NCBI RefSeq assembly: GCF_027359395.1
Contig: NZ_CP114778.1
Span: 310,001 to 374,000, forward strand
Reading direction: 5' to 3'
Source of the DNA: Prochlorococcus marinus str. MIT 1013
GTDB lineage: Bacteria; Cyanobacteriota; Cyanobacteriia; PCC-6307; Cyanobiaceae
DNA length: 64,000 nucleotides
In this document: positions 1-64,000 of the stretch, piece after piece
Layout of the letters: the number at the start of each line of letters is the position of its first letter
Numbering within the stretch: position 1 is the stretch's first letter
The notes under the pieces: generated by a model
The model's database searches: none
What the model was told of the DNA's origin: nothing
The model's input: the letters and a program-made list of their open reading frames with translations, nothing else
Position numbers and translations under genes: made by a program

Positions 1-458
1 TGCCCAGCTCTTTTTAATACCCCACCAATTTTTGCTCTTAAGGGAAAAATATGGCCCGGTCTTCTTAAATCTATTGGTTTTGTTTGACTATTAAGAGCAA
101 CTTGAATTGTTTTAGCTCTATCTTCTGCTGATATACCAGTTGATACACCAAATTCAGGACCTGCGTCGATACTTACAGTGAATGCTGTTTGATTGGAATC
201 GGTATTCCTGTCGACCATTAAAGGTAGATCTAACTGGTCTAATCTTTCCCCTTGCATTGCTAGACATATCAAACCTCTAGCTTCAGTTGCCATAAAATTT
301 ATTTGCTGAGGAGTCGCAAATTGAGCAGCACAGATCAAATCTCCTTCGTTTTCTCTCTTTTCATCATCAACTACTACAACACATTCACCGTTTCTTATAG
401 CAGCAAGAGCATCCGCTATATCATCAAATTCAACTTCATAACAATCTTCTGATTTCAA
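1..458 (-). CDS. ribBA: Riboflavin biosynthesis protein RibBA, N-terminal part (3,4-dihydroxy-2-butanone 4-phosphate synthase domain)
   Basis: The reverse strand encodes the start of a DHBP synthase domain, which makes the four-carbon riboflavin precursor from ribulose 5-phosphate. The acidic signature DDEKRENEGDL and the motif RRPGHIFPLRA are both visible; the first holds metal and substrate ligands in the family. The reading frame is open through the left edge, so the C-terminal part, normally GTP cyclohydrolase II, lies outside the window. The start is a TTG at 458, chosen because GAGGA lies five bases upstream and no ATG in frame gives the full domain. It is divergent from argC, with about 87 bp between the two starts. 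Confidence 0.9.
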   Translation of the reverse strand, partial: MKSEDCYEVEFDDIADALAAIRNGECVVVVDDEKRENEGDLICAAQFATPQQINFMATEARGLICLAMQGERLDQLDLPLMVDRNTDSNQTAFTVSIDAGPEFGVSTGISAEDRAKTIQVALNSQTKPIDLRRPGHIFPLRAKIGGVLKRAG

Positions 459-463
459 CTTAT

Positions 464-468
464 TCCTC
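464..468 (-). promoter_or_regulatory. Ribosome binding site of ribBA
   Basis: The reverse strand reads GAGGA five bases before the TTG at 458. It is the main reason for accepting the TTG as the ribBA start. Confidence 0.55.
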
Positions 469-545
469 GTGTTTGTGGTGAAAAGGTTCTTTGCTAATTA
501 TTCTCAAATGAATATCTCTTCATTCTACGAAATAACCTTGATGTT

Positions 546-1625
546 ATGGCAATAAGTACATCGAAAGCTGGGAGGATCGCAATTATTGGAGCATCTGGAT
601 ATGGAGGACTTCAACTGGTTAAGTTGATTAATGAACATCCAAGCTTTGAGATTTCAACTTTAAATGGAGAGCGATCAGCAGGTAAGAGCTGGAATGAAAT
701 AAATCCTTTTATGAAACTTGTGGGGGATAAAGATATAACTAAAAGCAATATTGATGAAATCGCTCAAGATTCTGATTATGCGATATTGAGTCTGCCAAAC
801 GGCTTATCATCGCAATTAACCCCTTTATTATTAGAAAAAGGTATTAAAGTAATAGATTTATCAGCTGATTATAGATTTAAATCATTGAAAAAATGGAAGG
901 AAGTATATTCCAAAGAAGCTGCAAAATATCAAAGATATGACTATGAATTATGTCAAGAGGCTATTTATGGCTTTTCAGAGGAATTTAAAAATGAAATATC
1001 AAAATCTAGATTAATTGCTTGCCCAGGTTGTTACCCAACCTCATCTCTTAGTGTCCTTATTCCATTCTTAAAACAAGGATTAATAGAAAGTGAAGGAATT
1101 ATTATTGATGCAAAATCTGGTACATCCGGCGGAGGTAGAAATCCAAGTGAACAACTCTTACTCTCTGAATGCTCTGAATCAATTAAGCCCTATGGAGTCA
1201 TTGGGCATAGGCATAGGGCAGAGATAGAAAGAATCGCTAGTCACTTTGCTGGTCATGAAGTCAACTTGCAATTTACGCCTCATTTGGTGCCAATGGTTAG
1301 AGGTATTTTATCGACAGTTTATGCTCGTTTAAGAGATCCTGGATTAACAGCAGAAGACTGCAAAATTGTAATTGAAGCTTTTTATAAAAATCAACCATTT
1401 ATTGATATTTTGCCTGTGGGTATTTATCCAGCTACTAAATGGGTTAAAAATACTAATAAAATTATGATTTCAGTTGAAGTTGATAAACGTAATGGAAGAA
1501 TAGTACTGATGAGTGTTATTGATAATCTTCTAAAAGGTCAAGCAGGGCAGGCTATACAAAATTTAAATATTATGCACGGACTTGAATCAGATATTGGTCT
1601 TCCTAAGATTACTTATTACCCCTGA
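546..1625 (+). CDS. argC: N-acetyl-gamma-glutamyl-phosphate reductase
   Basis: This enzyme catalyses the NADPH-dependent reduction of N-acetylglutamyl phosphate to the semialdehyde, the third step of arginine synthesis, in the cytosol. The NADP-binding loop GASGYGG is at residues 15-21 and the active-site cysteine is C162 in CPGCYPT. Further family motifs are SGTSGGGR and the histidine-rich GHRHRAEIE. The length of 359 residues is about normal for the family. Translation starts at the second of two close ATGs (541 is out of frame). The 3' end overlaps the convergent purN gene by 17 bp. No other arginine gene lies nearby, as is usual in cyanobacteria. Confidence 0.96.
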   Translation: MAISTSKAGRIAIIGASGYGGLQLVKLINEHPSFEISTLNGERSAGKSWNEINPFMKLVGDKDITKSNIDEIAQDSDYAILSLPNGLSSQLTPLLLEKGIKVIDLSADYRFKSLKKWKEVYSKEAAKYQRYDYELCQEAIYGFSEEFKNEISKSRLIACPGCYPTSSLSVLIPFLKQGLIESEGIIIDAKSGTSGGGRNPSEQLLLSECSESIKPYGVIGHRHRAEIERIASHFAGHEVNLQFTPHLVPMVRGILSTVYARLRDPGLTAEDCKIVIEAFYKNQPFIDILPVGIYPATKWVKNTNKIMISVEVDKRNGRIVLMSVIDNLLKGQAGQAIQNLNIMHGLESDIGLPKITYYP

Positions 1626-2307
1626 AGCCAGTTCTTATATTCATGGCTACTTTTGCTATCGCTAAAGGTAATATTATATGTTCCATTTGTTGAATTCTTT
1701 TTGTTAAAGTCTCTTTATTATCATGTTCTTGAATAGGGACTGCAGCTTGAATAATTATTGAGCCAGAATCAACTTCCTTTTTTACATAGTGAACCGTACA
1801 ACCCGTAATAGTAACCCTCTCGTCTATTGCCTGCTGTATTGCATTAATGCCTTTAAAAGAAGGTAATAGTGATGGATGTATATTAATTAGTCGGTTTATA
1901 TATCTATTAATTAATTCTTCTCCAGCAATTCTCATCCATCCAGCCATAACAATTAGTTCTACGGATAAATCCTCCAGTTTTTTTAATACCAGCATGTCAT
2001 GTTCTAATCTTGTTTGACAATCTCTATGGTTAATAATTACATAGGGTATTTTGTATTTGATAGCCTTTTTTATTGCTAAGCAATCAGGATTATTGACAAT
2101 TAATATAGAAATTTCTGCATTAAGTTGGTTATTTTGAATTGATTTAATAATGTACTCAAAATTAGAGCCATTACCGGAAGCAAGGACACCTAATCTTATT
2201 TTAGGCTCAAATAAAGGGCTTTCTGAATCTAGTGGGCTAATCAGGCAATGTTCATTTAAATCATAAGATATATTCTTCTCCATATATTTTTTATTATCTT
2301 TTTTCAT
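1609..2307 (-). CDS. purN: Phosphoribosylglycinamide formyltransferase (GAR transformylase)
   Basis: PurN transfers the formyl group from 10-formyltetrahydrofolate to GAR in purine synthesis. The phosphate-binding loop ASGNGSN is at residues 43-49. The catalytic Asn and His are N142 and H144 in INIHPSLLPS, and the catalytic Asp is D180 in VDSG, matching the N-H-D triad of the E. coli enzyme. The first 36 residues precede the usual family start; a later start is possible, but the ATG at 2307 is the first in frame. Its last 17 bp overlap the end of argC on the other strand. Confidence 0.94.
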   Translation of the reverse strand: MKKDNKKYMEKNISYDLNEHCLISPLDSESPLFEPKIRLGVLASGNGSNFEYIIKSIQNNQLNAEISILIVNNPDCLAIKKAIKYKIPYVIINHRDCQTRLEHDMLVLKKLEDLSVELIVMAGWMRIAGEELINRYINRLINIHPSLLPSFKGINAIQQAIDERVTITGCTVHYVKKEVDSGSIIIQAAVPIQEHDNKETLTKRIQQMEHIILPLAIAKVAMNIRTGFRGNK

Positions 2308-2591
2308 TAAAAAATGATTATCTATAACTAAATATATGCCCTTTGGATGAAATTACAATATCTAAATATAAAGACATATTTAATAGTAATGAAAGTTAAT
2401 TCAACATTTAGATTTCCCAAAGGTTAGATAAAAATAACTATCAAGCTTATTTACATTCCTATTTGTCAATTACTAAACATTCGCCAATTGAAAACCATTC
2501 TTGACTAATATAAATCAAATCAATTTGTTTAACGGTTCTCTTTTGAGAGTACCTGTAACAGAACTCATTAAGGAGTATTCTCATATCAATA

Positions 2592-4190
2592 ATGGAAATA
2601 ACTGACATCTTCCAGATGAATAACAACGATAAATGGTTAAGGTACTGCGATCTTTTATTTAGCGATGATTCATTAGGCTTTTGGCTAGATATAAGCAGAA
2701 TGAATGTGGAGAAGAGTGATTTTGAAAAATTTAAGGACATTTATTCAAAAGCTTTTGATTCTTTAGAAAGTCTTGAGAATGGATCGATTGCCAATATTGA
2801 TGAAAGCAGGCAAGTTGGTCATTACTGGCTTCGAAATCCGAAGATTGCTCCAAGTAAGGAAATTTCAGACTCCATCACCAAAGAAATTCAAGACATAACA
2901 AAGTTTGGAGCATCAATATTAAATGGTGAAATAACTAACAGCGATGGAAAAAAATATACAGATGTTTTTTGGATAGGTATAGGTGGTAGTGGTTTAGGTC
3001 CGTTACTTATTAACGAGTCATTTAAGAGAGAGTCAATTGGAATGAATCTACATTTTCTAGACAATGTAGACCCCGAGGGGATTTCTCATAAATTAAATTC
3101 CATTCTTCCTAATATTGAATCAACTTTGTTTGTAGTTGTTAGTAAATCAGGTGGCACTCCTGAACCTTTGATAGGAATGGAGCAAGCCATGAAGTTTGTT
3201 CACGATAACAACCAGAACTGGTCATCTCGAGCGATAGCAATTACTACAAAAGGTAGTAAGTTAGATGCCTTAGCTGCTAGCGAAAATTGGTTAAATATCT
3301 TTGATTTACCTGATTGGGTTGGTGGAAGGACAAGTATTACTGGTGCTGTTGGATTATTACCTGCCTCCCTAATTGGCGCTGACATTAACAAGTTTTTAGA
3401 TGGAGCATCTCAAATGGATTCTCTAACAAGAGAAAAAGATATTAAAAATAATCCAGCGGCACTTTTATCCTTAGCTTGGTACAAATCTGGAAATGGAAAA
3501 GGGTTAAGAGATATGGTTGTACTTCCCTATAGAGACAGATTACAAGTTTTCAGTAGATATCTTCAACAACTTGTGATGGAATCCTTAGGTAAGAAGTTAG
3601 ATAGAGATGGAAATCAAGTTAATCAAGGTATCGCAGTTTATGGAAATAAAGGTTCTACTGATCAGCATGCATATGTGCAGCAATTAAGAGATGGTATTGA
3701 TAATTTCTTTGTTAATTTCATTGAGATTCTCCACGATCCAGCAGAGATAGTTGAAGTAAAAAATAAACGACCTGGGGATTACTTGTCTGGATTTCTTCAA
3801 GGAACAAGAGCAGCATTAACTGAAGGTGGGAGACAGAATTTGACAATCACATTTAAATCATTTGACGAGTCAAGTCTTGGAGCTTTAATTGCATTATTTG
3901 AACGAGCAGTAAGTTTATATGCTGAATTGATTAATGTTAATGCTTACAATCAACCAGGAGTTGAAGCTGGGAAAAAAGCCGCTACAAACATAATTAATCT
4001 ACAAAAAGAAATTGAAGAACTTTTGGAAGATGGAAAAGAAAGAACTTTAAGACAAATTAATGATGCATTGTTTACTGACTCAACTGAGTCGATATATTTG
4101 ATTCTGAGAAAACTTTCTGAAAATTCAGATCATTATTCAGTGAATGGTAATCAATCAAATCCAGATCAATTAATTATTTCGAAAAACTGA
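2592..4190 (+). CDS. pgi: Glucose-6-phosphate isomerase
   Basis: Pgi interconverts glucose 6-phosphate and fructose 6-phosphate and links glycogen, the oxidative pentose pathway and gluconeogenesis in a phototroph. Signature segments are IGIGGSGLG (128-136), SKSGGTPEP (184-192), the block [14 protein letters not shown] near 241-254, and [11 protein letters not shown] near 456-466. The length of 532 residues suits the cyanobacterial group. An AAGGAG lies at 2570-2575, 16 bases before the chosen ATG and 40 bases before the alternative ATG at 2616, so the first is preferred. It is convergent with leuS, with only 3 bp between the two stop codons. Confidence 0.96.
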
Positions 4191-4193
4191 TTT

Positions 4194-6782
4194 CTAAATA
4201 ACTATATTCACTAATTTATTTGGAACCACAATTATCCGTTTTGGTTCTTTTCCATCTATCCATTTCTGAGCCGCATCACTTTTGATAGCTATATCCCCTA
4301 ATTCATCTTTAGATAGATTTTTACTGGCATCGATTGATCCCCTAACTTTTCCGTTAATTTGGATCATAAGTTTAAAGCTATCTTGTTCAAGCGCACTTGC
4401 ATCGAATTTTGGCCATGACTGAAGATGAATACTTTGAGTATTTCCGATTGTCTTCCAAAGCTCCTCTGCAATATGAGGAGAAAATGGAGAAGTTATTTTA
4501 ACTAATATTGAAACAACATTAGTTAGACTTTCATTACTACAGTTATTAACTATTGAACTTAGGCCATTCACAGCTTTCATAAGTTCAGATATTGCTGTAT
4601 TAAATTGAAGATTGTTCAAATCATCAGTAATTTCTTTAATAGCAATATTAATTAGACGTAAAGCTTCATCATCTTTAGACTGTTCTTTTTCTATATTTAA
4701 TCTTGATTTACTCTTTGTTAGTTCTAAAGTATTAATAACAAATTTCCAGAGTCTCTGTATAAATCGATATTGTCCTTCAACATCTGAATCATCCCATTCT
4801 AAATCTTTTTCAGGAGGAGCTTTAAAAAGAATAAACATTCTGGCTGTGTCTGCACCATATTTATCTATGACTAATGATGGGTCTACACCATTATATTTAG
4901 ACTTTGACATCTTTTCGTAGATAATATCAATATTTTCTCCAGTTATTGGATCTTTAGGATCATTAATATCTTTAATTTGATATTTTGAAAAATATTTATT
5001 ATTATTTGGATTTTTAAAAGTAATAGCTTGAACCATTCCCTGAGTTAATAGCTTCTTAAAGGGTTCATCAATATTTAATAATCCACAGCTTTTCAGAGCT
5101 TTGGTTAAAAATCTTGAATAAAGTAAATGAAGGATTGCGTGCTCAATACCACCTACGTATTGTTTAACAGGAAGCCATTTATCTATTTCGCTTTTTATAA
5201 ATGGATTTTGTTTATTTTCAGGGTTTATATATCTTAAAAAGTACCATGATGAACACATAAAAGTGTCCATTGTGTCAGTTTCTCTTTTTGCTTCATTTCC
5301 ACATTTAGGACAACAAGTGTTTATCCATTCTGTTTTAGTGGTTAAAGGTGACTTTCCTTTACCAGTTAATTTAATATCAATAGGCAGAGAAACAGGTAGA
5401 TCATCGTCTGGAACTCTTACTTGACCACACTTCTTACAATTAATTATCGGAATCGGACAACCCCAATATCTTTGTCTAGATATAAGCCAATCCCTTAACT
5501 TATACGTAGTTTTTGGTTTTGCCCAATTAGCATTTGAACCTAATTCAAGTATTTTTGTTTTTGCAATATGAGAATCAATTCCATTGAATGTATCTGAATT
5601 GATCATGATTCCCTTATCTACGTACTCAGCATTTAAATAACTATCATCTTCATCATTATTGGGTCTTATGACATAATTAATTGGTAAATCATATGATTTA
5701 GCAAACTTATAATCTCTACTATCATGAGCAGGAACACCCATAACAGCTCCTGTTCCATATTCCATAATCACATAATCGCCAATCCAAATAGGTATCTCTT
5801 TATTATCTGCTGGATTAATTGCATTTACTCCTAAATACATTCCAAGTTTTTTTCTACTATCTGAATTACGTTCTAGATCACTTAACTTTTCTTGTGTTTT
5901 CCTAAACTCTATTAATTGATTAATATCTTTATCATTTATTAATTGATCAATTAATGGATGATTTGAAGCTAAGACCAGATAACTTACTCCATAGATTGTA
6001 TCTATTCTTGTAGTGAAAGCTGTTATTTTTTGGTTATGATTTTTGATATCAAATGTTATTTCTGCTCCGATTGACTTACCAATCCAATTTTTTTGCATAA
6101 CCCTGACTCTCTCTGGCCAGTCATTAAGCTGAGCTAAGTCATTATTTAGATCTTCGGCAAAACTAGTAATTCGTAGAAACCACTGGTTTAATTCCTTTTT
6201 CTCAACTTTAGCTCCAGATCTCCACGATTTACCTTCAGCATCTACTTGTTCATTTGCAAGAACAGTTTGATCAATCGGATCCCAATTTACCGTTGCTTTT
6301 TTTTGATAGGCAAGATTATTTTTATGTAATTGATTAAATATATATTGAGTCCATTTATAATAATCTTCTTTGCAAGTAGTAACTTCTTTAGACCAATCTA
6401 TTGATAATCCAAGTCGATCTAATTGATTTTTCATTTGTGAAATATTTTTATCTGTCCAGGTTGATGGACTCGTGTCTCTTTCTATTGCTGCATTTTCAGC
6501 CGGTAAACCGAAGGAATCCCATCCCATTGGATGAAGAACGTTATAACCTTGCATCCTTTTATATCTAGCCAGTACATCTGTAATGACATAATTCCTCACG
6601 TGCCCCATATGTAAGGAACCCGATGGGTATGGGAACATTGACAAGGCGTAAAAAGTATTGTCTTTGTTTACATCAGTATTTGTTCTATAGAGCCCTTGAT
6701 TAGCCCACTCTTTTTGCCAATAAGCTTCTATCTCACGAGGCTCGTAACGCTGGTCACTAATCTCTGAAGTAGTATTATTCAA
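4194..6782 (-). CDS. leuS: Leucyl-tRNA synthetase
   Basis: This class I aminoacyl-tRNA synthetase charges tRNA-Leu. The HIGH-type motif HMGH is at residues 58-61 and KMSKSKYNG is near 622-630. Between them lie a zinc-ribbon-like pair of CxxC motifs and the CP1 editing domain with its TRIDT segment. The length of 862 residues is typical. The start is a TTG, well supported because AAGGAG sits seven bases upstream and there is no better ATG. It is divergent from dapF across 135 bp. Confidence 0.97.
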
Positions 6783-6789
6783 GGAAGAT

Positions 6790-6795
6790 CTCCTT
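6790..6795 (-). promoter_or_regulatory. Ribosome binding site of leuS
   Basis: The reverse strand reads AAGGAG, a full Shine-Dalgarno match, seven bases before the TTG at 6782. It fixes TTG as the leuS start. Confidence 0.7.
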
Positions 6796-6917
6796 CAGTA
6801 GTTGATTTGCCAATCAGATAATGTTCTCATAAATTGATGCCCAATATGCGAATAGTTCTGAAATTACTACCAGGAACGCTTTATTTTCTTAGATCATAGT
6901 TAAACAAACTTTAAATC

Positions 6918-7772
6918 ATGAAATATAATTTCTCAAAATATCAAGGACTTGGTAACGATTTTATTATCTTTGATGCACGTGGTAATAACTTAGATAATTT
7001 ATTTACTGAAAATAAAGATAACTTTATTGAACATCTATGTCATAGAAATTTTGGCATAGGAGCTGATGGAATTATTCTTGTATTAGATTCCAAAAATAAA
7101 TGTTTTGTGAAAATGAGGATATTTAATTCTGATGGTTCTGAACCAGAAATGTGTGGCAATGGTATAAGATGCTTGATTGCTTTTTTAAACGATAATAATG
7201 AAATTAATGATAAGTCTGAGATTCGAATAGAAACTAAAGCTGGTCTGATTCTCACCTCTATTGCTGGTAATGAAAATATTAAAGTAAATATGGGAGAACC
7301 TATTCTTTCTCCTGAAGATATACCTACTAAATTGTTAATGAATAATTTACCAGTTCCTAATGGAAAGATTACAATAAATGATGAAATTTTAAATGTTTAT
7401 GCTGCTAGTATGGGCAATCCTCATATGATCGTATTTGTTGATAAAATTGACAATATACCATTCGAAGAATGGGGAAGATTCCTTGAAAAACACAATACAT
7501 TTCCTAATGATACCAATGTTCACTTTGTTGAATTAATTGATAAATCAAATATTAAAGTTAAGGTATGGGAAAGGGGTTGCGGGCCAACACTAGCTTGTGG
7601 CACAGGGGCTTGCGCGTGTCTGGTCGTAACATCCAAGTTAGGTAAAACTTTAAACAACGCTAACATTTATTTACCAGGTGGCAAATTAGAAATTGAATGG
7701 CCCAACCAAGCAGGTCCAGTTTTAATGCAGGGGCCTGCCTTAAAAGTATTTCATGGCGAGATAGATATTTAA
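6918..7772 (+). CDS. dapF: Diaminopimelate epimerase
   Basis: DapF converts LL- to meso-diaminopimelate for lysine and peptidoglycan. The two catalytic cysteines are visible: C79 in MCGNGIRC and C227 in GPTLACGTGAC. The length of 284 residues is normal. The next gene, a cysteine desulfurase, begins about a dozen bases after the stop, so the two may be cotranscribed together with the following DUF1995 and dacB genes. A link to peptidoglycan is shared with dacB two genes on. Confidence 0.96.
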   Translation: MKYNFSKYQGLGNDFIIFDARGNNLDNLFTENKDNFIEHLCHRNFGIGADGIILVLDSKNKCFVKMRIFNSDGSEPEMCGNGIRCLIAFLNDNNEINDKSEIRIETKAGLILTSIAGNENIKVNMGEPILSPEDIPTKLLMNNLPVPNGKITINDEILNVYAASMGNPHMIVFVDKIDNIPFEEWGRFLEKHNTFPNDTNVHFVELIDKSNIKVKVWERGCGPTLACGTGACACLVVTSKLGKTLNNANIYLPGGKLEIEWPNQAGPVLMQGPALKVFHGEIDI

Positions 7773-7784
7773 TCATACTTGAAA

Positions 7785-8966
7785 ATGAATAATATTTATC
7801 TCGATGCATCAGCGACTACTCCGCCACATATAGATGTTATTAATAAACTAAAGGATATTCAATCTGAATGCTGGGGGAATCCATCAAGTATCCATAAAGT
7901 TGGGGTTTTTGCAAGAGAGATTTTGGAAAGATCTAGATTATCAATAGCTAATAAATTAAAAGCTTCATCTGACGAAATTTTTTTCACATCTGGAGCAACT
8001 GAGTCAAATTATCTTTCTCTTAAAGTTGTATCTAATAATCTTGATAAAGGAAGACTTGTTATAAGTAGCGTTGAACACCCTTCTATTAACTTAATAGCCA
8101 ATCAATTACATAATGATGGTTGGGATATTAAATACTGGCCTGTAGATCGTTATGGAATTATCAACCTTGATTTGTTGGAGGAGATGTTATCTCCTCCAAC
8201 AAAAATGGTTTCGATAATCTGGGGCCAAAGTGAGATTGGGGCCATTCAGCCCATAAATCTCATAGGTAATGAATGTAAAAAACGAAATATACTTTTTCAT
8301 ACTGATGCTACACAGGTCCTCCCTAGCGGTCTTATTGATTGGAGTAAATTAAATGTTGATATGCTTAGTGCCTCTGCGCATAAACTTCAAGGCCCAAAAG
8401 GTATTGGATTATTAATGTTGCGTAGAGGCGTTCGAGAGTTATTACTTAATGATCCTTCATATGGATTTAAGAATGGCTCTATAAGATCTGGTACAGAGTC
8501 AGTTCCCCTTATTGCAGGTTTTTCAACAGCAATTGACCTTCTTAATGAATATATAGAGGTTACTGATAATCAAACATTATTCCCCAAGAATAATGTCTCC
8601 AAAATGACTTCTCTTTTAAAACAAAATCTAGCTAAGAATAAACAACTTACTTTTATTGGTCCTCATAGAGAACGTCTACCGAATAATCTTTCATATCTCT
8701 GTCATACAAAATCAATGTTTCCAATTAAAGGTAGAGAAATTGTTCGATTATTATCAAAATATGGCGTTTATATAAGTAGTGGTAGTGCATGCTCATCATC
8801 TAGTCAAGGACCAAATCCCATACTGGTAGCAATTAATGTTGATAAACCACTACAAGAATCTGGATTAAGAATAACTATTGGTCCATGGATTTCAAATGAT
8901 GATATTAACTCAGTTTCAAATATAATAGATGAATCATTGCAATCTTTAGAACTCAAAAAACAATGA
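7785..8966 (+). CDS. Cysteine desulfurase (NifS/IscS-type aminotransferase class V)
   Basis: This PLP enzyme removes sulfur from cysteine for Fe-S cluster or thio-cofactor assembly. The PLP lysine is near residue 199 in SAHKLQGPKG, and the persulfide cysteine is near residue 335 in SGSACSSSSQ. The substrate-site segment HTDATQVLP is present. I take the ATG at 7785; a TTG two codons upstream is in frame but has no ribosome site. The surroundings (dapF, DUF1995) do not say which sulfur pathway it feeds. It resembles the IscS/NifS group, not SufS, because of the short active-site loop, which is an inference. Confidence 0.9.
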   Translation: MNNIYLDASATTPPHIDVINKLKDIQSECWGNPSSIHKVGVFAREILERSRLSIANKLKASSDEIFFTSGATESNYLSLKVVSNNLDKGRLVISSVEHPSINLIANQLHNDGWDIKYWPVDRYGIINLDLLEEMLSPPTKMVSIIWGQSEIGAIQPINLIGNECKKRNILFHTDATQVLPSGLIDWSKLNVDMLSASAHKLQGPKGIGLLMLRRGVRELLLNDPSYGFKNGSIRSGTESVPLIAGFSTAIDLLNEYIEVTDNQTLFPKNNVSKMTSLLKQNLAKNKQLTFIGPHRERLPNNLSYLCHTKSMFPIKGREIVRLLSKYGVYISSGSACSSSSQGPNPILVAINVDKPLQESGLRITIGPWISNDDINSVSNIIDESLQSLELKKQ

Positions 8967-8973
8967 TCATCAA

Positions 8974-9597
8974 ATGAATAATAAGCTACCCTCAGATCTT
9001 AGAGAAGCAGAATCAAATGTTTATGAATCAATCCAAAGCTATTTTTCAAGTAATTCTCAACAATCTTTTCTTTCTATCAACCTAAGATTTGAAGGATTAA
9101 GAATTAATCCAATAATATTTCGTTTATCTAACAAACTAACTGAAATTAAATTCGATAATATTTTATTATGGGCCGATGCTGGAGGAGCTGCTCTTGCTAA
9201 AAGAGACAACCCTGAATTGGCTAATAAGATTTTTACATTTAAGGAGTTTATTAATTCAACAGATTTGTTGAATTCATTCTTATTAGTCTGTTCTCCTCAA
9301 CCATATGATATTGAGATGTTTGAGCAAGTATGTTCACATACTAATTCAACCGTAATTATGATTAATGGTAAGTTGGAAGATCCAATAGTAGGTATTGGAA
9401 GTGTCGGTAGGGAAATGAGGAAAAGATTTGCTGAAAAATGGGAAGTACTTTATTATGTTCAACCATTATCTATGGGCGCATTATTAAAAAGATTTCCTAA
9501 TGATTGGGAGCTTTTTAAATTAAACACTAATGGATATTCTTTTGCTAAATCATTTGATAAGCGACCTGATGATGAAACTATAATGCTAAACTTATAA
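8974..9597 (+). CDS. DUF1995 family protein
   Basis: A 207-residue soluble protein with features of the DUF1995 family found in cyanobacteria and plastids: an N-terminal acidic segment LPSDLREAE, a central VCSPQPYD segment and a GIGSVGREMRKRF block near 140-155. Plant relatives have been linked to photosystem II accumulation, but its biochemical role is not known. No membrane segment or signal peptide is apparent. It starts 7 bp after the desulfurase stop and ends 4 bp before dacB, so it looks like part of a dapF-to-dacB transcript. Confidence 0.75.
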   Translation: MNNKLPSDLREAESNVYESIQSYFSSNSQQSFLSINLRFEGLRINPIIFRLSNKLTEIKFDNILLWADAGGAALAKRDNPELANKIFTFKEFINSTDLLNSFLLVCSPQPYDIEMFEQVCSHTNSTVIMINGKLEDPIVGIGSVGREMRKRFAEKWEVLYYVQPLSMGALLKRFPNDWELFKLNTNGYSFAKSFDKRPDDETIMLNL

Positions 9598-9601
9598 CTG
9601 T

Positions 9602-10837
9602 ATGATTAAAAAATTATATTTATATATTGGTTTTATCTTATTATCAGTAAATATAGTTAATGGTAATTTATTTTCATTATTCTCATACATAAGACAAAGG
9701 GATAATATTAATAAGATAAGTCCTGAAAAATTTAATATTTGTAAACCTTTGCAAAAAAAATTAGAGGATTATACTTATAACTTCAATGCTAATATTAGCG
9801 TAAGTATTTTAGATAAATCAGGTGATTTCATTGTAGATATTAATGGCTATATACCTAGGATTCCTGCTTCTAACCAGAAGATTCTGTCTAGCGCTTTCTC
9901 TTTAGATACTTTAGGGCCTTATTATACTCTTAAGACATCTTTAAAAGAGATAAATGATGGAAGCTTATATATTGAAGCATCAGGTGATCCCGATTTCGAT
10001 AAAAGTCATTTAGAAGAGTTAATTAATGATCTTAATAGTACCAATCATAATCCCACTTTAAAATTACCAATAATAATTAAAACTAGTAATACTAAAAATT
10101 GGTGGCCTGCTAGCTGGTCATATGCAGATAGAAAAGAAGAATATGGGGCACCTATTACTAAATATTCAATAGCAAGTAATTCAAGTATTAATGCTTTATA
10201 TAATCCAATTGATAATTTTATTTATGAGTTAGAGAATACTCTTAGAAAAAATAATTTATCTAAAAAATATTTTGTAAAAGCCGTTAATAAAGAATATCCT
10301 ATTGATTATATCTCAACAATTAAAGTTATTAATTCTGCCCCTTTATATATCTTGCTAAACCTTGTTAACTCTGAGAGTCACAATTTTACTTCTGAAGTGA
10401 TTTTCAGAAATTCATTAAATGACTGGTCTCATGATTTTCCTAATCTAAAATATAGTAATTGGATAAATAAACAAAACTTTAATTCTGAAAATTTTATCTT
10501 TGCAGATGCCAGTGGGTTATCAAGAAAGAATAGAGTAACCACATATGGCTTATCCCAGTTCTTGAGAAGAATGAAACTTAATAGATTTTCTGACTACTAT
10601 TTCTCATCTTTTTCAATTTTAGGTGTTAGAGGCTCGTTAGCAAATGTAAATGCTCCAGTAAACCTTAAGGGTAGAATTCTGGCTAAATCTGGAAGACTTA
10701 ATGATGTTAGATCCCTCTCTGGTTTTATATTAGGAGAGGAAAAAATTTTTAGTATTATTGTGAACAATATGGAGAATTCGACAAGACATATTGTGAAAAT
10801 ATTATCAATAGTAGATAATACTGATAATTGTAATTAA
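9602..10837 (+). CDS. dacB: D-alanyl-D-alanine carboxypeptidase / endopeptidase, peptidase S13 (PBP4) family
   Basis: This is a penicillin-binding protein that trims peptidoglycan in the periplasm. The N-terminus has a hydrophobic export signal at about residues 4-19. The three catalytic motifs are visible: SNQK at 90-93, S-H-N near 259-261, and KSG near 361. The length of 411 residues is slightly below the family average, with a short insert between motifs one and two. Its 3' end overlaps the convergent coaD by 4 bp. Confidence 0.88.
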
Positions 10838-11310
10838 TTTGTATTTAGTGCCAAAAGATCTTTGGCTATAAACTCAGGAACCATATGACGAATTTCACCA
10901 CCAAATCTTGCGACTTCTTTAACTACAGAACTACTTAAAAAACTATGATGCGTTTCTGTTGCGAGAAATATTGTTTCGTATTGATTATTTAAAGATCGAT
11001 TAGTATGAGCAACCTGTAGTTCATATTCAAAATCACTCATAGCTCTTAAGCCTCTTAAAATAAGATCCGCATTATGTTCACGTGCACAATCCACCGTTAG
11101 ACCTTTAAAAGCTATTGTTCTACAACCTGGTATATCTCTGGTAGCATTTTTAATCTGTTCTATTCTTCTCTCGCACGGAAAAGTTGCCTTTTTTGACGGA
11201 TTTTCTAATACTGCAATGAGAACTTCTCCAAACAAATCACTTCCCCTTTGAATTAGATCAAGGTGACCAAACGTTAATGGGTCAAAACTACCGGGATAAA
11301 GCGCCTTCAT
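10834..11310 (-). CDS. coaD: Phosphopantetheine adenylyltransferase
   Basis: CoaD makes dephospho-CoA from phosphopantetheine and ATP, the penultimate step of coenzyme A synthesis. The nucleotidyltransferase motif TFGH is at residues 13-16 within [12 protein letters not shown]. The segment [13 protein letters not shown] and the ATP-site segment FLSSSVVKE are also present. The length of 158 residues is normal. It is convergent with dacB (4 bp overlap) and divergent from the flavin reductase-like gene. Confidence 0.97.
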
Positions 11311-11377
11311 GGTTTTTTAACTTTAAAAAAGTCCATTTCTTTCATAGAATCTAATATCTACAAACGTATCAAAGCGC

Positions 11378-11860
11378 ATGACTCTTAATCAGGATGCCAA
11401 AAAAGTTCTTTTGCGCAAAATCCCTCACGGATTATTTATTTGTGCTGTTAGAGAAGGAGATGAAATAAATGGTTTTACTGCTAGCTGGGTAACACAAGGT
11501 TCATTTACACCTCCATTAGTTGTAATGGCTGTTCGTGCTGATGGATCTAGTCATGGAATTATTCAAAGAACTAAGATGTTTTCTCTAAATGTTCTGAGAG
11601 AAGATCAAAAGGATCTAGCTGCTGTTTTCTTTAAGCCACAAAAAGGATTAGGTGGAAGATTTGAAGCTTGTAAATTCACTTATGGAGAGCTTGGTATGCC
11701 CTTAATCGAAGATGTTATAGGTGGCGTTGAATGCGAAGTCATTTCAGGCGTAGAACATGGAGATCACACAGTCTTCGTTGCTGAAGTGAAGAGTGCCGTA
11801 TTGAATAAAGATGGATCTGCCTTAAATTTAGCAAGCACAGGTTGGAACTATGGTGGTTAA
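11378..11860 (+). CDS. Flavin reductase-like (FMN-binding split-barrel) domain protein
   Basis: A 160-residue stand-alone flavin reductase-like domain. The segments PHGLFICAV, INGFTASWVTQGSF and FSLNVLREDQKDLA are typical of the FMN-binding split barrel. The same domain forms the C-terminal module of cyanobacterial flavodiiron proteins, and this sequence most resembles that module; here it stands alone. It probably binds FMN and takes electrons from NAD(P)H, but substrate and partner cannot be read from sequence. uvrC follows 18 bp later on the same strand. Confidence 0.8.
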   Translation: MTLNQDAKKVLLRKIPHGLFICAVREGDEINGFTASWVTQGSFTPPLVVMAVRADGSSHGIIQRTKMFSLNVLREDQKDLAAVFFKPQKGLGGRFEACKFTYGELGMPLIEDVIGGVECEVISGVEHGDHTVFVAEVKSAVLNKDGSALNLASTGWNYGG

Positions 11861-11878
11861 TTTAACGAGACAAGATCG

Positions 11879-13801
11879 GTGGAATTAACACCGTTAATAA
11901 AAGACAAGTCAAGACTATCGAAATTTTTGAAGGATATACCAAATGATCCTGGATGTTATTTGATGAAAGATAGTGATGATAGATTGTTATATGTTGGAAA
12001 GTCTAAAAAGTTAAGAAATAGAGTTAGAAGTTATTTTCGAGGAAGTGATGAATTAAGTCCAAGAATTTCCTTAATGGTAAGGCAAGTTGTAGATATCGAA
12101 TTGATAGTTACTGATAACGAAAGTGAAGCATTAACCCTAGAATCTAATTTAATAAAATCTCGTCAACCCTATTTCAATGTTCTATTAAAAGATGATAAGA
12201 AATATCCTTATATTTGTATAACATGGGGTGATAAATACCCTAGAATCTTTTTAACTAGAAAAAGACGCCAAAGACAATTAAAGGACAAGTATTATGGTCC
12301 ATATGTTGATGTTTATTTGCTTAGGCAGACGCTGTTTAGTATAAAAAAACTTTTTCCTCTTAGACAACGAAGAATACCGCTTTACAGGGATAGAACATGT
12401 CTTAACTATTCAATTGGTAGATGTCCAGGTGTTTGCCAAGAGGAGATTAGTTCTGAGGACTATAAAAATACACTAAAAAGAGTTGAAATGATTTTTCAAG
12501 GTAGAACGGATGAATTAAGAACATTATTAGAAAAACAAATGCTCTCTTTTTCAGAGTCATTAAAGTTTGAGGAAGCTGGATCAGTTAGGGACCAGCTTAA
12601 AGGTATAGATAGATTATATGAATCTCAAAAGATGATTATTCCTGATTCATCTGTATGCAGGGATATAATTGCATTGGCATCAGAAGAAAATATATCATCT
12701 ATTCAAATTTTTCAAATGCGATCAGGTAAGTTAATTGGAAGATTAGGATATTTCTCTGATAATAATAATCTAAGTAATTCTCAAATACTTCAAAAAGTTG
12801 TTGAAAATCATTACTCCAATGTAGATCCTGTTGAAATACCAGCAGAAATATTAGTTCAACATAAATTAATTAATACAGAGTTAATATCTGATTGGCTTAG
12901 TGAAATAAAAAAGCAAAAAGTTCATATTAAAGTCCCAAAAAGATCAAAGAAAGCGGAAATTATTAAATTAGTAGAAAAGAATGCAAATTTAGAGTTGCAA
13001 AGGATAAAACAATCACATGATAAAAACTTACTGGAGCTAGACGATTTAACCAATATCCTTGAGCTGGCAAAAATTCCAAAAAGAATTGAATGTTACGATA
13101 TTAGTCATATACAAGGTAGTGATGCTGTCGCTTCTCAAGTTGTTTTTATTGATGGTATCGCAGCTAGACAACACTATAGAAAATATAAAATCAAAAGTTC
13201 TAATATAAAACTTGGGCATAGCGATGATTTCGAATCTATGGCTGAAGTTCTTACTAGGAGATTTAGAAGATGGGCCCGTTTTAAAGAAGAGGGTGGTGAT
13301 TTAAATGAATTATCAAATAATGAATCTAGTGTCTTAGACAAGGATAATTTGAATGACTGGCCCGATTTGGTTGTAATAGATGGTGGTAAAGGTCAATTAA
13401 GCTCAGTATTAGCCGCTTTACAGGAGTTAAATCTTGATCAAAATATAAATCTTATATCTTTAGCCAAAAAGAAAGAGGAGATTTTTATTCCAAATTATAA
13501 ACAGCCATTAGACACTGAGCCAAATCAACCAGGAATGCTTTTATTGCGAAGGATTAGAGATGAAGCTCATAGGTTTGCAATTACCTTTCACAGGCAAAAG
13601 AGAAGTCAGCGTATGAAACGTTCTCAATTAAATGAGATTCCTGGTTTGGGACCACAAAGAATTAAATTATTATTGGAGCATTTTAGGTCTATAGAAGCTA
13701 TCCAAATGGCATCTCTCTCTGAACTTTCAACAACACCTGGCTTGGGAACATCTACTGCTGTTGTTATTAGAAATTATTTTCATCCTGATGAAAATAAATA
13801 A
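11879..13801 (+). CDS. uvrC: UvrABC nucleotide-excision repair nuclease subunit C
   Basis: UvrC makes both incisions around DNA lesions after UvrA/UvrB recognition. Domains in order are the GIY-YIG nuclease (about 20-100, with GCYLMKD and LYVGKSK), a cysteine-containing linker (CLNYSIGRCPGVC), the UvrB-contact region (about 210-245), the RNase H-like nuclease beginning near CYDISHIQG, and a C-terminal helix-hairpin-helix pair with IPGLGPQR and TPGLGTS. The length of 640 residues is normal. The start is a GTG; the ribosome site is weak (ACGAGA). Confidence 0.96.
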   Translation: MELTPLIKDKSRLSKFLKDIPNDPGCYLMKDSDDRLLYVGKSKKLRNRVRSYFRGSDELSPRISLMVRQVVDIELIVTDNESEALTLESNLIKSRQPYFNVLLKDDKKYPYICITWGDKYPRIFLTRKRRQRQLKDKYYGPYVDVYLLRQTLFSIKKLFPLRQRRIPLYRDRTCLNYSIGRCPGVCQEEISSEDYKNTLKRVEMIFQGRTDELRTLLEKQMLSFSESLKFEEAGSVRDQLKGIDRLYESQKMIIPDSSVCRDIIALASEENISSIQIFQMRSGKLIGRLGYFSDNNNLSNSQILQKVVENHYSNVDPVEIPAEILVQHKLINTELISDWLSEIKKQKVHIKVPKRSKKAEIIKLVEKNANLELQRIKQSHDKNLLELDDLTNILELAKIPKRIECYDISHIQGSDAVASQVVFIDGIAARQHYRKYKIKSSNIKLGHSDDFESMAEVLTRRFRRWARFKEEGGDLNELSNNESSVLDKDNLNDWPDLVVIDGGKGQLSSVLAALQELNLDQNINLISLAKKKEEIFIPNYKQPLDTEPNQPGMLLLRRIRDEAHRFAITFHRQKRSQRMKRSQLNEIPGLGPQRIKLLLEHFRSIEAIQMASLSELSTTPGLGTSTAVVIRNYFHPDENK

Positions 13802-13893
13802 TCTATTTATAAAATATTAACGAATTAGGGACAGCTAATCTTTATTATAGTAATGTATAGAGTGATATGAATGCACGAAACATTTAATAGAAT

Positions 13894-14457
13894 ATGATTT
13901 TTTCGCCGGAGACATATTTATGGTTTAAATCCTTTCATATTATCGGTGTTGTAGTTTGGTTCGCAGGCTTATTTTATTTAGTCAGATTATTTATTTATCA
14001 TGTAGAAGTACAAAGTGAGAAGGAAGAAATTAGGGATTTATTTAACAAGCAATATACATTAATGGAGAAAAGATTAGCTAATATTATAACAACGCCTGGA
14101 ATGATTTTAGCTGTCATCATGGCATCTGGATTGTTATATATGCAGCCTTCATATCTTTCTCAGGCATGGATGCAGATTAAACTATTGTTTGTTGCTTTTT
14201 TACTTGTCTATCATTTTTATTGCTATAAAATCATGAATGAATTAACAAACAATCAGTATAATTATAGTGGCCAGCAACTACGAGCTTTGAATGAGTTGCC
14301 AACACTATTATTGGTAGTTGTTGTAATGCTTGTTGTATTTAAAAACCAGTTCCCTACAAGTGCAGCTAGCTGGTTAATATTTGGATTGATTCTCTTTATG
14401 GCAGCAAGTATACAATTTTATGCTAAATGGAGAAGGAATAGGAAACAACTTACTTAA
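13894..14457 (+). CDS. hemJ: Protoporphyrinogen IX oxidase HemJ
   Basis: HemJ is the cyanobacterial membrane enzyme that oxidises protoporphyrinogen IX before the branch to heme and chlorophyll. The 187-residue protein has the family layout: an N-terminal WFKSFHIIGVVVWFAGL helix with the conserved His, a YTLMEKRL loop, a TPGMILAVIMASGLL helix, a KLLFV helix followed by HFYCYK, and two C-terminal spans. It has about five hydrophobic segments. A PHP-domain gene starts 6 bp later, but no shared pathway is evident. Confidence 0.9.
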   Translation: MIFSPETYLWFKSFHIIGVVVWFAGLFYLVRLFIYHVEVQSEKEEIRDLFNKQYTLMEKRLANIITTPGMILAVIMASGLLYMQPSYLSQAWMQIKLLFVAFLLVYHFYCYKIMNELTNNQYNYSGQQLRALNELPTLLLVVVVMLVVFKNQFPTSAASWLIFGLILFMAASIQFYAKWRRNRKQLT

Positions 14458-14462
14458 TTTAT

Positions 14463-15122
14463 ATGTCTAATATTGATTCTATTAAATTAAAAAAAATAAT
14501 TAAATCAATTACAAAAGAAAGTTGTCCAAACTCTATTAATTTCCATATGCATTCAACATATAGTGATGGAAGTTTGACTGCTAAAGAAATTTATAACCAA
14601 GCAATTGATCTCAATATTGATCATTATGCAATCACAGATCATCATTCAGTTGATGCTTATATTGAATTAAGTAAATTGGAAGACGCTACACTCAACTTCA
14701 AATTAAGTTTTCCTAAACTTTGGACTGGAATAGAAATTACTTGTTTATTGAAAGGGTGCTTGGTTCATGTTTTAGGTCTTGGTTTTGATCATAAATCAAA
14801 ATACTTATCACCTTATATTGAGAATAAGTCTGCTATTGGTAATGAATTATTAGCTTCGACTGTGGTTGATTCGATTCATAAAGCTAATGGTATTGCTGTG
14901 TTGGCTCATCCCGCAAGATATAAGCTTCCATTTGATATCTTGATTGACGAAGCATCTAAACTAAATTTTGATGCTGTTGAAACATGGTATAACTACGAAC
15001 GAGCAAATAATTGGATCCCTTCAAAATTTGTCTGCGATAAAATATTTGATTGTGCAAACTCTTATTCTTTATTATCAACATGTGGTACAGATAGCCACGG
15101 ATTATCTCTTCTTAGACGTTGA
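14463..15122 (+). CDS. PHP-domain metal-dependent phosphoesterase
   Basis: A 219-residue PHP-family protein. Metal-binding motifs are HMHSTYSDG (H28, H30), ITDHHSV (D59 and H60-61), AHPARY and a terminal GTDSHG. The arrangement fits the YciV/TrpH-type group, whose known members act on nucleotides or RNA 5' ends; the substrate here cannot be told. The protein ends soon after the last metal motif, so it is close to the minimal domain. It is convergent with cobN, with a 5 bp gap between stops. Confidence 0.85.
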   Translation: MSNIDSIKLKKIIKSITKESCPNSINFHMHSTYSDGSLTAKEIYNQAIDLNIDHYAITDHHSVDAYIELSKLEDATLNFKLSFPKLWTGIEITCLLKGCLVHVLGLGFDHKSKYLSPYIENKSAIGNELLASTVVDSIHKANGIAVLAHPARYKLPFDILIDEASKLNFDAVETWYNYERANNWIPSKFVCDKIFDCANSYSLLSTCGTDSHGLSLLRR

Positions 15123-15127
15123 ATGAT

Positions 15128-18100
15128 TTATAAATTATTTTTAGAAGAATAGGTTTCAATTTTACTATCTACATCTGATAATAATGTTTTTATAGATGAT
15201 ATTTCTTCATTAGTTGGATTTGTCCAAAGTTTTCTATTAGATGCTTCTAGTAATCTTTCAGCGATATCTCTTAAAGCCCAAGGATTGTTATCACTAATAA
15301 AATTTTTCGTATCATTATTCTTTAACCAATTATTCAAAATAGATTGATAACACCAATTAGGAACTAAGTTTGTAGTCGCATCAAAAGAGAACAAATAGTC
15401 AAGGCTAGCTGACATTTCGAAAGCACCTTTATATCCATGTTTTTTCATCCCCTCTATCCATTTTGGGTTTAATAATCTGCTTCGAACTACTTTATCAATT
15501 TCTTTTGAGAGTTTATGAATTCTTGGACGTTGATACCTTGAATTATCGGCAAAATAGGCTTGAGGATCTGTCCCACTAGTTTTTTTAATCGCGGATATCA
15601 ATCCACCTTGAAATTGATAGTAATCATCTGAATCAAGGATATCGTGTTCTCTATTGTCCTGACTATGAAGTACTACTTTTACCTTTGACAAATTATTTTC
15701 TAATCCATTTTTGTCTTTTATGATTTTATTTGAACCTTCATATCTCCATTTACTCCATTCGATAAAAGCATCAGCGAGTTCTGATTGATTCTCCCAAGAG
15801 CCACTATTAATTATTTCTTGTAATCCTGCTCCGTATGATCCAGGTGCTGAGCCATATATTCTTGATTTTGTATTTCCATTTCTATATGACTCAGCAAGTG
15901 GATTAATAGAACAGGATTCTTTTAAATTACCAATAAGGTTTTGACCTCTTCGAATCAATTCAATTATCTGAGGAAATGCATCCCTGAATAAACCAGAAAT
16001 TCTTAAAGTTACGTCTACTCTTGGCCTGTTCAATACACTGATGGGAATGACTTCTACGTCAACTACTCTTCTTAAAGTCCCGTCCCATATTGGCCTTAAA
16101 CCCATGAGAGCAAAAAGCTGACAAATATCTTCTCCACCATTTCTCATTGTTGATGTTCCCCAAATTGAAATAGCAAGATGTGAAAGGTGTTCTCCATTTT
16201 CTTGTAGGTAAAGTTCCATTATTTGTTCAGCGCTTCTTTTTCCTAAGTCCCAAGCTGTTTCAGTTGGTATTGCTCTTATATCAACGGAAAAGAAATTCTT
16301 ACCTGTTGGTAAAACCTCTAATTTCCCTCTTGTAGGCGCCCCAGAAGGACCGCTAGAAATTCTTTTTCCTTCTAAAGCACTGAGGAAATTAGTTTTTTCG
16401 TTGACTGAACTGTTTAATAGTTTGGGTAAGATATTATTTAATAAATGATTTATAAAAATATTTGGTTTTTCATGATCTATGTAATTTAAGATTTTACTAT
16501 CAAGTCTTATTTCCTTTTTTGATTTTATTTTGTAATTAAGAAATTTAAAACAATGAAACTCTATTATATATTTTCCAATGTCATTCAACCAGTCAACTAC
16601 TTTACCGACTTTCCTTGCCTTGATTGCTGTATAAGCGTTAAATAAATCAATGTCTACTTGCTTTAAGTTTTCACTCTCTTCGTCACTCCAAGGGTCAAAC
16701 GTAAAACCTAAATCTTCTGCTAAGCATTGAGTAAGACCGAGATTATTTCCTGTCGGGACATTAGAAATTGTGAGTGTTAACTCTATTAATTTATCCATAC
16801 TCTGATTGACTCCAAAAACATGAAGACCAGTTCTTATCTGGGAATTCTTAATTTCACATAAATAACTCTCTGCGTTATCTATTAGATCTTGTATAATTAA
16901 ATTTTCTTTTTCTGCTTTTAATTTATTTGATTCAATACCTGGCCATGAATTTTTAATTAAAATATCTACTATCTTTTTTTCTAATAATTGACTTCTATTA
17001 TCATTAATTAGTTTAGATTCATAATATTCATCTATAAGGTTCTCAATAATTAGTAGGTCATTAAAACTACCCGAATGAGACAATGGAGGAGTCAAATGAT
17101 CTATAATAATTGCATGTGTTCTTCTTTTTGCTTGAGAGCCTTCACCAGGATCATTTACAATAAATGGATATATATTTGGAATCGGAGGACAAAGAATAAA
17201 TGGGAAACAATTATGACTTAATCCAATTCCTTTTCCTGGTAACCATTCCAAGCTTCCATGTTTACCTAGATGTACAATTGCATTAGCTTTAAATGAATTA
17301 TTTAACCAAAAATATTGTGCAATATATTTATGTGTAGGAGGTAAGTCGGGAGAATGTAAATCAGATAAATTATCGCTCTCATAACCTCTATTTGACTGAA
17401 TTAAAATTGTTATATTTCCAAAGGAAATGCCATTAATTGGAAATCCATTCTTTTCTAATTGAATAGAATTAATTGGATCTCCCCATCGATTTGAAATTGT
17501 ATCTTTAACCTTAGATCCAAGTTTTTCCCAATAAAGTAAATAATCTTGAATATTTAAATATGATTGAGGTTTATTTGATATTGTCTCTTCAGAATTTGTT
17601 CTATGACTTACTAATAAGTTGATTAAATCTTTACTATTACTTGGAATATCTTTATTTCCTAGATAGTATCCCTCCTCTTTAAGCCATATCAAGATATTTA
17701 ATAGGCTTTCGGGTGTATCTAATCCTACTCCATTCGCAATTCTTGAGTCTTTTACTGGATAGTTTGCTATCACGAGAGCTATCTTTTTATTTGAATTCTT
17801 CGATTGTTGTAGATAAATTAGATTTTTTATATATTTTATGCACCATTCAATATGTATTTCATATGGCTCCGTTTTATGAACAGCAATTGATAATTCATTA
17901 TCTGTATAAGTAAGGTTTTTAAATGCAACTGGAATTGTACAGATTCGACCATCCACTTCTGGTAAAACAACTTGAATTGATAAGTCAATTGGGTTAAGAC
18001 CTATTGTAGATTCATTCCACTCAGTTACAGATGAGCTAGATATTAGTAGTTGATATACAGGTATATCTAATCTATCCCACAAGTTATTCTTCACATCATC

Positions 18101-18901
18101 ATGTTTAAATTCAACTGATGAGAATGATGTTGTTGTTATTATTGCTTTTATGTTCTCTTTTTCTAATAAACTTATAATTTGATTCTCTATATTTTTAGAT
18201 TTAAAACTTGTAATCCATATTATTTTGGCATTTAAGTTGTATTTATTAGATATATCTTTTATTTTATCAGCTAACTCTGAATTACCCGATTGTAAAAGTG
18301 ATTTATAGAGAAATACGGCTATAGATGGCCTATCATTATTATTCCATTTCCATTTTATTAAGTCATCATGATATTCAATTAAATCTGAATTTAAATAAAT
18401 TTCTTCAACATCAATTATTTTCTCTAAGGTTTGAAGCATATAATTATAGTTTTTTATACCTCCTTGATTTAAAAGTGTTTGAATTAAATCAACTTTCTCT
18501 TGATTTAAGCTACTAATTTCTTGAACATCATTTGCTGTACTTTCAATTCCAGAGACTACTATAAGATGTCTATTTGGTTTCTCTAATTGCCATAAACCTA
18601 ATTGTTCAAATCCATAAGACCAGTAAGATCTTGACCCTAAAAACCTAACAAGAATAATTTCAGCTGTATTACATGTATTAGATATATAATGATCAATTGA
18701 TGCATTTGAAGATAAATAAGCTATAGGTAATGCTCTTATTTTATTTTTCCAATTATTATTGTCAGGGAGCTTTAATACTGTAGATAGACAGGTTATATCA
18801 GATGTAGCGCTAGTTAGGAAGATAACTGGAGCTGATGGCTGTTCGACAAATGTATTTTCTTCTTGAGGTTCATTCCCCGGAAGGGTGGAAATTCTATGCA
18901 T
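15128..18901 (-). CDS. cobN: Cobaltochelatase subunit CobN
   Basis: CobN is the large subunit that inserts cobalt into the corrin ring, related to magnesium chelatase subunit ChlH. The 1257-residue protein has the chelatase signature HLGKHGSLEWLPGKG near 543-557 and the later blocks GTSTMRNGGEDICQLFALMG and RVDVTLRISGLFRDAFPQ. No partner CobS or CobT lies in the window; in cyanobacteria magnesium-chelatase small subunits may substitute, which is inference. It is divergent from ilvE across 71 bp. Together with cobU (34.6 kb) it indicates cobalamin synthesis, which the nearby metH would need. Confidence 0.93.
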   Translation of the reverse strand: MHRISTLPGNEPQEENTFVEQPSAPVIFLTSATSDITCLSTVLKLPDNNNWKNKIRALPIAYLSSNASIDHYISNTCNTAEIILVRFLGSRSYWSYGFEQLGLWQLEKPNRHLIVVSGIESTANDVQEISSLNQEKVDLIQTLLNQGGIKNYNYMLQTLEKIIDVEEIYLNSDLIEYHDDLIKWKWNNNDRPSIAVFLYKSLLQSGNSELADKIKDISNKYNLNAKIIWITSFKSKNIENQIISLLEKENIKAIITTTSFSSVEFKHDDVKNNLWDRLDIPVYQLLISSSSVTEWNESTIGLNPIDLSIQVVLPEVDGRICTIPVAFKNLTYTDNELSIAVHKTEPYEIHIEWCIKYIKNLIYLQQSKNSNKKIALVIANYPVKDSRIANGVGLDTPESLLNILIWLKEEGYYLGNKDIPSNSKDLINLLVSHRTNSEETISNKPQSYLNIQDYLLYWEKLGSKVKDTISNRWGDPINSIQLEKNGFPINGISFGNITILIQSNRGYESDNLSDLHSPDLPPTHKYIAQYFWLNNSFKANAIVHLGKHGSLEWLPGKGIGLSHNCFPFILCPPIPNIYPFIVNDPGEGSQAKRRTHAIIIDHLTPPLSHSGSFNDLLIIENLIDEYYESKLINDNRSQLLEKKIVDILIKNSWPGIESNKLKAEKENLIIQDLIDNAESYLCEIKNSQIRTGLHVFGVNQSMDKLIELTLTISNVPTGNNLGLTQCLAEDLGFTFDPWSDEESENLKQVDIDLFNAYTAIKARKVGKVVDWLNDIGKYIIEFHCFKFLNYKIKSKKEIRLDSKILNYIDHEKPNIFINHLLNNILPKLLNSSVNEKTNFLSALEGKRISSGPSGAPTRGKLEVLPTGKNFFSVDIRAIPTETAWDLGKRSAEQIMELYLQENGEHLSHLAISIWGTSTMRNGGEDICQLFALMGLRPIWDGTLRRVVDVEVIPISVLNRPRVDVTLRISGLFRDAFPQIIELIRRGQNLIGNLKESCSINPLAESYRNGNTKSRIYGSAPGSYGAGLQEIINSGSWENQSELADAFIEWSKWRYEGSNKIIKDKNGLENNLSKVKVVLHSQDNREHDILDSDDYYQFQGGLISAIKKTSGTDPQAYFADNSRYQRPRIHKLSKEIDKVVRSRLLNPKWIEGMKKHGYKGAFEMSASLDYLFSFDATTNLVPNWCYQSILNNWLKNNDTKNFISDNNPWALRDIAERLLEASNRKLWTNPTNEEISSIKTLLSDVDSKIETYSSKNNL

Positions 18902-18972
18902 TCATTTATTATGTGTAATAAGAGCAGTAAAAACTGAAATGCTGATTGTTTTCATCTTAGCTGGAACTAATA

Positions 18973-19887
18973 ATGCATAATTTTCTTCCATTCGCTTGGT
19001 TTGAAGGGCAATGTATCCCATTTAATGAAGCGAAGCTATCTATAGCTACTCATGCACTTCATTATGGAACTGCAGCTTTTGGAGGAATGCGGGCTATTCC
19101 TGATCCAAATAATAGTAAATCATTTTTATTATTTAGAGCAGACAAACACGCAAAAAGATTATGTCAAAGTGCTAGATTTTTGATGTCTGAATTAGATGAG
19201 GATTTTGTCTTAAAGTCTCTTGAAACATTTCTTGTTAAAAACAAACCGACTCAACCTGTATACATCAGACCATTTGTATATACTAGTGACTTAGGAATTG
19301 CACCAAGGTTACATAATATAGAAACTAATTTCTTTATTTATGGAATAGAACTAGGTGACTATCTATCACCTGATGGGGTTACTTGTCGCGTTAGTAGCTG
19401 GACTCGTCAGCAAGACAACTCACTTCCATTAAGAGGTAAAATTAGTGGAGCTTATATCACTAGCTCGTTAGCCAAAACTGAAGCAGTAAAAAGTGGATTT
19501 GATGAAGCACTATTATTAAATAGTCAAGGAAAAATCAGTGAAGCTAGTGGTATGAATATTTTTATAGTCCGTAATGGTGAATTAATTACACCTGGTGTTG
19601 ATCAAGATATTCTTGAAGGTATAACTCGTTCAAGTGTTATAGAACTGGCAAAAAGAGATGGAATAAATGTTATTGAAAGAGCAGTAGATAAAACAGAATT
19701 GTTTATATCTGATGAAGTATTCCTTACAGGAACGGCGGCAAAAATTACCCCTATAAAAATGATTGAAACTACATCAATGAGCAAAGATATGCCAATAATG
19801 AATTCATTAAGAAAGAAGTTGACTAAAATTACAGAAGGTTTAGTTCCTGAATATGAAAATTGGGTTAAACGTGTACACATAGATTAA
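18973..19887 (+). CDS. ilvE: Branched-chain amino acid aminotransferase (class IV)
   Basis: This PLP enzyme performs the last step of valine, leucine and isoleucine synthesis. Features are the N-terminal FPFAW-type start with HALHYGTAAFGGMRA, the PLP lysine near residue 156 in GKISGAYI, and the cofactor segment EASGMNIFIV near 190. The C-terminal block FLTGTAAKITPI is typical. The length of 304 residues is normal. metH starts 63 bp downstream in the same orientation and may share a transcript. Confidence 0.94.
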   Translation: MHNFLPFAWFEGQCIPFNEAKLSIATHALHYGTAAFGGMRAIPDPNNSKSFLLFRADKHAKRLCQSARFLMSELDEDFVLKSLETFLVKNKPTQPVYIRPFVYTSDLGIAPRLHNIETNFFIYGIELGDYLSPDGVTCRVSSWTRQQDNSLPLRGKISGAYITSSLAKTEAVKSGFDEALLLNSQGKISEASGMNIFIVRNGELITPGVDQDILEGITRSSVIELAKRDGINVIERAVDKTELFISDEVFLTGTAAKITPIKMIETTSMSKDMPIMNSLRKKLTKITEGLVPEYENWVKRVHID

Positions 19888-19950
19888 AATAAGACTATAT
19901 AACTTATTTAAATTAATGATTTTCATTTTTATAAGTTAAATATATAATTT

Positions 19951-22900
19951 ATGACTGATTTTTTAGCCTATCTCAACTCTGATAAGAGACCGATATTAGT
20001 ATTTGATGGCGCTACAGGAACGTCTCTGCAAGATCAACAACTTAATGCAGATGATTATGGCGGAGCTTCATTAGAAGGTTGTAATGAAAACCTTGTATTG
20101 ACATCAGTTTCCAGTGTCGAAAAAGTACATGAATCATTTTTAAATGCAGGTTGTGATGTAATCGAAACAAATACATTTGGTGCAACTTCAATTGTTCTAG
20201 ATGAATATGGAATTGGTAATAAAGCTTATGAGATCAATTTAAAAGCAGCACAAATAGCAAGGAATGTTGCAAATAAATATCAATCAGCGGAAAAACCACG
20301 ATTTGTAGCTGGATCTATTGGACCAACAACCAAGCTACCAACCCTAGGTCATATCAGTTTTGATGAGCTAAAAAATTCATATCTTGAGCAAGCTAAAGCA
20401 CTTATTGAAGGTGGAATTGATCTTTTTATTATTGAAACTTGCCAAGATGTCCTTCAAATCAAGGCTGCTCTGCAAAGCGTAAATGAAGCTATTGGTTCTG
20501 GAAAGAGAATTCCATTAATGGTGTCGGTAACCATGGAGACTACCGGCCAGATGCTTATTGGTAGTGATATTTCTTCTATTACAACAATACTGGAGCCATT
20601 TAATATTGATATTTTGGGCCTTAATTGTGCAACTGGCCCGGAAGAAATGAAAGATCATATTAAATATTTATCTGAGCATTCACCATTTCATATAAGTTGT
20701 ATACCAAATGCAGGACTTCCTGAGAATGTAGGTGGCAAGGCTCATTATCGATTAACTCCAATGGAACTTAAGTTCCAACTTAGTCATTTTATTAATGATT
20801 TAGGAGTTCAACTAATTGGAGGTTGTTGTGGAACTAGACCGGAACATATTAAGCAACTTTCAGATTTATCTAAAGAGCTGTTATCTTCTGAGCAAAGATT
20901 GGATACTCTTTCAAAAGAAAGATCTATAATTCCTGCTGCATCATCAATATATGAGTCTATTCCGTATGTGCAAGATAACTCTTTCTTGATCGTAGGCGAG
21001 AGATTAAATGCTAGTGGATCTAAAAAAGTAAGAGAACTCCTAAACGATGAGGATTGGGACGGACTTGTTGGAATTGCAAAATCTCAACTGAAGGAAAATG
21101 CTCATGTTTTAGATGTAAATGTAGATTTTGTTGGAAGAAATGGGATCGAAGATATGTCTATGTTAGTCAAAAGACTTGTTAATAATATTAATTTGCCTTT
21201 GATGCTTGATTCAACTGATTATGAAAAAATGGAAAGTGGGCTAAAACATGCTGGCGGAAAATGTATTTTAAATTCTACTAATTATGAGGATGGTCCAGGC
21301 AGATTCTATAAAGTAATTGATCTTGCTAAACGATACGGGTCAGCGGTCGTAATTGGAACAATTGACGAAGATGGAATGGCTAGATCTGCTGATAAAAAAG
21401 CAGAAATAGCAACAAGAGCATATAAGGATGCGACTGATTATGGATTAAAAGCTTATGAACTTTTTTATGATCCTCTAGCATTACCTATCTCAACAGGATT
21501 AGAAGAAGATAGAAAGAATGGTTTAGAAACTATAAAAGCAATTAAGTTAATAAAAGATCAACATCCAGAAGTTCATTTAATCCTTGGAATTTCAAATGTA
21601 AGTTTTGGTTTATCTTCTAGTGCAAGAATTGTTCTTAATTCTATCTTTCTTAATGAAGCAATTAATGCCGGTCTTGATTCTGCAATTGTTTCTCCCTCCA
21701 AGATATTACCTTTAAACAAAATAAGTGAAGAAGAGATAAAAATTTGCATGGATCTTATTTATGATAGAAGAATATTTGAAAATAATGTGTGCACATATGA
21801 TCCTTTAACTACCTTAACTAGTTATTTCGATGATTCAAAGACACTTTTAAACAAAAGTACAAATAATGATGATATTAAATTACCGATAGAAGAAAAACTA
21901 AAGAATCATATTATTGATGGTGAAAAAACTAATTTACATTCAAATCTTGATATCGCTTTAAATAAATATAAACCTTTAGTAATAATTAATGAATTTTTAT
22001 TAGATGGAATGAAAGTTGTTGGTGAATTATTTGGGTCGGGCCAAATGCAATTACCCTTTGTTCTTCAATCTGCAGAAACAATGAAATTTGCTGTTTCATA
22101 TTTAGAGGATTTTATGGATAAATCTGAGGTTAAACAATCAAAAGGAAAATTTATTATCGCTACAGTTAAGGGTGATGTCCACGATATTGGTAAAAATCTA
22201 GTAGATATAATCTTATCAAATAATGGTTATGAAGTTATTAATTTAGGAATTAAGCAAGAAGTCAATTCAATAATTAATGCACAGAAAGAGCATAACGCTG
22301 ATTGTATTGCCATGAGTGGACTACTAGTTAAATCAACTGCATTTATGAAAGATAATCTTAAAGCATTAAATGAAGAAGATATATCTGTGCCTATTATTCT
22401 TGGAGGAGCAGCTCTGACTCCAAAATTTGTTAATCAAGATTGTGCAAGTGTTTATAAAGGGAAAGTTATTTATGGTAAAGATGCTTTTACAGATTTAAAA
22501 TTTATGGATTCATATATGAAAGCAAAGGAATTAAATAACTGGGATAATTTCTCAGGCTTTAAAGAAGGTGCTCCCGAGGGAATTACTATTGGTAATTATA
22601 ATAATACAAATACTCATCAAAAAATTAATATCAACAAAATCAAAGAAAAGCCTATTGAAGATAACTCAAGATCAAAAGATATATCTGAAATAGATCCTAT
22701 TAAACCACCATTCATAGGGCCAAAGTTTTTATTAGATAAAGATATAGATATAACTAAAGTTTATAAATTCTTAGATCGTAATGCTTTATTTGCAGGCCAA
22801 TGGCAAATGAAACGTTCCAAGCAGATGTCTGCTTCTGATTATAAGGACTTTTTACTTAAGAAAGCAGAACCGAAGTTAGATTACTGGATGAACAAAATAA

Positions 22901-23499
22901 TAAATGAAAAGCTTATTAATCCTTCATTAGTTTATGGATATTTTCCTTGTGGTAGAGTTGGTAATAATTTAAAAGTATATGATAAAGATCACCAAAGCCT
23001 TTTAGGTGATTTTTTATTACCTAGGCAAAGATCTGGGAAAAGGTTTTGTATAGCAGATTTTTATAATGACTTAAATAACAATCAGCCTACAGATTATTTG
23101 CCAATGCAGGCTGTAACTATGGGAGAATCAGCTAGTGAATATTCTCATAAATTATTTAGTCAAGATTCATATTCTGATTATCTATTTTTTCATGGGTTAA
23201 CTGTCCAACTGGCAGAAGCACTTGCTGAATATATACATTCTGTTATTAGAATCGAATGTGGTTTTGAAGATTATGAACCTGACAATATTAAAGATATATT
23301 AGATGTTAAATACCGAGGTTGCCGTTATTCTTTTGGGTATCCAGCTTGTCCAGAAGTTTCAGATTCTAGAAAACAACTACTTTGGCTTAATGCAAAAAAA
23401 ATCAATATCTCAATGGACGAAAGTGAGCAACTTCATCCAGAACAAAGCACCACAGCTATTGTTGCATTACATCCAGTCGCTAAATACTTTGGAATATAA
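19951..23499 (+). CDS. metH: Cobalamin-dependent methionine synthase
   Basis: MetH transfers a methyl group from methyltetrahydrofolate to homocysteine through cobalamin. All modules are present in 1182 residues: the homocysteine domain with zinc cysteines (C226 in LNCATGPE and the [10 protein letters not shown] pair near 292-293), the folate-binding domain starting near VGERLNASG, the cobalamin cap and domain with DVHDIGKN near 741-748, and the C-terminal reactivation domain with [13 protein letters not shown]. The pairing with cobN and cobU is consistent with home-made cobalamin. I see no cobalamin riboswitch in the 63 bp leader. Confidence 0.97.
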
Positions 23500-23532
23500 A
23501 TATCATGCCTTATTTGATATTTATATAGAAAA

Positions 23533-23880
23533 TTAGTTACTAATTTCATCGATTGTTTCTAATACTTCCATCTGAAACTCTGCCATTGATTCTGAGTCAC
23601 TTAAATCAATTCCCTCTCCGGCAGCATTTTGAGTTAATTCCTGAAAGTGAAAAGCACCTTCACCCGTCGCCAAAAATTCCATACCAGAAGTTTCCCCGCT
23701 CTCGCGAAACGCATCGCATAGAGCTATAAAAGCTTGGTCTTCAGAAAAGTCCCAATCCATCGAGGACACATTACTAAATGAGGTTTTACCTCTTTCCCCC
23801 CTGCTTTCGTCAACCTTATTTGCCAATAATCTTAAACTATTTTGCAAATTGATAAATTTGCTTTTTCCTTCGTTAACCAT
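23533..23880 (-). CDS. Conserved acidic protein of unknown function
   Basis: A 115-residue acidic, soluble protein I do not recognise. It is rich in Asp and Glu, with the segments SSMDWDFSEDQAFIALCDAF and ESGETSGMEFLATGEGAFHFQ and an acidic C-terminal helix ending in LETIDEISN. It has no membrane segment or signal peptide. Its composition is normal for a real protein, and it is convergent with metH, 33 bp away. The start is an ATG immediately preceded by an 8-bp inverted repeat that could hide it from ribosomes; no clear Shine-Dalgarno is visible. Confidence 0.75.
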   Translation of the reverse strand: MVNEGKSKFINLQNSLRLLANKVDESRGERGKTSFSNVSSMDWDFSEDQAFIALCDAFRESGETSGMEFLATGEGAFHFQELTQNAAGEGIDLSDSESMAEFQMEVLETIDEISN

Positions 23881-23903
23881 AAACCATTCCAGTGCAATGG
23901 TTT
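23881..23903 (-). promoter_or_regulatory. Hairpin directly before a start codon
   Basis: AAACCATT and AATGGTTT form a perfect 8-bp inverted repeat with a 7-base loop, ending one base before the ATG of the 115-residue gene. In that gene's RNA the hairpin would cover the place where a ribosome site belongs. It also contains an upstream ATG opening a four-codon frame that overlaps the gene start. A control role is inference. Confidence 0.45.
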
Positions 23904-24275
23904 TTGAGAACTTGGCGATTTAATTGCTAGCTCATGACTTTCGAGTTCGTTCTCCTTTTCATTTTTGCAAATATGATTTAATAAAAGGATTTTTAATCGA
24001 ATAAACGAGAAGATCTTGCACGTTATCAAGCAGTCTGTAGAAGCCTATAAATCGCCTCTAGTGCGTCAAACCAATTGTATACGTGCAATCCACCCATTCA
24101 TGCCCTAGACGGCTTATTAGGCATAAATCTCATGACTTCGCGTAACTTGATTAGCTTCTTCATTAATTTTGAAGTTAATGATTATTGATTAGTTAATAAG
24201 CTTTTAAATAATTTTTTATTTTTTAGATTATTAATTATATAATCAAATAAAATTAATTATCTAGGTCTATTTGAG
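23904..24275. other. Gene-free stretch with locally higher GC and inverted repeats
   Basis: No convincing gene is found here. Positions 24000-24150 are richer in G and C than the surrounding spacers. TTGCACGT at 24016-24023 and ACGTGCAA at 24081-24088 form a perfect 8-bp inverted repeat, and ATGCC/GGCAT enclose 24109-24132. This could be a structured leader of the reverse-strand 115-residue gene or a small RNA. The last 100 bases before apa are very AT-rich and probably hold its promoter. Confidence 0.4.
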
Positions 24276-25112
24276 GTGAAGAGCGAAATTATATGGTCTA
24301 AAGCTCTCGAGATTAGTAGAAAAGCTGTAGATTGCGGTGCTGTAATTCCACTAGAGACTAAAAAATATCAATCAAATGATGCATATTGTGATTATGAACT
24401 ACGTTTTCTCAAAACTCCTATACCTAAGTATTTAATTGAATATGGACCTATACGAAATCCATTTATTCCTTGGGATACTAGACTACAAATACTGCCAATA
24501 AATGATAAACATACACTAATATTAAATAAATATCCAGTACAAATAGGGCACATGTTATTAATAACCAATTGCTGGAAACCACAAAATGGTTGGCTTAGTG
24601 AAGATGATTTTGAAGCTATTCAAAATGTTGATAATGATACTACCGGTTTATGGTTTTTTAATAGTAGTAAAGAATCTGGTGCTAGTCAGCCTCACCGACA
24701 TTTTCAATTATTACCAAGACATTATAATGAGAGTATTTGTCCTAGATATGAATGGTTTTGCTCTTTATTAAATAACATGCACGATACCAATTCTAAAATT
24801 TCTCATTGTATATCAATTAGACCTAGGAATAAAAAAGAAGTCTTAAACTCGAATGATTTATTTAACTCATATAAGTCTATGGCTAAAGAGATGAATATAG
24901 GTGATATTGACTTAATTAATAAACCTATAAAACCATATAATTTGCTTATAACATCTAAATGGATTGCACTTATAACACGTAAAACTGATAGATCTAATGG
25001 ATTCAGTATAAATGCTCTTGGTTTCGCTGGTTATTTTCTTGGAACAAAAAGATCTGATGTAGATACTCTTATTAAATTTGGTCCAGAAAGAATATTAATG
25101 GATGTGATTTAA
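24276..25112 (+). CDS. apa: ATP adenylyltransferase (diadenosine tetraphosphate phosphorylase)
   Basis: The family splits Ap4A and similar dinucleotides by phosphorolysis, controlling stress nucleotides. The HIT-like histidine motif SQPHRHFQLLP is near residues 141-151. The upstream block NPFIPWD and the substrate segment LILNKYPVQIGHMLLI are also diagnostic. The length of 278 residues is typical of bacterial members. The start is a GTG; the ribosome site is weak. The gene stands alone, with a convergent 59-residue gene behind it. Confidence 0.88.
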   Translation: MKSEIIWSKALEISRKAVDCGAVIPLETKKYQSNDAYCDYELRFLKTPIPKYLIEYGPIRNPFIPWDTRLQILPINDKHTLILNKYPVQIGHMLLITNCWKPQNGWLSEDDFEAIQNVDNDTTGLWFFNSSKESGASQPHRHFQLLPRHYNESICPRYEWFCSLLNNMHDTNSKISHCISIRPRNKKEVLNSNDLFNSYKSMAKEMNIGDIDLINKPIKPYNLLITSKWIALITRKTDRSNGFSINALGFAGYFLGTKRSDVDTLIKFGPERILMDVI

Positions 25113-25131
25113 GCAGTAGATTAAAGTTAAT

Positions 25132-25311
25132 TTAGCCTTCGACACTAGGAGTTGTTGAATTCATTTGTTCTTCAAGTTTTGATATTGATGCTGTGATTGC
25201 AGCAAGTTTTCTTTCATAAGATTCTTTAATAGAAATTAAAAAATTTAATTTCTTTTCTTGAAAAAATTTTTTTCTTTCATTCCAGTTTCTAGATGAGTCG
25301 CAGAAGTTCAT
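25132..25311 (-). CDS. Small helical protein of unknown function (59 residues)
   Basis: A 59-residue frame running from an ATG at 25311 to a TAA at 25132. It starts MNFCDSSRNWNERKKFFQEK and continues with a heptad-like stretch (SYERKLAAITASISKLEEQM) likely to form a coiled coil. Charged helical content and good codon use argue for a real gene in spite of its size. It is convergent with apa, with 19 bp between stops. I do not recognise its function. No clear Shine-Dalgarno precedes it. Confidence 0.65.
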   Translation of the reverse strand: MNFCDSSRNWNERKKFFQEKKLNFLISIKESYERKLAAITASISKLEEQMNSTTPSVEG

Positions 25312-25482
25312 TTCTGATTACATTTTTATTAACTGTAAAAATAATACATAATAATATTGATCAATGTGGACATAATTTAATTTTAAGATAATATACTGAA
25401 ATTTTAATATATTTTGCAATTAGAGATTAATTATATAAATTCAAAGCTAAAAGTGTTTTGAAGATAAAAATGCTATTAATAT

Positions 25483-26541
25483 GTGACTAGATATAAGGAT
25501 CTTGTGGCAGAAGGGGAAGGCAAGGAAGTAAAGAGAATATCAATTGATTTACCAATTGATCTAGTTGCTGGCGTCGATCGACTTCGTAAAGAGTGGGGAT
25601 TTAGAGCTAGAGGACTAGTTTTTGAGAGATTATTAGAGGTTATTTTATCTAATGATTTGGATGATAATATAATTGAAAATAAACAACTAGATTTTAATCA
25701 TAATAGTAATCAGGATTCTTCATCTTCTCAAAATGGAATAGATATTAGTAACCAGGAAGAAAAAGCACTTGTGATAGTTGGTAATAAGAATATTGAAATA
25801 AAAAACGTTGCTGTCAATGATGTCAAACCTAAGGATGTTCAAAGTAATAAACAAGATATTGTCTCTACAGGCATTGAATTACCAGGTTTTATTAGAAAAC
25901 AAACTACAAATCTAAAGAGAAGTTTGAGTAAAGATAAAACTTTTAAAAATATGGAAGATACCTCAATTACCACTATTAATATTGATGATTTGTTAAAAGC
26001 GAAAGATGCTGCAGAAAAACATTGGATCTATCTTTATGGGCAAAAACCGACTGAAAGTGTCATTGAGGCTTCAATGATATGGCTTGCTAGAGATATCTGG
26101 CCAAATGTCGATGGCACAGAAAATATTCCTTTTACTTGGAATGCTGCCTGTAAAATGCTTAATTCCTATTGCAGTGATTGGAAAATTGATGCGGTAACTT
26201 TTGATGATGTGGTTATATTGGCAGGAGCGCTCGAAGATCCCTTTTCAGCTAAAAACCTAAGAAGTAGAATCCCCACGCTCATTCGCAGATTCGTTAATAA
26301 ATTCAAACGTAGTCAAAATGTAACTTCATTCCAAACGCTTGAGTCTACGATGACTGTTCATGGTGCTCTGAAGTTATTGGGGTTGCCAACAAAGGCTGGA
26401 TCATCGTTAACCCTTTCTTTTATTAGAGATGCCTATAAAGAAAAAGCTCTTTCCAATCATCCTGACGCTGGAGGATCTAACGAAACCATGAGAAAGTTAA
26501 ACGAGGCTTATCAGTTACTCAAAGATTTATACAAAAATTAG
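25483..26541 (+). CDS. J-domain protein with N-terminal ribbon-helix-helix-like segment
   Basis: A 352-residue protein with a J domain at the C-terminus (about 290-352), including the HPD motif at about 326-328 in NHPDAGGSNETMRKLNEAY. This motif stimulates DnaK ATPase in known J-proteins. Residues about 16-55 (VKRISIDLPIDLVAGVDRL and following) resemble a ribbon-helix-helix DNA-binding fold, followed by a low-complexity polar linker and a central helical domain. The G/F and zinc-finger regions of classical DnaJ are absent. The start is a GTG in the context ATGTGA. The combination suggests a specialised co-chaperone; its client is unknown. Confidence 0.8.
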   Translation: MTRYKDLVAEGEGKEVKRISIDLPIDLVAGVDRLRKEWGFRARGLVFERLLEVILSNDLDDNIIENKQLDFNHNSNQDSSSSQNGIDISNQEEKALVIVGNKNIEIKNVAVNDVKPKDVQSNKQDIVSTGIELPGFIRKQTTNLKRSLSKDKTFKNMEDTSITTINIDDLLKAKDAAEKHWIYLYGQKPTESVIEASMIWLARDIWPNVDGTENIPFTWNAACKMLNSYCSDWKIDAVTFDDVVILAGALEDPFSAKNLRSRIPTLIRRFVNKFKRSQNVTSFQTLESTMTVHGALKLLGLPTKAGSSLTLSFIRDAYKEKALSNHPDAGGSNETMRKLNEAYQLLKDLYKN

Positions 26542-26548
26542 GATCTTA

Positions 26549-26592
26549 CAAGTCTTATCATGGTCTAACTATGGGTCTATATATAAGACTTG
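26549..26592 (+). terminator. Inverted repeat behind the J-domain gene, possible terminator
   Basis: CAAGTCTTAT (26549-26558) and ATAAGACTTG (26583-26592) are a perfect 10-bp inverted repeat, 8 bp after the stop, with a 24-base loop. There is no T-run, so it is either an atypical terminator or an RNA-stabilising hairpin. Confidence 0.4.
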
Positions 26593-27253
26593 CATTAGAC
26601 GAGTTAGATTAGAAATGAATTTAATTAATTAAGGATTGGAGTAAATAAAGATCCGTTAATTCAAATTATTATTTTCTTTTAGTTGAAAAATTAATTCATC
26701 AAAGGTACAAGAAGTCATCTATTGCAATTTAAAATGCATTAAAATTGGAATTTATATTTATGCGTTTTGTCGAGTTTCTTTGGATTTAGCTTTGCCTAAG
26801 ATTAGATTTGTCCATTTTTTGTCCAGTCGTCATTGCATAGCTTTAATTCATTGCTATAACATGTTTTTATCCCCTGCATAACTGCTTTATAGACAGTTAT
26901 GCATTTCAAGAAAAAACATAATTCATTTTTGCTTTAAATAGCAAGAGATTATTTCTGAATTTAGAGTATATTCTCGTCTCTCACTTCTATTATTAGACTC
27001 TTTATGAGTCCTAAATCGATTCTCGTATGAGAGTCTAAAGATATCTTTTCTGCGTTGTTGTTGTTGAATTTATATATGGCGATGTATTTAATATTATTAA
27101 TCTCTAATCAAATTTTAAAACAAAGAAACTAAGAAGACAGCCATGAAAACATGCAGACTTTGTCAATTATTTCGAGGATCTGGCTTGATCTACTATGTCT
27201 TGCCCTGGTCTATAGCTAAGACTAAGTTTTAGACTTAGACTGGACGCGTTAGA
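26593..27253. other. Long gene-free stretch with several inverted repeats
   Basis: About 660 bp without a convincing protein gene between the J-domain gene and the end of pheT. Besides the hairpin at 26875-26903 it holds TTAGACTCT/AGAGTCTAA (26993-27001 and 27030-27038, 9 bp perfect) and CTAAGACTAA/TTAGACTTAG (27216-27238, one mismatch), the last perhaps ending pheT transcription. A 29-codon frame at 27143-27232 is possible but weak. The stretch is a candidate location for small RNAs. Confidence 0.5.
26875..26903. repeat. Strong 10-bp hairpin
   Basis: TGCATAACTG and CAGTTATGCA are perfectly complementary, with a 9-base loop (CTTTATAGA). Being in the middle of a gene-free stretch, it is not obviously the terminator of any gene. 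It could be part of a small RNA or a protein-binding site. Confidence 0.55.
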
Positions 27254-29728
27254 CTAGCTTCTGAGGTCAGCTTTTATCCTTTCTTTAAGAGCATTCCTTA
27301 TTTTTTCGTGTATTGGATTTATATCTTCTTCTACTAGAGTTTTTTTAGGATCCCTATACTTTATTCTAAAAGCCTGGCTAACAGAATCCTCGGGAATAGA
27401 AGATCCCTCGTATCGGTCTATCAATTCCACTTTTTCTAAAAGTGGTCTTCCGGTTTTCTTGATTAGATTAATTATTTCTAATGAGCTATATTTTTTTGAA
27501 TGAATAAGCGCAATATCTCTTTCCATGTAAGGAACAGTGGGATAATCCTTGTAAATTCTTGTCCAATTTGATTTCCTTGTCGTGGCTTTAATCAAGGCAT
27601 CATATTCAAGGTTAAATAAATAAGTTTCTTTAATTAGATCATATTTCTCAGAAAGAGAAGGGTGAGTTTGACCAAAGTATCCGATACTTTTTCCTTCAAC
27701 AAATAATTCAGATGTTCGACCCGGATGCATGAAATCTTTGTCGCTAAGTTGCTTATCAATAATTTCAATTCCTAGAACTTCAAGAGATTGCTTAAGTTTT
27801 CCTCTTGCTGCAAAATAATCTAATGATATTTGTTTTGATGCTGTTCCCCACTTGCTAAATCGTTTATTACCAGTCAGCGAACCTGCTAATAAATTAGTTT
27901 CTACAAAGCTTTCTTTATCTTTTTTGTATGTCTTTGCTATTTCAAAGATCCAACAACCTTCAGCTCCAAAAGATACATTTCTCTGCAGAATTTTAAGATG
28001 TTCATCCCATACATTTGTTCTTAATCTACTTGTCTCTGATAATAATGGATTTTTGATTAATACAATATTTTCATCATTATTATCAGGACCAACAAGTGAA
28101 GAAGTAACTACTTCTTGAAAACCATTATAGATAAAAGAATTTCGTAAACGTCTTTCAACCAATTTAGAAGGTGTTAGTACTCCTGGCTCAAGAGGATCTG
28201 GCATATTTGAATCGAAATTATCATAGCCAATTAGTCTTGCTATCTCTTCTATTAAATCAATTTCTCTTGTTAAATCAGATGATCTGTAAGGAGGAATTTG
28301 TACATTCCAACCACTAGAATTAGAAGTAAGTAGACAACCAAGCTTTGTTAGAAGATGCTCAATCTCATCCTTATTAAGATGACGAAGTGTATTTGAACTT
28401 TTATCTAATACATTATTAATTGAGCAACTGAATTTACCTAGGACGCTATTTATTTTTTCCATTCTAAGATTGACACTAATACTACTGTTCTTAAATCCAT
28501 TATTAACATGAGTCGATTTAATATTCGCTCCTAATTCTAACGAAATAAGTTTACTCGCTCTATTTGAGACTGCTAATGTAATATTAGGAGATATGCCCTT
28601 TTCGTATCTACTACTTGCATCTGTCCTGAGCCCTATTTCTCTACTACTATTTCTAATAGATGTAGGAGTAAACACAGCCGCTTCTAACCAAATCCTTGTT
28701 GTTTTAGCACTTACAGAACTATTATTTCCACCAATAATTCCAGCTATTGCAATTGGAAAATCGTCGCATGTAATTACCTTTATATTTGGATTTAATTTAT
28801 ATTCTTTTTTATCAAGAGAAATAAATGATTCGCCTTCTTTACCATTTCTAATACCAAAATCATTTGGTATTACTTTTCTACCTACTATATTATCTAATAG
28901 ATCTGCATCAAAGGCATGTAGAGGCTGTCCTTGTTCAAGCATTAAATAATTTGTTATGTCTACAACTGGATTTATACAATTTTGTCTTAATGAACATAAT
29001 TTATAATTAATATTTTTGTTTATCTTTCCAGTATTATCTATGTTATCTATATATGTAAGTGAGTAGATACAGTCTGAACCAAGCGTTTCTTTATCTCTTA
29101 TCTTTGGTTCAAACCTTTCAAATTCTTCATCATAATTTAAGTTTGGTAATGTTAATTTTGAATTTGTTATTGTTGATATTTCTCGTGCTATACCCACCAT
29201 AGACATACCATCAGGTCTGTTAGCAGTAATAGCTAATTCAATTATGGTGTCATTTAAACCAAGATAATCCACAGCATTTGATCCAATGGGAGGGATATTT
29301 GTTTCACTTTCTTCAAGAATTTCTATACCTTTATTATTACTTTCAATGCCTAATTCATCCAATGAACAAATCATTCCTTCGCTTTCTACTCCACGTAAAT
29401 TAGATAATTTTATTTTTAATGACTTAGAAGATAAATAGGCTCCAACCTTCGCTACAAGGACGTGATATCCAGCTTTTACGTTTTGTGCACCACAAACAAT
29501 ACTAAGCTTTTTGGGTAAACCAACATCTACAGAACAAACTTTGAGCTTTTCGGCATTTGGATGTGGTTTGATTTCGTCAACAAAACCAATAACAACATTC
29601 TTTGCTTGCTCTGATAAGTCTTCTAATGATTCAACTTCAAAACCTGTCATTGAAAGCTTTTCAGCTAATAAATCAATATCATCGTTAAATTCAACAAGAT
29701 TTTTTAGCCAGGAAACTGATACCTTCAT
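27254..29728 (-). CDS. pheT: Phenylalanyl-tRNA synthetase beta subunit
   Basis: PheT pairs with PheS to charge tRNA-Phe. In 824 residues it shows the N-terminal tRNA-binding domain (IGFVDEIKPHPNAEKLKVC, about 47-65), the B3/B4 editing region with VVDITNYLMLEQGQPLHAFD, the B5 domain, the catalytic-like core and the C-terminal anticodon-binding FDX-ACB domain with YPTVPYMERDIALI. pheS is not in the window, as in many cyanobacteria. It is divergent from rpmG across about 116 bp. Confidence 0.96.
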   Translation of the reverse strand: MKVSVSWLKNLVEFNDDIDLLAEKLSMTGFEVESLEDLSEQAKNVVIGFVDEIKPHPNAEKLKVCSVDVGLPKKLSIVCGAQNVKAGYHVLVAKVGAYLSSKSLKIKLSNLRGVESEGMICSLDELGIESNNKGIEILEESETNIPPIGSNAVDYLGLNDTIIELAITANRPDGMSMVGIAREISTITNSKLTLPNLNYDEEFERFEPKIRDKETLGSDCIYSLTYIDNIDNTGKINKNINYKLCSLRQNCINPVVDITNYLMLEQGQPLHAFDADLLDNIVGRKVIPNDFGIRNGKEGESFISLDKKEYKLNPNIKVITCDDFPIAIAGIIGGNNSSVSAKTTRIWLEAAVFTPTSIRNSSREIGLRTDASSRYEKGISPNITLAVSNRASKLISLELGANIKSTHVNNGFKNSSISVNLRMEKINSVLGKFSCSINNVLDKSSNTLRHLNKDEIEHLLTKLGCLLTSNSSGWNVQIPPYRSSDLTREIDLIEEIARLIGYDNFDSNMPDPLEPGVLTPSKLVERRLRNSFIYNGFQEVVTSSLVGPDNNDENIVLIKNPLLSETSRLRTNVWDEHLKILQRNVSFGAEGCWIFEIAKTYKKDKESFVETNLLAGSLTGNKRFSKWGTASKQISLDYFAARGKLKQSLEVLGIEIIDKQLSDKDFMHPGRTSELFVEGKSIGYFGQTHPSLSEKYDLIKETYLFNLEYDALIKATTRKSNWTRIYKDYPTVPYMERDIALIHSKKYSSLEIINLIKKTGRPLLEKVELIDRYEGSSIPEDSVSQAFRIKYRDPKKTLVEEDINPIHEKIRNALKERIKADLRS

Positions 29729-29844
29729 GATTTGCTCTGACAGGAGTTAAACATAGTTGCTCAAATGAATTTATAAAAAAGGGTGCTTAGCCTAGTAAGA
29801 TTGTACTTTGTTCCCTAGACTCACAAAAGTTGAGCTAAGTTCAT

Positions 29845-30042
29845 ATGGCTAAAAAAGGTACCAGAATAGTGGTTACTTTAGAATGTACTGAGTCTAGATC
29901 TGTGCCTAGCTCAGAGAAACGCTCTGCAGGAGTATCTAGATACACCACAGAAAAAAATCGTAGGAACACTTCTGAGAGACTTGAACTTAAAAAATTCTGT
30001 CCTGAATTAAACAAGATGACTATTCATAGAGAAATCAAATAA
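29845..30042 (+). CDS. rpmG: 50S ribosomal protein L33
   Basis: A basic 65-residue protein beginning [16 protein letters not shown] and ending in a lysine-rich tail. The [21 protein letters not shown] block is characteristic of bacterial and plastid L33. The zinc cysteines of some L33 forms are partly missing, which is common. rpsR follows 27 bp downstream, the conserved L33-S18 pair of cyanobacteria and plastids. Confidence 0.95.
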
Positions 30043-30069
30043 TCATTTCCTTTTATACACTTTTTTAAA

Positions 30070-30291
30070 ATGACTAATTCACTATTTAAACAAAAGCTCT
30101 CTCCTGTAAAGCCAGGAGATCCTATTGACTATAAAGACGTAGAATTATTAAAAAAATTTATTACGGATAGAGGTAAAATCTTACCTAGAAGACTTACAGG
30201 ACTAACAGCCAAGCAACAAAGAGATTTAACCACAGCAGTTAAAAGAGCAAGAATTATTGCCTTACTTCCCTTTGTTAATCCTGAAGGATAA
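30070..30291 (+). CDS. rpsR: 30S ribosomal protein S18
   Basis: A 73-residue basic protein with the S18 signature: [41 protein letters not shown] and IALLPF. It binds S6 and 16S rRNA in the platform. It forms an operon with rpmG, and the RNB exonuclease gene begins 23 bp downstream, suggesting cotranscription of ribosomal and RNA-processing genes. Confidence 0.97.
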
Positions 30292-30314
30292 GTTATTATT
30301 CTATTAATAATAGA

Positions 30315-31595
30315 ATGTGCAATGAAATAATAGATAACGAAATAATAAATATAATATCTAGATTCAAACAGACAAATAACACAAGCTCTGTATTAAAAGA
30401 TCTGACACATCTGAAAACTTACTCAATAGATGACTCTCAAACCTTAGAAATAGATGATGCTATTTCATTAGAAAAAATATCGCGTCATTACAAGTTATGG
30501 ATCCACATTGCATCACCTTCTTCATATATTGAATATCAATCAGCTATTGATAAGAAGGCAAGGAAGCTTATTTCAACTATTTATTTATCAACTAATACTT
30601 ATTACATGCTTCCCGAAATTTTAATTAATAATTTTTTTAGTCTAAGTGAAAAAGAAAAGAGAGAATCATTGAGCATAGGTGTTATTTTTAATGAAGACGG
30701 CAGTGTTTCTTCTTCAGAAATAGTACCGACTTTAATCAAAGTAGACTACAGATTAAACTATTCAGAAGCTGATGAACTTATTGATTATGCTCCAAAAGAA
30801 GAAGATTTAAACTATATCTCACAAATTTTACAAAGTAGAAAATGCTGGAGAAAGAATTCAGGTGCTGTGGAAATACTAGAATCATATGGAAAGATTATTG
30901 TAGAAGATAAGATTCCCATCCTTAAGATAATAGATCCAACGTTATCTAGACAATTAATAAGTGAAGCAATGATCTTGTACGGAAATATAATTTCTGATTT
31001 TACTAAGGTCAATAAAATTCCTGTACCATATAGGGTTCAAGAAAGCATTGATATAGTTAGTAAAGACAATATTCAAACTTCGAATAATAATGTTTTATAT
31101 AATTTTTTACTTAAGAAAAACATGAGTAAATCATATTATTCTTTAACCCCTATGCCTCACTATAGTTTAGGTTTAACATCTTATTTACATTCTACATCGC
31201 CTATTAGAAGATATGCTGATTTGTTAGTCAGTTATCAATTAAATAGATATCTTAAAAATAAAGATCTTATATCTAAAGAAGAAGTTGAACAAATTATTCA
31301 TGATATTAATAATCAAGGAAGACAAAATATTATGAGATATAGAGAAGATCAAAAATATTGGTTAAGTAAATGGTTCGAAAATAACTCGTTTAGAGAATAT
31401 CAAGTAATATTACTCAATTGGATAAACAGATTTAAAAATATATGTATTTTATACTTTATAGAATATAAGTTTTCTACTATATGTAATTTAAATTCAAAAA
31501 TAAATTTAAATATTGGAGATAATTTATACGTTAAAAATACAATCCATAATAATAATGATATAATTCATTTTGAATTAATTTCATCATCTAAATAA
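30315..31595 (+). CDS. Short RNB-domain exoribonuclease (RNase II/Zam type)
   Basis: A 426-residue RNase II-like protein consisting of little more than the catalytic RNB domain. The metal site is intact in SIDDSQTLEIDDA: D39, E45, D47 and D48 align with D201, D207, D209 and D210 of E. coli RNase II, with one Asp-to-Glu change. The downstream motif STSPIRRYADL is also intact. Cold-shock domains and a full S1 domain are lacking. Cyanobacterial relatives are named Zam after an acetazolamide-resistance phenotype. It is probably a 3'-5' exoribonuclease, and it follows rpsR closely. Confidence 0.88.
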   Translation: MCNEIIDNEIINIISRFKQTNNTSSVLKDLTHLKTYSIDDSQTLEIDDAISLEKISRHYKLWIHIASPSSYIEYQSAIDKKARKLISTIYLSTNTYYMLPEILINNFFSLSEKEKRESLSIGVIFNEDGSVSSSEIVPTLIKVDYRLNYSEADELIDYAPKEEDLNYISQILQSRKCWRKNSGAVEILESYGKIIVEDKIPILKIIDPTLSRQLISEAMILYGNIISDFTKVNKIPVPYRVQESIDIVSKDNIQTSNNNVLYNFLLKKNMSKSYYSLTPMPHYSLGLTSYLHSTSPIRRYADLLVSYQLNRYLKNKDLISKEEVEQIIHDINNQGRQNIMRYREDQKYWLSKWFENNSFREYQVILLNWINRFKNICILYFIEYKFSTICNLNSKINLNIGDNLYVKNTIHNNNDIIHFELISSSK

Positions 31596-31653
31596 AAGAA
31601 AATTTTTAATGTGCAAAAGCTTTAAAAATATAATATAATAATTAGAGTATTTG

Positions 31654-33204
31654 ATGAATATGAAATACACAATTACAACACCACTATATTATGTTAATGA
31701 CAAGCCTCATCTAGGTAGTTCTTATACAACAATTGCTTGTGATGCAATGGCTCGATTTCAAAGACTAAATGGAAATACAGTACTTTTTATCACTGGAGTT
31801 GATGAACATGGTCAAAAAATCGAACGAACCGCACAAAGTAAAAACCTTCAACCTCAACTACATTGTGATGAAATCACAGAAAAGTATAAGCATTTATGGG
31901 ATAAATTAAATATTAGTTATGATCGTTTTGTAAGGACAACCTCTGAAGATCATATATCGTTAGTTCATCAATTTTATTCCAAAGTTTTAAATTCTGATGA
32001 TGTTTATATGGGTAGGCAAAGTGGTTGGTATTGCGTTGGTTGTGAGGAATATAAGGAAGTAGATGAGAATCATAAAAGTCCATTCTGTTCAATTCATAAA
32101 AAGGAATTAGAATGGAGAGATGAAGAGAATTTATTTTTTAAATTATCAAAATATCAAAATCAAATTGAACAATTAATTCAATTAGATGGTTTCATTTCTC
32201 CTAAAAGTAGAAAAAATGAAATTATCAATTTTGTCTCAAAAGGGCTAAGAGATTTCTCAATTTCTAGAGTAAACTTAAAATGGGGGATAAATGTTCCTGG
32301 ACATAAGGATCACACATTTTATGTATGGTTCGACGCCTTATTAGGATATGTTAGTGGATCTCTTCTTGATCAAAACTCTCCTGAACTTACTGAAGAATCT
32401 TTATGTAATTGGCCTGCAAATATACATGTAATTGGTAAGGATATACTCAGATTCCATGCTATTTATTGGCCTGCAATGCTACTTTCTGCTGGCATTAAAA
32501 TACCTAAAAGTGTCTTTGGACACGGTTTTTTAACTCGAGAAGGTCAAAAAATGGGTAAATCACTAGGTAACGTACTTGACCCCATTGAACTCTTGGAATA
32601 TGGAGGTATAGATGCAATGAGATGGTATCTTTTGAGAGATATCGAATTTGGAGAAGATGGTGATTTTCAAATGAGAAGATTTGTGGATATTGTTAATAGT
32701 GATTTAAGCAATACGATTGGTAATTTGTTAAATCGAACTATTACAATGTCTAAAAAATGGTTTAAAGAAAAAATCCCAATAGATAAAACATTATTACTAG
32801 AATCCCCACTTAAAGTTCAATCACAGATAAAAATAAATGAATATATTAAATCATTTGAGGACAGTAATTTTAAAAATTCGGCAAACGCCATTATAGATTT
32901 AGCTAATACCGCAAATCTTTATTTAAATGACCGTGCCCCATGGAAGCTAATTAAAGATATAGCAAATAAAGATATTGTTGCTCTTGATATATATTCCGTA
33001 CTCGAATCATGTCGTATTATTGGAATATTGCTAAATCCGTTTGTTCCAGATTTAAGTAACAGAATATTAAATCAGTTAAAAATTGATTCGTCATCTATAA
33101 ACTTTCAAAAATCATTACATTGGGGTTTGTTAGATCCTGATAATGGACTACAAGATCCATGTCCTGTAATGGACAAGATTGAATTTAATGAGAATTCTAT
33201 CTAG
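31654..33204 (+). CDS. metG: Methionyl-tRNA synthetase
   Basis: A class I synthetase charging both initiator and elongator tRNA-Met. The HIGH-type motif is HLGS at 19-22 and the KMSKS loop is KMGKS near 299-303. A small cysteine-rich insert (CVGCEEYKEVDENH, then C and H) lies near 130-150. The length of 516 residues indicates no C-terminal tRNA-binding extension. I take the ATG at 31654 over the TTG one codon before it. The stop overlaps the GTG start of lptC by one base, so the two are translationally linked. Confidence 0.96.
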   Translation: MNMKYTITTPLYYVNDKPHLGSSYTTIACDAMARFQRLNGNTVLFITGVDEHGQKIERTAQSKNLQPQLHCDEITEKYKHLWDKLNISYDRFVRTTSEDHISLVHQFYSKVLNSDDVYMGRQSGWYCVGCEEYKEVDENHKSPFCSIHKKELEWRDEENLFFKLSKYQNQIEQLIQLDGFISPKSRKNEIINFVSKGLRDFSISRVNLKWGINVPGHKDHTFYVWFDALLGYVSGSLLDQNSPELTEESLCNWPANIHVIGKDILRFHAIYWPAMLLSAGIKIPKSVFGHGFLTREGQKMGKSLGNVLDPIELLEYGGIDAMRWYLLRDIEFGEDGDFQMRRFVDIVNSDLSNTIGNLLNRTITMSKKWFKEKIPIDKTLLLESPLKVQSQIKINEYIKSFEDSNFKNSANAIIDLANTANLYLNDRAPWKLIKDIANKDIVALDIYSVLESCRIIGILLNPFVPDLSNRILNQLKIDSSSINFQKSLHWGLLDPDNGLQDPCPVMDKIEFNENSI

Positions 33205-33863
33205 TGAAATATTTCCAAATTTATTTTCTACTAATTTTTTCTTTATTACCTTTATTTGGCTGTGAAAAATTTAAAAAATCTACTACAAAGATAGATAATA
33301 AAAGCTATATTAATGATTTTGTATTACTTCAAGAAAATCCTAATAATCAAACTAGTGTCAAAATCACTAGTCCTAATGCCATCATTGATCCAACAAATAA
33401 TGATATTGAAATATTTGAAAGCTCAATTGAAATACATAATAAAAATGGTCAAGACTTTAAAGTTAAATCTGGCAATTCTACTCTAAATAATTTAACAAAT
33501 ACTATTAGAGTTTTTAATAATGTAAACATATCATTTCTTAATAACCAGGATTACTATATTACTACTGATTCATTTGATTGGGATTTAAATACATCTTTTA
33601 TTTACATAAATAATTCACTTAATATTAATTTTGATACTTCTAATATTATTGCCTCGAAAGGTTTATATAACATTGATTCAAGTCTACTTAAAATTGATAA
33701 TACTGAATTTAATAGAAATATTTATAATTCTAATGATAAAGAGGAATATCAAATAGAAATTAAATCTGACTTTGCAAAATGGTTTAAGAAAGATAATACA
33801 TTAGTTTTTACATCTAATGATAAACAGGTAGAAACAACTATTAACTTTCTACTTACTGAGTAG
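33204..33863 (+). CDS. lptC: LptC-like lipoprotein (lipopolysaccharide export)
   Basis: The 219-residue product starts with a lipoprotein signal: hydrophobic residues 5-18, then LFGC with the lipidated C20. The rest is beta-rich with regularly spaced motifs (ITSPNAIIDPTNNDIEIFES, then IITTDSFDW-like repeats) as expected for LptC/OstA-type beta-jellyrolls that carry lipopolysaccharide across the periplasm. The family assignment is by fold pattern, so moderate. The GTG start overlaps the metG stop by one base. The 3' end overlaps the convergent CCB-type gene by 15 bp. Confidence 0.7.
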   Translation: MKYFQIYFLLIFSLLPLFGCEKFKKSTTKIDNKSYINDFVLLQENPNNQTSVKITSPNAIIDPTNNDIEIFESSIEIHNKNGQDFKVKSGNSTLNNLTNTIRVFNNVNISFLNNQDYYITTDSFDWDLNTSFIYINNSLNINFDTSNIIASKGLYNIDSSLLKIDNTEFNRNIYNSNDKEEYQIEIKSDFAKWFKKDNTLVFTSNDKQVETTINFLLTE

Positions 33864-34466
33864 AATATATAACTTATCAGACCATCCTGATATCCATTTT
33901 TCATCTGAATTAGTAAAAGATCTCTTTGACCAACCTCCAACTATTGTGAGACCTCTTTTAGAAAGAGGATAAACAATAACAGCAGGCAAATTATTTAACA
34001 CGCTATCAAACTCATCTCTACCTGGAAATAATTCTGTATTAACTAATGAGATCAATCTTTGTTGATCAATAGACCTATTACATATCTCTCCAGGTTCAAA
34101 GATTTCTTTAGAAATCAAGCCTCTTCTAAGTATTACTCTATTATCCCAATATATTAATATTGTACTAGCAGCAGTTGCAGTGAGTATTTGCTTACTCCCC
34201 CATGCTAATTCAATTCTTTGATCTTCAGATAATTCATCACAAAGTTCAAATCCTTCCTTTCCATTCAACTTCACTTTAGTAATCGGTTTTGGTTTAATTT
34301 CAGTCCAGAGATAGCCTATAGTTATTAATGTTATTGAAGCAATTCCAGATATTGTCTCTGCTCTTACTAAAGTTGGATTAACTTGATTAGCATTAGCAAT
34401 ATTTATAATTGATAAAATTAATAAAAAAGCTCCAAATACTATAACTAAGCTAGAAATTTTATACAT
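33849..34466 (-). CDS. Cofactor assembly of complex C subunit B (CCB2/CCB4-like)
   Basis: A 205-residue protein with two N-terminal membrane spans (about 5-25 and 38-55), then a soluble domain. In chloroplasts the CCB2 and CCB4 relatives are needed to attach heme c-i covalently to cytochrome b6 of the b6f complex. The segment ELAWGSKQILTATAASTILIYWD and the PLSKRGLTIVGGWSKRSFT block match the family. It would act in the thylakoid membrane. It is convergent with lptC with overlapping ends. Confidence 0.78.
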   Translation of the reverse strand: MYKISSLVIVFGAFLLILSIINIANANQVNPTLVRAETISGIASITLITIGYLWTEIKPKPITKVKLNGKEGFELCDELSEDQRIELAWGSKQILTATAASTILIYWDNRVILRRGLISKEIFEPGEICNRSIDQQRLISLVNTELFPGRDEFDSVLNNLPAVIVYPLSKRGLTIVGGWSKRSFTNSDEKWISGWSDKLYILLSK

Positions 34467-34601
34467 CTATTTGTTCCATCAAGTTGAAAAATCTTTATAT
34501 TGATTCTGTATTATACATATAAGTGTGTACCTTTAATTTTTAGCTATATAGATATAATATATAAAGCACACTATTAATAGATTTATCCACTAGCTCAGAA
34601 G

Positions 34602-35159
34602 ATGATCACACCAATAGCCAAAAATTATAAAGGACTCATATCAATTACTGGACCGACAAGAAGTGGAAAAAGTCAATTAGCTGAATTTTTGATAAAGGAG
34701 CAAGATCCCGTAACTTATATTGCAACATCAAAACCAAGACCAAATGATCCAGATTGGCAACAAAGGATAAATCATCACAGGAAGAGAAGACCTAACAACT
34801 GGAAGCTCATTGAGCATCCAAAAGACATCTGCAAAGCAATTGAATCGGTAAGAGGAAATGAATCAATATTAATAGACTCATTAGGTGGTTTAGTTGAGCA
34901 TCACCTAATAGAAGAAGATTATCAATGGAATAATTTCCAAAATAAATTAATTAATTGCCTTACTGAAAATAATTTATGCGTTGTTGTTGTTTCTGAGGAA
35001 GTTGGGTGGGGAATTGTTCCTGCCACACCAATAGGTCATTTATTTCGAGAACGTCATAGCACCCTAACCTCATTGATTAGTTGCCATTCAAAAAAAAGGT
35101 GGCTAGCTGTCAATGGGACTGCAATTGACTTAGATAAAATTGGTGATCTAATACCATGA
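34602..35159 (+). CDS. cobU: Adenosylcobinamide kinase / adenosylcobinamide-phosphate guanylyltransferase
   Basis: CobU phosphorylates adenosylcobinamide and adds GMP in the nucleotide-loop assembly of cobalamin. The Walker A loop GPTRSGKS is at 17-24. YIATSKPRPNDPDWQQRINHH contains the guanylylation histidine region, and VSEEVGWGIVP with the GHLFRERH-type tail is diagnostic. The length of 185 residues is normal. The stop overlaps the trmL start (ATGA), so the two genes are coupled although unrelated in pathway. Confidence 0.94.
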   Translation: MITPIAKNYKGLISITGPTRSGKSQLAEFLIKEQDPVTYIATSKPRPNDPDWQQRINHHRKRRPNNWKLIEHPKDICKAIESVRGNESILIDSLGGLVEHHLIEEDYQWNNFQNKLINCLTENNLCVVVVSEEVGWGIVPATPIGHLFRERHSTLTSLISCHSKKRWLAVNGTAIDLDKIGDLIP

Positions 35160-35656
35160 ATTCATTAAATAGTTCTAGACCTCGAGTCGCATTATTTGAA
35201 CCAAGAATTCCTCAGAATACTGGAACAATTGGTAGATCATGCTTAGCTTTCGATATGTCGTTAGATATTATTAAGCCAACTGGTTTTAGCTTTGAAGATA
35301 AATATTTAAAAAGAGCTGGCTTAGACTACTGGAAAGATGTTGATGTGCGTTTATATGAATCTTTTGAACATTATAAAAAGAATTTTAGCAACTCTAGATT
35401 TGTTGCTCTTACCAAAAAAAGTAGTAATTCAATTTCAAATATTATTTATAAAGATACAGATATACTTTTATTTGGAAGAGAGGATACTGGTTTACCCGAT
35501 AGCATAATGAACAAGTGTGAAATAGTTGCGGGTATACCAATGCCAGGGGGAGAGAATCAATTAAAGAGTGGTGGTGTTAGAAGTTTGAATTTATCAGTTG
35601 CATGTGGGATAGTTTGTTATTCAGCGTGTTTACAATTAAATTTATTAAGCAAGTAA
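35156..35656 (+). CDS. trmL: tRNA (cytidine/uridine-34 2'-O)-methyltransferase
   Basis: A SpoU-family (knotted SPOUT) enzyme that methylates the ribose of tRNA wobble base 34. Motif 1 is NTGTIGRSCLAF near 20-31, motif 2 is FGREDTGLPD, and motif 3 is MPMPGGENQLKSGGVRSLNL. The length of 166 residues is that of TrmL, the shortest SpoU group. It starts inside the cobU stop codon with a 4-bp ATGA overlap. Confidence 0.93.
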   Translation: MNSLNSSRPRVALFEPRIPQNTGTIGRSCLAFDMSLDIIKPTGFSFEDKYLKRAGLDYWKDVDVRLYESFEHYKKNFSNSRFVALTKKSSNSISNIIYKDTDILLFGREDTGLPDSIMNKCEIVAGIPMPGGENQLKSGGVRSLNLSVACGIVCYSACLQLNLLSK

Positions 35657-35667
35657 CCTTATACTTA

Positions 35668-35853
35668 TTATCCAAGATAGGTACAATATAAAACTCCATC
35701 ATTAATTACATTGTTATCATCGACCTCTAACCATTCTTTATATTCAGCATAAAGAGCTTCCCTGTTATCACCTTTCAAGTTATTGAGACGTTTTAGTGAT
35801 CTGTTAAGCATTACCTCAACTGCTTGTAAAGCTCCAGATTGCCTTGAAAACAT
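35668..35853 (-). CDS. Small protein of unknown function, paralog of the gene at 36096
   Basis: A 61-residue frame beginning MFSRQSGALQAVEVMLN; I prefer the ATG at 35853 over an in-frame TTG four codons earlier. The region VEVMLNRSLKRLNNLKGDN followed by REALYAEYKEWLEV resembles the divergent gene at 36096 (IN-ALMML-KLEGKN-ALE-EFREWI). Both look like two helices with an acidic-aromatic EYKEW/EFREW signature. Function is not known. It is convergent with trmL, 11 bp away. Confidence 0.7.
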   Translation of the reverse strand: MFSRQSGALQAVEVMLNRSLKRLNNLKGDNREALYAEYKEWLEVDDNNVINDGVLYCTYLG

Positions 35854-36095
35854 AGAGGTATACAATAATTAAATATACCTTAAAAGATGAACGAGTATAT
35901 TTCAGTTTCATTTATTACAAAATTTAAAAATAATCATTACTGATTAGGATAAAACAAATTCATAGAATATAACGCAATGTTCTTTATTTCGATAAACATT
36001 GGAAATAATCTAGATATAAAATTAAAGAGTTACGGGATTTACTAATTAACAGATGTTAATACAAGAAGTAAGGTTATCGCATCCTAGGAACACAT

Positions 36096-36275
36096 ATGCC
36101 AAAAACAGGATTAGTAGGAAGTTGTGAGGTCGCAATTAATTCTGCACTTATGATGCTATCAAAACTAGAAGGTAAAAACAAAAATGCTCTAGAAAGTGAA
36201 TTTAGAGAATGGATAAATGCTATTGAAAGTAATGATAAAAACTACGATATATTTTATATAAATAAAATAAATTAA
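36096..36275 (+). CDS. Small protein of unknown function, paralog of the gene at 35668
   Basis: A 59-residue frame from ATG 36096 to TAA 36275 with an AGGA ribosome site about eight bases upstream. The product starts MPKTGLVGSCEVAINSALMM and contains KLEGKNKNALESEFREW, matching the pattern LxGxNxxALxxE(Y/F)(K/R)EW of the neighbour on the other strand. The tail after the EFREW motif is different. The two genes are divergent across 242 bp, as expected for an old inverted duplication or two acquisitions. No function is known to me. Confidence 0.7.
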   Translation: MPKTGLVGSCEVAINSALMMLSKLEGKNKNALESEFREWINAIESNDKNYDIFYINKIN

Positions 36276-36283
36276 TATATATC

Positions 36284-36490
36284 CTAGGCCCGAGGATGAA
36301 GATCAGGATATATTGTATTTTGATCTTTTATTCTACCTGGGTTTTCGCGATCTGAACTTTTCGCTGCATTAAAAATAATAATAAAAGGGATAAATATTGC
36401 AAAAAAATAAAAGTGTAAAAGAACTAAATCCCATGGTAATCCTGCATTTCCATAATCTGGAAAAAACAAAGCAGTAGTAAATAGTAACAT
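36284..36490 (-). CDS. Small membrane protein of unknown function
   Basis: A 68-residue protein with one or two hydrophobic spans (about 1-12 and 20-41, the latter LPWDLVLLHFYFFAIFIPFIIIF) and a polar C-terminal tail ending YPDLHPRA. I do not recognise it. Codon use and the clean membrane-plus-tail layout favour a real gene. It is convergent with the 59-residue gene, 8 bp between ends. Confidence 0.6.
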   Translation of the reverse strand: MLLFTTALFFPDYGNAGLPWDLVLLHFYFFAIFIPFIIIFNAAKSSDRENPGRIKDQNTIYPDLHPRA

Positions 36491-36819
36491 TACGATTAAG
36501 AATCTATTGACAATTTAGCTAGTATTATTCTTGATCGTGACTTATTTTTTAGACTAGCACTTTATTAAAAGATTTAATTTTCACAAGATTCTTAATGCTT
36601 CGATCTATTTCTTACTTTGTTCTTGGAAAATTTCACAACTTAGATTATATGATTATATAATAATTGCGTAGTTTTAAAAGCCGAAATATAATGCCTAGAA
36701 AATATTCTAAAAAAGTACTATTTTATATATAATACGTTATGAATGAAACAAACTAGTGATTTCCATAGAAATAAACTAAGAACTATAGTAAAATATAAAA
36801 ATTAGTTAATTAAATAAAA
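36491..36819. other. AT-rich gene-free stretch
   Basis: This 329-bp stretch has no convincing gene; only very short frames occur (for instance 13 codons beginning near 36689). It must hold the promoters of the divergent small genes at 36490 and 36820. I see no strong hairpin. Confidence 0.5.
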
Positions 36820-37035
36820 ATGAAGTCTATATTGATAATTCTAAAGAAAATCAGAAATCTTTCAGCCTACTTTTTCTTGATAGCGATTTATTTCTTTTTT
36901 GTTAATCTTGAAGCAAGAAAAGACAAAAATAATAACTTAAATTCTGAAAAGGAAAATATATTACCTAATGATACGGCTGGCTTTTATAAGGAAAACATAA
37001 GAATAAAAATACCAGTTATTCCATACAAAGAATAA
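36820..37035 (+). CDS. Small protein with N-terminal membrane or signal segment, unknown function
   Basis: A 71-residue frame. Residues about 14-30 (LSAYFFLIAIYFFFVNL) form a single hydrophobic helix that could be a signal peptide or anchor, followed by LEARKDKNN, where a signal peptidase might cut, and a charged tail ending IPVIPYKE. There is no Shine-Dalgarno, only an AT-rich leader. Not recognised; the gene call is moderate. Confidence 0.5.
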   Translation: MKSILIILKKIRNLSAYFFLIAIYFFFVNLEARKDKNNNLNSEKENILPNDTAGFYKENIRIKIPVIPYKE

Positions 37036-37039
37036 AATC

Positions 37040-37150
37040 CTACCTGATAACTAATTTAGATTTCCTTGCCTTAAACAACTCTGCTTGCCTTTGTTCTGCT
37101 CGGTTAAGCTGTTTTTTAATTTCAATGCAGTGCTCGCAGTTGCAAGTCAT
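37040..37150 (-). CDS. 36-residue protein with CxCxxC motif
   Basis: A short frame on the reverse strand from ATG 37150 to TAG 37040. The product begins MTCNCEHCIEIKKQLNRAEQ and continues as a basic amphipathic helix ending KSKLVIR. Three cysteines in a CxCxxC pattern followed by a helix suggest a metal-binding or redox mini-protein. The stop lies 4 bp from the stop of the convergent 71-residue gene. No ribosome site is visible. The coding call rests on non-random composition. Confidence 0.5.
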   Translation of the reverse strand: MTCNCEHCIEIKKQLNRAEQRQAELFKARKSKLVIR

Positions 37151-37532
37151 TTTAGAAAGAAGATTAAAGTAGGGACTTTTTTGATGGCGATGAAATAAAG
37201 TTATTAATCCAATTAGAGGGATTTAGACAAAGAGATTAGTTAGGTAGCTTTCTAAATTTAACAATTCTATTTTTAAGATCAAGTGTTTTTTTTTGATCTA
37301 ACAATAATGTGTGATATGTACTTTATATGGTGATTTGATTTAGTCCAAATCATTTTGGATAGTGTTTCACTGTTCAGTATAACTAGCCTCTTTTTCGTTA
37401 TGGGAATCCTAGTATAGATCTAGTTTGAATGTAATTATTCTACTAAATGACAATCCTGTCATCTCGTTCTTTAATTTATCTTGATTAATGAATCTCATTA
37501 TTTGTATGTTTTTTTTAAAGAGAATTAAAAGA

Positions 37533-37548
37533 GTTGATTTCAATCAAC
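37533..37548. promoter_or_regulatory. Palindromic site before a -10-like box
   Basis: GTTGAT-TTCA-ATCAAC is a perfect 6-bp inverted repeat with a 4-base centre, immediately followed by TATATAATAT. The layout fits an operator overlapping a promoter that would fire rightwards; the regulator is unknown. Confidence 0.4.
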
Positions 37549-37567
37549 ATATATAATATTTGATTAG

Positions 37568-37607
37568 GGTTAATTAAGGCACATAAATGTACCGCATTAA
37601 ATTAACC
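37568..37607 (+). ncRNA. Stem-loop, candidate small RNA or leader element
   Basis: GGTTAATT (37568-37575) and AATTAACC (37600-37607) are perfectly complementary and flank a 24-base loop with GGCACATAAATGTACC inside, which can pair further (CAT/ATG). It lies about ten bases after a -10-like box, so it would be at the very start of a transcript. Speculative. Confidence 0.3.
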
Positions 37608-37782
37608 ATCAAAGATTTTGTTTTGCTCAATCATATAATCTTGTCTTAAACAAGTTGTCTTACTTCTATTCTTTTTTGATTTAAATGGCTTATTTCAACT
37701 AACCTTTGTTTATATATTTTTATTTATAATATCTTAAATACCATAATGATTTAGTGTACTATGTAAATATTGAGAGATAAAT

Positions 37783-37974
37783 ATGAATAGAAAACTATTT
37801 AGTTCAGAGAACCATAGATCCCAATCCATTCTTGGCTTTGATAAAAGAGCCGCACTTGCCATACAAAATCATTTTCGTTTAAGCAATTATCAAATGTTAG
37901 TCCTTAGTTGGTTAAAGGGTCTATGGACTGGAATTTTAATTTCTCTTGTTCTTCACTATTTTATAAGTCACTAA
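37783..37974 (+). CDS. Small membrane-anchored protein of unknown function
   Basis: A 63-residue protein with a polar, basic N-terminal half (MNRKLFSSENHRSQSILGFD and following) and a single C-terminal hydrophobic helix (about 40-60, VLSWLKGLWTGILISLVLHYF). GAGAG lies a few bases before the ATG and may be the ribosome site. It resembles a tail-anchored protein. Not recognised. Confidence 0.6.
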   Translation: MNRKLFSSENHRSQSILGFDKRAALAIQNHFRLSNYQMLVLSWLKGLWTGILISLVLHYFISH

Positions 37975-38051
37975 AACATATATAATCATCATAGCTTTCA
38001 GAATAAAATAACATTATTTATATGGAATTTAATAATACGAATTGAATTATT

Positions 38052-38207
38052 TTAGTTTTTGTTTGTTTTTTCAATAACTTTTTGGGATTCAGCTCTTGAA
38101 AGAGTTGCTTCAATTTGAGCCAATACTTGATGCAGTTCAGCAGTCTTATTCAATGAGTTCTCAGCCATTGATCTAAGCTTTTGAAGTTCTTTAGATGCCG
38201 TTTTCAT
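38052..38207 (-). CDS. 51-residue coiled-coil protein, copy 1
   Basis: A reverse-strand frame from ATG 38207 to TAA 38052. The product starts MKTASKELQKLRSMAENSLN and ends with a polar NKN tail. It is helical throughout with heptad-like spacing. It is clearly homologous to the 51-residue product at 38649-38804: both carry QKLR, KT(A/T)(E/Q)L, AQ(I/L)EATLSR and QKVIEK at the same positions. The paralogy of two frames of identical length strongly supports coding. Function is not known. Confidence 0.75.
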   Translation of the reverse strand: MKTASKELQKLRSMAENSLNKTAELHQVLAQIEATLSRAESQKVIEKTNKN

Positions 38208-38325
38208 AAAGAAAATGAAACGATTAAATTTTTCTTAGATAAAAAAAGTCAATTACCTAAGAAATTATTTTTATAACACATTTACAAACATGCCAAAAAT
38301 ATTCTTGATGTCAAGAGTCGAAAGC

Positions 38326-38341
38326 TTTATCTGTAGATAAA
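38326..38341. promoter_or_regulatory. Palindromic operator-like site upstream of coiled-coil copy 1
   Basis: TTTATCT-GT-AGATAAA is a perfect 7-bp inverted repeat with a 2-base centre, about 120 bp before the start of copy 1 and downstream of the terminator that ends the preceding unit. A dimeric regulator could bind here. Confidence 0.35.
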
Positions 38342-38400
38342 TCCATGATTTTCGGGACATAATTATTGATCCGAGTTAATTAATAAGTAATTATCTAAAT

Positions 38401-38436
38401 AAAAAAAAACACAAAGATCTATTTGATCCTGTGTTC
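38401..38436 (-). terminator. Rho-independent terminator on the reverse strand
   Basis: Read on the reverse strand, AACACA and GATC pair with GATC and TGTGTT around a 5-base loop with a small internal bulge, and the stem is followed by a run of seven T. It would end the transcript carrying copy 2 of the coiled-coil genes and the 19-codon frame at 38496-38555. Confidence 0.65.
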
Positions 38437-38495
38437 TTTAAATAATTAAAAAAAACTTAATTAATCTGAAAATAAATTTTATTATAAACTTAAAA

Positions 38496-38555
38496 CTAAT
38501 CTCCCTTTCCTTTCTTTTCAGAATCTACAGGTCTAACTGGCTTAGGCAAAAGCAT
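38496..38555 (-). CDS. Possible 19-residue peptide
   Basis: A short frame from ATG 38555 to TAG 38496 whose product starts MLLPKPVRPVDSEKKGKGD. It lies downstream of coiled-coil copy 2 on the same strand and before the terminator at 38401-38436, so it would be in the same transcript. No ribosome site is clear. The frame may be chance. Confidence 0.25.
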   Translation of the reverse strand: MLLPKPVRPVDSEKKGKGD

Positions 38556-38648
38556 GATAAAAAATTCTAGTCTCTATATTATTTATAGTTGTTTTTCAAA
38601 TTTCGTAAATAAGAATTATAAGTTTGAAACTTCTTGATACAAGAAACA

Positions 38649-38804
38649 CTATTTTTTTAGTGACTTTTCAATAACCTTCTGATTTTCCTTTCGTGAGAGG
38701 GTTGCCTCAAGTTGCGCTGAAGTTTTTTGCAGTTGAGTAGTCTTATGCATAGATGCCTCAGCTTTTGCACGAAGCTTCTGAATTTGTTCTAAAGAGTTTG
38801 TCAT
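38649..38804 (-). CDS. 51-residue coiled-coil protein, copy 2
   Basis: A reverse-strand frame from ATG 38804 to TAG 38649. It starts MTNSLEQIQKLRAKAEASMH and contains AQLEATLSRKENQKVIEK. It matches the product at 38052-38207 over its whole length at more than 40% identity by eye. The two copies are in tandem on the same strand, about 440 bp apart, but each appears to have its own transcription unit because a terminator lies between them. All-helical, no cysteines, no membrane segment. Function is unknown. Confidence 0.75.
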   Translation of the reverse strand: MTNSLEQIQKLRAKAEASMHKTTQLQKTSAQLEATLSRKENQKVIEKSLKK

Positions 38805-38941
38805 AACTTGAAGAAACTAGCAGTTTAGATAGTACGTTTCATATAAATGAAGAAATCAAGACAGTCTTTAGCTAAGTAAAAGCTAAAATTTGATTCTTCA
38901 TCAAATATTCCATTATCTATCTTTAATGGGGGAGACTATCT

Positions 38942-39148
38942 ATGACAGAAGATTGGAAACCGGTAGACTCTCAAGTCTTGGTAGATGCATGGGAAGAAAT
39001 TAAAGACTGTGCTGAAAGTATCCAAAAAGATCTTGCTTGTCCCGATGAGACTATTTCAAAAATGTTGAGGTCAGTAGCTGAAACCTTTGATAATACTGTT
39101 GAAGATTTACTTGATAAAGCAGAAGAAGATTGGGAAGAAGAAAAATAG
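38942..39148 (+). CDS. Acidic helical protein of unknown function
   Basis: A 68-residue, strongly acidic protein (starts MTEDWKPVDSQVLVDAWEEI, ends DWEEEK) with two cysteines at about 23 and 33 (KDCAES and LACPDE). A strong GGGGGAG ribosome site lies about seven bases before the ATG. The next gene starts at the base after its stop codon, so the two are translationally linked. Not recognised. Confidence 0.7.
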   Translation: MTEDWKPVDSQVLVDAWEEIKDCAESIQKDLACPDETISKMLRSVAETFDNTVEDLLDKAEEDWEEEK

Positions 39149-39304
39149 ATGTATCATATAAATATGATCCCAGATTTCTTTCAATCCAGCGAACCAGTAA
39201 ATCATATTGGTTTATGGAAAACGATAATTGGCTTATTCATAGTTTTATTTGCAACTTTTGTAGGTGTCGAAATTAGGCTTGGAAATGAAGATGAAGAACC
39301 ATAA
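39149..39304 (+). CDS. 51-residue single-span membrane protein
   Basis: The ATG follows directly on the TAG of the acidic 68-residue gene. The product has a polar start (MYHINMIPDFFQSSEPVNHI), one hydrophobic helix at about 21-40 (GLWKTIIGLFIVLFATFVGV) and an acidic tail (NEDEEP). An internal ATG at 39164 is another possible start. The pairing of an acidic soluble protein with a single-span partner suggests that they work together, which is inference. The size resembles small photosystem subunits, but it matches none I know. Confidence 0.6.
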   Translation: MYHINMIPDFFQSSEPVNHIGLWKTIIGLFIVLFATFVGVEIRLGNEDEEP

Positions 39305-39457
39305 TAATTTTTAAATTGTTAACTACCAATTAATGAATTATGACTTGGTAATTATTATTTTTTATATTGGATTTATTCATAAATTTTCAATATATAGCAT
39401 TTATTAAAATTGTATTAATGTTGCACTGATTTTTATAAATTGGAAGAATTATTCATT

Positions 39458-40000
39458 ATGCCTCCATGGTTTTCTCAAATTAACTCTGCTGAGAGAAATG
39501 AATCAAGATTTGATTCTTTAAAATGGGTTCAACTAGCCACAATTGGACTTGATAATACTCCAAGAGTAAGAACAGTGGTTTTTAGAGGATGGAGTGAATC
39601 TTACGAAATGGAAATCTATACCGATATAAGAAGTCAAAAATATTATGAATTATATTTGAATAATAACGTGGAGATATGCTGGCTTTTTCCAAATACTAAA
39701 TGTCAATTCAGATTTCGAGGGACATCAAGAATTGATCTAGGTAAGGACAAGCTTCGTCATTGGGAGACACTAAGTGAGAGATCTAAATCTATGTGGAAAT
39801 GGCCCACTCCTGGCGATCAGTTTCTCATTGATCCAAAAATAGATTTATCAGTTCAAAATAATGGGAAAATTTCAAATAACTTTGTTCTATTAAAGATTGA
39901 CATCAATCATGTCGATCAACTGCTTCTAGATAAACCAACTCATATAAGAAGAAGATGGATACTAAAAAAAGAATGGGTTGAGGAACGTATAAACCCTTAA
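39458..40000 (+). CDS. Pyridoxamine 5'-phosphate oxidase-like FMN-binding protein
   Basis: A 180-residue split-barrel flavoprotein. The segments WVQLATIGLDNTPRVRTVVF, YTDIRSQKYYEL and CQFRFRGTSRID match the PNPOx-like proteins of cyanobacteria (the Alr4036-type group), which are shorter than true PdxH. The C-terminal IRRRWIL corresponds to the substrate-binding arginines of PdxH. I use the ATG at 39458 with GGAAG eleven bases upstream; an in-frame TTG 18 bases earlier is possible. It may oxidise pyridoxine/pyridoxamine phosphate, but this is not proven. Confidence 0.85.
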   Translation: MPPWFSQINSAERNESRFDSLKWVQLATIGLDNTPRVRTVVFRGWSESYEMEIYTDIRSQKYYELYLNNNVEICWLFPNTKCQFRFRGTSRIDLGKDKLRHWETLSERSKSMWKWPTPGDQFLIDPKIDLSVQNNGKISNNFVLLKIDINHVDQLLLDKPTHIRRRWILKKEWVEERINP

Positions 40001-40004
40001 ATAA

Positions 40005-40041
40005 TTGAGGATGACGAAGCTTACTGTTGGGGAAGCCTCAA
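40005..40041 (+). terminator. Inverted repeat behind the PNPOx-like gene
   Basis: TTGAGG and CCTCAA are complementary, with a possible inner GCTT/AAGC pair, starting 5 bp after the stop. There is no T-run, so it may be a weak terminator or a 3'-end hairpin. Confidence 0.35.
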
Positions 40042-40156
40042 AATGTTTCTATCACCCTCTTTATATTGATAGCAATACTTTTTATTTTTGACAAGAATCC
40101 AATGAAAAACTAAAAAAATAAATAGTATTTAATAAAAAAATAATGAATATTTTTTT

Positions 40157-40357
40157 TTACTTATGGATTTTAAATTTACAGTTTTCTTTAAATAATTTCT
40201 TCTGACCCCAAGCTTTGTGCTTCTTATCTAGATCAGATATTGAATTACTCTGAGCTTTTAATTTCAAAAGATATGAAACTTTTGAAATTTTGGTCGATGA
40301 TATTTTATCAGGGTAATCGTCAACTGCTTGGTATGCCTGTAAATAGTCAGAACTCAT
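40157..40357 (-). CDS. Small basic protein of unknown function
   Basis: A 66-residue frame if translation starts at ATG 40357 (MSSDYLQAYQAVDDYPDKIS); a TTG four codons upstream is also open. The C-terminal half is lysine-rich (KKHKAWGQKKLFKENCKFKIHK). No membrane segment. It is isolated between an AT-rich spacer and the end of the PNPOx-like gene. Not recognised; moderate gene call. Confidence 0.5.
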   Translation of the reverse strand: MSSDYLQAYQAVDDYPDKISSTKISKVSYLLKLKAQSNSISDLDKKHKAWGQKKLFKENCKFKIHK

Positions 40358-40369
40358 TACTATAGACAA

Positions 40370-40819
40370 ATATCTATATTTATTATTAACTATGGTTTTA
40401 TAACAATTTTAAATTCTTTAATATTCTCTTTCTCTTTGCTTTACATATATATGTTGAATCATTTTAATATTTTTTTATGTAAAGATAAAAGCAATTTGTT
40501 TTTCTAACAGAAATCAACTGCTTATTGTGACAGGGAAGTGAAATTTCAAAATCTATAATCAATAATGCATTGTTTTTAATACCTAAGCTTACCTAAGATT
40601 AATTGGCTTTTAGTACAGTATCAATAAAAAAACGAAGCTAAATTTTGTATTTGGACTATTCAGACATAAAAAAGAAATTTAGATCTAAAGATTTCTTCCT
40701 TAGATGACCATCCTGAATTATTATATGTACTAACCCTTTGACTTCTGATTAAACAACTTTTTTAAAGGAGTCTTTTCTTTATAAAAGCAAGGTAAGATCT
40801 ATATTTGAAAGGGTTTTCT
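40370..40819. other. Gene-free stretch upstream of tRNA-Met
   Basis: About 450 AT-rich bases without a convincing gene. A hairpin at 40672-40697 (AAGAAAT/ATTTCTT around the palindrome TTTAGATCTAAA) is the most striking item; it could end a transcript. The last 80 bases before the tRNA probably contain its promoter. Confidence 0.45.
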
Positions 40820-40893
40820 GTCAGTGTAGCTCAGCCGGTTAGAGCACAGCATTCATAACGCTGAGGTCGAGAGTTCAAGTCTCTCCACTGACA
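40820..40893 (+). tRNA. tRNA-Met (anticodon CAT)
   Basis: A 74-base cloverleaf: acceptor GTCAGTG pairs with CACTGAC, the D-loop holds AGCTCAGCCGGTTAGAGC, and the anticodon arm is CAGCA-TTCATAA-CGCTG with anticodon CAT. The T-arm is GAGAG-TTCAAGT-CTCTC, and A is the discriminator base. CCA is not encoded. The first pair G-C and the lack of an initiator-type mismatch make it an elongator tRNA-Met; a lysidine-modified tRNA-Ile(CAT) is less likely but cannot be excluded without comparison. Confidence 0.93.
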
Positions 40894-41042
40894 TTAGTAT
40901 TCCATTATCGTCAGCATATCTCAAAAGATATAGATCTAAATTATAATTTCCAATTGGTTAGAAAGATAGAAAATCAAAATCTATAAAAAGATTTATATTA
41001 TTTTCTATAATATATAAATATGGCTTTGATCTATTAATTATG

Positions 41043-41441
41043 TTATTTGAAATCTATTTGATTAAGTCGTTCATTGAAAGATGGGGATGATGAATTATCG
41101 CTTGATCTTTTTTGATCAATTAAGACTTTTTCATTTTTTATGATATTAGAATCATTGTTAATATTATTATATATTGAAAAATTTTTTGAATTATTAAAGC
41201 TCACAGTTGAATTATTGCTTTGATTATCATTTGTAGGATTTGAGTTTTTAGATACTATATTTTGTGAGTTATAGTTTGTTATCTTGGTTGTACTATCATT
41301 ATTATCAGTAGAAGTTGAGTTCTTCTTGTTATTTAATGGATACTTTTTAACTTCATTTCTCAATTGATTTAGTAACTTAAAGTGATTTGAAGAACTGAAC
41401 TTTTTAACAAGGGTAGAATCCCAGCTTATTAGATCATTCAT
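41043..41441 (-). CDS. Protein with conserved ends and Asn/Ser-rich linker, unknown function
   Basis: A 132-residue protein in which residues 1-37 (SWDSTLVKKFSSSNHFKLLN, a compact helical motif) and the last 15 (SPSFNERLNQIDF) look structured, while about 38-115 is low-complexity and rich in Asn, Ser, Thr and Lys. The Asn bias follows AT-rich codons and suggests relaxed constraint in the linker. Short peptide modules at both ends may be binding motifs. I do not know a function. It is divergent from the peroxiredoxin gene. Confidence 0.65.
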   Translation of the reverse strand: MNDLISWDSTLVKKFSSSNHFKLLNQLRNEVKKYPLNNKKNSTSTDNNDSTTKITNYNSQNIVSKNSNPTNDNQSNNSTVSFNNSKNFSIYNNINNDSNIIKNEKVLIDQKRSSDNSSSPSFNERLNQIDFK

Positions 41442-41516
41442 TTTTGTAGATTTTGGTCGTTTAGATAAAAAGCGTAAGTGACTAAGATGATTACATGATA
41501 AATTATAACAAGGAAA

Positions 41517-41535
41517 AGGGTACGTTCTCTACCCT
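41517..41535 (+). promoter_or_regulatory. Hairpin in the peroxiredoxin leader
   Basis: AGGGTA and TACCCT form a perfect 6-bp stem with a 7-base loop, ending 30 bases before the ATG at 41566. It is probably in the 5' untranslated region; there is no T-run, so it is not an obvious attenuator. Confidence 0.4.
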
Positions 41536-41565
41536 CCAAACCAATCAAAATACGCATCTAATTTC

Positions 41566-42162
41566 ATGACGACAAATGAGTCCCTAAGGGTCGGAATGCA
41601 AGCACCAGACTTTGCTGCTACTGCAGTCGTTGATCAAGAATTTAAGGACATCACACTTTCTCAGTACAGAGGGAAGTACGTTGTTTTATTTTTCTACCCA
41701 TTAGATTTTACATTTGTTTGCCCTACAGAAATTACAGCGTTTAGCGATAGATATACCGATTTCAGTACAAAAAACACAGAGGTTTTAGGTGTATCTGTTG
41801 ACAGCAAATTTACACATTTAGCTTGGATTCAAACACCCAGAAATGAAGGAGGTATAGGTGATATTAATTATCCACTAGTATCTGACCTTAAGCGTGAAAT
41901 TTGTCAAGCTTATAATGTTCTAAACGATGATGGAGAAGCTGATAGAGGTTTATTTATAATTAACCCTAGTGGAGTTATAATGCACTCAACAATCAATAAA
42001 GCACCAGTTGGACGCAATATTGACGAAACTCTAAGGGTTTTACAGGCATATCAATATGTAGAATCTCATCCAGATGAGGTATGTCCCGCTGGATGGACAC
42101 CTGGTGACAAAACCATGAAGGAAGATCCTGAAGGAAGTAAAGAATACTTTTCAGCACTTTAA
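41566..42162 (+). CDS. 2-Cys peroxiredoxin (thioredoxin peroxidase)
   Basis: A 198-residue typical 2-Cys peroxiredoxin of the AhpC/TSA family, which reduces hydrogen peroxide and alkyl peroxides. The peroxidatic cysteine is C52 in FTFVCPTEI; the resolving cysteine is near residue 173 in DEVCPAGW. The GGIG segment typical of overoxidation-sensitive enzymes is present as NEGGIGDI, though a YF motif is hard to judge at the shortened C-terminus. In a marine phototroph it protects against light-driven peroxide. It is convergent with the ftsH-like gene. Confidence 0.95.
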
Positions 42163-42179
42163 ATACAATCTGTCATTAC

Positions 42180-43907
42180 TTAGTTCGTAGAAGTATAATT
42201 TTTAAGTGATTTTATAATATATTTTCCATCAAGAGTTTCATTATCTATTAATTCGTCAACTAACTTATCCATTAGATAGACTTTGTTTGAAAGTAGTTTA
42301 ATTGCATGATTAATAGCTTTATTTGCAATTGCTATTATTTGCTTATCAATCTCCTTACTAGTTTTCTGTGAAAATTCTTTTCTATTTTGCATAATATCTC
42401 TACCAAGAAAAATTGAATCATTTTCTGATTCATATGAGATAGGTCCGAGTTCTGAGAACCCAAACTTTGTAACCATTTGATTTGCCCAAAAATAAACATC
42501 TTGAAACTCCTTTTGTGATCCTTGAGTAACTTCTTTAGATCCAAAAACGATTATTTCAGCAGCTCTAGATCCAAGTGAAATTAATATCTTGTTATAGATA
42601 TAATTACGTGTAATAAGACCGCTATCTATTGACTCTTCGTCAGGTGTGAAATAAGTCATACCAGATATGTCTCCAATAGACTTAAATAATGAAATCTTTT
42701 CTAATTTATCTGTATTTGTAATTAATAAAGATACTAATGTTTTACCAATTATCTGATATGCAATTTGTCTTTTCTTTGTGATATCAGAAAGTGGTTTAGA
42801 AAGTAATCCAAAGCGTGCTTTTTCTAGTGCTTTATCAAGTTCATTGCTACTTATGATGGATAGGTTATTCCTTGCTGCATGAATTGCTGCCTCGTTTAGT
42901 AGATTTTGTAGATCGGCACCTGAAAAGCCAGGAGTCTTAGATGCCCATTCCATAAGATTTACAGAATCGGATAAAGGTTTTGTTCTGGCATGTACAGATA
43001 GAATTTTGTGTCTAGCTTTTCTATCGGGAAGAGATATGTAAATACGACGATCAAATCTTCCAGGTCTAGTTAAAGCTCTGTCTAAAACATCTGGCCTATT
43101 TGTCGCTGCAATAACAATAACTCCATTGTTAGAAGCAAAACCATCCATTTCAGTTAGAAGTTGGTTTAAAGTTTGCTCTCTCTCATCATTTCCACCTCCT
43201 ATTCCAGCCCCCCTTTGACGGCCAATTGAATCAATTTCATCTATAAAAACAATGCAAGGTGATTTTGATTTTGCGCTTTTAAAAAGATCTCTAACTCGGC
43301 TTGCCCCAACCCCAACAAACATTTCAACAAATTCTGATGCTGATATAGAAAAGAAAGGAACATTTGCTTCTCCAGCAATTGCGCGAGCTAATAATGTCTT
43401 TCCAGTTCCAGGCGGTCCCACTAATAAGACACCTTTAGGGGTTTTTGCACCAAGGTCAATAAGAATCTGTGGATTCTTTAAAAAGGCGACTATTTCTTTT
43501 AACTCATCGGATTCTTCATTTAACCCTGCTACATCATCAAAAGTAATTTTATTAATTTCATCTTCTTTTACCTGTGAGGAACGCCCATAAAAACTTTGCA
43601 TATTATTTAACAACTTGGATGATCTCCTGATTAAAAAAGAAAAAGATATAATAAATATTATTAAAAGTCCGATTCCAGTAATAAAATTAGCTAATCGTTG
43701 TTCTGAAAGGGTATCTCTTACTGTAAGAGGTACTTTATATTCTTCAGATAATCTAAGTATTTTCTGATCATTATAAAATATTGGAATTGTTTTTTTCTCA
43801 CCATTGATAAATTCTATAAGGACCTCTCTTCTATTTGGAATTAAAATAATAGAAATAATTTCTCCATTTTCTATATCCTTTAATAATTGACTATAACTTT
43901 TACTCAT
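42180..43907 (-). CDS. FtsH-like AAA protein with lost zinc-protease site
   Basis: A 575-residue FtsH homolog. The ATPase is intact: Walker A GPPGTGKT (164-171), Walker B FIDEID (221-226) and the second region of homology with Arg fingers (RPGRFDRR, about 281-288). The peptidase is not: where FtsH has HEAGH, this protein has QIIGK (385-389), so both zinc histidines and the catalytic Glu are gone, and the third ligand Asp is Glu467. It also lacks the first membrane span; only one hydrophobic helix (about 73-93) remains, and a stop codon lies five codons before the ATG. It resembles plastid FtsHi-type pseudoproteases. It might work as an unfoldase or in mixed FtsH hexamers. Confidence 0.9.
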
Positions 43908-44079
43908 TTGATAATCAATTCAACTAATTCAAAAGAATTTACAAATAACTATAGTCAAAATGATTACTAACTTGACTTTATATAGAAAAAGAGACAAGAA
44001 GTTAGCTTTACAATGGAAGATTTTTGATTAATTGGACGTTGACGTTATAAAATATAAAATCTGTGAATGTTAAGAAAAA

Positions 44080-44259
44080 ATGGCGGTACCAAAGAAAAAG
44101 ACCTCTAAAGGGAAAAGAAATCAAAGACATGCGATTTGGAAAGGCAAAGCTGCTATTGCAGCTGAGAAGGCGCTATCAATAGGGAAATCCGTTCTAACAG
44201 GAAGAGCTCAGGGATTTGTATATCCTATGAATGAGACTTCAGAAGAGGAGTCTGATTAA
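44080..44259 (+). CDS. rpmF: 50S ribosomal protein L32
   Basis: A 59-residue basic protein starting [20 protein letters not shown], the standard L32 N-terminus, with an acidic tail of SEEESD. A region with TATAAAAT lies about 25-35 bp upstream and may be the promoter. It is divergent from the ftsH-like gene and convergent with ycf20, with 6 bp between stops. Confidence 0.95.
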
Positions 44260-44265
44260 GGTTAA

Positions 44266-44595
44266 TCAAGATCCAAGCTTAAAAGCTTCAAGAATTAATG
44301 CATAGGTAGAACCTATTCTGAAATTATTAATAGAAATTATAATTATTGATAATTTAGAATAATTAGATAATAGGTATGATCTTATGGCTAACTCCATGAT
44401 TATCAACAAAATTATTGCCAGAAATATCGTATTAACAGTTTTATCTAATAAAAAGGAAATTAGACTATTGGTAAAATAAAAGCCAAATAATAAAGACAGT
44501 AATAGAAAACTTCTTTTGGTCCAAGAATCACCAATAATCGGATTGATAAAAGAAAACAAAGAATCTAAAAATTTTTGAAATTTGGTTTTCTGCAT
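44266..44595 (-). CDS. Ycf20-like membrane protein (DUF565)
   Basis: A 109-residue protein with hydrophobic spans at about 29-50 and 54-75, preceded by FQKFLDSLFSFI and DSWTKRSFLLLSLLFGFYF. This matches the Ycf20/DUF565 family of cyanobacteria and plastids; algal relatives affect non-photochemical quenching. It lies directly after a HAD phosphatase gene on the same strand, with 3 bp between them, so the two are likely cotranscribed. Confidence 0.8.
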   Translation of the reverse strand: MQKTKFQKFLDSLFSFINPIIGDSWTKRSFLLLSLLFGFYFTNSLISFLLDKTVNTIFLAIILLIIMELAIRSYLLSNYSKLSIIIISINNFRIGSTYALILEAFKLGS

Positions 44596-44598
44596 TTA

Positions 44599-45345
44599 TT
44601 AATTAATAATTTTAGTCAAATATGATAGGTCAACATTATTGCTAATTAATTCCTTGCCATAAATTACTTTAGCGGGATTGTAAGCGTTGCCAAGGCTGTT
44701 AACACATGCGTTGGCCTTTGTAGAAATGTTTTTAATAGAAGATGACCATGGAGGTAATGTCAAAAGACAATTTAGTTTTGCTGCCTTAGCTGCCTCAACA
44801 CCAATATTAGAGTCCTCAATAGCTATGCAATTAAAATGAGACTTTTTGCTTAATTGAATTGCTAAGTTATAAGCATCAGGAAAGGGCTTGTGCTTTTCCA
44901 CATCTTCATATGTAATTATTCCTGAAAAAAAATCTAAATGTGAACTCAATGAGGTATTTAAAAATGGTTCTAATGAACCTCTACCACTAGTCGTAACAAT
45001 AAATTGATCAATACTAAAACAAGAAAGTTCTTCGATAAGCTTTAAAACTCCATCTCGAACCTTAATCTGTCCAGATTCAATTAATTTCTTATAATGTATA
45101 CGCTTTCTTGATTGAATTTTAGAACATTGATCGTCAGTAACTTGATTATTTGATTCGTTACGATGATGAATGATACGGTTTAATCCACCCGAGATTTTTA
45201 GTAGTTCTAAATATTTGATCTCATTCCAATACCAATCCAAGTCAAAGTCCTTAAAAGCTAAATTAAAAGCTATTCTGTGCCCACACAATTCTGTGTCGGC
45301 TATGGTTCCATCAACATCCCAAAAAACAGCTTCTAACTTATTCAT
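44599..45345 (-). CDS. HAD-family phosphatase, CbbY-like
   Basis: A 248-residue haloacid dehalogenase-type phosphatase. Motif I is FWDVDGTIADTE near residue 7, motif II is TTSGRG, motif III uses the Lys in KHKPFPDAYN, and motif IV is AIEDSNIGVEAAKAA. Relatives (CbbY) remove phosphate from xylulose 1,5-bisphosphate, an inhibitor of Rubisco; that role here is inferred. I use the ATG at 45345, since an upstream TTG at 45396 has no ribosome site and adds residues foreign to the family. It is divergent from recJ. Confidence 0.85.
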   Translation of the reverse strand: MNKLEAVFWDVDGTIADTELCGHRIAFNLAFKDFDLDWYWNEIKYLELLKISGGLNRIIHHRNESNNQVTDDQCSKIQSRKRIHYKKLIESGQIKVRDGVLKLIEELSCFSIDQFIVTTSGRGSLEPFLNTSLSSHLDFFSGIITYEDVEKHKPFPDAYNLAIQLSKKSHFNCIAIEDSNIGVEAAKAAKLNCLLTLPPWSSSIKNISTKANACVNSLGNAYNPAKVIYGKELISNNVDLSYLTKIIN

Positions 45346-45394
45346 GTAATTTAAGTATAAAACAAATATAATTCTGTTTACTAAGGAATCAATC

Positions 45395-45400
45395 AAGGAT
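45395..45400 (+). promoter_or_regulatory. Ribosome binding site of recJ
   Basis: AAGGAT lies six bases before the TTG at 45407 and is the reason for choosing this start over any downstream codon. Confidence 0.5.
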
Positions 45401-45406
45401 AAGCTT

Positions 45407-47293
45407 TTGACAACAGATAATAATCAAATCAAAAGATGGATATTACCAAGTCCAATAAATGAAGTAGAAATAGATAATTGCTCAATAAACTACACCTTAC
45501 AGAAAGTCCTATCTAGAAGAGGTCTTGATTTAAAAAATGATCTAGACGGATACTTAACCCCATTAGATCTACCTAATCCAGAAGATCATTTCAATGAATT
45601 AAGCAAAGCTACCGGAAGAATAATTGAAGCTTGTAGAAGAAACGAAAAAATTGCTATATGTGGTGATTATGATGCAGATGGTATAACTAGCACAGTACTT
45701 TTAGTTGAATTATTATCTAAGCTAGGTGCGAAGCCAATTCCATATATTCCTTCAAGACAGGATGATGGATACGGATTAAACATAAAAATGATAAATGAAA
45801 TAAATAAAATAGAAATAAATTTAGTAATTACTGTTGATAATGGTATTTCAGCATTGAAAGCAATTAACAGATCAAATGAATTAGGTATAGATTTAATTAT
45901 AACAGATCATCATAAAATACCTGACTTTAAAATTGATGTCTTTGCGATAATTCATCCAGAGAGATCACCAAGTAATTCTCCTTATAAATACTTAGCAGGT
46001 GTTGGTATTGCTTATATACTAGCTAAAAATTTATGTAATAAATTAAACTATGATATATATAAATCGTCTGCAAACGTATTATTTTGTATAGGAACAATAG
46101 CAGATATGGCTCCCCTTATAGGCGCTAACAGGAAACTCCTTAAAGAGTTTTTACCACAAATTAGAACTACAAATAATATTGGTGTGAAATCAATAATTAA
46201 AAAGCTATCAATTGATCAAATTGATATTACTCCAGAAGTCATAGCTTTTAAAATTGCACCATTAATAAATGCTGTAGGACGAATTGGAGACCCAAAAGTA
46301 ATACTTTCTCTACTGTCTAATAAATCAGAAGATCATATTGATAAACATATTAAAGAATGCTTTTCATTAAATAAAGAAAGAAAACGATTAACTCAATTAA
46401 TAGAAAAAGAAGCTTTGGAAATAGGTCAAACTCAATTTAGTAATGGCCAAAAGTTTCTAGTACTCACTAATAGTGAATGGCATCTTGGAGTTATTGGTAT
46501 CGTTGCAGCAAGAATGGTTGAAAAGTTTAATTTACCTACCGCTATTATTTCACTTGGAAATGATGGATTATTTAGAGGTTCAATAAGATCAAATAATCTT
46601 CTTAAGGTCAATCATGCACTCGATGAATGTAGTGATCTTCTTATAGCTCATGGAGGACATGCAGCCGCTGCAGGATTCACAATTAAAGAAGAAAATATAC
46701 CTAAACTTATGAAAAGAATAAATAAAATAGCTATTAGAGAATTTAAAGATTATAATTTAGATAAAACTATAACCCCCGATGCTTACATAAATCTTGTCGA
46801 TATAAACCTTGATTTATATCGACAACTAATGTTAATTGGACCTTTTGGCATTATGAACAATGCTCCAATTTTTTGGACAAGAAAATGCAGAGTTTTAGAC
46901 ATTTACAGGCTTAAGGGAGGTCATATAAAAATGACCTTAAATGATGGAAGTGGTTCAATAGATGCAATCAAATGGAATAATACTAAGAAAATAAAAACTA
47001 ATGATTTAATAGATATTGCTTTTTATATTGAAATTAATAAATGGAAAGCAAAAACAAATGTGCAATTAAATTTAATTGATATTAAAAACTATTCAAATAC
47101 TATAGAATTAAAAATACATAATCATCTGTATAAATGTAAATTTATATCAAACAAGGATATATTAATCACAAATAATAAAGGTCAATCTATTTGCTCTAGA
47201 TTATCTACACACTCAAAATTTAATAAAAGCCAAGAGGTCTTTGCTAAAAAAATTCTTACTTTTGCTGAGATTGCTCTTGGTAAAGCTGCTTAA
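45407..47293 (+). CDS. recJ: Single-stranded-DNA-specific exonuclease RecJ
   Basis: RecJ digests single-stranded DNA 5'-3' in recombination and repair. DHH-family motifs are GDYDADGITST (about 87-97), the DHHK block at about 167-170, and HGGHAAAAGF near 415. The DHHA1 and OB-fold parts follow. The length of 628 residues is near the bacterial average. The start is a TTG preceded by AAGGAT. It is convergent with the psb30 gene, 3 bp apart. Confidence 0.94.
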   Translation: MTTDNNQIKRWILPSPINEVEIDNCSINYTLQKVLSRRGLDLKNDLDGYLTPLDLPNPEDHFNELSKATGRIIEACRRNEKIAICGDYDADGITSTVLLVELLSKLGAKPIPYIPSRQDDGYGLNIKMINEINKIEINLVITVDNGISALKAINRSNELGIDLIITDHHKIPDFKIDVFAIIHPERSPSNSPYKYLAGVGIAYILAKNLCNKLNYDIYKSSANVLFCIGTIADMAPLIGANRKLLKEFLPQIRTTNNIGVKSIIKKLSIDQIDITPEVIAFKIAPLINAVGRIGDPKVILSLLSNKSEDHIDKHIKECFSLNKERKRLTQLIEKEALEIGQTQFSNGQKFLVLTNSEWHLGVIGIVAARMVEKFNLPTAIISLGNDGLFRGSIRSNNLLKVNHALDECSDLLIAHGGHAAAAGFTIKEENIPKLMKRINKIAIREFKDYNLDKTITPDAYINLVDINLDLYRQLMLIGPFGIMNNAPIFWTRKCRVLDIYRLKGGHIKMTLNDGSGSIDAIKWNNTKKIKTNDLIDIAFYIEINKWKAKTNVQLNLIDIKNYSNTIELKIHNHLYKCKFISNKDILITNNKGQSICSRLSTHSKFNKSQEVFAKKILTFAEIALGKAA

Positions 47294-47296
47294 ATT

Positions 47297-47380
47297 TTAA
47301 ACACCTCTTCTGTAGAAGATCAATGCAATAATTGCTGGCCCAGCAAGGAAGACAGCTACTAGAGGCAAAAGGTTTCCCAT
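47297..47380 (-). CDS. psb30: Photosystem II protein Psb30 (Ycf12)
   Basis: A 27-residue single-span protein, MGNLLPLVAVFLAGPAIIAL followed by IFYRRGV. The LAGPAIIALxxxRRG pattern is that of Psb30/Ycf12, a small peripheral subunit of photosystem II near PsbE/PsbJ. It was too short for ordinary calling. On the same strand a 40-codon frame ends 7 bp upstream. It is convergent with recJ. Confidence 0.8.
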   Translation of the reverse strand: MGNLLPLVAVFLAGPAIIALIFYRRGV

Positions 47381-47387
47381 GTTTTTT

Positions 47388-47510
47388 TTAATGTTTGTCA
47401 TATTCTACTAAATAAACTGGCTTTACTTCACAATAATTAAAAAATTTTGATCTTCCCGCAATTATTTTAGATTTTATTGTTTTGGTGAATAAGATTTGAC
47501 TTTCTTTCAT
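47388..47510 (-). CDS. Possible 40-residue protein before psb30
   Basis: A reverse-strand frame from ATG 47510 to TAA 47388, starting MKESQILFTKTIKSKIIAGR and ending EVKPVYLVEYDKH. It is basic, with one cysteine and no membrane segment. The close spacing to psb30 would allow cotranscription. There is no ribosome site, and it may be chance in AT-rich DNA. Confidence 0.3.
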   Translation of the reverse strand: MKESQILFTKTIKSKIIAGRSKFFNYCEVKPVYLVEYDKH

Positions 47511-47681
47511 AGTAGAAAATTTATGAGATTAGATATTTTATTAATAGACAAGTAAAATATTTAGGTATTATGTAAGTAATCTTATAAAAAAATTGGAATA
47601 AATTTAAAACTTGATTATATAGAGGCTTTTTATATAATATATAATTATTAAAAAAAAAGATAACATCACTAAAGGTATGTA

Positions 47682-48029
47682 ATGGGTCAACCTAATTCAA
47701 ATTCTAAATTAGATATCAGTGACTCAAATGATTCTACACCTTTTATAAGTGTGTTAATTACAACCTTCAGTACAATATTTTTAGCAGAGTTAGGTGATAA
47801 AACTCAGCTTGCAACCTTAATGCTTTCTGCTCAGTCGGGTAGACCACTTATTATTTTCATTGGAGCCGCACTAGCTCTTATTTCTACAAGTCTTCTTGGA
47901 GTAATGATTGGTAGGTGGATAGCAAATAATTTCCCAAGACAAAATTTTACAGTTGTTTCTGGAATAATTATGTTAAGTTTAGGGATATACCTAGTAACAA
48001 TAGGTGTTATTGACGTTTTTCAAAATTAA
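47682..48029 (+). CDS. UPF0016/TMEM165-GDT1 family half-transporter, first copy
   Basis: A 115-residue membrane protein with a single ELGDK metal-site motif at 36-40 in FLAELGDKTQLATLML. Known relatives (Gdt1, TMEM165, cyanobacterial Mnx/Hmx) export manganese or calcium and carry two such motifs, one per half. Here the two halves are separate genes: this one and the next, 16 bp downstream. About three hydrophobic spans are visible. Manganese homeostasis for photosystem II is a plausible role. Confidence 0.85.
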   Translation: MGQPNSNSKLDISDSNDSTPFISVLITTFSTIFLAELGDKTQLATLMLSAQSGRPLIIFIGAALALISTSLLGVMIGRWIANNFPRQNFTVVSGIIMLSLGIYLVTIGVIDVFQN

Positions 48030-48045
48030 AATTTGAATTGGTTAA

Positions 48046-48339
48046 ATGTTGCTTACACTTCTTTTCACAACATTTGTCACTGTATTTCTTGCTGAAATGG
48101 GTGACAAAACTCAATTAACAACAATAACTTTAAGTAGTACAACCAATAAACCCTTGGCAGTATTTATTGGATCGTCAATAGCTTTAATATTAGCAACGCT
48201 TTTGGGAGCTTTAGCAGGTGGTTCTATTGCTAATCTTATTCCTGCTTACTTACTCAAACTGCTTTCTGGAATAGTATTCTTAACTATTGGAATTAATCTT
48301 CTAGCACAATGTAAAAAACAATATACTAGTAATAGCTAG
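48046..48339 (+). CDS. UPF0016/TMEM165-GDT1 family half-transporter, second copy
   Basis: A 97-residue partner of the preceding gene, with the motif EMGDK at 17-21 in FLAEMGDKTQLTTITL and three hydrophobic spans. It lacks the polar N-terminal extension of the first copy. The two are likely cotranscribed and form a heterodimer equal to the full two-motif transporter, by analogy with Synechocystis and plastid members. Confidence 0.85.
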   Translation: MLLTLLFTTFVTVFLAEMGDKTQLTTITLSSTTNKPLAVFIGSSIALILATLLGALAGGSIANLIPAYLLKLLSGIVFLTIGINLLAQCKKQYTSNS

Positions 48340-48423
48340 TAAACAAAATTTATTCATATAAATATAGTCTTGATATCTCAAGTCTTACATCCATTGAAAT
48401 TAATTTAATTAACCACCTTTATC

Positions 48424-50727
48424 ATGACAACAGTTTTAAAAATACTTGAAAATATTGAGAGAGAGAATGGTTTAGATCTTTCTAAACTGGAGAAATCCTT
48501 GAAGCTTACAAAGAAACTAGATAGAGATAAGTTACGCATAGCTATTAATGCTCTTACAAAGCTAGGCATAGTTCAAAATATTAACAATGACACACTGAAT
48601 ATTAACACCGAAATCGATTTTATTAGGGGTAGGGTTCGTTGTAGCAGTAAAGGATATTGCTTTGTTGTTAGAGAAGATCAAGGTGAAGATATATATATTA
48701 GAGAAGCTAATTTAAATAATGCTTGGCATGGTGATTCAGTAATTGTTTTAATTACTAAACAAGGCTTGAAAAGACGAGCTCCTGAAGGATCTATACAATG
48801 TGTATTAGAAAGATATAATGATATTTTACTTGCTAAAGTTGATACTGATATATTAACAGGAGAGCTAAAGGGCTACCCATTGGATGACAGAATACCAGTA
48901 ATTATTGAGTTAGATAAAGAGATAGATAATCTAAATAAGCATCCGAGCACAGATCTAATTTATGAGATAAAAATAAATAAATATCCAATTGCTCAATTCA
49001 ATGCAAAAGGTTCAATAATTAGAGAATTGCCAATAAATTCTGGTTTAGATGGAGATATTGAAATATTACTCTCTAAAAATAAAATTATAAGGAATTTTGA
49101 TACCCCTAAAGTTTCTCCTAAGAAAGTTTCATTAAAAGGAAGAGACGACTTAACATCTCAACCTTCACTTTTATTTGAAAGTTGGGAATGTAATAATTCT
49201 CCATCATTACCCGCTATATATGCACAACCTTTTGAAGGTGGAAATAGGATATGGCTACATTCACCAACTGTATCTGAAAGAATCAATTTAGGCGGTAAAC
49301 TAGATGATTATCTCAAAAAGAAAGGAGAAGTCATTTGTTTAGGAAACAACTGGCTTGAATTTTTAAATGAATCACTTAGCAAAGCTTCTAAATTTAAACT
49401 TAATGAAGAGACCGAAGCTATAACTTTAATAATAGACATTGATAGAGAAGGGAAGATATCTGATTGGCAATTTTTACTTACTATTATTAAACCAGTAAAA
49501 ATTATAACACCAAAACACCTTAAAGCTATACACAACAGGAAAGCTACTTCTAAGTCTATTCCTATTGTTCTTAAGCCTATAAAGGATTATCTAGATGTCA
49601 TCTACACGATTATTCACTCTTCAAAACTAATCAATATTACTACTAATTTATCTATTAAATTAGATCAAAATATACCTAATTTGGAAAGATTAAGTGAATT
49701 ACATAAAGCTTTCCCAAGCAGAGACTTCAACGGATGGTCTAAATCATATGATTCTTTTGATCCTCAGTCAATAATTGACGTATTTATTAGATTGTCTAAT
49801 AACATACTTGCTAAACATTTAATTGGATACAATTTACCATTTATTTATAAGGAGCATGAGACCGTTGACCCATCAGCTATAAATGAATTAACAAAATCAG
49901 CATTAGCATTGGATAATAATCTTACTGTTAATATTGATGGTTCTGCAACAACAACTCAATTAATAAATTCATTTGAGACAAGTTCTGAAAAGAAAATACT
50001 TCATAAACTTATAAAACATATTATTCCTGGTATACATCTTAAACTTTATAAATCTAATTCTCTAGAAAACAATGATAATTTAAATCTAGACCTACTCGTC
50101 AATAATATAGAATCTCCTTGGTGTTGTCCTTCTTTAAATTATTGGAATATTTTTAATCAGTATATATTAACATCACTGTTAATAGATGGTAAAAATAAAT
50201 CTAACAGTCGAAGTAAGTTATATATTCAATTAGGAAAAAAAGACAGTTGGAATGATGTCAATTGGGATATATTCACATCTAAAATTAAACAGACTATTAA
50301 TAATCAGGCTAATTTAAAATTAATCCAAAATTTAAATAATATTCGAAAGAAATCAAAATCATTTAGAAATAACATTATTTCAATTGCTCAGGGTAGAGAA
50401 GCTCAACAAATTATAGGCAAAGAAGTCACTGCAATTATTACGGGTGTTCAAAGTTATGGTTTCTTCGCTGAGATAAATGATCTGAGTGCTGAAGGATTAG
50501 TTCATGTAAGTACCCTTGGTGATGATTGGTATGAATACAGATCAAGGCAGAACCTCTTGGTTGGTCGAAAAAACAAAAAGACTTATCAACTTGCACAAAA
50601 GATAAATGTTAAAGTATTAAAAGTAGACATACTAAAAAATCAAATTGACCTAGAGCTAGTAAAAAGAAATGAATCCGAATCAAAAAGCAATAATGAAGCT
50701 TTTAAAGATATTAAATCAAATAATTAA
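48424..50727 (+). CDS. RNase R homolog with degenerate RNB active site
   Basis: A 767-residue protein with the RNase R layout: N-terminal winged-helix-like region (1-60), a cold-shock domain (about 66-112, IRGRVRCSSKGYCFVVRE), the RNB region (about 240-640) and a C-terminal S1 domain (about 665-745, GVQSYGFFAEINDLSAEGLV). The catalytic stretch, TIDGEDARDFDDA in E. coli RNase R (D272-D281), is here replaced by LLFESWECNNSPSLPAIYA, with no Asp, and the FTSPIRRYPDL motif is degraded to IESPWCCPSLNYW. The reading frame is intact and the RNA-binding ends are conserved, so it is not an obvious pseudogene. It is probably an RNA-binding protein without nuclease activity. ubiX follows 6 bp later. Confidence 0.87.
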   Translation: MTTVLKILENIERENGLDLSKLEKSLKLTKKLDRDKLRIAINALTKLGIVQNINNDTLNINTEIDFIRGRVRCSSKGYCFVVREDQGEDIYIREANLNNAWHGDSVIVLITKQGLKRRAPEGSIQCVLERYNDILLAKVDTDILTGELKGYPLDDRIPVIIELDKEIDNLNKHPSTDLIYEIKINKYPIAQFNAKGSIIRELPINSGLDGDIEILLSKNKIIRNFDTPKVSPKKVSLKGRDDLTSQPSLLFESWECNNSPSLPAIYAQPFEGGNRIWLHSPTVSERINLGGKLDDYLKKKGEVICLGNNWLEFLNESLSKASKFKLNEETEAITLIIDIDREGKISDWQFLLTIIKPVKIITPKHLKAIHNRKATSKSIPIVLKPIKDYLDVIYTIIHSSKLINITTNLSIKLDQNIPNLERLSELHKAFPSRDFNGWSKSYDSFDPQSIIDVFIRLSNNILAKHLIGYNLPFIYKEHETVDPSAINELTKSALALDNNLTVNIDGSATTTQLINSFETSSEKKILHKLIKHIIPGIHLKLYKSNSLENNDNLNLDLLVNNIESPWCCPSLNYWNIFNQYILTSLLIDGKNKSNSRSKLYIQLGKKDSWNDVNWDIFTSKIKQTINNQANLKLIQNLNNIRKKSKSFRNNIISIAQGREAQQIIGKEVTAIITGVQSYGFFAEINDLSAEGLVHVSTLGDDWYEYRSRQNLLVGRKNKKTYQLAQKINVKVLKVDILKNQIDLELVKRNESESKSNNEAFKDIKSNN

Positions 50728-50733
50728 GAGTTA

Positions 50734-51342
50734 ATGAAAAGTACCGTTATTGCAATTACTGGGGCCTCAGCAATGCAAATAGGCGAGAGATCAGTACAAC
50801 TTATGTTGGAAAATAATAAATCTGTAGATTTAATACTTAGCAAAGGTGCCTATGAAGTAGCAAAAAGTGAACGCTCTATAAATATCCCTGTAGAGCCAAA
50901 AGCCCAGACAGTATTTTGGAGAAATAAACTAAATGTAAAATCAGGAGATTTAAAATGCTATAGATGGAATGATCATTCAGCCTCAATTGCTAGTGGTAGT
51001 CATAAAACAAAGGGTATGTTAATAGTTCCATGTTCTATGGGTACATTGGGAAGAATAGCATCTGGTTTTTCATTAGATTTAATAGAAAGATGTGCCGATG
51101 TTCACTTGAAAGAGAATAGACCACTAATAATTTCACCAAGAGAATCACCATTAAATTTAATACATATAGAAAACATAAAACGTCTAGCTATTGCTGGAGC
51201 ATTAATTGTTCCCCCTATTCCTGCGTGGTATACAAATCCAAACACAATTGAAGATATAATTGATTTTATAGTTGTTAGAATGTTTGATTCACTTGGTGAG
51301 GATTTAAAAATTATAAAGAGATGGAAAGGTCCAAACAAATGA
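50734..51342 (+). CDS. ubiX: Flavin prenyltransferase UbiX
   Basis: UbiX attaches dimethylallyl phosphate to FMN, making the cofactor of UbiD decarboxylases. The FMN-binding start ITGASAMQIGERSVQLM is at about 7-23, and the CSMGTLGRIASGFSLDLIER block near 105-125, RPLIISPRESPLN and GALIVPPIPAWY are characteristic. The length of 202 residues is normal. It overlaps the next gene by 4 bp (ATGA). UbiD is not in the window. Confidence 0.93.
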   Translation: MKSTVIAITGASAMQIGERSVQLMLENNKSVDLILSKGAYEVAKSERSINIPVEPKAQTVFWRNKLNVKSGDLKCYRWNDHSASIASGSHKTKGMLIVPCSMGTLGRIASGFSLDLIERCADVHLKENRPLIISPRESPLNLIHIENIKRLAIAGALIVPPIPAWYTNPNTIEDIIDFIVVRMFDSLGEDLKIIKRWKGPNK

Positions 51343-51896
51343 AATTAAATTATCTACTTAAATTTATTCCATTATTATCCTCGTTAATATTCTTAACTTT
51401 TTTTTTCCTTACTAATCAAAAGGAATATACAAAATTAAAAATAGTTATTTGGAATACTCCAAGACTATCTTTAGGTACATATGTTGCACTATCAACAGGA
51501 AGTGGTTTTCTCTTCTCTTATGTTCTCACAACAAAACTTGCAAATATTAATAAACAAAGTATTAAAAAATCAATAAAATACAAAACTGACTATGAGGATC
51601 AACTAACCAACGTAAATAAAGATTCCTATAGTAGTATTAACCATGAGAAAACGTTAATAGAAAGGGATATAAAAGATCCTTCTCCGACATTAAATGCAAA
51701 TTTTAGAGTTATAGGAAAAATCAATAAAATGAAGTCTGATTTTATTAATAGGGATAATATTCAATCCGATTATTCTGATATTTCAAATGTATCTGGTGAA
51801 GATTCTTACAATGACCAACAAATGATATATGATAATTATGATAGTGAAATCCAAAAATCAAATGACTGGGATGATCAATCCTTTTTAAGGTGGTAA
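51339..51896 (+). CDS. LapA-like (DUF1049) inner-membrane protein with polar tail
   Basis: A 185-residue protein with two hydrophobic spans (about 7-25 and 43-63) separated by NTPRLSLGTYVALSTGSGF, the pattern of LapA-domain proteins. The remaining 120 residues are polar, acidic and low-complexity, ending NDWDDQSFLRW. I start at the ATG that overlaps the ubiX stop (ATGA); an ATG six codons earlier is also open. A role in envelope assembly is only suggested by the family name. Confidence 0.65.
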   Translation: MKLNYLLKFIPLLSSLIFLTFFFLTNQKEYTKLKIVIWNTPRLSLGTYVALSTGSGFLFSYVLTTKLANINKQSIKKSIKYKTDYEDQLTNVNKDSYSSINHEKTLIERDIKDPSPTLNANFRVIGKINKMKSDFINRDNIQSDYSDISNVSGEDSYNDQQMIYDNYDSEIQKSNDWDDQSFLRW

Positions 51897-51970
51897 ACCA
51901 GAAATTATTAAAATATTTTTAAACAAAAATAAGTTAACTAACTATTTAAATGATTTGCTAAAATAAATTC

Positions 51971-52450
51971 ATGAAAAATTCAGAGCCAACAAACGAAATA
52001 AAATCCAATAACGAAGTTTCAAAAGTAGTTTCAGAAACTCCTCCAATAGCAGCAGCTACCTCCATCCCTAAGAAACCAGAAAAGCCTCCAAAATTAGAAG
52101 ATAAGCCATTCAAAGAGTTTATAAATAATCATTTAATTCCTGAGTTAAAGATGTCAATCCAAAAGAAAGGAACAATAGTTATAGACATTAAATTGCTAGA
52201 AGGTGATCGACCAGTTGTTGGAGGACATTGCTGGATGTTGTTTTGCGAAATATCTGAACAAAGAAGATTTTGGCTTTGCTTTAATAAAGAAATCATAACT
52301 TCTGACAAGACAATATTATTAGCTGAGTCGAATTCAAATCCAAGCATAGTAGAATCCTTTTTAATTGATGAAAAAAAGACTACTTTACCCTTGTTAATTT
52401 CTAGAGTACTTCAAAGATTAAATGGTCAAAAATGGATTGGTGTAAATTGA
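51971..52450 (+). CDS. DUF2996 family protein
   Basis: A 159-residue cyanobacterial protein: an N-terminal low-complexity Pro/Lys/Glu linker (1-45, AATSIPKKPEKPPKLEDKPF) and a conserved domain with VVGGHCWMLFCEIS, RRFWLCFNKE and KTTLPLLISRVLQRLN. It matches DUF2996, known from cyanobacteria and plastids; in plants a relative helps photosystem II assembly, which is family knowledge and untested here. No membrane span. An AT-rich spacer separates it from tldD. Confidence 0.8.
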   Translation: MKNSEPTNEIKSNNEVSKVVSETPPIAAATSIPKKPEKPPKLEDKPFKEFINNHLIPELKMSIQKKGTIVIDIKLLEGDRPVVGGHCWMLFCEISEQRRFWLCFNKEIITSDKTILLAESNSNPSIVESFLIDEKKTTLPLLISRVLQRLNGQKWIGVN

Positions 52451-52581
52451 ATATTTCTAACTTAAAATTTAACTAATTTATAATAAATTTTTTATTTTTA
52501 AATAATAACAATAAACATTTCTACTTTTTGATTAATACGCAATTATGTCGTTCAAGTGCCATAATATAAAAAAACAAAAAA

Positions 52582-54027
52582 TTGACTAATTCTTTACTTA
52601 CTAAACAAAGTGAAAATCTGTTATTTCATACTTTTGATGACACATTAAAACCACAAATTGAAGAATTATTATCGCTTGGCAAAAAAGCAGGAGCAGATCT
52701 TATTGAAATTTTTCTTGAGAAATCAGATAATATTTCGCTTCTAGCGGAGCAAGACGAAATCTCAAATGTTAGTCCATCTTTTGGTATAGGTGCTGGCATA
52801 AGAGTATTTCTTGGGAAAAAAGACGGATTTGTAAGTACCAATGATTTGTCAAAAGCAGGTTTGCTGTACGCTCTAAATCAAGCTTTAAGAATGTTAGGTC
52901 TAGAAGTTGGCTCAAGCAATAAAGACAAATTCGAAGGCTTATCAACCCTGAAGGACTTTGGAACTAATAAGAATAATTGGTTAGATAAATCACCAGATCT
53001 AAGTGAATCAACTTTAAAATTGCTAGAAGCTACAAATTCTCTTGCCGTTAAAAATAAAAATTTACAGGTACGTAGAGCAAGCTATTCGAGAAATTGGCAG
53101 GAAGTTCTTGTCGCTGCAACTGATGGAGTGTTTGCAAGAGACATTCGACTTCACCAAACAGTTGGTATTAATGTAATTGCACAAAAAGATAAGAACAGAT
53201 CTACATCTGCTAGAAGATATGGCAGTTCTGGAAACCCAGATGATCTTAGGAACTGGAAAATCGATAAAAGTGCTATTGAGTTAAATGAAAGTGCTCAAAA
53301 AATGTTATTCGCAGAATATGTTGACGCAGGTCAAATGCCTGTTGTTCTAGCCAATAAATTTGGAGGAGTTATATTTCATGAAGCTTGTGGTCATTTGCTT
53401 GAAACTACGCAATTAGAAAGAGGCACATCCCCTTTTCATGACTGTATTAATAAGAAAATTGCCCATAAGGCTGTAAGTGCAGTGGATGAAGGACTCTCAG
53501 ATTATGCCTTTGGCTCAATATCTATGGATGATGAAGGAATGGAACCTCAAAATACATTACTTATCGAAGATGGGATACTAAAGAAATTTATTTCAGATAG
53601 AGCAGGCTCTTTAAGAACTGGTCACCCAAGGACTGGAAGTGGAAGAAGACAAAATTTCTCATTTGCTGCTGCTAGTCGCATGAGAAATACATACATTAAA
53701 CAAGGCAATTATTCTCCTGATAAATTAATTGAAAGTATTGATAACGGTCTTTACTGCAAATCAATGGGTGGCGGTAGTGTCGGTCCAACAGGTCAATTTA
53801 ACTTCTCAGTTGAAGAAGGCTATTTAATTAAAAATGGAAAACTCGATAAACCAGTCAAAGGAGCAACCTTAATTGGAGAAGCAAAAGAAATTTTGCCTAG
53901 AATCTCTATGTGCGCAAATGATTTGGATCTTGCCGCGGGATTTTGTGGCTCTGTAAGTGGCAGTGTAAACGTTACTGTTGGTCAGCCACATATTAAAGTA
54001 GATTCAATCACAGTTGGTGGAAGATAA
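52582..54027 (+). CDS. tldD: Metalloprotease TldD
   Basis: TldD is the catalytic half of the TldD/TldE (PmbA) protease, which trims peptide precursors and degrades unfolded peptides. The zinc motif HEACGH is near 266-271 in GVIFHEACGHLLE. The C-terminal GGGSVGPTGQFNFSVEEGY and DLAAGFCGSVSGSVNV blocks match the family. Length 481. The start is a TTG without a clear ribosome site; no in-frame ATG lies near. Its partner pmbA starts one base after the stop. Confidence 0.93.
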   Translation: MTNSLLTKQSENLLFHTFDDTLKPQIEELLSLGKKAGADLIEIFLEKSDNISLLAEQDEISNVSPSFGIGAGIRVFLGKKDGFVSTNDLSKAGLLYALNQALRMLGLEVGSSNKDKFEGLSTLKDFGTNKNNWLDKSPDLSESTLKLLEATNSLAVKNKNLQVRRASYSRNWQEVLVAATDGVFARDIRLHQTVGINVIAQKDKNRSTSARRYGSSGNPDDLRNWKIDKSAIELNESAQKMLFAEYVDAGQMPVVLANKFGGVIFHEACGHLLETTQLERGTSPFHDCINKKIAHKAVSAVDEGLSDYAFGSISMDDEGMEPQNTLLIEDGILKKFISDRAGSLRTGHPRTGSGRRQNFSFAAASRMRNTYIKQGNYSPDKLIESIDNGLYCKSMGGGSVGPTGQFNFSVEEGYLIKNGKLDKPVKGATLIGEAKEILPRISMCANDLDLAAGFCGSVSGSVNVTVGQPHIKVDSITVGGR

Positions 54028-54028
54028 T

Positions 54029-55417
54029 ATGAATGAATTAAATACTTCTAAAAAAAATTGTGAATTAGACCCACAACTATTGACTAATCTTTTAATCAAA
54101 TATAGTAAAGAATCTGAAATCGATAAATGGGATGTGGGGGCATCTACCAGTAAAGATATATCTGTTCAGGTTCAACAAGGTAATGCTAAACAGTTAAAAG
54201 GTTCTCAACGAAATTCAATGACATTAAGAGTATGGAATAAGAATAACAAGGTTGGAATAACAAGCACCTCTGACTTAACAAGTGAGGGAATTAAGAAAGC
54301 AATGAGAGGAGCTATTGAAGCTTGTCGTTTTGGTAATAACAAAGAAACACCGGAGTTTTCATCATTAGCAAAGTCAGCATTAAATGAATTAAATTCTACA
54401 GTTTCAGATACGCATACAATTGATGAATTACTCACTATTCTAAAAAAAGCTGAAAAAGAATTAATAAATACGCATGAGTCAATAGATTCTGTTCCATATA
54501 ATGGATTAAGTGAAAGTTATATGGAAAGGATATATATAAATAGCGAAGGTGCTAATAGATATATGAAATTATCACAATCATCTATTTATTTGTATGCTAA
54601 GGGTGAAGAAAAGAATAAAAAGCCTAGAAGCGCAGGCGGAATTAGAATAAACTCTAATTTAGAGGATCTTCAAATTGATTCTTGTATTAAAGAAACATCA
54701 GATAAGTTAATCAGCCATTTAAATTATAAATCTATAGAAACCGATAAATATCTTGTATGTTTTTCACCTGAAGCCTTTCTTCAATTAATTAGTGCTTTTA
54801 GTTCAATGTTTAATGCACGTTCGATTATTGATGGTCTAAGTATAATGAAAAAAGATTCGATAGGTTCCCAAATTTCAGTTGCTAATTTAAATATAAGCGA
54901 CGAAGGGCTTCATCCAGATAACGTAGGAGCCTTTAGTTTTGATGGTGAAGGAACTCCAACTCAAAATATTAATTTAGTAACTGATGGTGTATTAAAAAAT
55001 TTACTACATTCAGAGGCAACTGCAAGAAAATTTGGAGTTAAACCAACTGGCCATGCTGGCTTAGGAGCAAAGGTATCTGTATCACCAGATTGGTTGGTTG
55101 TAAGCAAAAGTAGATGTGGAATGGATACGGACCCCAATCTAAGTATTAATGAAACACGTAAAGAATTTATCTTAATAGATGAACTTTCCGCTATTCATTC
55201 TGGTGTCAAGGCTAGTCAAGGTTCATTTTCCTTGCCATTTGATGGTTGGATAGTTAATGATGGTAAACATACGTCAATTGAGGCAGCAACAGTCGCTGGA
55301 GATATATTGAAAGTGCTAAAAGGTATTGTTAAAATAGAAAAAGAACAGATTGTTACGCATCAAGGTATTAGTCCATATGTTTGGGTTAATAACATATCAA
55401 TAACTGGTGAAGCGTGA
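54029..55417 (+). CDS. pmbA: TldE/PmbA metalloprotease subunit
   Basis: The non-catalytic partner of TldD. The 462-residue protein has the family blocks [23 protein letters not shown] and [17 protein letters not shown], ending with IEAATVAGD and [11 protein letters not shown], but no HExxxH. I take the ATG at 54029 because GGTGGAAG lies five bases upstream; a TTG at 54014 inside tldD is open but less likely. It overlaps the fmt start by 4 bp. Confidence 0.92.
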
Positions 55418-56424
55418 AGATAGTTTTTTGGGGAACACCTAAATATGCTGCTGAGAATTTAATAAAAATAGTGAAGGCTGGAAACGAAGTTATTGCTGTA
55501 GTTACACAACCCGATAGAAAGCGAGGTCGTGGTAAAAACTTGTCACCATCACCTGTAAAACAAACAGCAATAGATTTAGGTATACCTTTCTTTTCAACAC
55601 AATCAATAAGGAAGGATCAAAATACAAAGGATATGCTCAAAAGTTTGAAAGCTGATGTTTATATAGTTGTAGCTTTTGGTCAAATTCTTCCAAAAGAAAT
55701 ATTAGATCAGCCAAAACTTGGATGCTGGAATAGTCACGCGTCATTGTTACCTGTATGGAGAGGAGCAGCTCCAATTCAGTGGAGCATTATCAATGATGAT
55801 CCAAAGACGGGGATTTGTATTATGTCCATGGAAGTAGGTTTAGATACAGGTCCTGTTATTGAACAAGAGGCAACGGTTATTAATGATTCAGACAACCTTG
55901 AAATACTTACCAATAGACTATCGAAAATATCCTCTAAACTTTTGGTTCAATCACTTGAAAGAATAAGTAAGATCAAAAGCTCAAACAAATCATTAATTCT
56001 TGAAGAATTAAAAGCTATTGATCAATCAAAATTAAATGGTCAGCCGAGTTATGCAAGACAAATAAAAAAAGAAGATTATTTAATTGATTGGAATCAAAAT
56101 GCGAGGAAAATTATAAAAAAAATACAGGGACTTTATCCAAACGCTTATACACTTCATAATGGTAAGAGAATAAAAATAATAGAAGCCACTTCAATAGCAA
56201 ATAAAAAAGAACTACTTGCAATTCAGTATATTGTAAAGGAATCAATAAACAATAGATTACCTGGTGAAATAATTATGATAAACAAGAAAAGTGGGATAGT
56301 TATAATGACTAAAGATTATCCAATTGAACTAAAATATGCTCAACTAGAAGGTAAAAAAGTAACTGATAGTTATACCTTATCAGTTCAATGTAATCTAAGA
56401 ATTAAAAATAAATTTGGAATCTAA
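55414..56424 (+). CDS. fmt: Methionyl-tRNA formyltransferase
   Basis: Fmt formylates Met-tRNA for translation initiation. The N-terminal [12 protein letters not shown], catalytic segment [18 protein letters not shown] (Asn107, His109) and MEVGLDTGP (Asp near 148) are visible. Length 336. The GTG start overlaps the pmbA stop (GTGA), and the end overlaps the convergent terC gene by 4 bp. Confidence 0.95.
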
Positions 56425-57143
56425 ACATTGTTAATTGTATTTATTTTAGATGAAAAGCCCCAAAGAAAAAGACATAGCATTGCTAAGAAGAATAAATATT
56501 CAGGTATAACTAATTGGAAGAATATTAATTGAATAATTAACTTTAATCCAATAATACCAACTGCGATATAACCAGCTTTTTCTAAATTAATATATATCTC
56601 CAGCCATTTAATGAATAATCCAGAGGTAAACCTTAATGCGATTACTCCTATAATTGCGCCTGTAATAACCAAAAGAAATTGGTCACTTATTGCTACCGCT
56701 GCTGTAATACTATCGATAGAAAATGCTAAATCAGTTATAGCCAATAAAATTATAACCTTAAATAATGAATATTTAGATTTGCTGCTATTAGCTTTATCGG
56801 TATCAATTAAGTGAGTATTGTTAATAGAAATAAACTTTGATATTGATAGTGATATTAAGTAAATACCACCAATTAGTTTAACTGGCCAAAAATTCAAGAA
56901 GAATTGAGCAGTAAGAATCACAAGTATTCTCAATATTAAAGCTATAAATATGCCTATATTCAGTGCTTTTGTTTGAAGATCGATATTATTTAGATTCTTA
57001 GTTATTGTAGCCAGGGCTACAGCATTATCTGCTGACAATACAAGCTCTAAGGAAATAATGATTGGCAAGAGAGGTGCTAATTCAACCCATTGGTCGATAC
57101 CATCAAGTAACGGAGTTAAGGATCTAAGAGATGCTGAATCCAT
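56421..57143 (-). CDS. TerC family integral membrane protein
   Basis: A 240-residue membrane protein with about seven hydrophobic spans. The family signature [13 protein letters not shown] (about 31-43) and a second metal-like motif in [17 protein letters not shown] are present. Plant TerC is needed for thylakoid membrane protein insertion, and some bacterial relatives transport manganese; which applies here cannot be told. It is divergent from the 219-residue gene at 57229. Confidence 0.85.
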
Positions 57144-57228
57144 TAAATTAAGAAAAAAGAGCTATTTACACTACCTGTTTGGTATATTTTAACGCTAATA
57201 ATTCTAATTAGGCTAATTCAAAAGAGTT

Positions 57229-57888
57229 ATGAGGATTGAATCGAAACTTTGCCACCTAACTACAGATAAAGCTGTTGTGCAAGTTAATGGGTGGCTCGAT
57301 GATAAAAATCTGGGAAGTGCACTGGCAGAAGGGCCAACAGTAGAAGTTGCTGAAGATAAAGCGATAGCAAGACTTAATAAAAGGCTAAAAATATTAGCAA
57401 ATGATGAGAAAACTATAAGGTCTATCAATGAGGATATAATCAAAACCCCAGTGAATGTTGATTTACCAAAAAATGAAAAAATTAATACTAATCATGAACC
57501 AAGTGATTGGAGTAACGAACTAGCAGCAATTGATTTAGAAATTGATAGATTAAAATGGTCTAGAGATGATGAAATCAATTTTCTAGTAAAAAGTCTAGGT
57601 TATAAAAATAGGAACAAAATAACTAAGTATAATGATATTGTAAAGTATCTAAGTCTTTTGAAGGAGATAGATATACCAACACAAAATAAAGAAGATAAAG
57701 GAACTATTAATACATTAATTGAAGAGTCCGATAAAATACTTAGGGATTTGTCATGGGATCATACACATGGAAGAGAATATTTACAAAAGGAATTTAATGT
57801 TTCAACAAGGAAGGAACTTAATCAAGAACAATTAATGTCTTTTGTTGAAAAGCTTAAATCAATTCGAAATCAATATCAAGCTAGTTAA
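57229..57888 (+). CDS. Conserved cyanobacterial protein of unknown function
   Basis: A 219-residue soluble protein. The N-terminal 55 residues (TTDKAVVQVNGWLDDKNLGS followed by a helix with DKAIARLNKRLKIL) may be a small alpha/beta domain. A linker follows, then a helical domain containing DWSNELAAIDLEIDRLKWSR and YNDIVKYLSLLKEID. The C-terminal part (SWDHTHGREYLQKEF and following) looks like another helical module. mfd follows 62 bp later in the same direction. Not recognised. Confidence 0.7.
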   Translation: MRIESKLCHLTTDKAVVQVNGWLDDKNLGSALAEGPTVEVAEDKAIARLNKRLKILANDEKTIRSINEDIIKTPVNVDLPKNEKINTNHEPSDWSNELAAIDLEIDRLKWSRDDEINFLVKSLGYKNRNKITKYNDIVKYLSLLKEIDIPTQNKEDKGTINTLIEESDKILRDLSWDHTHGREYLQKEFNVSTRKELNQEQLMSFVEKLKSIRNQYQAS

Positions 57889-57950
57889 CCCTTCTCAAAA
57901 AGATAAATAAAATGTTATGGTAACGTGATTAAATTAAGTAAATTGGAATA

Positions 57951-60900
57951 GTGTCTTTAGAGTCAATAGCAAACTATTTAGAAAATCATCAGTTAACAAA
58001 TGAGTTGATTGGACGATCAAATAGAGATGAAAGATTAATATTAACAGGAGCTTCTCGAACAGCAAAAGCATTAATTACTACTTCTCTTGCTAAAAAAGTA
58101 TCAAAAACATTATTAGTAATCGTTCCAACATTAGAAGAAGCTACAAGGTGGTTTCCACTAGTAAAAGATTGTGGATGGACAAAGACATGTTTATATCCTA
58201 CAAGTGAGGTTTCTCCATATGATTCAATACAGGTAACTTCAGAAATTGTATGGGGTCAATTACAAGTACTTAGTGATATTATGGAGACAAAAGAGCATGA
58301 GAATATAGCAATAATAGCAACAGAAAGATCATTACAACCACATTTACCTCCAATAGATTTTGTTAAAACAAAGTCTATTAAATTAAATGTAGGAGATGAA
58401 ATAAATCTTGGAGAATTATCATTAAAATTGAGCGAAGGTGGATATATAAAATCTAATAATATTGATCAAGAAGGAACCTGGACAAGACGTGGTGATATTA
58501 TTGATATTTATCCTGTTAGTAGCGAACTACCAATTAGATTGGAGTTATATGGCGATCAATTAGATAAGATTAAAGAATTCGATCCAATATCACAAAGATC
58601 ATTGGATAAAATTGATAATGTTTGTATTACTCCAACAGGCTTTGATCCCCTAATAATAAATAAGCTTATATCAATCAATGATAAGGATATATCAATTTTA
58701 TTTACAGATGAAGAGTCCTCTGACTTAATTAATTCTAATAAACTATCTACTGCTAAAAAATATTTAGGAGTTGCATTCGAAAAGCCTTCATCTTTATTAA
58801 ATTATTTAGATGATAATACATTTATTGTAGTAGATGAACGATTGCAGGGCTTATCACATGGAAATTCATGGTATAATATAGTTAATGAAAGTTATACAGA
58901 AGTAATAAAAAATAGAGAAGGCAGTCAATCAATACAAAATATATTTAAACCTAATCTACATAAAAATATTGATGAAATTTATAACTCCCTGAATAACTAT
59001 AAAGGGATTGATATTACAGATTTAGAAGACACTACAAACAAAGATAATGTTTTTAATATTTCCAGTAAAGTTCATCAATGGTTACCTAATCAATATGGAA
59101 AAATTAGTTTATCTTTAAAAGATTATATAAAGAATAATTTTTCAATCTGGATAATTTCTGCTCAACCAACTCGTGCAGTTTCTCTATTAGAAGAACATGA
59201 ATGTATTACAAAGTTTATACCTAATAACAACGATCTTAATGGTATTAGCAGTATTATTGAAGACAATATACCTGTAGCTATTAAAAATAGTAATGAGGGA
59301 GAAATTGAGGGGTTTTACCTTCCAGCATGGAAAATCGCATTAGTAACTGATAAGGAATTTTTCGGACAACATAATATTTCAAGTACAGGATATGTGAGAA
59401 GAAGAAAGCAATCCCAAAGTAAAAAAATTGATCCTAATAAAATGAAGCCAGGAGACTATGTTGTTCATAGAAATCATGGTATAGGTTTATTTCAGAATAT
59501 TCAAAAAATAAATATTAATGGTGAATCGAGAGATTACTTAGTAATAAAATATATGGATGGAAAATTAAGTATTGCTGCGGATCAACTTGGTAGTTTAGGC
59601 AGATATAGGAGTTCTAATACAAAGTCACCTACAATTAGTAAGTTAGGAGGTGGAAATTGGAATAAAATAAAAGAAAAGGCTAAGAAATCTGTTAAAAGAA
59701 TTGCTATTGATTTAATTAAATTATATGCAGAAAGAAGTAAAGAAAAGGGCTTCAAGTTTCCAAAAGATGGACCTTGGCAAAGCGAATTAGAAGACTCATT
59801 TCCATACGCACTAACACCAGATCAGGCAAAAGCAACAATTCAGGTTAAATCTGATATGGAATGTGAAAAACCTATGGATAGATTAGTTTGTGGTGATGTT
59901 GGATTTGGGAAGACAGAGGTTGCAATAAGAGCAATATTTAAAGCAATCACTTCAGGAAAACAAATTGCATTGCTTGCGCCAACAACAGTATTATCACAAC
60001 AACACTGGAGAACTATTTCTGATCGATTTGCACCTTACCCTATAAAAGTATCTTTGCTAAATAGATTTAAAACTAGTAGTGAAAGAAAGCAAATATTTAC
60101 TGGATTAAAAGATGGACATATTGATGCTGTTGTAGGTACACATCAACTTTTAAATAAAAAAATATTTTATAAGGATTTGGGACTTCTTGTTATTGATGAA
60201 GAACAACGTTTTGGTGTTAATCAAAAAGAAAAAATAAAAGAGTTAAAAAAAAGTGTAGATGTATTAACTCTTTCTGCTACTCCAATCCCACGGACCCTCT
60301 ATATGAGTCTTTCTGGTGTTCGTGAAATGAGTTTAATTACAACACCACCACCATTACGAAGGCCAATTAAAACTCATTTAGCACCACTTGATAATGAGAT
60401 AATAAGAAGTGCAATTTCGCAAGAGATAGATAGAGGAGGACAAGTATTTTATATTGTTCCACGAATAAAAGGTATAGAAAATGTAGCTGATAAGATAAAA
60501 ATTATGATTCCAAATGTGAAGTTATTAATCGCTCACGGTCAAATGGAAGAAGGAGCTTTAGAAAATGCAATGTTGGCATTTAATGCCGGGGAAGCTGATG
60601 TTTTACTTTGTACGACTATTGTCGAAAGTGGCTTAGATATTCCTAGAGTAAATACTATTTTAATAGAAGATTCTCATAAATTTGGGTTATCTCAGCTTTA
60701 CCAATTGAGAGGCAGAGTAGGCCGTAGTGGAGTACAAGCACACGCTTGGTTGTTTTACCCAAACGATGAGAAATTAAATGAGACATCAAGACAAAGGTTA
60801 AAGGCAATAAAGGAATTTAGTGATCTAGGTAGTGGTTATCAGTTAGCAATGAGGGATATGGAAATTAGAGGCGTTGGCAATATTTTAGGTATTGAACAAA

Positions 60901-61457
60901 GCGGACAAATGGAAACAATCGGATTTGATTTGTATATGGAACTATTGCAGGAAACTATCGCAGAAATACAAGGACAAGACATTCCATCTGTTGAGGATAC
61001 TCAAATTGATTTACCTGTTACAGCTTTTATACCTGGAGATTGGATAACTGATCCAGATGAAAAAATAAATGCTTATAGATTAGCTTCAGAATGCGAAAAC
61101 AATGATGCGTTAGTTAAATTTGCTAGCAACTTGGTTGATAGATATGGAACATTACCAAAGGCCGTTGAATCATTGATAGAAGTAATGAAATTAAAAATAA
61201 TTGCCAAAAAGTGTGGCTTCTCGAGAATTAAGTTGTCAAAACCTAATGTTGAGCTTGAAACAATGATGGATGAGCCAGCTTTTAAGTTAATGATAAAAGG
61301 ATTGGCAAACCATCTTCACGGAAGATTTATCTATAAAAAAGGACTTCGATACTCGTCAGTGACCATTCGAGGTGTAGGCATATTAGATAGCGACAAACTT
61401 CTAGATCAACTTACTGAATGGCTAAATTTAATGTGTTCTGAAATAAATACTCGATAG
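57951..61457 (+). CDS. mfd: Transcription-repair coupling factor Mfd
   Basis: Mfd removes stalled RNA polymerase from DNA lesions and recruits UvrA. In 1168 residues it shows the UvrB-homology part, the RNA polymerase-interaction segment (KPGDYVVHRNHGIGLFQ, about 500-516), Walker A GDVGFGKTE (about 647-655), DEEQRFG near 748, and helicase motif VI region QLRGRVGRSG. The C-terminal UvrA-interaction domain is present. The start is a GTG. It works with the excision nuclease whose UvrC is at 11.9 kb. Confidence 0.97.
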   Translation: MSLESIANYLENHQLTNELIGRSNRDERLILTGASRTAKALITTSLAKKVSKTLLVIVPTLEEATRWFPLVKDCGWTKTCLYPTSEVSPYDSIQVTSEIVWGQLQVLSDIMETKEHENIAIIATERSLQPHLPPIDFVKTKSIKLNVGDEINLGELSLKLSEGGYIKSNNIDQEGTWTRRGDIIDIYPVSSELPIRLELYGDQLDKIKEFDPISQRSLDKIDNVCITPTGFDPLIINKLISINDKDISILFTDEESSDLINSNKLSTAKKYLGVAFEKPSSLLNYLDDNTFIVVDERLQGLSHGNSWYNIVNESYTEVIKNREGSQSIQNIFKPNLHKNIDEIYNSLNNYKGIDITDLEDTTNKDNVFNISSKVHQWLPNQYGKISLSLKDYIKNNFSIWIISAQPTRAVSLLEEHECITKFIPNNNDLNGISSIIEDNIPVAIKNSNEGEIEGFYLPAWKIALVTDKEFFGQHNISSTGYVRRRKQSQSKKIDPNKMKPGDYVVHRNHGIGLFQNIQKININGESRDYLVIKYMDGKLSIAADQLGSLGRYRSSNTKSPTISKLGGGNWNKIKEKAKKSVKRIAIDLIKLYAERSKEKGFKFPKDGPWQSELEDSFPYALTPDQAKATIQVKSDMECEKPMDRLVCGDVGFGKTEVAIRAIFKAITSGKQIALLAPTTVLSQQHWRTISDRFAPYPIKVSLLNRFKTSSERKQIFTGLKDGHIDAVVGTHQLLNKKIFYKDLGLLVIDEEQRFGVNQKEKIKELKKSVDVLTLSATPIPRTLYMSLSGVREMSLITTPPPLRRPIKTHLAPLDNEIIRSAISQEIDRGGQVFYIVPRIKGIENVADKIKIMIPNVKLLIAHGQMEEGALENAMLAFNAGEADVLLCTTIVESGLDIPRVNTILIEDSHKFGLSQLYQLRGRVGRSGVQAHAWLFYPNDEKLNETSRQRLKAIKEFSDLGSGYQLAMRDMEIRGVGNILGIEQSGQMETIGFDLYMELLQETIAEIQGQDIPSVEDTQIDLPVTAFIPGDWITDPDEKINAYRLASECENNDALVKFASNLVDRYGTLPKAVESLIEVMKLKIIAKKCGFSRIKLSKPNVELETMMDEPAFKLMIKGLANHLHGRFIYKKGLRYSSVTIRGVGILDSDKLLDQLTEWLNLMCSEINTR

Positions 61458-61485
61458 ATAAATTTAAAAATCATAAAAGAATGGC

Positions 61486-61734
61486 ATGTCAATTTTTCAA
61501 TTGGTTGATGCTGACGTTTTTAAACTAAAAAATTGCTATAGTCACCAAAATTTGAGTATTATTACCTTGGGTGAAGTATTAGAAATCAGTAATAACCAAT
61601 ATGGATTAAGTCTGTTTAGCGGAATGATAAGTATTTTAGCTATAGGAATATATACACTTTTGACTGTAGATGCAGGAAACGATGATGATGATTCTGACTC
61701 TGGAAGTGGTGGATTGATGCAACCAGTCAATTAA
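61486..61734 (+). CDS. Small membrane protein with acidic tail, unknown function
   Basis: An 82-residue frame with one hydrophobic helix at about 43-60 (LFSGMISILAIGIYTLLTV) and an Asp/Gly/Ser-rich tail (DAGNDDDDSDSGSGGLMQPV). The first 40 residues are polar; a shorter start cannot be excluded. The acidic-glycine tail after a membrane span resembles many short cyanobacterial proteins of unknown function. Convergent with the thioredoxin-like gene. Confidence 0.5.
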   Translation: MSIFQLVDADVFKLKNCYSHQNLSIITLGEVLEISNNQYGLSLFSGMISILAIGIYTLLTVDAGNDDDDSDSGSGGLMQPVN

Positions 61735-61742
61735 TTAGGAGA

Positions 61743-62051
61743 TCAACTAGATAATAGTTTAGAAAGTCTCTCTCTAAAATCACCTTTAGCAATTCCTCCT
61801 TTTAGTTCACCTATAATTTCAAATTCTCCATCAGGTTCATTAACCAATAGATAAGTCGGCCAGCCCATACCTTCTTTTGTTGGATATTGTTTTAATAGTA
61901 TTGGTCTATATTTTCTATAAACCAATGTATCTTGTAGCTTTACGCTAATAAATTCAATACCTAATTCATTTGCAACTTTAGAATCAAAGAAGCTCATCCT
62001 GTGACAAGTTCCACAATCTTCAGAACTAAATTTAATTAGAGAACAGGACAT
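61743..62051 (-). CDS. Thioredoxin-like protein
   Basis: A 102-residue thioredoxin-fold protein with the redox motif CGTC at about 13-16 in SSEDCGTCHRMSFF and a cis-Pro segment GWPTYLLV near 70-77. It lacks the WCGPC sequence of classical thioredoxin and has a longer insert before the cis-Pro. It probably acts as a cytosolic disulfide reductase or thiol carrier; its partner is not evident. Confidence 0.82.
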   Translation of the reverse strand: MSCSLIKFSSEDCGTCHRMSFFDSKVANELGIEFISVKLQDTLVYRKYRPILLKQYPTKEGMGWPTYLLVNEPDGEFEIIGELKGGIAKGDFRERLSKLLSS

Positions 62052-62103
62052 AAAAAATTTTATTGTGCACTAATACTAAATATAACTATTAATAAATACT
62101 AGT

Positions 62104-62754
62104 TCAGTAATTAGACTTATTGTTTCTTGCAATAACGGAAAAAAAAGGATCACTCTCTACGGAGTAAAATCCAAAAAGCTTTTTATCATGAGTTTTTTCA
62201 TTGTAAATTCTTTCAATCCTCCATCCATTAGCACTAAGTACATTATTCACATATTCAATTCTATTTTTCTCTGACGAATAAGTCCAGATGTTCGGAGCTT
62301 TAGTCCAGAATGCTCGATTAGTAAAAGAAATAATCAATAATGAATCAGATTTGATAATCCTTGATAGTTCTAATGAAACTTTTTCTGGATATTGAAGATA
62401 TTGCCATCCAGCAACAATTAATCCAACATCAACAGAAGAATCCTCTATTGGCATATTCTGCTTGATATTTAAATTTTGGACCCAGAAACTATCAAGCCTT
62501 TTATTTGAACTTAATTCAGATTCATTCATTCCATGACCAATAACTTTTTTATATCTAATATTCGAAGGTAAATGGCTTACCCAACTACTCATTAAATCTA
62601 GAATTACGTAATGATTAAGTAAATACTCTGCATATAACTTAGTAAGGCGGGTTCTGAATGAATAGCTTAGGTGGTGAACATATCTAGGCTGTTGATAGAA
62701 GATATGATCGTCAGCAATATCTATTTTTTCTCTATCGTAAATTGAAAGTTTCAT
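62104..62754 (-). CDS. SAM-dependent methyltransferase-like protein
   Basis: A 216-residue class I methyltransferase fold: motif I region YVILDLMSSWVSHLP (about 48-62), acidic motif near IGHGMNESEL, motif IV VDVGLIVAGWQYLQYPEK and a post-motif NRAFWTKAPNIWTYSS. Glycines of the usual GxGxG loop are replaced (LDLMSSW), a feature of the type 11/DUF-like subgroup. The substrate is unknown. It lies downstream of the DUF4335 gene on the same strand after a 172-bp gap. Confidence 0.75.
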   Translation of the reverse strand: MKLSIYDREKIDIADDHIFYQQPRYVHHLSYSFRTRLTKLYAEYLLNHYVILDLMSSWVSHLPSNIRYKKVIGHGMNESELSSNKRLDSFWVQNLNIKQNMPIEDSSVDVGLIVAGWQYLQYPEKVSLELSRIIKSDSLLIISFTNRAFWTKAPNIWTYSSEKNRIEYVNNVLSANGWRIERIYNEKTHDKKLFGFYSVESDPFFSVIARNNKSNY

Positions 62755-62926
62755 TTTAATTAAATTTTTATAAATTCTAGTTGATTTTTTCAGTTATTGG
62801 AGAATATTTTCAGCTATATAAATCCTTGGTATTTGCTATATCGATTGTTATCAATTATGTAATAATTTTATATAGCTAACTATATAAAAAAGTAAAGTTA
62901 AAAAGTAAGTTACTATGGTTTAATTA

Positions 62927-63535
62927 TTATTCGATTTCATCCGATAAAGATTGAGAATTAATACTAGAATCTCTTAACTCATATTTATTATTTGTTGGAA
63001 TGAATACTAACAAACTGCTAGTTAATAGAAATAGAATAAGAGCATAAATGAAATTAAAATTTTTCTTAGAATTAGAAATATTAGTAAGAATATATCTCTT
63101 GCTAAAGGGTTTTTCTTGCTTGATATCCCATTTAATATTAAATCTAGGATCAAATCTTAAAAGATCTAGACATCTTGTTAGATCGGACAATTCAGAGTCG
63201 TCTAAAATAATTTCTAAAGGCTTAACTCCTTCCTTTGTACTATTTAGTAATAATTTATGACTAATACCGAAAGGCGATAGCTTAACAATTTTTTTATTAG
63301 ATATAAATGTTTTACGTATTCCGGAGATATACGATCTTGAATATTGAAGAATTACTTGCATCAAATTATCAAGATGATCTTTCTCTCCCTCCAATACAGG
63401 TGAGCCAATAATTTTCAATGTCCATGAAGATAAAATACCGATAGTATCTTCAGAGTCTCCATTTGATACATCTGGCATTCCCGATATCTCTAGGGAAGAT
63501 GAGTTTTGATCAAATCTATAAGATAAATTAATCAT
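62927..63535 (-). CDS. DUF4335 family protein
   Basis: A 202-residue cyanobacterial protein with N-terminal LSYRFDQNSSSLEISG, a beta-rich middle part (KIVKLSPFGISHKLLLNSTK) and a single C-terminal hydrophobic segment near 160-178. It matches DUF4335, commonly next to DUF3038 as here (8 bp gap, same strand). The pair probably works together in an unknown process. Confidence 0.75.
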   Translation of the reverse strand: MINLSYRFDQNSSSLEISGMPDVSNGDSEDTIGILSSWTLKIIGSPVLEGEKDHLDNLMQVILQYSRSYISGIRKTFISNKKIVKLSPFGISHKLLLNSTKEGVKPLEIILDDSELSDLTRCLDLLRFDPRFNIKWDIKQEKPFSKRYILTNISNSKKNFNFIYALILFLLTSSLLVFIPTNNKYELRDSSINSQSLSDEIE

Positions 63536-63543
63536 TTTTTATT

Positions 63544-64000
63544 CTATAATTGATGATACAAAGAAGCTTTTAATCTATTAGCTCCTCCTTTTCCACAGGA
63601 GAGAGAGAGAATAACTAATAAATTTCTAAAAAAGTCATTATTTTCATTGCTTAATAAGGATGCAATATAACTACGTTGAATATTCATCCGTTCGCGAATA
63701 AGTGACTTAAGACGATTAGTAAATAATGACCATCGCTCTTCATTAAGAGACTTAGATTCTTTTGAGGAAAGTAATTGCCTAATAAGGGGGTAGAGATTTT
63801 CTGCCATAGTAGAAATAAGTTTAACAAGAGAATTAATCTGATCAGATGACATAGATGAAAATGAATATGTATTCCTTAAAGGGTTAGAACATCTCAATTT
63901 CCAAAATTTAACTCTATTAGAAAAATCATCAGACAAGCCAATATCCTTGGCTTTCAATAATAGGGAATCGTTAGCATTGATTTGTAGGGTTTCAATAACT
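63544..64000 (-). CDS. DUF3038 family protein, C-terminal part
   Basis: The reverse-strand frame stays open to the right edge, so the N-terminus lies outside. The visible part starts VIETLQINANDSLLLKAKDI and continues NRVKFWKLRCSNPLRN, a segment typical of DUF3038, then a helical C-terminal half. A TTG at 63957 looks like a start but is inside the domain. It forms the conserved DUF3038-DUF4335 pair with the next gene. Function is not known. Confidence 0.75.
   Translation of the reverse strand, partial: VIETLQINANDSLLLKAKDIGLSDDFSNRVKFWKLRCSNPLRNTYSFSSMSSDQINSLVKLISTMAENLYPLIRQLLSSKESKSLNEERWSLFTNRLKSLIRERMNIQRSYIASLLSNENNDFFRNLLVILSLSCGKGGANRLKASLYHQL

Follow-up and report, generated by a model that had tools for sequence, protein, structure and literature searches.

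Cyanobacteria encode a clade of the RNase II/R family, Zam, whose members combine two cold-shock domains, an RNB domain and an S1 domain with a degenerate active site (PMC9145284). The Zam cysteines C73 and C79 are redox-active and required in vivo, cysteine mutants of PCC 7002 phenocopy the zam deletion, and the protein is regarded as redox-responsive; in the available part of that paper the reversible disulfide and the role in pigmentation are published for PCC 7002 only, and the word Prochlorococcus is absent from its main text. Purified PCC 7002 Zam had neither nuclease nor RNA-binding activity, but the protein aggregated (PMC9145284).

According to a review, Anabaena Alr1240 is a binding partner that stimulates RNase E, and it also degrades unstructured RNA (PMC10989914); its gene is the first of a three-gene transcription unit (PMC10287535). 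In two genomes of the same class as the window's, the Zam gene precedes ubiX and a third gene of the same orientation, and the gene of Rnb, the second RNB protein, comes after rpmG and rpsR. On this gene order Alr1240 is probably Zam, as the available part of PMC9145284 likewise says. The nuclease activity credited to Alr1240 then means either that some Zam proteins outside the family analyzed here are active, or that there is an error in the assignment or the preparation. Outside bacteria, a solved structure exists for yeast Ssd1, a dead relative of RNase II (PMC8934651).

Identity, domains and fold of the Prochlorococcus protein

We analyzed a window of 64,000 nucleotides, meaning the whole stretch taken from the Prochlorococcus marinus MIT 1013 genome, in which one long frame and its parts are central:

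48424..50727, + strand: zam, 767-aa catalytically dead RNase R-like protein (ORF, Pfam, family-wide profile and protein matches)
48622..48822, + strand: Zam cold-shock domain 1, residues 67-133 (Pfam, conservation)
49138..50181, + strand: Zam RNB domain without catalytic residues, residues 239-586 (Pfam, alignment)
50404..50661, + strand: Zam S1 domain, residues 661-746 (Pfam)

The frame starts with ATG and has no internal stop, which bears out the uninterrupted 767 codons described in the first-pass annotation. The RNA-binding domains that the annotation took to be retained were recovered by Pfam above cut-off (OB_RNB 69-125, CSD2 87-133 and S1 664-744, with RNB at 240-586). The protein is related to cyanobacterial Zam over its full length and has the same order of cold-shock, RNB and S1 domains; it is Zam, the cyanobacterial pseudonuclease of RNase R type published in 2022 (PMC9145284). 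The annotation had known of no described example of such a protein, but Zam and Ssd1 (PMC8934651) had already been described. Among sequences of solved structures the matches were RNase R, and the NCBIfam RNase R model scored 182.6 bits where the cut-off demands 597.85, so that the equivalog score was not reached.

An AlphaFold2 model built from 79 sequences (pLDDT 86, pTM 0.85) still predicts the RNase R fold. Foldseek placed RNase R structures on top (8cdu, 7dic, 5xgu), with a target-normalized TM-score of 0.81 to E. coli RNase R (5xgu), and a second structural comparison gave Z values of 33-35 for RNase R.

Cold-shock domain 1 (3.58 bits) and S1 (3.49 bits) are the most conserved parts, compared with 2.47 bits in the RNB domain and a protein mean of 2.68, and they have the slowest dN (0.091 and 0.087 against 0.425). 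The S1 domain carries a basic segment, DDWYEYRSRQNLLVGRK, at residues 700-716, and its residues D701, W702, Y703, L712, G714 and R715 are identical in 105/105 family and 62/62 other cyanobacterial sequences. In these and all later counts "family" stands for the window's Prochlorococcus/Synechococcus/Cyanobium family; its 145 Zam sequences were thinned to 105, with the fragments L021, L025 and L026 and the stop-containing L147 dropped, and were aligned with 62 other cyanobacterial sequences (167 in total).

Distribution and gene neighborhood

Zam was matched in 145 of 151 family genomes (123 of 124 when limited to those of good quality), its nearest named relative being that of Prochlorococcus sp. 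AG-402-L09 (82%). When the phylum was searched with a profile built from 18 Zam sequences, 71 of 146 genomes gave a match. Of these, 67 belong to the class, and the four that lie outside it matched only in part (about 190-490 of 750 positions). Of the 75 genomes without a match, the 20 listed all lie outside the class.

The neighborhood was compared over the best 79 of 564 relatives, all in the window's family, and each count refers to the loci with enough flank. The gene adjoining zam is the following:

50734..51342, + strand: ubiX-like flavoprotein gene (Pfam Flavoprotein)

It lies 3′ of zam in 68/75 loci and in 2/2 distant genomes. DUF2996 and tldD likewise lie 3′ of zam in 69/69 and 66/66 loci, respectively. 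Just 5′ of zam the window has two adjacent half-size Gdt1-type transporter genes (47682-48029 and 48046-48339; Pfam GDT1), which recur in 72/72 and 74/74 loci, counts in which the two paralogous halves may cross-match. Between ubiX and DUF2996 lies a gene for a 191-aa protein with no Pfam match (51321-51896), present in 39/71 loci; no link emerged between it and the third member of the zam unit in the distant genomes (best E 0.088). PADLOC returned no match for zam as an anti-phage defense gene.

The former catalytic site

The earlier reading of this protein as an RNase R homolog without catalytic residues was confirmed by alignment with E. coli K-12 RNase II and RNase R, which also places both active-site blocks where that reading had put them:

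49177..49215, + strand: former metal site of Zam, residues 252-264, with E252 (RNase II D201), P260 (D207), L262 (D209) and P263 (D210)
50116..50160, + strand: former TSPIRRY block of Zam, residues 565-579 (PWCCPSLNYWNIFNQ), including C567 and C568

In the same alignment RNase II Y253 corresponds to C305 and R500 to L571. The window protein thus has an acid at one of the four catalytic positions (E252), and the RNase R tetrad and the arginine of RR(Y/F) are absent.

The complete set of four acids was found in 0/105 family Zam and 0/62 other cyanobacterial Zam sequences, compared with 73/73 Rnb sequences, all of which also have the catalytic arginine; in the Zam rows L099 and L100 the alignment at the active site is unsure. 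Within the family 74/105 Zam sequences have no acid at the four positions and 31/105 have one, whereas outside it 4/62 have none, 25 have one, 29 two, 4 three and none four. The first-pass annotation had reasoned that homologs with an intact motif would point to a recent loss; none was found among the 167 Zam sequences, which rules out a recent loss confined to the MIT 1013 genome and indicates that the loss is old and general, though less complete outside the family. There, the D209 position is Glu in 41/62 and Asp in 15/62 sequences and the R500 equivalent is kept in 33/62, against 1/105 within the family.

As judged by alignment, the dead site inside the family reads Pro-x-Leu-Pro. The D207 position is proline in 104/105 sequences and valine in one, never an acid, and L262, P263 and W254 occur in 97/105, 93/105 and 102/105; in the former TSPIRRY block P565 and W566 are each present in 100/105. 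With no acid at D207 and proline or leucine at the metal site, catalysis by family Zam proteins is unlikely.

The six former catalytic columns carry a mean of 3.19 bits compared with 2.47 for the RNB domain, a value equaled or exceeded by 3470 of 100000 random column sets, and the D201 column is unconserved in the family (1.48 bits). This extra conservation is a moderate sign that the refilled site is under selection, suggestive and not strong; W254, E285, R286 and the cysteines were chosen post hoc. In the available part of PMC9145284 the Zam site is termed poorly conserved.

Cysteines of the family

Two sets of cysteines can be told apart, and the positions first needed are:

48640..48660, + strand: Zam C73-x5-C79, the published redox pair (alignment, PCC 7002 numbering; PMC9145284)
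49336..49338, + strand: Zam C305, at the RNase II Y253 position, family-specific

C73 and C79 carry the same numbers in the window protein as in PCC 7002 Zam (PMC9145284), and they are kept in 101/105 and 104/105 family sequences and in 61/62 and 60/62 of the others. A second set, C126, C305, C567 and C568, is by the same alignment specific to the family or almost so: C126 occurs in 105/105 family sequences against 0/62 outside, C305 in 94/105 against 0/62 (and 0/73 Rnb), C567 in 73/105 against 3/62 and C568 in 70/105 against 3/62. From the alignment with RNase II, C305 would lie near C567 and C568.

Proposed role of Zam

By analogy with its relatives, we give an even chance to the reading that Zam is a dead RNase R-type protein acting as a cofactor of RNA decay that binds RNA, docks onto RNase E and is tuned by redox state. 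Zam is predicted to retain the RNase R shape, its metal site is gone, and we infer that the MIT 1013 protein does not hydrolyze RNA. Its working surfaces would be cold-shock domain 1, with C73/C79, and S1, with its strongly basic segment. As published work on relatives suggests, these OB-fold surfaces may bind both RNA and the catalytic portion of RNase E, with an affinity that the redox state of C73/C79 may govern. Through Zam, the redox state of photosynthesis would then adjust how fast a set of transcripts decays. The former active-site cleft, refilled in the family with prolines, leucine, tryptophan and cysteines, may serve as a structural or a second thiol site. The MIT 1013 genome contains RNase E and a PNPase-like protein. 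Speaking against the cofactor reading are the degradation of unstructured RNA credited to Alr1240 (PMC10989914), the two or three acids kept in 29/62 and 4/62 Zam sequences outside the family, and the lack of RNA binding by the aggregated PCC 7002 protein (PMC9145284).

Zam might instead act like Ssd1, with the exteriors of its cold-shock domains binding chosen mRNAs and restraining their translation and RNase E not involved. The two proteins share a common fold (7am1, TM 0.59/0.56; Z 28.7 over 607 residues), and a dead RNB domain with conserved cold-shock domains is the Ssd1 pattern (PMC8934651). We nevertheless regard this as unlikely, since the insertions in cold-shock domain 1 and S1 that block the Ssd1 funnel are not seen in Zam, as judged from Pfam spans of 57 and 81 residues, and the published partner evidence at hand favors RNase E.

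The shortened RNase II-type partner

The MIT 1013 genome encodes just two RNB proteins, Zam and the following:

30315..31595, + strand: Rnb, short catalytically complete RNase II-type protein, 426 aa (Pfam RNB, 224.6 bits)

Its gene comes after rpmG and rpsR, 17 kb from zam. D39, E45, D47, D48 and STSPIRRYADL are retained, as had been described. The accompanying statement that Rnb lacks full RNA-binding ends is right for the N-terminus and wrong for the C-terminus: with a full-length relative as query, the alignment (row L053) runs from residue 290 of 684 to residue 679. A single-sequence structure prediction of the short Rnb had a pLDDT of 31.

Among 13 named Prochlorococcus genomes Rnb was matched in ten, starting at query residue 258 or later, in frames of 398-449 residues, and none was found in three drafts. 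Frames were 671-812 residues long in 11/11 other named genomes of the family (Synechococcus, Cyanobium and others) and in 10/10 same-class genomes. A tree of the RNB part, from a quick search without bootstrap, with long branches flagged and 70 of 73 rows different, resolves the short form into two changes, one in a Prochlorococcus clade (39 rows, support 100) and one in genus g31 (5 rows). On this tree, the N-terminal ~285 residues of Rnb disappeared on two occasions, one of them in Prochlorococcus. Genus g31 (L240-L243, L250) lies at the base of the family, and its Rnb was shortened independently of that of Prochlorococcus.

The missing region was searched for elsewhere in the genome and not found: the N-terminal query matched 3/3 controls with a long Rnb and 0/17 short-Rnb genomes at E <0.05. 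A match in genome G097 (E 0.0665, 53 residues, two stops) was taken as chance. The region has no Pfam cold-shock match in the long form, and its naming as cold-shock domains follows the RNase II comparison in the available part of PMC3293843.

Two side observations concern other genomes. The same-class genome G051 combines a very reduced Zam (L100, frame 699) with an unusually long Rnb frame (L222, 812), and genomes G271, G321, G330, G353 and G359 of family f31 have an extra RNB match (frames of 740-777 residues) beyond Zam and Rnb.

It is quite improbable that Zam supplies RNA in trans to the shortened Rnb. The N-terminal loss in the Prochlorococcus clade and in genus g31, the absence of the lost region elsewhere and the presence of only two RNB proteins would fit such a division of labor. 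Isolated RNB domains of the E. coli enzymes are, however, active, and the two genes are far apart; the full acid set of Zam is also lost in 62/62 sequences outside the family, and Rnb is long in the 10 same-class genomes checked (10/10), so the two losses were not simultaneous. Also a long shot is the wider reading that Prochlorococcus Zam (binding and RNase E docking), Rnb (nuclease) and a second thiol site formed by C305 and C567/C568 make up one redox-sensitive split RNase.

Possible residual activity, selection and phycobilisomes

A weak or altered 3′-5′ nuclease activity of Zam appears very doubtful. In its favor are the degradation of unstructured RNA credited to Alr1240 (PMC10989914), probably Zam by gene order, and the acids at D209 and the R500 equivalents outside the family. 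Against it stand the family sequences, in which D207 is never acidic, most members have no acid at all and R500 is kept once, and the inactive PCC 7002 protein, with its aggregation caveat (PMC9145284).

Compared with its nearest named relative, zam has a dN of 0.098 and a dS of 0.766, a ratio of 0.13 (Nei-Gojobori), in agreement with the purifying selection that had been expected. The ratio was below 1 in 305/305 close pairs (dS 0.08-0.8; range 0.059-0.642, median 0.353; pairs non-independent), and the frame is open in the 24 same-genus matches except L021 (TAA). In spite of the lost active site, a decaying pseudogene is refuted by these ratios and open frames and by the confidently predicted fold.

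In the MIT 1013 genome PF00502 finds two genes, adjacent and outside the window (1812312-1813364), which NCBIfam names cpeB and cpeA. As zam is kept and selected despite only two phycobiliprotein genes, the published phycocyanin phenotype does not reflect its sole purpose, and Zam, maintained by selection in a lineage that has no phycobilisome, must have a basic task beyond supplying that structure.

Comparison with known systems

A seemingly new dead RNase can now be named as a member of the published Zam family, which sharpens the question of Zam's task. Novel in this analysis are the form that the dead site and its cysteines take in the family, and the two separate shortenings of Rnb; in the open-licence literature we found no report of a shortened Prochlorococcus Rnb or of a refilled Zam site. 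Together with the refilled site, the additional cysteines and the truncated Rnb offer concrete positions that can be tested. The split-enzyme reading, if true, would give a bacterial example in which a single task in RNA decay is divided between two halves that are dead or trimmed.

The window protein resembles published Zam in its two cold-shock domains, RNB, S1, degenerate site, C73/C79 and cyanobacterial distribution, and differs from it, as described in the available part of PMC9145284, in the P-x-L-P site and in C126, C305, C567 and C568; the published phenotype involves phycocyanin, whereas PF00502 finds only cpeB and cpeA in MIT 1013. With RNase R of E. coli (5xgu), B. subtilis (8cdu) and M. 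genitalium (7dic) Zam shares fold and domain order, but it has none of the catalytic residues and scores far below the RNase R equivalog cut-off. Ssd1 and the fungal Dis3L2-derived pseudonucleases (PMC8934651, PMC8097288) are like Zam in their RNase II fold, lost catalytic acids and conserved cold-shock domains; their origin is separate, the available parts of the two papers report no redox cysteine pair, and the blocked funnel of Ssd1 has no counterpart in the Zam Pfam spans. Synechocystis Rnb Sll1290 (PMC3293843) is of the same orthologue type as the window Rnb, with the four acids and the arginine kept in both, and the window copy differs from it in having no N-terminal region.
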